From an uncultured Oxalobacteraceae bacterium (GTDB lineage: Bacteria > Pseudomonadota > Gammaproteobacteria > Burkholderiales > Burkholderiaceae): a stretch of 5,697 nucleotides of DNA. Position numbers and translations under genes: made by a program. Under the pieces are notes generated by a model. That model had not been told where the DNA came from, searched no databases, and saw only the letters and a list, made by a program, of their open reading frames with translations. The stretch is from the NCBI GenBank assembly GCA_946479255.1, contig CAMLFK010000306.1:1-5697 (forward strand). Direction: 5' to 3'. Shown piece by piece: positions 1 through 5,697 of this stretch; the stretch's first letter is position 1; each line of letters begins with the position of its first letter.

Positions 1-1387
1 CGCAGAAAGTGTAAGCGTGGAAGTCGATGGCGTCATCCTCGCGCAGCACATGACGTTGCCAGGGCTTGCTGATGATTTCGCGCGGCGCGTCGTTGCCGGG
101 TCTCTTCACCGTCATGTTCGCGCGAAGCCAAGCGAAGGCGGCGATGAACGGCTCACCAGCGGCGTTCGCGCCAAAGTGAATGTGCTTGGCCAGCGCAGGC
201 AGGAAGCGGCGCACGGTCTTGTACTTGGCGTCCAGTTCCTGGTAATACACGTTGTCGGTTGGCCGAATCAGTTTGTTCACGCCGGCAAGGGCCAGCGCGA
301 GCGCATCCGGCGAAATCCGCGCGAATAACTGTTTGCGCAACTCGGCATCCGGCACAGTGTCGTCCAGCAGCATCTGGCAGGCACTGGCAAGGGTGGCCGC
401 AGCTGCGTCAAGGTCTTTGAGCGATCGGAGGCGCGATTTTTTGTCGGCCTTCACCGCGTCACCAAAAAGCTCCCGCAGGATGACTTCGAGTACTTCCAAG
501 GCGTCGTCCTGAGCCGATGCTTCGAGGCAGTGTACAAACGCGACCAAGGTTGCCAGGCGGCGCAGCACCGGCAGACGCAGGATCGCGCTGGCCTTGGCGG
601 CGCCGGCGAACCGGGCCAGGGCGGCCACCCGTGTGGCCGGGATGCGCGTGGCGGCCGGCAACCGGATGCCAAGCTCGCGGACGGCTTGCAGCCGCATCAG
701 CGCCAGGCTCATTGACCGGCTGCTGGCCACCACCGGCCCGGTGCGCAGTCGGTCGAGCGGCGAATTACGACTGCCGCCAGATGAGACCAGAAGGCTCTCC
801 AGGCGCGTTTGCTGGTCCTGGCTGATCCCACTCCCAAGCGAGCGCCACAAGCGCTCTTCGACGCGGCTGCGCAGGCGCGCAACGTACCGTTCGAGCGTCG
901 TGCAGCCTGGCAGCAGTACCTTGTGCGTCACGAGCCATGTCGTGGCGCGCTCGAACAGCACGCTCGGCCGGTCGGTGCCGGTCCAGCAAAGCGCGTACAG
1001 CCACCGAGTAAGGCGAAAGGCGATCAAGGGTTCCGTAAATTCGACGTAGCCATAGCGCGCGCGAATTTCTATCGCATGCTGCCAGCGTTGTCGGCCGGTG
1101 CTGTAGGAGCTTGCTTTGTCCAGCGCCTCGATGCGCAGCTGCTTGGCCAGCGTCCGCAACACGGGCTGGGGCACGGCCAGCGGATCTTCCAAAAACGCGC
1201 CCAGGTAGCGCACTGTGCCCAGCTGGATGGCGAAGCCAAGCCGATTGTGCGCGCCGCGCTTCTCAGCGATTAGCGCATGGTCGGTGTCGTCCAGATGAAA
1301 GTACCGGGCGAGGTCATGGGGTGATGGAGAACTGGCGTAGCGGCCATAGTTCTCGCGCTGCGCGTCGGAAAGAAAGCTGACTGGCAT
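1..1387 (-). CDS. tnpA: Tn3-family transposase TnpA, N-terminal 462 codons (runs off left edge)
   Basis: This would be the cointegrate-forming transposase of a Tn3-family element. The frame is open without stop or frameshift from the ATG at 1387-1385 to the window edge; I translated it throughout. It begins MPVSFLSDAQRENYGRY and continues through the N-terminal DUF4158-type DNA-binding region (DLARYFHLDD, NRLGFAIQLGTVRYLGAFLEDP in two blocks). The middle has the family-typical blocks LDRLRTGP, ATLVAFVHCLEASAQDD and NDAPREIISKPW, and the visible part ends at AYTFC. Full-length members are about 1000 residues, so only the N-terminal half is seen; the RNase H-like DDE catalytic domain lies beyond the edge and cannot be checked. 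The start is supported by the match of MPVSFLS to family N-termini and by AGGA lying about 6 bases upstream. A resolvase remnant on the same strand ends 145 bases upstream, the tnpR-tnpA order of Tn21/Tn501-like elements. Confidence 0.93.
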   Translation of the reverse strand, partial: MPVSFLSDAQRENYGRYASSPSPHDLARYFHLDDTDHALIAEKRGAHNRLGFAIQLGTVRYLGAFLEDPLAVPQPVLRTLAKQLRIEALDKASSYSTGRQRWQHAIEIRARYGYVEFTEPLIAFRLTRWLYALCWTGTDRPSVLFERATTWLVTHKVLLPGCTTLERYVARLRSRVEERLWRSLGSGISQDQQTRLESLLVSSGGSRNSPLDRLRTGPVVASSRSMSLALMRLQAVRELGIRLPAATRIPATRVAALARFAGAAKASAILRLPVLRRLATLVAFVHCLEASAQDDALEVLEVILRELFGDAVKADKKSRLRSLKDLDAAAATLASACQMLLDDTVPDAELRKQLFARISPDALALALAGVNKLIRPTDNVYYQELDAKYKTVRRFLPALAKHIHFGANAAGEPFIAAFAWLRANMTVKRPGNDAPREIISKPWQRHVLREDDAIDFHAYTFC

Positions 1388-1415
1388 TTTTTTCCTGTAT
1401 GGCGGCAATCAGTGC

Positions 1416-1444
1416 ATTATGATTTGCCTTGGTGCATGGCCCAA
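1416..1444 (-). promoter_or_regulatory. candidate sigma70 promoter for tnpA
   Basis: On the minus strand TTGGGC (1444-1439) is followed after 17 bases by CATAAT (1421-1416). The -10 matches consensus at five of six positions and the -35 at only three. A transcript would start near 1409 and leave a leader of about 20 bases before the tnpA ATG. Spacing and place fit, but this is pattern matching only. Confidence 0.35.
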
Positions 1445-1512
1445 ATCCGCTTGACCTGGCCTTAACTGCACCCGGACAGCTCGGCGGTCTTCTGGATCGT
1501 ATTTTCGTTTTC
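1417..1512 (-). pseudogene. relic of a helix-turn-helix peptide, broken by an internal stop
   Basis: Between the resolvase stop and the tnpA start, a minus-strand frame different from both reads FENENTIQKTAELSGCS, then a TAA at 1464-1462, then GQVKRIWAMHQGKS and a final TAA at 1419-1417. Read across the internal stop it has the look of a recombinase or repressor C-terminal helix-turn-helix: an AELSGCS turn followed by a recognition-like helix GQVKRIW. Resolvases commonly end in such a helix-turn-helix. I infer a leftover C-terminus of a second tnpR-like gene, or the original end of this tnpR before rearrangement. The region also holds the proposed tnpA promoter, so it may survive for that reason. 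The assignment rests on residue pattern alone. Confidence 0.35.
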
Positions 1513-1532
1513 GAAAGGCGACAGCGTCCTTG

Positions 1533-1952
1533 TTAGGAGTCGGCTGCACTGGATTGGCTGAGCCTCTCCCGAACCCGCATGATGGACTGGCGAGTGGTGG
1601 CGTAGTCACGCGCCACCTTGGCTACGGACTCACCTTTCGCGAGGCGTTGCATTGCTTCGGCCTGCTGTACCTTGGTCAGCGCTGGCGGGCGACCCAGCGT
1701 CTTGCCTTCCGCCCGTGCGCGTGCAATACCCGCTTGGGTTCGCTCGATCAGCAAATCGCGCTCAAACTCAGCTACCGCATTCAACACGCTCATGGTCATC
1801 CTTCCGGCAGCGCTGGTCAGATCGACCCCGCCGAGCGCCAGGCAGTGCACACGAATAGCATCGGCCGCCAGCTGCTCTACTGTGGCACGCACATCCATGG
1901 CATTGCGGCCAAGTCGGTCCAGCTTGGTTACGATGAGTACATCGCCGGGGGT
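1533..1952 (-). pseudogene. tnpR: serine resolvase TnpR, N-terminally truncated
   Basis: This is the resolvase module of the chimera, about 139 residues. It keeps the two active-site arginines of the family (R365 and R368 in TKLDRLGRN, matching the R-x-x-R of gamma-delta resolvase), the dimer/E-helix (AVAEFERDLLIERTQAGIARARAEGK) in two blocks, the GRPPAL hinge and the helix-turn-helix (SVAKVARDYATTRQSIMRV). Tn3-type resolvases are about 185-200 residues; the first ~60, with the nucleophilic serine and its arginine, are replaced by IS66 sequence. The res site normally upstream of tnpR should be gone as well. It lies upstream of and co-directional with tnpA, so it is probably the original resolvase of that transposon. 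Confidence 0.85.
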
Positions 1953-3008
1953 CGACAGTTTTAGCAGGCGTTGCCGCAGCCATTGCTTCAGGTTGTCCAG
2001 CAGGGGACGCGCCTCTTGCTGACGGATGCGCTGGCGTTCGCCGCTGCTCATGCCGCGGATGCGCTCTTCTTTCACATACAGTTCACCGATCCGGCGTAGC
2101 GCTTCGGTCGTCGTTGGCGTGGCCTTGTTGACATGCAGATCGTGGATCTTGCGTCTTGCGTGCGCCATGCATGCGATTTCCCGGACCTCGCGTTCGCGGT
2201 AAATCTTATTGAAGCCTGCAAATGCGTCCGCTTGGAGGATGCCCTGGAAACCCTCCAGGTGCGCCTGCGGATGCAGCCCCTGGCGATTCGAGGAATACCC
2301 GAACCAGACGGCCGGAGCGTCCAGCGAAGCTGAACGGCGATCATCTCGCACATAAACCCACAAGCGTCCGGTCGTGGTCTGACCATTTCCCGGCGCCAGC
2401 ACTGGCATTGGCGTGTCGTCCACATGCAGCTTGTGCCCCGCCAGCACATAGCGGTGCAAGGCGACGACCAGTGGCCGCACCAGGACGCCGCACGCGCCCA
2501 TCCAGCGCGCCATGACGGAACGGTCCAGTTCCACACCTTGTCGTTCGAAGATTACGGATTGGTGATACAAAGGCTGGTGGTCGGCAAATTTCGCCACCGC
2601 GATGTGCGCCAGCAATGCCGGGCCGGCGATGCCGCGTTCAATTACCCGCTTCGGCGCAGGCCCTTGAACGATGCGGTCGCAGCAGGCACAAGCCCGCTTG
2701 CGCCGCACATGGCGGATCACCTTGAAGGCGCTGTTGATGAGGTCCATCTGTTCGGAAATGTCCTCGCCCAGCAGCTTGAGCTTGCCGCCGCACTCGGGGC
2801 AGGCTTGCTCCTCCGGCTCGAGTACATTTTCTTCGCGCGGCAAATGCGCCGGCAAAGGCTCGCGCTCGGGCTTTTTACGCGGTATAACAACATCCGCCGC
2901 TGGCGGCGCCTGGTCGGCTTCGCCTTCCTCGGCCATCAGGTCTTCCAGGCGGGTTTCCAGTTGCTCGATTTTGCGGTCGATCTTTTCGGACTTGCGGCCG
3001 AAATGCAT
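1533..3008 (-). CDS. chimeric ORF: IS66 TnpC body fused in frame to serine resolvase C-terminus (491 aa)
   Basis: A single open frame joins two unrelated recombination enzymes. Residues 1-351 are IS66-family TnpC: MHFGRKSEKIDR at the start, a zinc ribbon (C70-P-E-C73 and C107/C110), the DDE-domain aspartates in HVDDTP (D197/D198) and QADAFAGF (D261), then HARRKIHDLH and RPLLDNLKQWL. The third catalytic residue, the glutamate of the usual D-N-x-x-E-R block, and about 130 C-terminal residues are absent. From residue 353 the protein is a serine resolvase: PGDVLIVTKLDRLGRNAMD, AEFERDLLIERTQAGIARA, GRPPALT and a C-terminal helix-turn-helix. The catalytic serine region (YARVS type) is missing. The join is at 1952/1953. 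The ATG at 3008 is an internal methionine of the parental TnpC with no good ribosome site, so expression is doubtful. Neither enzyme should be active; most likely a deletion product. Confidence 0.85.
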   Translation of the reverse strand: MHFGRKSEKIDRKIEQLETRLEDLMAEEGEADQAPPAADVVIPRKKPEREPLPAHLPREENVLEPEEQACPECGGKLKLLGEDISEQMDLINSAFKVIRHVRRKRACACCDRIVQGPAPKRVIERGIAGPALLAHIAVAKFADHQPLYHQSVIFERQGVELDRSVMARWMGACGVLVRPLVVALHRYVLAGHKLHVDDTPMPVLAPGNGQTTTGRLWVYVRDDRRSASLDAPAVWFGYSSNRQGLHPQAHLEGFQGILQADAFAGFNKIYREREVREIACMAHARRKIHDLHVNKATPTTTEALRRIGELYVKEERIRGMSSGERQRIRQQEARPLLDNLKQWLRQRLLKLSTPGDVLIVTKLDRLGRNAMDVRATVEQLAADAIRVHCLALGGVDLTSAAGRMTMSVLNAVAEFERDLLIERTQAGIARARAEGKTLGRPPALTKVQQAEAMQRLAKGESVAKVARDYATTRQSIMRVRERLSQSSAADS

Positions 3009-3030
3009 GCGCCGGAGTTTGGCCAGTTGC
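1953..3030 (-). pseudogene. tnpC: IS66-family transposase TnpC, main fragment (lacks C-terminus)
   Basis: The fragment runs from QLAKLRRMHFGRKSEKID (QLAKLRR lies just upstream of the ATG at 3008, in the same frame) to RPLLDNLKQWLRQRLLKLS, where family members go on with a K-S-D block and the catalytic glutamate. In order it has the leucine-rich N-terminal coil, an acidic/charged linker, a zinc ribbon, and the first two-thirds of the DDE domain. Its own first 47 codons are found at 4132-4273, separated by a 1.1 kb insert. Intact IS66 TnpC is about 510-540 residues. The element is dead at both ends: 5' by insertion, 3' by fusion to the resolvase. No tnpA or tnpB of IS66 is recognisable upstream. 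Confidence 0.85.
3026..3030. repeat. 5-base direct repeat GTTGC, left copy
   Basis: It lies at the point where the main IS66 tnpC fragment stops matching. The identical pentamer at 4132-4136 starts the other fragment, in the same codon phase, as a target-site duplication would. Five bases is short enough to occur by chance, but the frame restoration supports it. Confidence 0.5.
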
Positions 3031-3215
3031 CTATCGAAAAATGGATCTTCCCGCGCCCAAACGAGGATTTGCGCTGATAGCTGCAGCAGCAGCTATTGAA
3101 AGTGCTGAGCGGAACTTTGAAGAACATCGTGGACAATAGCTGGGCAAATAATCGTGTATGGTCCTTCATTGCTCTTGAGGATGAAAGGTGCCGATGGCGT
3201 TTTCTAATTGTTCAA
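3031..3215. other. gene-poor tail of the insert, downstream of the XRE gene
   Basis: I find no convincing gene here. A 32-codon plus-strand frame (3041-3139, MDLPAPKRGFALIAAA...) and a minus-strand frame starting at 3169 (MKDHTRLFAQLL...) exist; the latter runs across the insert junction into tnpC in the wrong frame. Neither resembles a family I know. The stretch contains one perfect hairpin (3077-3096). Confidence 0.4.
3077..3096. other. perfect 8-bp inverted repeat (hairpin)
   Basis: ATAGCTGC (3077-3084), loop AGCA, GCAGCTAT (3089-3096). Two further G:T pairs could extend it on one strand. No T-run follows on either strand, so it is not a typical intrinsic terminator. It lies in the tail of the insert. 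Confidence 0.4.
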
Positions 3216-3239
3216 CCGGCGTAGCACAAGCTACGTCGG
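3216..3239 (-). terminator. stem-loop overlapping the XRE stop codon, possible terminator
   Basis: Arms CCGGCGTAGC (3216-3225) and GCTACGTCGG (3230-3239) pair over 10 positions around a 4-base loop. One position is imperfect: A opposite C in the minus transcript, G:U in a plus transcript. The XRE stop codon lies inside it. The minus strand continues TTGAACAATTAG, which is only mildly T-rich, so termination or 3'-end protection is possible but not clear. Confidence 0.35.
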
Positions 3240-3449
3240 ATCATCTTCTTGCGCATACGCCAGAATATCCCCCGGCTGGCAGGCGAGGACCTCGCAGATC
3301 TTCTCAAGCGTATCGAAGCGGATGGCCTTGGCTTTGCCAGTCTTCAACACCGACAGGTTCTGCGGCGTGATGTCGACCAACTCCGCCAGGGTGTTGAGGC
3401 GCATTTTTCGCTGCGCCAGCACGACGTCCAGATTAACGATGACCGGCAT
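3231..3449 (-). CDS. small XRE-family regulator (YozG-like helix-turn-helix), 72 aa
   Basis: This is a single-domain Cro/C1-type DNA-binding protein. The helix-turn-helix lies at about residues 17-40 (LNTLAELVDITPQNLSVLKTGKA), written here as TLAELVDIT for helix 2 and PQNLSVLKTG for helix 3. It is followed by RFDTLEKICEVLACQPGDIL, the closing helices typical of the YozG-like branch, and a short acidic tail. Length fits that branch (about 65-75 residues). The gene starts 9 bases after the stop of the DUF2975 gene, with a GGAG ribosome site in the gap, so the two are co-transcribed and probably translationally linked. XRE proteins of this type are repeatedly found next to DUF2975 membrane proteins, for example yozG-yoaS of Bacillus subtilis. 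By analogy it probably controls its own operon through the palindromic site at 4090-4114. The membrane partner may modulate it, but that is inference. Confidence 0.9.
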   Translation of the reverse strand: MPVIVNLDVVLAQRKMRLNTLAELVDITPQNLSVLKTGKAKAIRFDTLEKICEVLACQPGDILAYAQEDDPT

Positions 3450-3458
3450 GTCGGCTCC

Positions 3459-4022
3459 TCATATCGTCAGCTCGGATTCTTCGTTGAGCTCGGTTCCAAT
3501 TTCCAAAGCCCAAAGCAGTACGTACATCAAGCCAAAGAACATCAAGCCGTAAAACAAGGACTCGGTCAACCTGGGAATGAGTGGAAGGAATGGATAGATG
3601 GCCAGGCCGAAGAAGTTGCCGTCCATGAAGAGGAGGCAAATCTGCCTTAACAACAGCGGCCCCACGAGTGAGCCCAGCCCAAAAAGAATTGCTTTTCTCG
3701 CCGCCAGCAATGCCCTGCGATTAAAGATTTCACCTTTGCTGAAGTATGTCATCAACTCGCACGCATAGCGCACAGAGAACAGAGGCAGCAGCGAGAACGC
3801 GAGGATAACGACCGAGATCCCGATTTTCTGCATCGGTGGCATTTGGATTGTCTTGATGACGGGATTGATGGCCGGCTCGATCGGAAGCATGCCAATGAGT
3901 GGAAAAACGAAGGCGGTAAGTACCATCAGCACAAGGCCGTAGCTGATCACGGACAGGAAGAGCCGAAGGTATCCGCTCAGCTTCTTGATTCGTTCAATCC
4001 GCTTGTGCCGCGTGACGTTCAT
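3459..4022 (-). CDS. DUF2975 family four-helix membrane protein, 187 aa
   Basis: An integral inner-membrane protein of unknown function. Hydrophobic segments lie at about residues 21-46, 68-90, 112-133 and 151-175. The short basic N-terminus (MNVTRHKRIERIKK) suggests a cytoplasmic N-terminus. Family marks are the cytosolic loop MTYFSKGEIFNRR after helix 2 and the end ALEIGTELNEESELTI, which matches the usual conserved acidic C-terminus of DUF2975 proteins. Length is normal. The ATG at 4022 follows GGAGA by about 7 bases. It is first in an operon with the XRE gene. The coding sequence is visibly less GC-rich than tnpA or the xylosidase, which fits acquisition. Members are thought to be partners of their XRE neighbour, but the activity is not established and I do not assign one. 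Confidence 0.88.
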   Translation of the reverse strand: MNVTRHKRIERIKKLSGYLRLFLSVISYGLVLMVLTAFVFPLIGMLPIEPAINPVIKTIQMPPMQKIGISVVILAFSLLPLFSVRYACELMTYFSKGEIFNRRALLAARKAILFGLGSLVGPLLLRQICLLFMDGNFFGLAIYPFLPLIPRLTESLFYGLMFFGLMYVLLWALEIGTELNEESELTI

Positions 4023-4058
4023 TGATTTCTCCGTAAGTGGGGTGTTCGAAAGTGAGCC

Positions 4059-4086
4059 ATCTTATCATCGAAGGCTTGAAAAGCAA
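4059..4086 (-). promoter_or_regulatory. candidate promoter of the DUF2975-XRE operon
   Basis: On the minus strand TTGCTT (4086-4081) is followed after 16 bases by TAAGAT (4064-4059). Transcription would start near 4052, giving a leader of about 30 bases that ends in GGAGAAATCA before the ATG. The -35 lies 3 bases from the symmetrical site at 4090-4114. Confidence 0.5.
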
Positions 4087-4089
4087 TGT

Positions 4090-4114
4090 ATTTTTATCGT
4101 TTATCGATAAAAAT
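4090..4114. promoter_or_regulatory. symmetrical AT-rich site, candidate operator for the XRE regulator
   Basis: ATTTTTATCG (4090-4099) and CGATAAAAAT (4105-4114) are perfect 10-base inverted arms around TTTAT. A second perfect palindrome, TTTATCGATAAA (4100-4111), overlaps it, so two staggered dyads share half-sites of the form TTATCG. It sits immediately upstream of the -35 of the operon whose second gene encodes a DNA-binding XRE protein. It also overlaps the last codons and stop of the truncated tnpC ORF by chance of the insertion. An operator role is inference from symmetry and place. Confidence 0.5.
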
Positions 4115-4273
4115 AAAGTGATTATCGCGATGTTGCGCCTGATGCTTGAGCTGTTCAATCTCCAGACTACGGATACTCAGCGCCTGCTCCAGCGTCGATA
4201 CCGTATCGCGCAATTGCAGTACCAGCGGCTTGAGCGCTTCGGGATCGTCTGGCAGAGTGGAGGAAATCGGCAT
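4094..4273 (-). pseudogene. tnpC: IS66-family transposase TnpC, N-terminal fragment
   Basis: This 59-codon frame begins MPISSTLPDDPEALKPLVL and continues with RDTVSTLEQALSIRSLEIEQLKHQAQ, the standard N-terminus of IS66 TnpC: a LPDDPEALK block and a leucine-rich coil. Homology stops after residue 47 (codon at 4135-4133); the last residues HRDNHFIFIDKR come from the inserted segment and end at TAA 4096-4094. It continues directly in frame into the main tnpC fragment at 3026 leftward if the insert is removed, which argues that both pieces belong to one gene. It is non-functional as it stands. Confidence 0.8.
4132..4136. repeat. 5-base direct repeat GTTGC, right copy
   Basis: Partner of the copy at 3026-3030, at the edge of the N-terminal tnpC fragment. 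Confidence 0.5.
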
Positions 4274-4294
4274 GCGCGGAGTTTACGCGCATGC
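4270..4294 (-). promoter_or_regulatory. hairpin that contains the tnpC start codon
   Basis: GCATGCGCG (4270-4278) and CGCGCATGC (4286-4294) are perfect 9-base inverted arms separated by 7 bases. In the minus-strand transcript the tnpC AUG (4273-4271) lies in the 3' arm, so the start codon would be paired. No Shine-Dalgarno sequence is seen upstream. This could limit tnpC translation unless ribosomes arrive from an upstream gene; the role is inferred. Confidence 0.45.
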
Positions 4295-4532
4295 GGCAGG
4301 GTGGGGTTCCAGGTGCACTGGAACGGCCAACCGGGTTAAGGAGTGGGATTGTCAGGCTGAGGTCATAGGTGCGCGCGTGGGAGCGTCAGCAATGCCTGAA
4401 TCGACCCTACTCTGACGCATTTGATACCGCGTACTTGACGCCCGGTTGAGGTGTACTTCAGTTGGAAAGTGGTCAGCCGGAGGCTGGAAGCCCCACGATT
4501 GGGCTTAACCGTGTTTTCCGTTCAACTGCGCC
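4295..4532. other. stretch without a recognisable gene; degenerate repeats
   Basis: In an intact IS66 the 3' end of tnpB would lie here, upstream of tnpC. I cannot recognise it in any frame; one minus-strand frame has CTWNPTL near 4310, faintly like a TnpB end. Two similar plus-strand strings, at 4311-4334 (AGGTGCACTGGAACGGCCAA then CCGG) and 4449-4480 (AGGTGTACTTCAGTTGGAAA then GTGGTCAGCCGG), look like diverged direct repeats. A 7-base inverted pair, GCGTCAG at 4383 and CTGACGC at 4412, is also present. Confidence 0.3.
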
Positions 4533-4622
4533 TCAGACCCCAAAATCTGCGATCGCGACAAGTTGTGGCTCAGGCTGGTTGGAAAGCTTCTGGATCAGCA
4601 GTGCACGCTTACTTGCATCCAT
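4533..4622 (-). pseudogene. 29-codon remnant of a hypothetical gene
   Basis: The frame reads MDASKRALLIQKLSNQPEP and then QLVAIADFGV before TGA. An AAAGG ribosome site lies about 7 bases upstream of the ATG. The QPEPxLV pattern near the N-terminus reminds me of a family of small hypothetical proteins that continue into a longer acidic domain. If so, this is only its first 27 or so residues, cut off by rearrangement. The similarity is from memory and weak, and the frame could be accidental. Confidence 0.3.
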
Positions 4623-4628
4623 TTATCG

Positions 4629-5106
4629 ACCTTTGCCGGTGTGCTCCGGCTGGAATGAGATAAACTCGCCGCAGGCAGCAGCGGCAGCTTCGGCGCCGCC
4701 CTGGCCTGCCTTCTGGCCGCCTGCCTTGTACGGCTTTTCGGCCAGCTTCACCGAGCGATGCCTGGGCGCGGTGCCGCCGCTGGCCCTGCCCACCGCGGCC
4801 ATATGGCCGGCCAGCGCGCCGGGTGCGCAAGCCTGGATGGCGGTGGCCTGCTCGGCCATTCCATAGGTGCTGTTCTTCCGCCTGATCGGGCGCATCGGCG
4901 CATCGCACACCATCGCCGTCACCTTCATGATCCCGGCTTTCGGCGTGCTGTGGGGCGTGCCGTTCCTGGACGACGTGCTCACACCAGCCCTGGTGGCAGG
5001 CTGCGCGGTCATCCTGGCCGGGACCGCGTTTGCCACCGGCGTGCTGGGCCAGGATCAGCTGCGCCGGATAGGCGCCCGTTGGCTTACTTTGCTGCGCTCA
5101 GCTTAA
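4629..5106 (+). pseudogene. EamA/DMT-family transporter, decayed C-terminal half
   Basis: Drug/metabolite transporters have ten membrane helices in two EamA repeats and about 300 residues; only about 160 codons of the second half remain. Recognisable pieces in order are TFAGVLRLE, then an in-frame TGA at 4656, GSFGAALACLLAACL, a +1 shift at about 4723-4728, and YGFSASFTERCLGAVPPLAL. Next come AQAWMAVACSAIP, a TAG at 4864 where the family has a tyrosine codon, and VLFFRLIGRIGASHTIAVTF with MIPAFGVLWGV and AGCAVILAGTAFATGVL. The last segment (4867-5103) is the well-kept final helices. The spacing between PPLAL and AQAW is short, suggesting a deletion as well. The 3' end overlaps the convergent xylosidase stop by 23 bases. 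Two stops, one frameshift and a missing N-terminal half make it a pseudogene. Confidence 0.8.
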
Positions 5107-5697
5107 GCAAATACACATCGTTCTCACGCATCGGCAAGGCCATGCTGAAGCGGCCATCTGCACCCACAGTCACGGTTTTTTGCGACGCCGGTTTGCCGGT
5201 GGCGACCGACTTGAGCGCGGTCACCTGCGGACCGGTCAGCTGCTTGGGCGAGCCCATGCCGATGTAGGCGGTGAAGGCGTCGTTGCGCTTGTAGCCGACC
5301 TGCGAGATCGTCACGCTGTAGCGGCCCTTTTTGAGCCCGCCCACGCGCACCTGGACCGCGCCCTTGTTCTTGGGCGGCAGGTCCTTGACGAAGAACTGCT
5401 GGTTATTGGTGTTTTCCGGCAGCGTATAGGTGTAATCCCACAGCAGCAACTGCACATTGCCCTTGTCGTCGGTGGTCGCGAACGAATGCGCATCGCGGTT
5501 GCTCAGCTCCGTGGGGCCAAGGGCGTTCAGGAACTGGTAAGCGAAATAGGCCGGCTTCTTGATGCCATGGGTATTCATCAGGCCGAAACCGCCGTGGAAG
5601 GCTTCGAAACGCGGACCGGGTTCTTCGAAAATATCGGTGAACACCCAGTACGACATCGACTGCGCGGCATTGCCGACCTGCTTGAGCTTTTGCAGGA
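5084..5697 (-). CDS. GH39 beta-xylosidase, C-terminal part (runs off right edge)
   Basis: Glycoside hydrolase family 39 xylan 1,4-beta-xylosidases release xylose from the non-reducing end of xylo-oligosaccharides, usually in the periplasm or outside the cell. The frame continues past the window edge; the ATG at 5656 is internal. Visible are the last turns of the catalytic barrel (QSMSYWVFTDIFEEPGPRF, then FHGGFGLMNTHGIKKPAYFA), which are diagnostic for GH39. After these comes the C-terminal beta-sandwich accessory domain with a WDYTY strand, GRYSVTISQVGY, and the end ENDVYLLKLSAAK. The acid/base and nucleophile glutamates lie upstream, outside the window. About 203 codons of a usual 500-550 are seen. 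The visible part is intact. It probably marks resident chromosome beside the mobile elements; homologues are often called XynB. Confidence 0.9.
   Translation of the reverse strand, partial: LQKLKQVGNAAQSMSYWVFTDIFEEPGPRFEAFHGGFGLMNTHGIKKPAYFAYQFLNALGPTELSNRDAHSFATTDDKGNVQLLLWDYTYTLPENTNNQQFFVKDLPPKNKGAVQVRVGGLKKGRYSVTISQVGYKRNDAFTAYIGMGSPKQLTGPQVTALKSVATGKPASQKTVTVGADGRFSMALPMRENDVYLLKLSAAK

Follow-up and report, generated by a model that had tools for sequence, protein, structure and literature searches.

A DUF2975/XRE gene pair within an interrupted IS66 tnpC gene, with a conserved regulator and an operator-like site

How does a gene pair for a DUF2975-type membrane protein and a small XRE regulator come to lie inside the transposase gene of an IS66 element, and does it move as a unit? 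In the window (the whole stretch of 5,697 nucleotides that was analysed), about 1.1 kb of unrelated DNA is located between the start of an IS66 tnpC gene (4273 to ~4139) and its resumption (at ~3030–3026). This agrees with an earlier note on this DNA, which had placed the two genes inside one tnpC. The order on the minus strand is a 239-bp miniature element (4541–4303), the start of tnpC (4273 to ~4139), the insert, the rest of tnpC with a resolvase part (3008–1533), and tnpA (1408–2). The features are listed below, with the strand where one applies.

2–1408, minus strand: Tn3-family tnpA, N-terminal 469 residues, continuing beyond the window edge (NF033527)
1533–3008, minus strand: remainder of tnpC, continuing in frame into the C-terminal portion of a serine resolvase (HTH_7)
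3026–3030: left copy of GTTGC, possibly native tnpC sequence
3027–4138, minus strand: insert as placed by the standard-length join, 1112 bp (tnpC length pattern, profile score, junction simulation)
3216–3239, minus strand: hairpin across the end of the XRE gene, with no U-run after it
3231–3449, minus strand: XRE/HTH_26 regulator, 72 residues (PF13443 match; related loci)
3459–4022, minus strand: DUF2975-type membrane protein, 187 residues (PF11188 match, relatives, structure model)
4095–4110: operator-like palindrome TTATCGN5CGATA, in front of the DUF2975 gene (spaced motif conserved)
4132–4136: right copy of GTTGC, possibly present by chance
4139–4273, minus strand: N-terminal piece of IS66 tnpC (MPISST...EIEQLKHQ), best relative P0097; the homology may stop a few bases sooner (4144)
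4303–4541: 239-bp miniature element with two 38-bp Tn3-type inverted repeats (4303–4340 and 4504–4541)

A split tnpC gene among Tn3-family parts

The two pieces of tnpC have the same best relative. P0097 is ranked first of 119 both with the N-terminal piece (43 residues) and with the C-terminal piece (340 residues), and the pieces are complementary to within 0–6 bases, depending on the choice of join. As they share this relative and can be rejoined so closely, the pieces are taken to be one split gene, and, judged from the sequence, a single insertion into one IS66 tnpC appears to be real. The G+C content of the insert is 0.509, versus 0.567 and 0.619 for the two tnpC pieces and 0.638 for tnpA. 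The closest relatives of the DUF2975 protein are P0001, P0002 and P0003 (95, 81 and 75%), while the relatives of TnpC are 72–75% identical at best (among the best 120 of 4011 matches). The values of 95 and 81% against 72–75%, among the matches listed, suggest separate histories for the insert and its flanks.

Like other members of the IS66 family, the TnpC of the window has the zf-IS66, LZ and DDE domains, together with the conserved N-terminal coiled coil. Unlike them, its gene is interrupted, its missing C-terminal part has been exchanged for that of a resolvase, and no tnpB is seen upstream. The IS66 homology ends ~30 bases ahead of the tnpC start (by eye), where the miniature element borders.

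The frame at 1533–3008 (minus strand) is an in-frame chimera, in which ~350 residues of IS66 TnpC are followed by the C-terminal portion of a serine resolvase with its HTH. The tnpC portion runs to about residue 351 of the frame, and the chimera is the only protein with a resolvase domain among the best 120 of 4011 TnpC matches. The tnpA frame matches NF033527 with an E value of 2.4e-108 and 363 bits, under the cut-off of 500 bits that applies to the complete protein. The surroundings of the insert are a mosaic, made up of the Tn3 tnpA, the TnpC-resolvase chimera and the miniature element with its Tn3-type ends.

The miniature element adjoins the truncated IS66, not the DUF2975 insert. Its 38-bp ends are identical to each other at 28/38 positions, and to a Tn3 repeat at 24/38 and 29/38 positions. 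The core of the element shares 76% identity with a stretch of plasmid pUO1 that adjoins a Tn3-like end; this end was recognised by eye, and a pattern search for it gave nothing. No 5-base duplication flanks the element, and the flanks (CAGGGT and AAAATC) differ. By its sequence, it fits the description of TIMEs, the Tn3-derived inverted-repeat miniature elements. As far as the available portions of two papers describe them (PMC4133298, PMC13367494), it is like a TIME in its 239 bp, with 38-bp Tn3-type ends within a few hundred bases, and unlike one in the absence of matching 5-base flanks. A TIME without duplications, from pLM8P2, is included in the same portion of the first paper (PMC4133298).

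To the right of the miniature element there are a remnant of an EamA transporter gene, just under the Pfam cut-off, and a frame for a glycosyl hydrolase of family 39. The EamA-type remnant (~4640–5106, plus strand) looks broken, with an in-frame TAG at 4864–4866, and its 5′ part was not seen beside the miniature element.

The ends of the insert

The pentamer GTTGC is present at 3026–3030 and again at 4132–4136. The earlier note had set the limits of the insert at 3031–4131 plus one GTTGC, and their removal does join the tnpC pieces in frame, giving ...LKHQAQLAKLRRM. This join reads EIEQL-KHQAQLAKLRRMH-FGRKSEK, with 13 residues between the two anchors. In comparison, the spacing from EIEQL to FGRKSEK is 11 residues in 116/116 measurable TnpC proteins, the length pattern having matched 116 of the 120 proteins that are the best of 4011 matches. 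The four outside the pattern are P0096 (the window's own protein), P0154, P0156 and P0183. By eye, P0154 is of equal length, with SKK in place of SEK, and the other three are without the site. The spacing is also 11 residues in all six measurable proteins out of ten short ones, and in four genome loci that are more distant and whose site can be read (L005, L015, L028 and L033). The wrong anchor was matched in L029 and L031, and no length was taken from either locus.

A profile of the 116 relatives gives 717.7 bits for the standard-length join (insert 3027–4138) and 712.0 bits for the GTTGC join, a difference of less than 6 bits. With two residues more than the measured relatives and a lower profile score, the GTTGC junction is not confirmed as the ancestral site. 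The earlier note had itself cautioned that the two extra residues of its join could mean a junction a few bases off and a fortuitous repeat.

In simulated junctions (20,000 per setting), an in-phase 5-base repeat arises in 2.0, 4.6 and 7.6% of the cases with a slack of 6, 8 and 10 bases, respectively, so the repeat could have arisen by chance, though this is not likely. The left copy, which is GCAACTGG on the coding strand, may be native to tnpC, because the residues L-Q-L encoded by CTG-CAA-CTG give GCAACTGG. If this copy is old tnpC sequence, the insert may be located at 3031–4143. The ends of the insert are placed to ~8 bases and are uncertain among 3027–4138, 3031–4136 and 3031–4143. As for the 5-base flanking repeat described earlier, GTTGC is indeed found at both ends; taken as a duplication, it implies two extra residues, with a chance rate of 2–8%, and a real target-site duplication appears doubtful from these comparisons.

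No mobility gene is seen among the frames and domain matches of the insert, and there are no terminal inverted repeats at its ends, the best pairing having 8/20 positions versus a random-pair mean of 8.6. Both observations had been made in the earlier note. Ends of the integron-cassette kind were rejected by eye, because GTTRRRY does not match the junctions. A 32-residue frame at the left end of the insert, MDLPAPKRGFALIAAAAAIESAERNFEEHRGQ (3041–3139, plus strand), has no plasmid match at an E value of 10.

Second copies of the insert were sought in several collections. With the insert and its flanks as the query, none was found among the 20 listed of 34 matching plasmid records. The best places there cover 6–13% of the query and fall either on the XRE gene or on the flanking IS66 sequence, with 67.6–72.7% for the XRE ones. 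Distant DUF2975/HTH pairs are nevertheless present on plasmids: in a Streptomyces plasmid record (H5), an annotated HTH regulator adjoins a DUF2975 gene. The DUF2975 protein as a query has no match in plasmids. The phage search gave no copy of the insert, its one match being an unannotated 4522-base record that aligns with 13% of the query, at the XRE gene, and viral contigs have no match for DUF2975 and none for XRE. Among the GTDB genome contigs there is no second copy, only four distant loci (36–39%). The left end of the insert (3026–3235) has one 27-base match in 200 genomes, which is not meaningful. Neither an empty site nor a second insertion was seen in the collections searched.

The DUF2975 protein of the insert is rare in the IS66-bearing lineages sampled. 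With the protein of the window as the query, it is found in 0/300 genomes of the order, and in 1/349 genomes of one family, where a weak 81-residue match is located in a 665-residue frame (E value of 5.8e-4). With P0003 as the query, it is found in 0/274 genomes of the class. None of the three sets held a known positive, so the absences in the class and the order are weak evidence.

These observations do not support the proposal of a non-autonomous mobile unit, as the insert has no terminal inverted repeats, its flanking repeat needs two extra residues, and no second copy was found in the collections searched.

The gene pair and its operator-like site

The DUF2975 protein matches PF11188 with an E value of 9.3e-5 and 22.8 bits, under the curated cut-off of 27 bits, and many of its relatives carry PF11188. 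The structure model (pLDDT 73.6) contains four long helices, and a comparison with the Protein Data Bank gave no matches with E values up to 0.001. The C-terminal tail, LEIG..LNEESELT, is kept in sixteen aligned relatives and is slightly varied in L040 and L042, which are more distant. The XRE gene starts 9 bases past the stop codon of the DUF2975 gene. Its product matches PF13443 with an E value of 3.5e-21, and has two weak matches to solved structures (E values of 0.0066 and 0.0074). In NCBIfam it has a weak match to the HTH regulator VanU, far under the cut-off (21.8 versus 150 bits).

The DUF2975 alignment matches 9 of 120 genomes sampled from the family to which the Cellvibrio genome G001 belongs. 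These nine loci and L004 make up a set of ten gammaproteobacterial loci (L004, L006 and L035–L042; L001, L002 and L003 are excluded as repeats of L006, L035 and L037). The XRE gene follows the DUF2975 gene in 10/10 of them. The XRE proteins are identical to that of the window at 54–62 of 64 residues, and their partner DUF2975 proteins are only 29–44% identical over the aligned residues, a strong contrast.

The palindrome TTATCGN5CGATA is located upstream of the DUF2975 gene in the window and in eight of the ten related loci. L004 and L036, each with one degenerate half, are scored as misses. All 15 strand-wise matches to the palindrome in the ten loci (88,794 strand-bases) are at those eight sites. 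The version in the window, TTATCGATAAACGATA, is the same as that in L038. From this arrangement we infer that the cargo is an autoregulated membrane-protein/repressor operon, with XRE acting on the putative operator.

A scan of 3000–4300 with a promoter pattern found no consensus promoter (0 versus 0.7 expected). The 215-nt region with the hairpin is not clearly more stable than its shuffled versions (z of −0.81). A comparison with Rfam gave no match. The DUF2975, XRE, TnpC-resolvase and tnpA genes are co-oriented (1–4022 of the window, minus strand). Because of this orientation, and because no U-run follows the hairpin where the XRE gene ends, a promoter of the insert could read into the transposition genes.

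The cargo is an already known kind of gene pair. YoaS of B. subtilis is presumably a DUF2975 protein. Table 2 of Makarova et al. 2009, in the portion of the survey available here, contains 32 pairs of Xre with a YoaS-like membrane protein, a likely permease (PMC2701414). According to the same portion, three kinds of Xre/membrane-protein pair were excluded, since at that time no type II toxin-antitoxin system was known to have a membrane component. In answer to a reviewer, the authors granted that such pairs could be novel toxin-antitoxin systems (PMC2701414). The pair in the window is like the Xre/YoaS-like pairs and the Cellvibrio operons in that a membrane protein is paired with a small XRE regulator, and unlike both in its location within an IS66 transposase gene.

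Origin and meaning of the insert

The account that we consider probable, with some reserve, is that a complete foreign operon, consisting of the operator-like site, DUF2975 and XRE, entered one IS66 tnpC gene a single time, within its coiled-coil part. The target gene would already have been a decaying part of a Tn3-family mosaic. Entry would have been by illegitimate recombination, of the end-joining or microhomology type, and not as a transposable unit with defined ends; an illegitimate event is preferred to a mobile one because the insert has no defined ends. XRE would bind TTATCGN5CGATA and repress its own operon. The DUF2975 protein would be located in the membrane, with its C-terminal tail as the probable contact, through which a membrane signal may relieve or hold the repressor.

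The model of the earlier note, a non-autonomous transposable unit (3031–4131) with a GTTGC duplication and a transposase supplied in trans, for example by the Tn3 family, is unlikely. The pentamer at both ends, the in-frame join, the low frequency of such repeats in the simulations (2–8%) and the Tn3-family parts within the window are in its favour. It requires, however, two extra residues that are not seen in the 116 measurable relatives (among the best 120 of 4011), its profile score is lower (712.0 versus 717.7 bits), and the ends of the insert have neither inverted repeats nor, by eye, the GGGG...TTAAG type of repeat present at 4303 and 4541. Moreover, a second copy was not found in the collections searched. 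The gene pair could also have been carried on the Tn3/IS66 mosaic as a stabiliser, with a membrane toxin held by an XRE antitoxin. The tight two-gene operon, the very conserved XRE protein and the annotated DUF2975/HTH pair on the Streptomyces plasmid are consistent with such a system, and the survey authors thought that membrane-protein pairs could be novel systems; the survey nevertheless put such pairs aside, with no membrane-component type II system then known (both points from the available portion of PMC2701414), and the pair is also found in 9/120 sampled genomes of the family of the Cellvibrio genome. We regard a stabiliser as rather unlikely. Quite improbable is the broader idea that DUF2975/XRE pairs are portable membrane-toxin/sensor modules, which spread as short units with fixed ends together with decayed transposons and replace the usual toxin-antitoxin passengers of Tn3-family elements.

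Two further explanations concern the integrity of the locus itself. A chimera of the metagenome assembly is very unlikely. In its favour is that a single contig, of 13,868 bases, is on record for the TnpC-resolvase protein. Against it, a 59-residue frame over the right junction (P0216) has records on two contigs, so that an error of assembly is less likely at this junction; the check covers the right end alone. The least probable explanation is that two separate IS66 remnants came to flank the operon, by chance or by recombination between IS66 copies, with no insertion into tnpC. The window is indeed a mosaic of broken elements, but the two tnpC pieces are complementary to within 0–6 bases and have the same first-ranked relative of 119, which is not what two unrelated IS66 remnants should show.

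At present the locus is one insertion within a transposon graveyard. Fixed ends at other sites, should the unit have them, would make it a new type of passenger on bacterial transposons and an entry point to DUF2975, a family named by only two papers in the literature searched. The unusual features of the find are the strongly conserved XRE regulator and the operator-like site. The lasting point is this very conserved regulator with its common palindrome, which gives a testable lead on the control of DUF2975/XRE operons.
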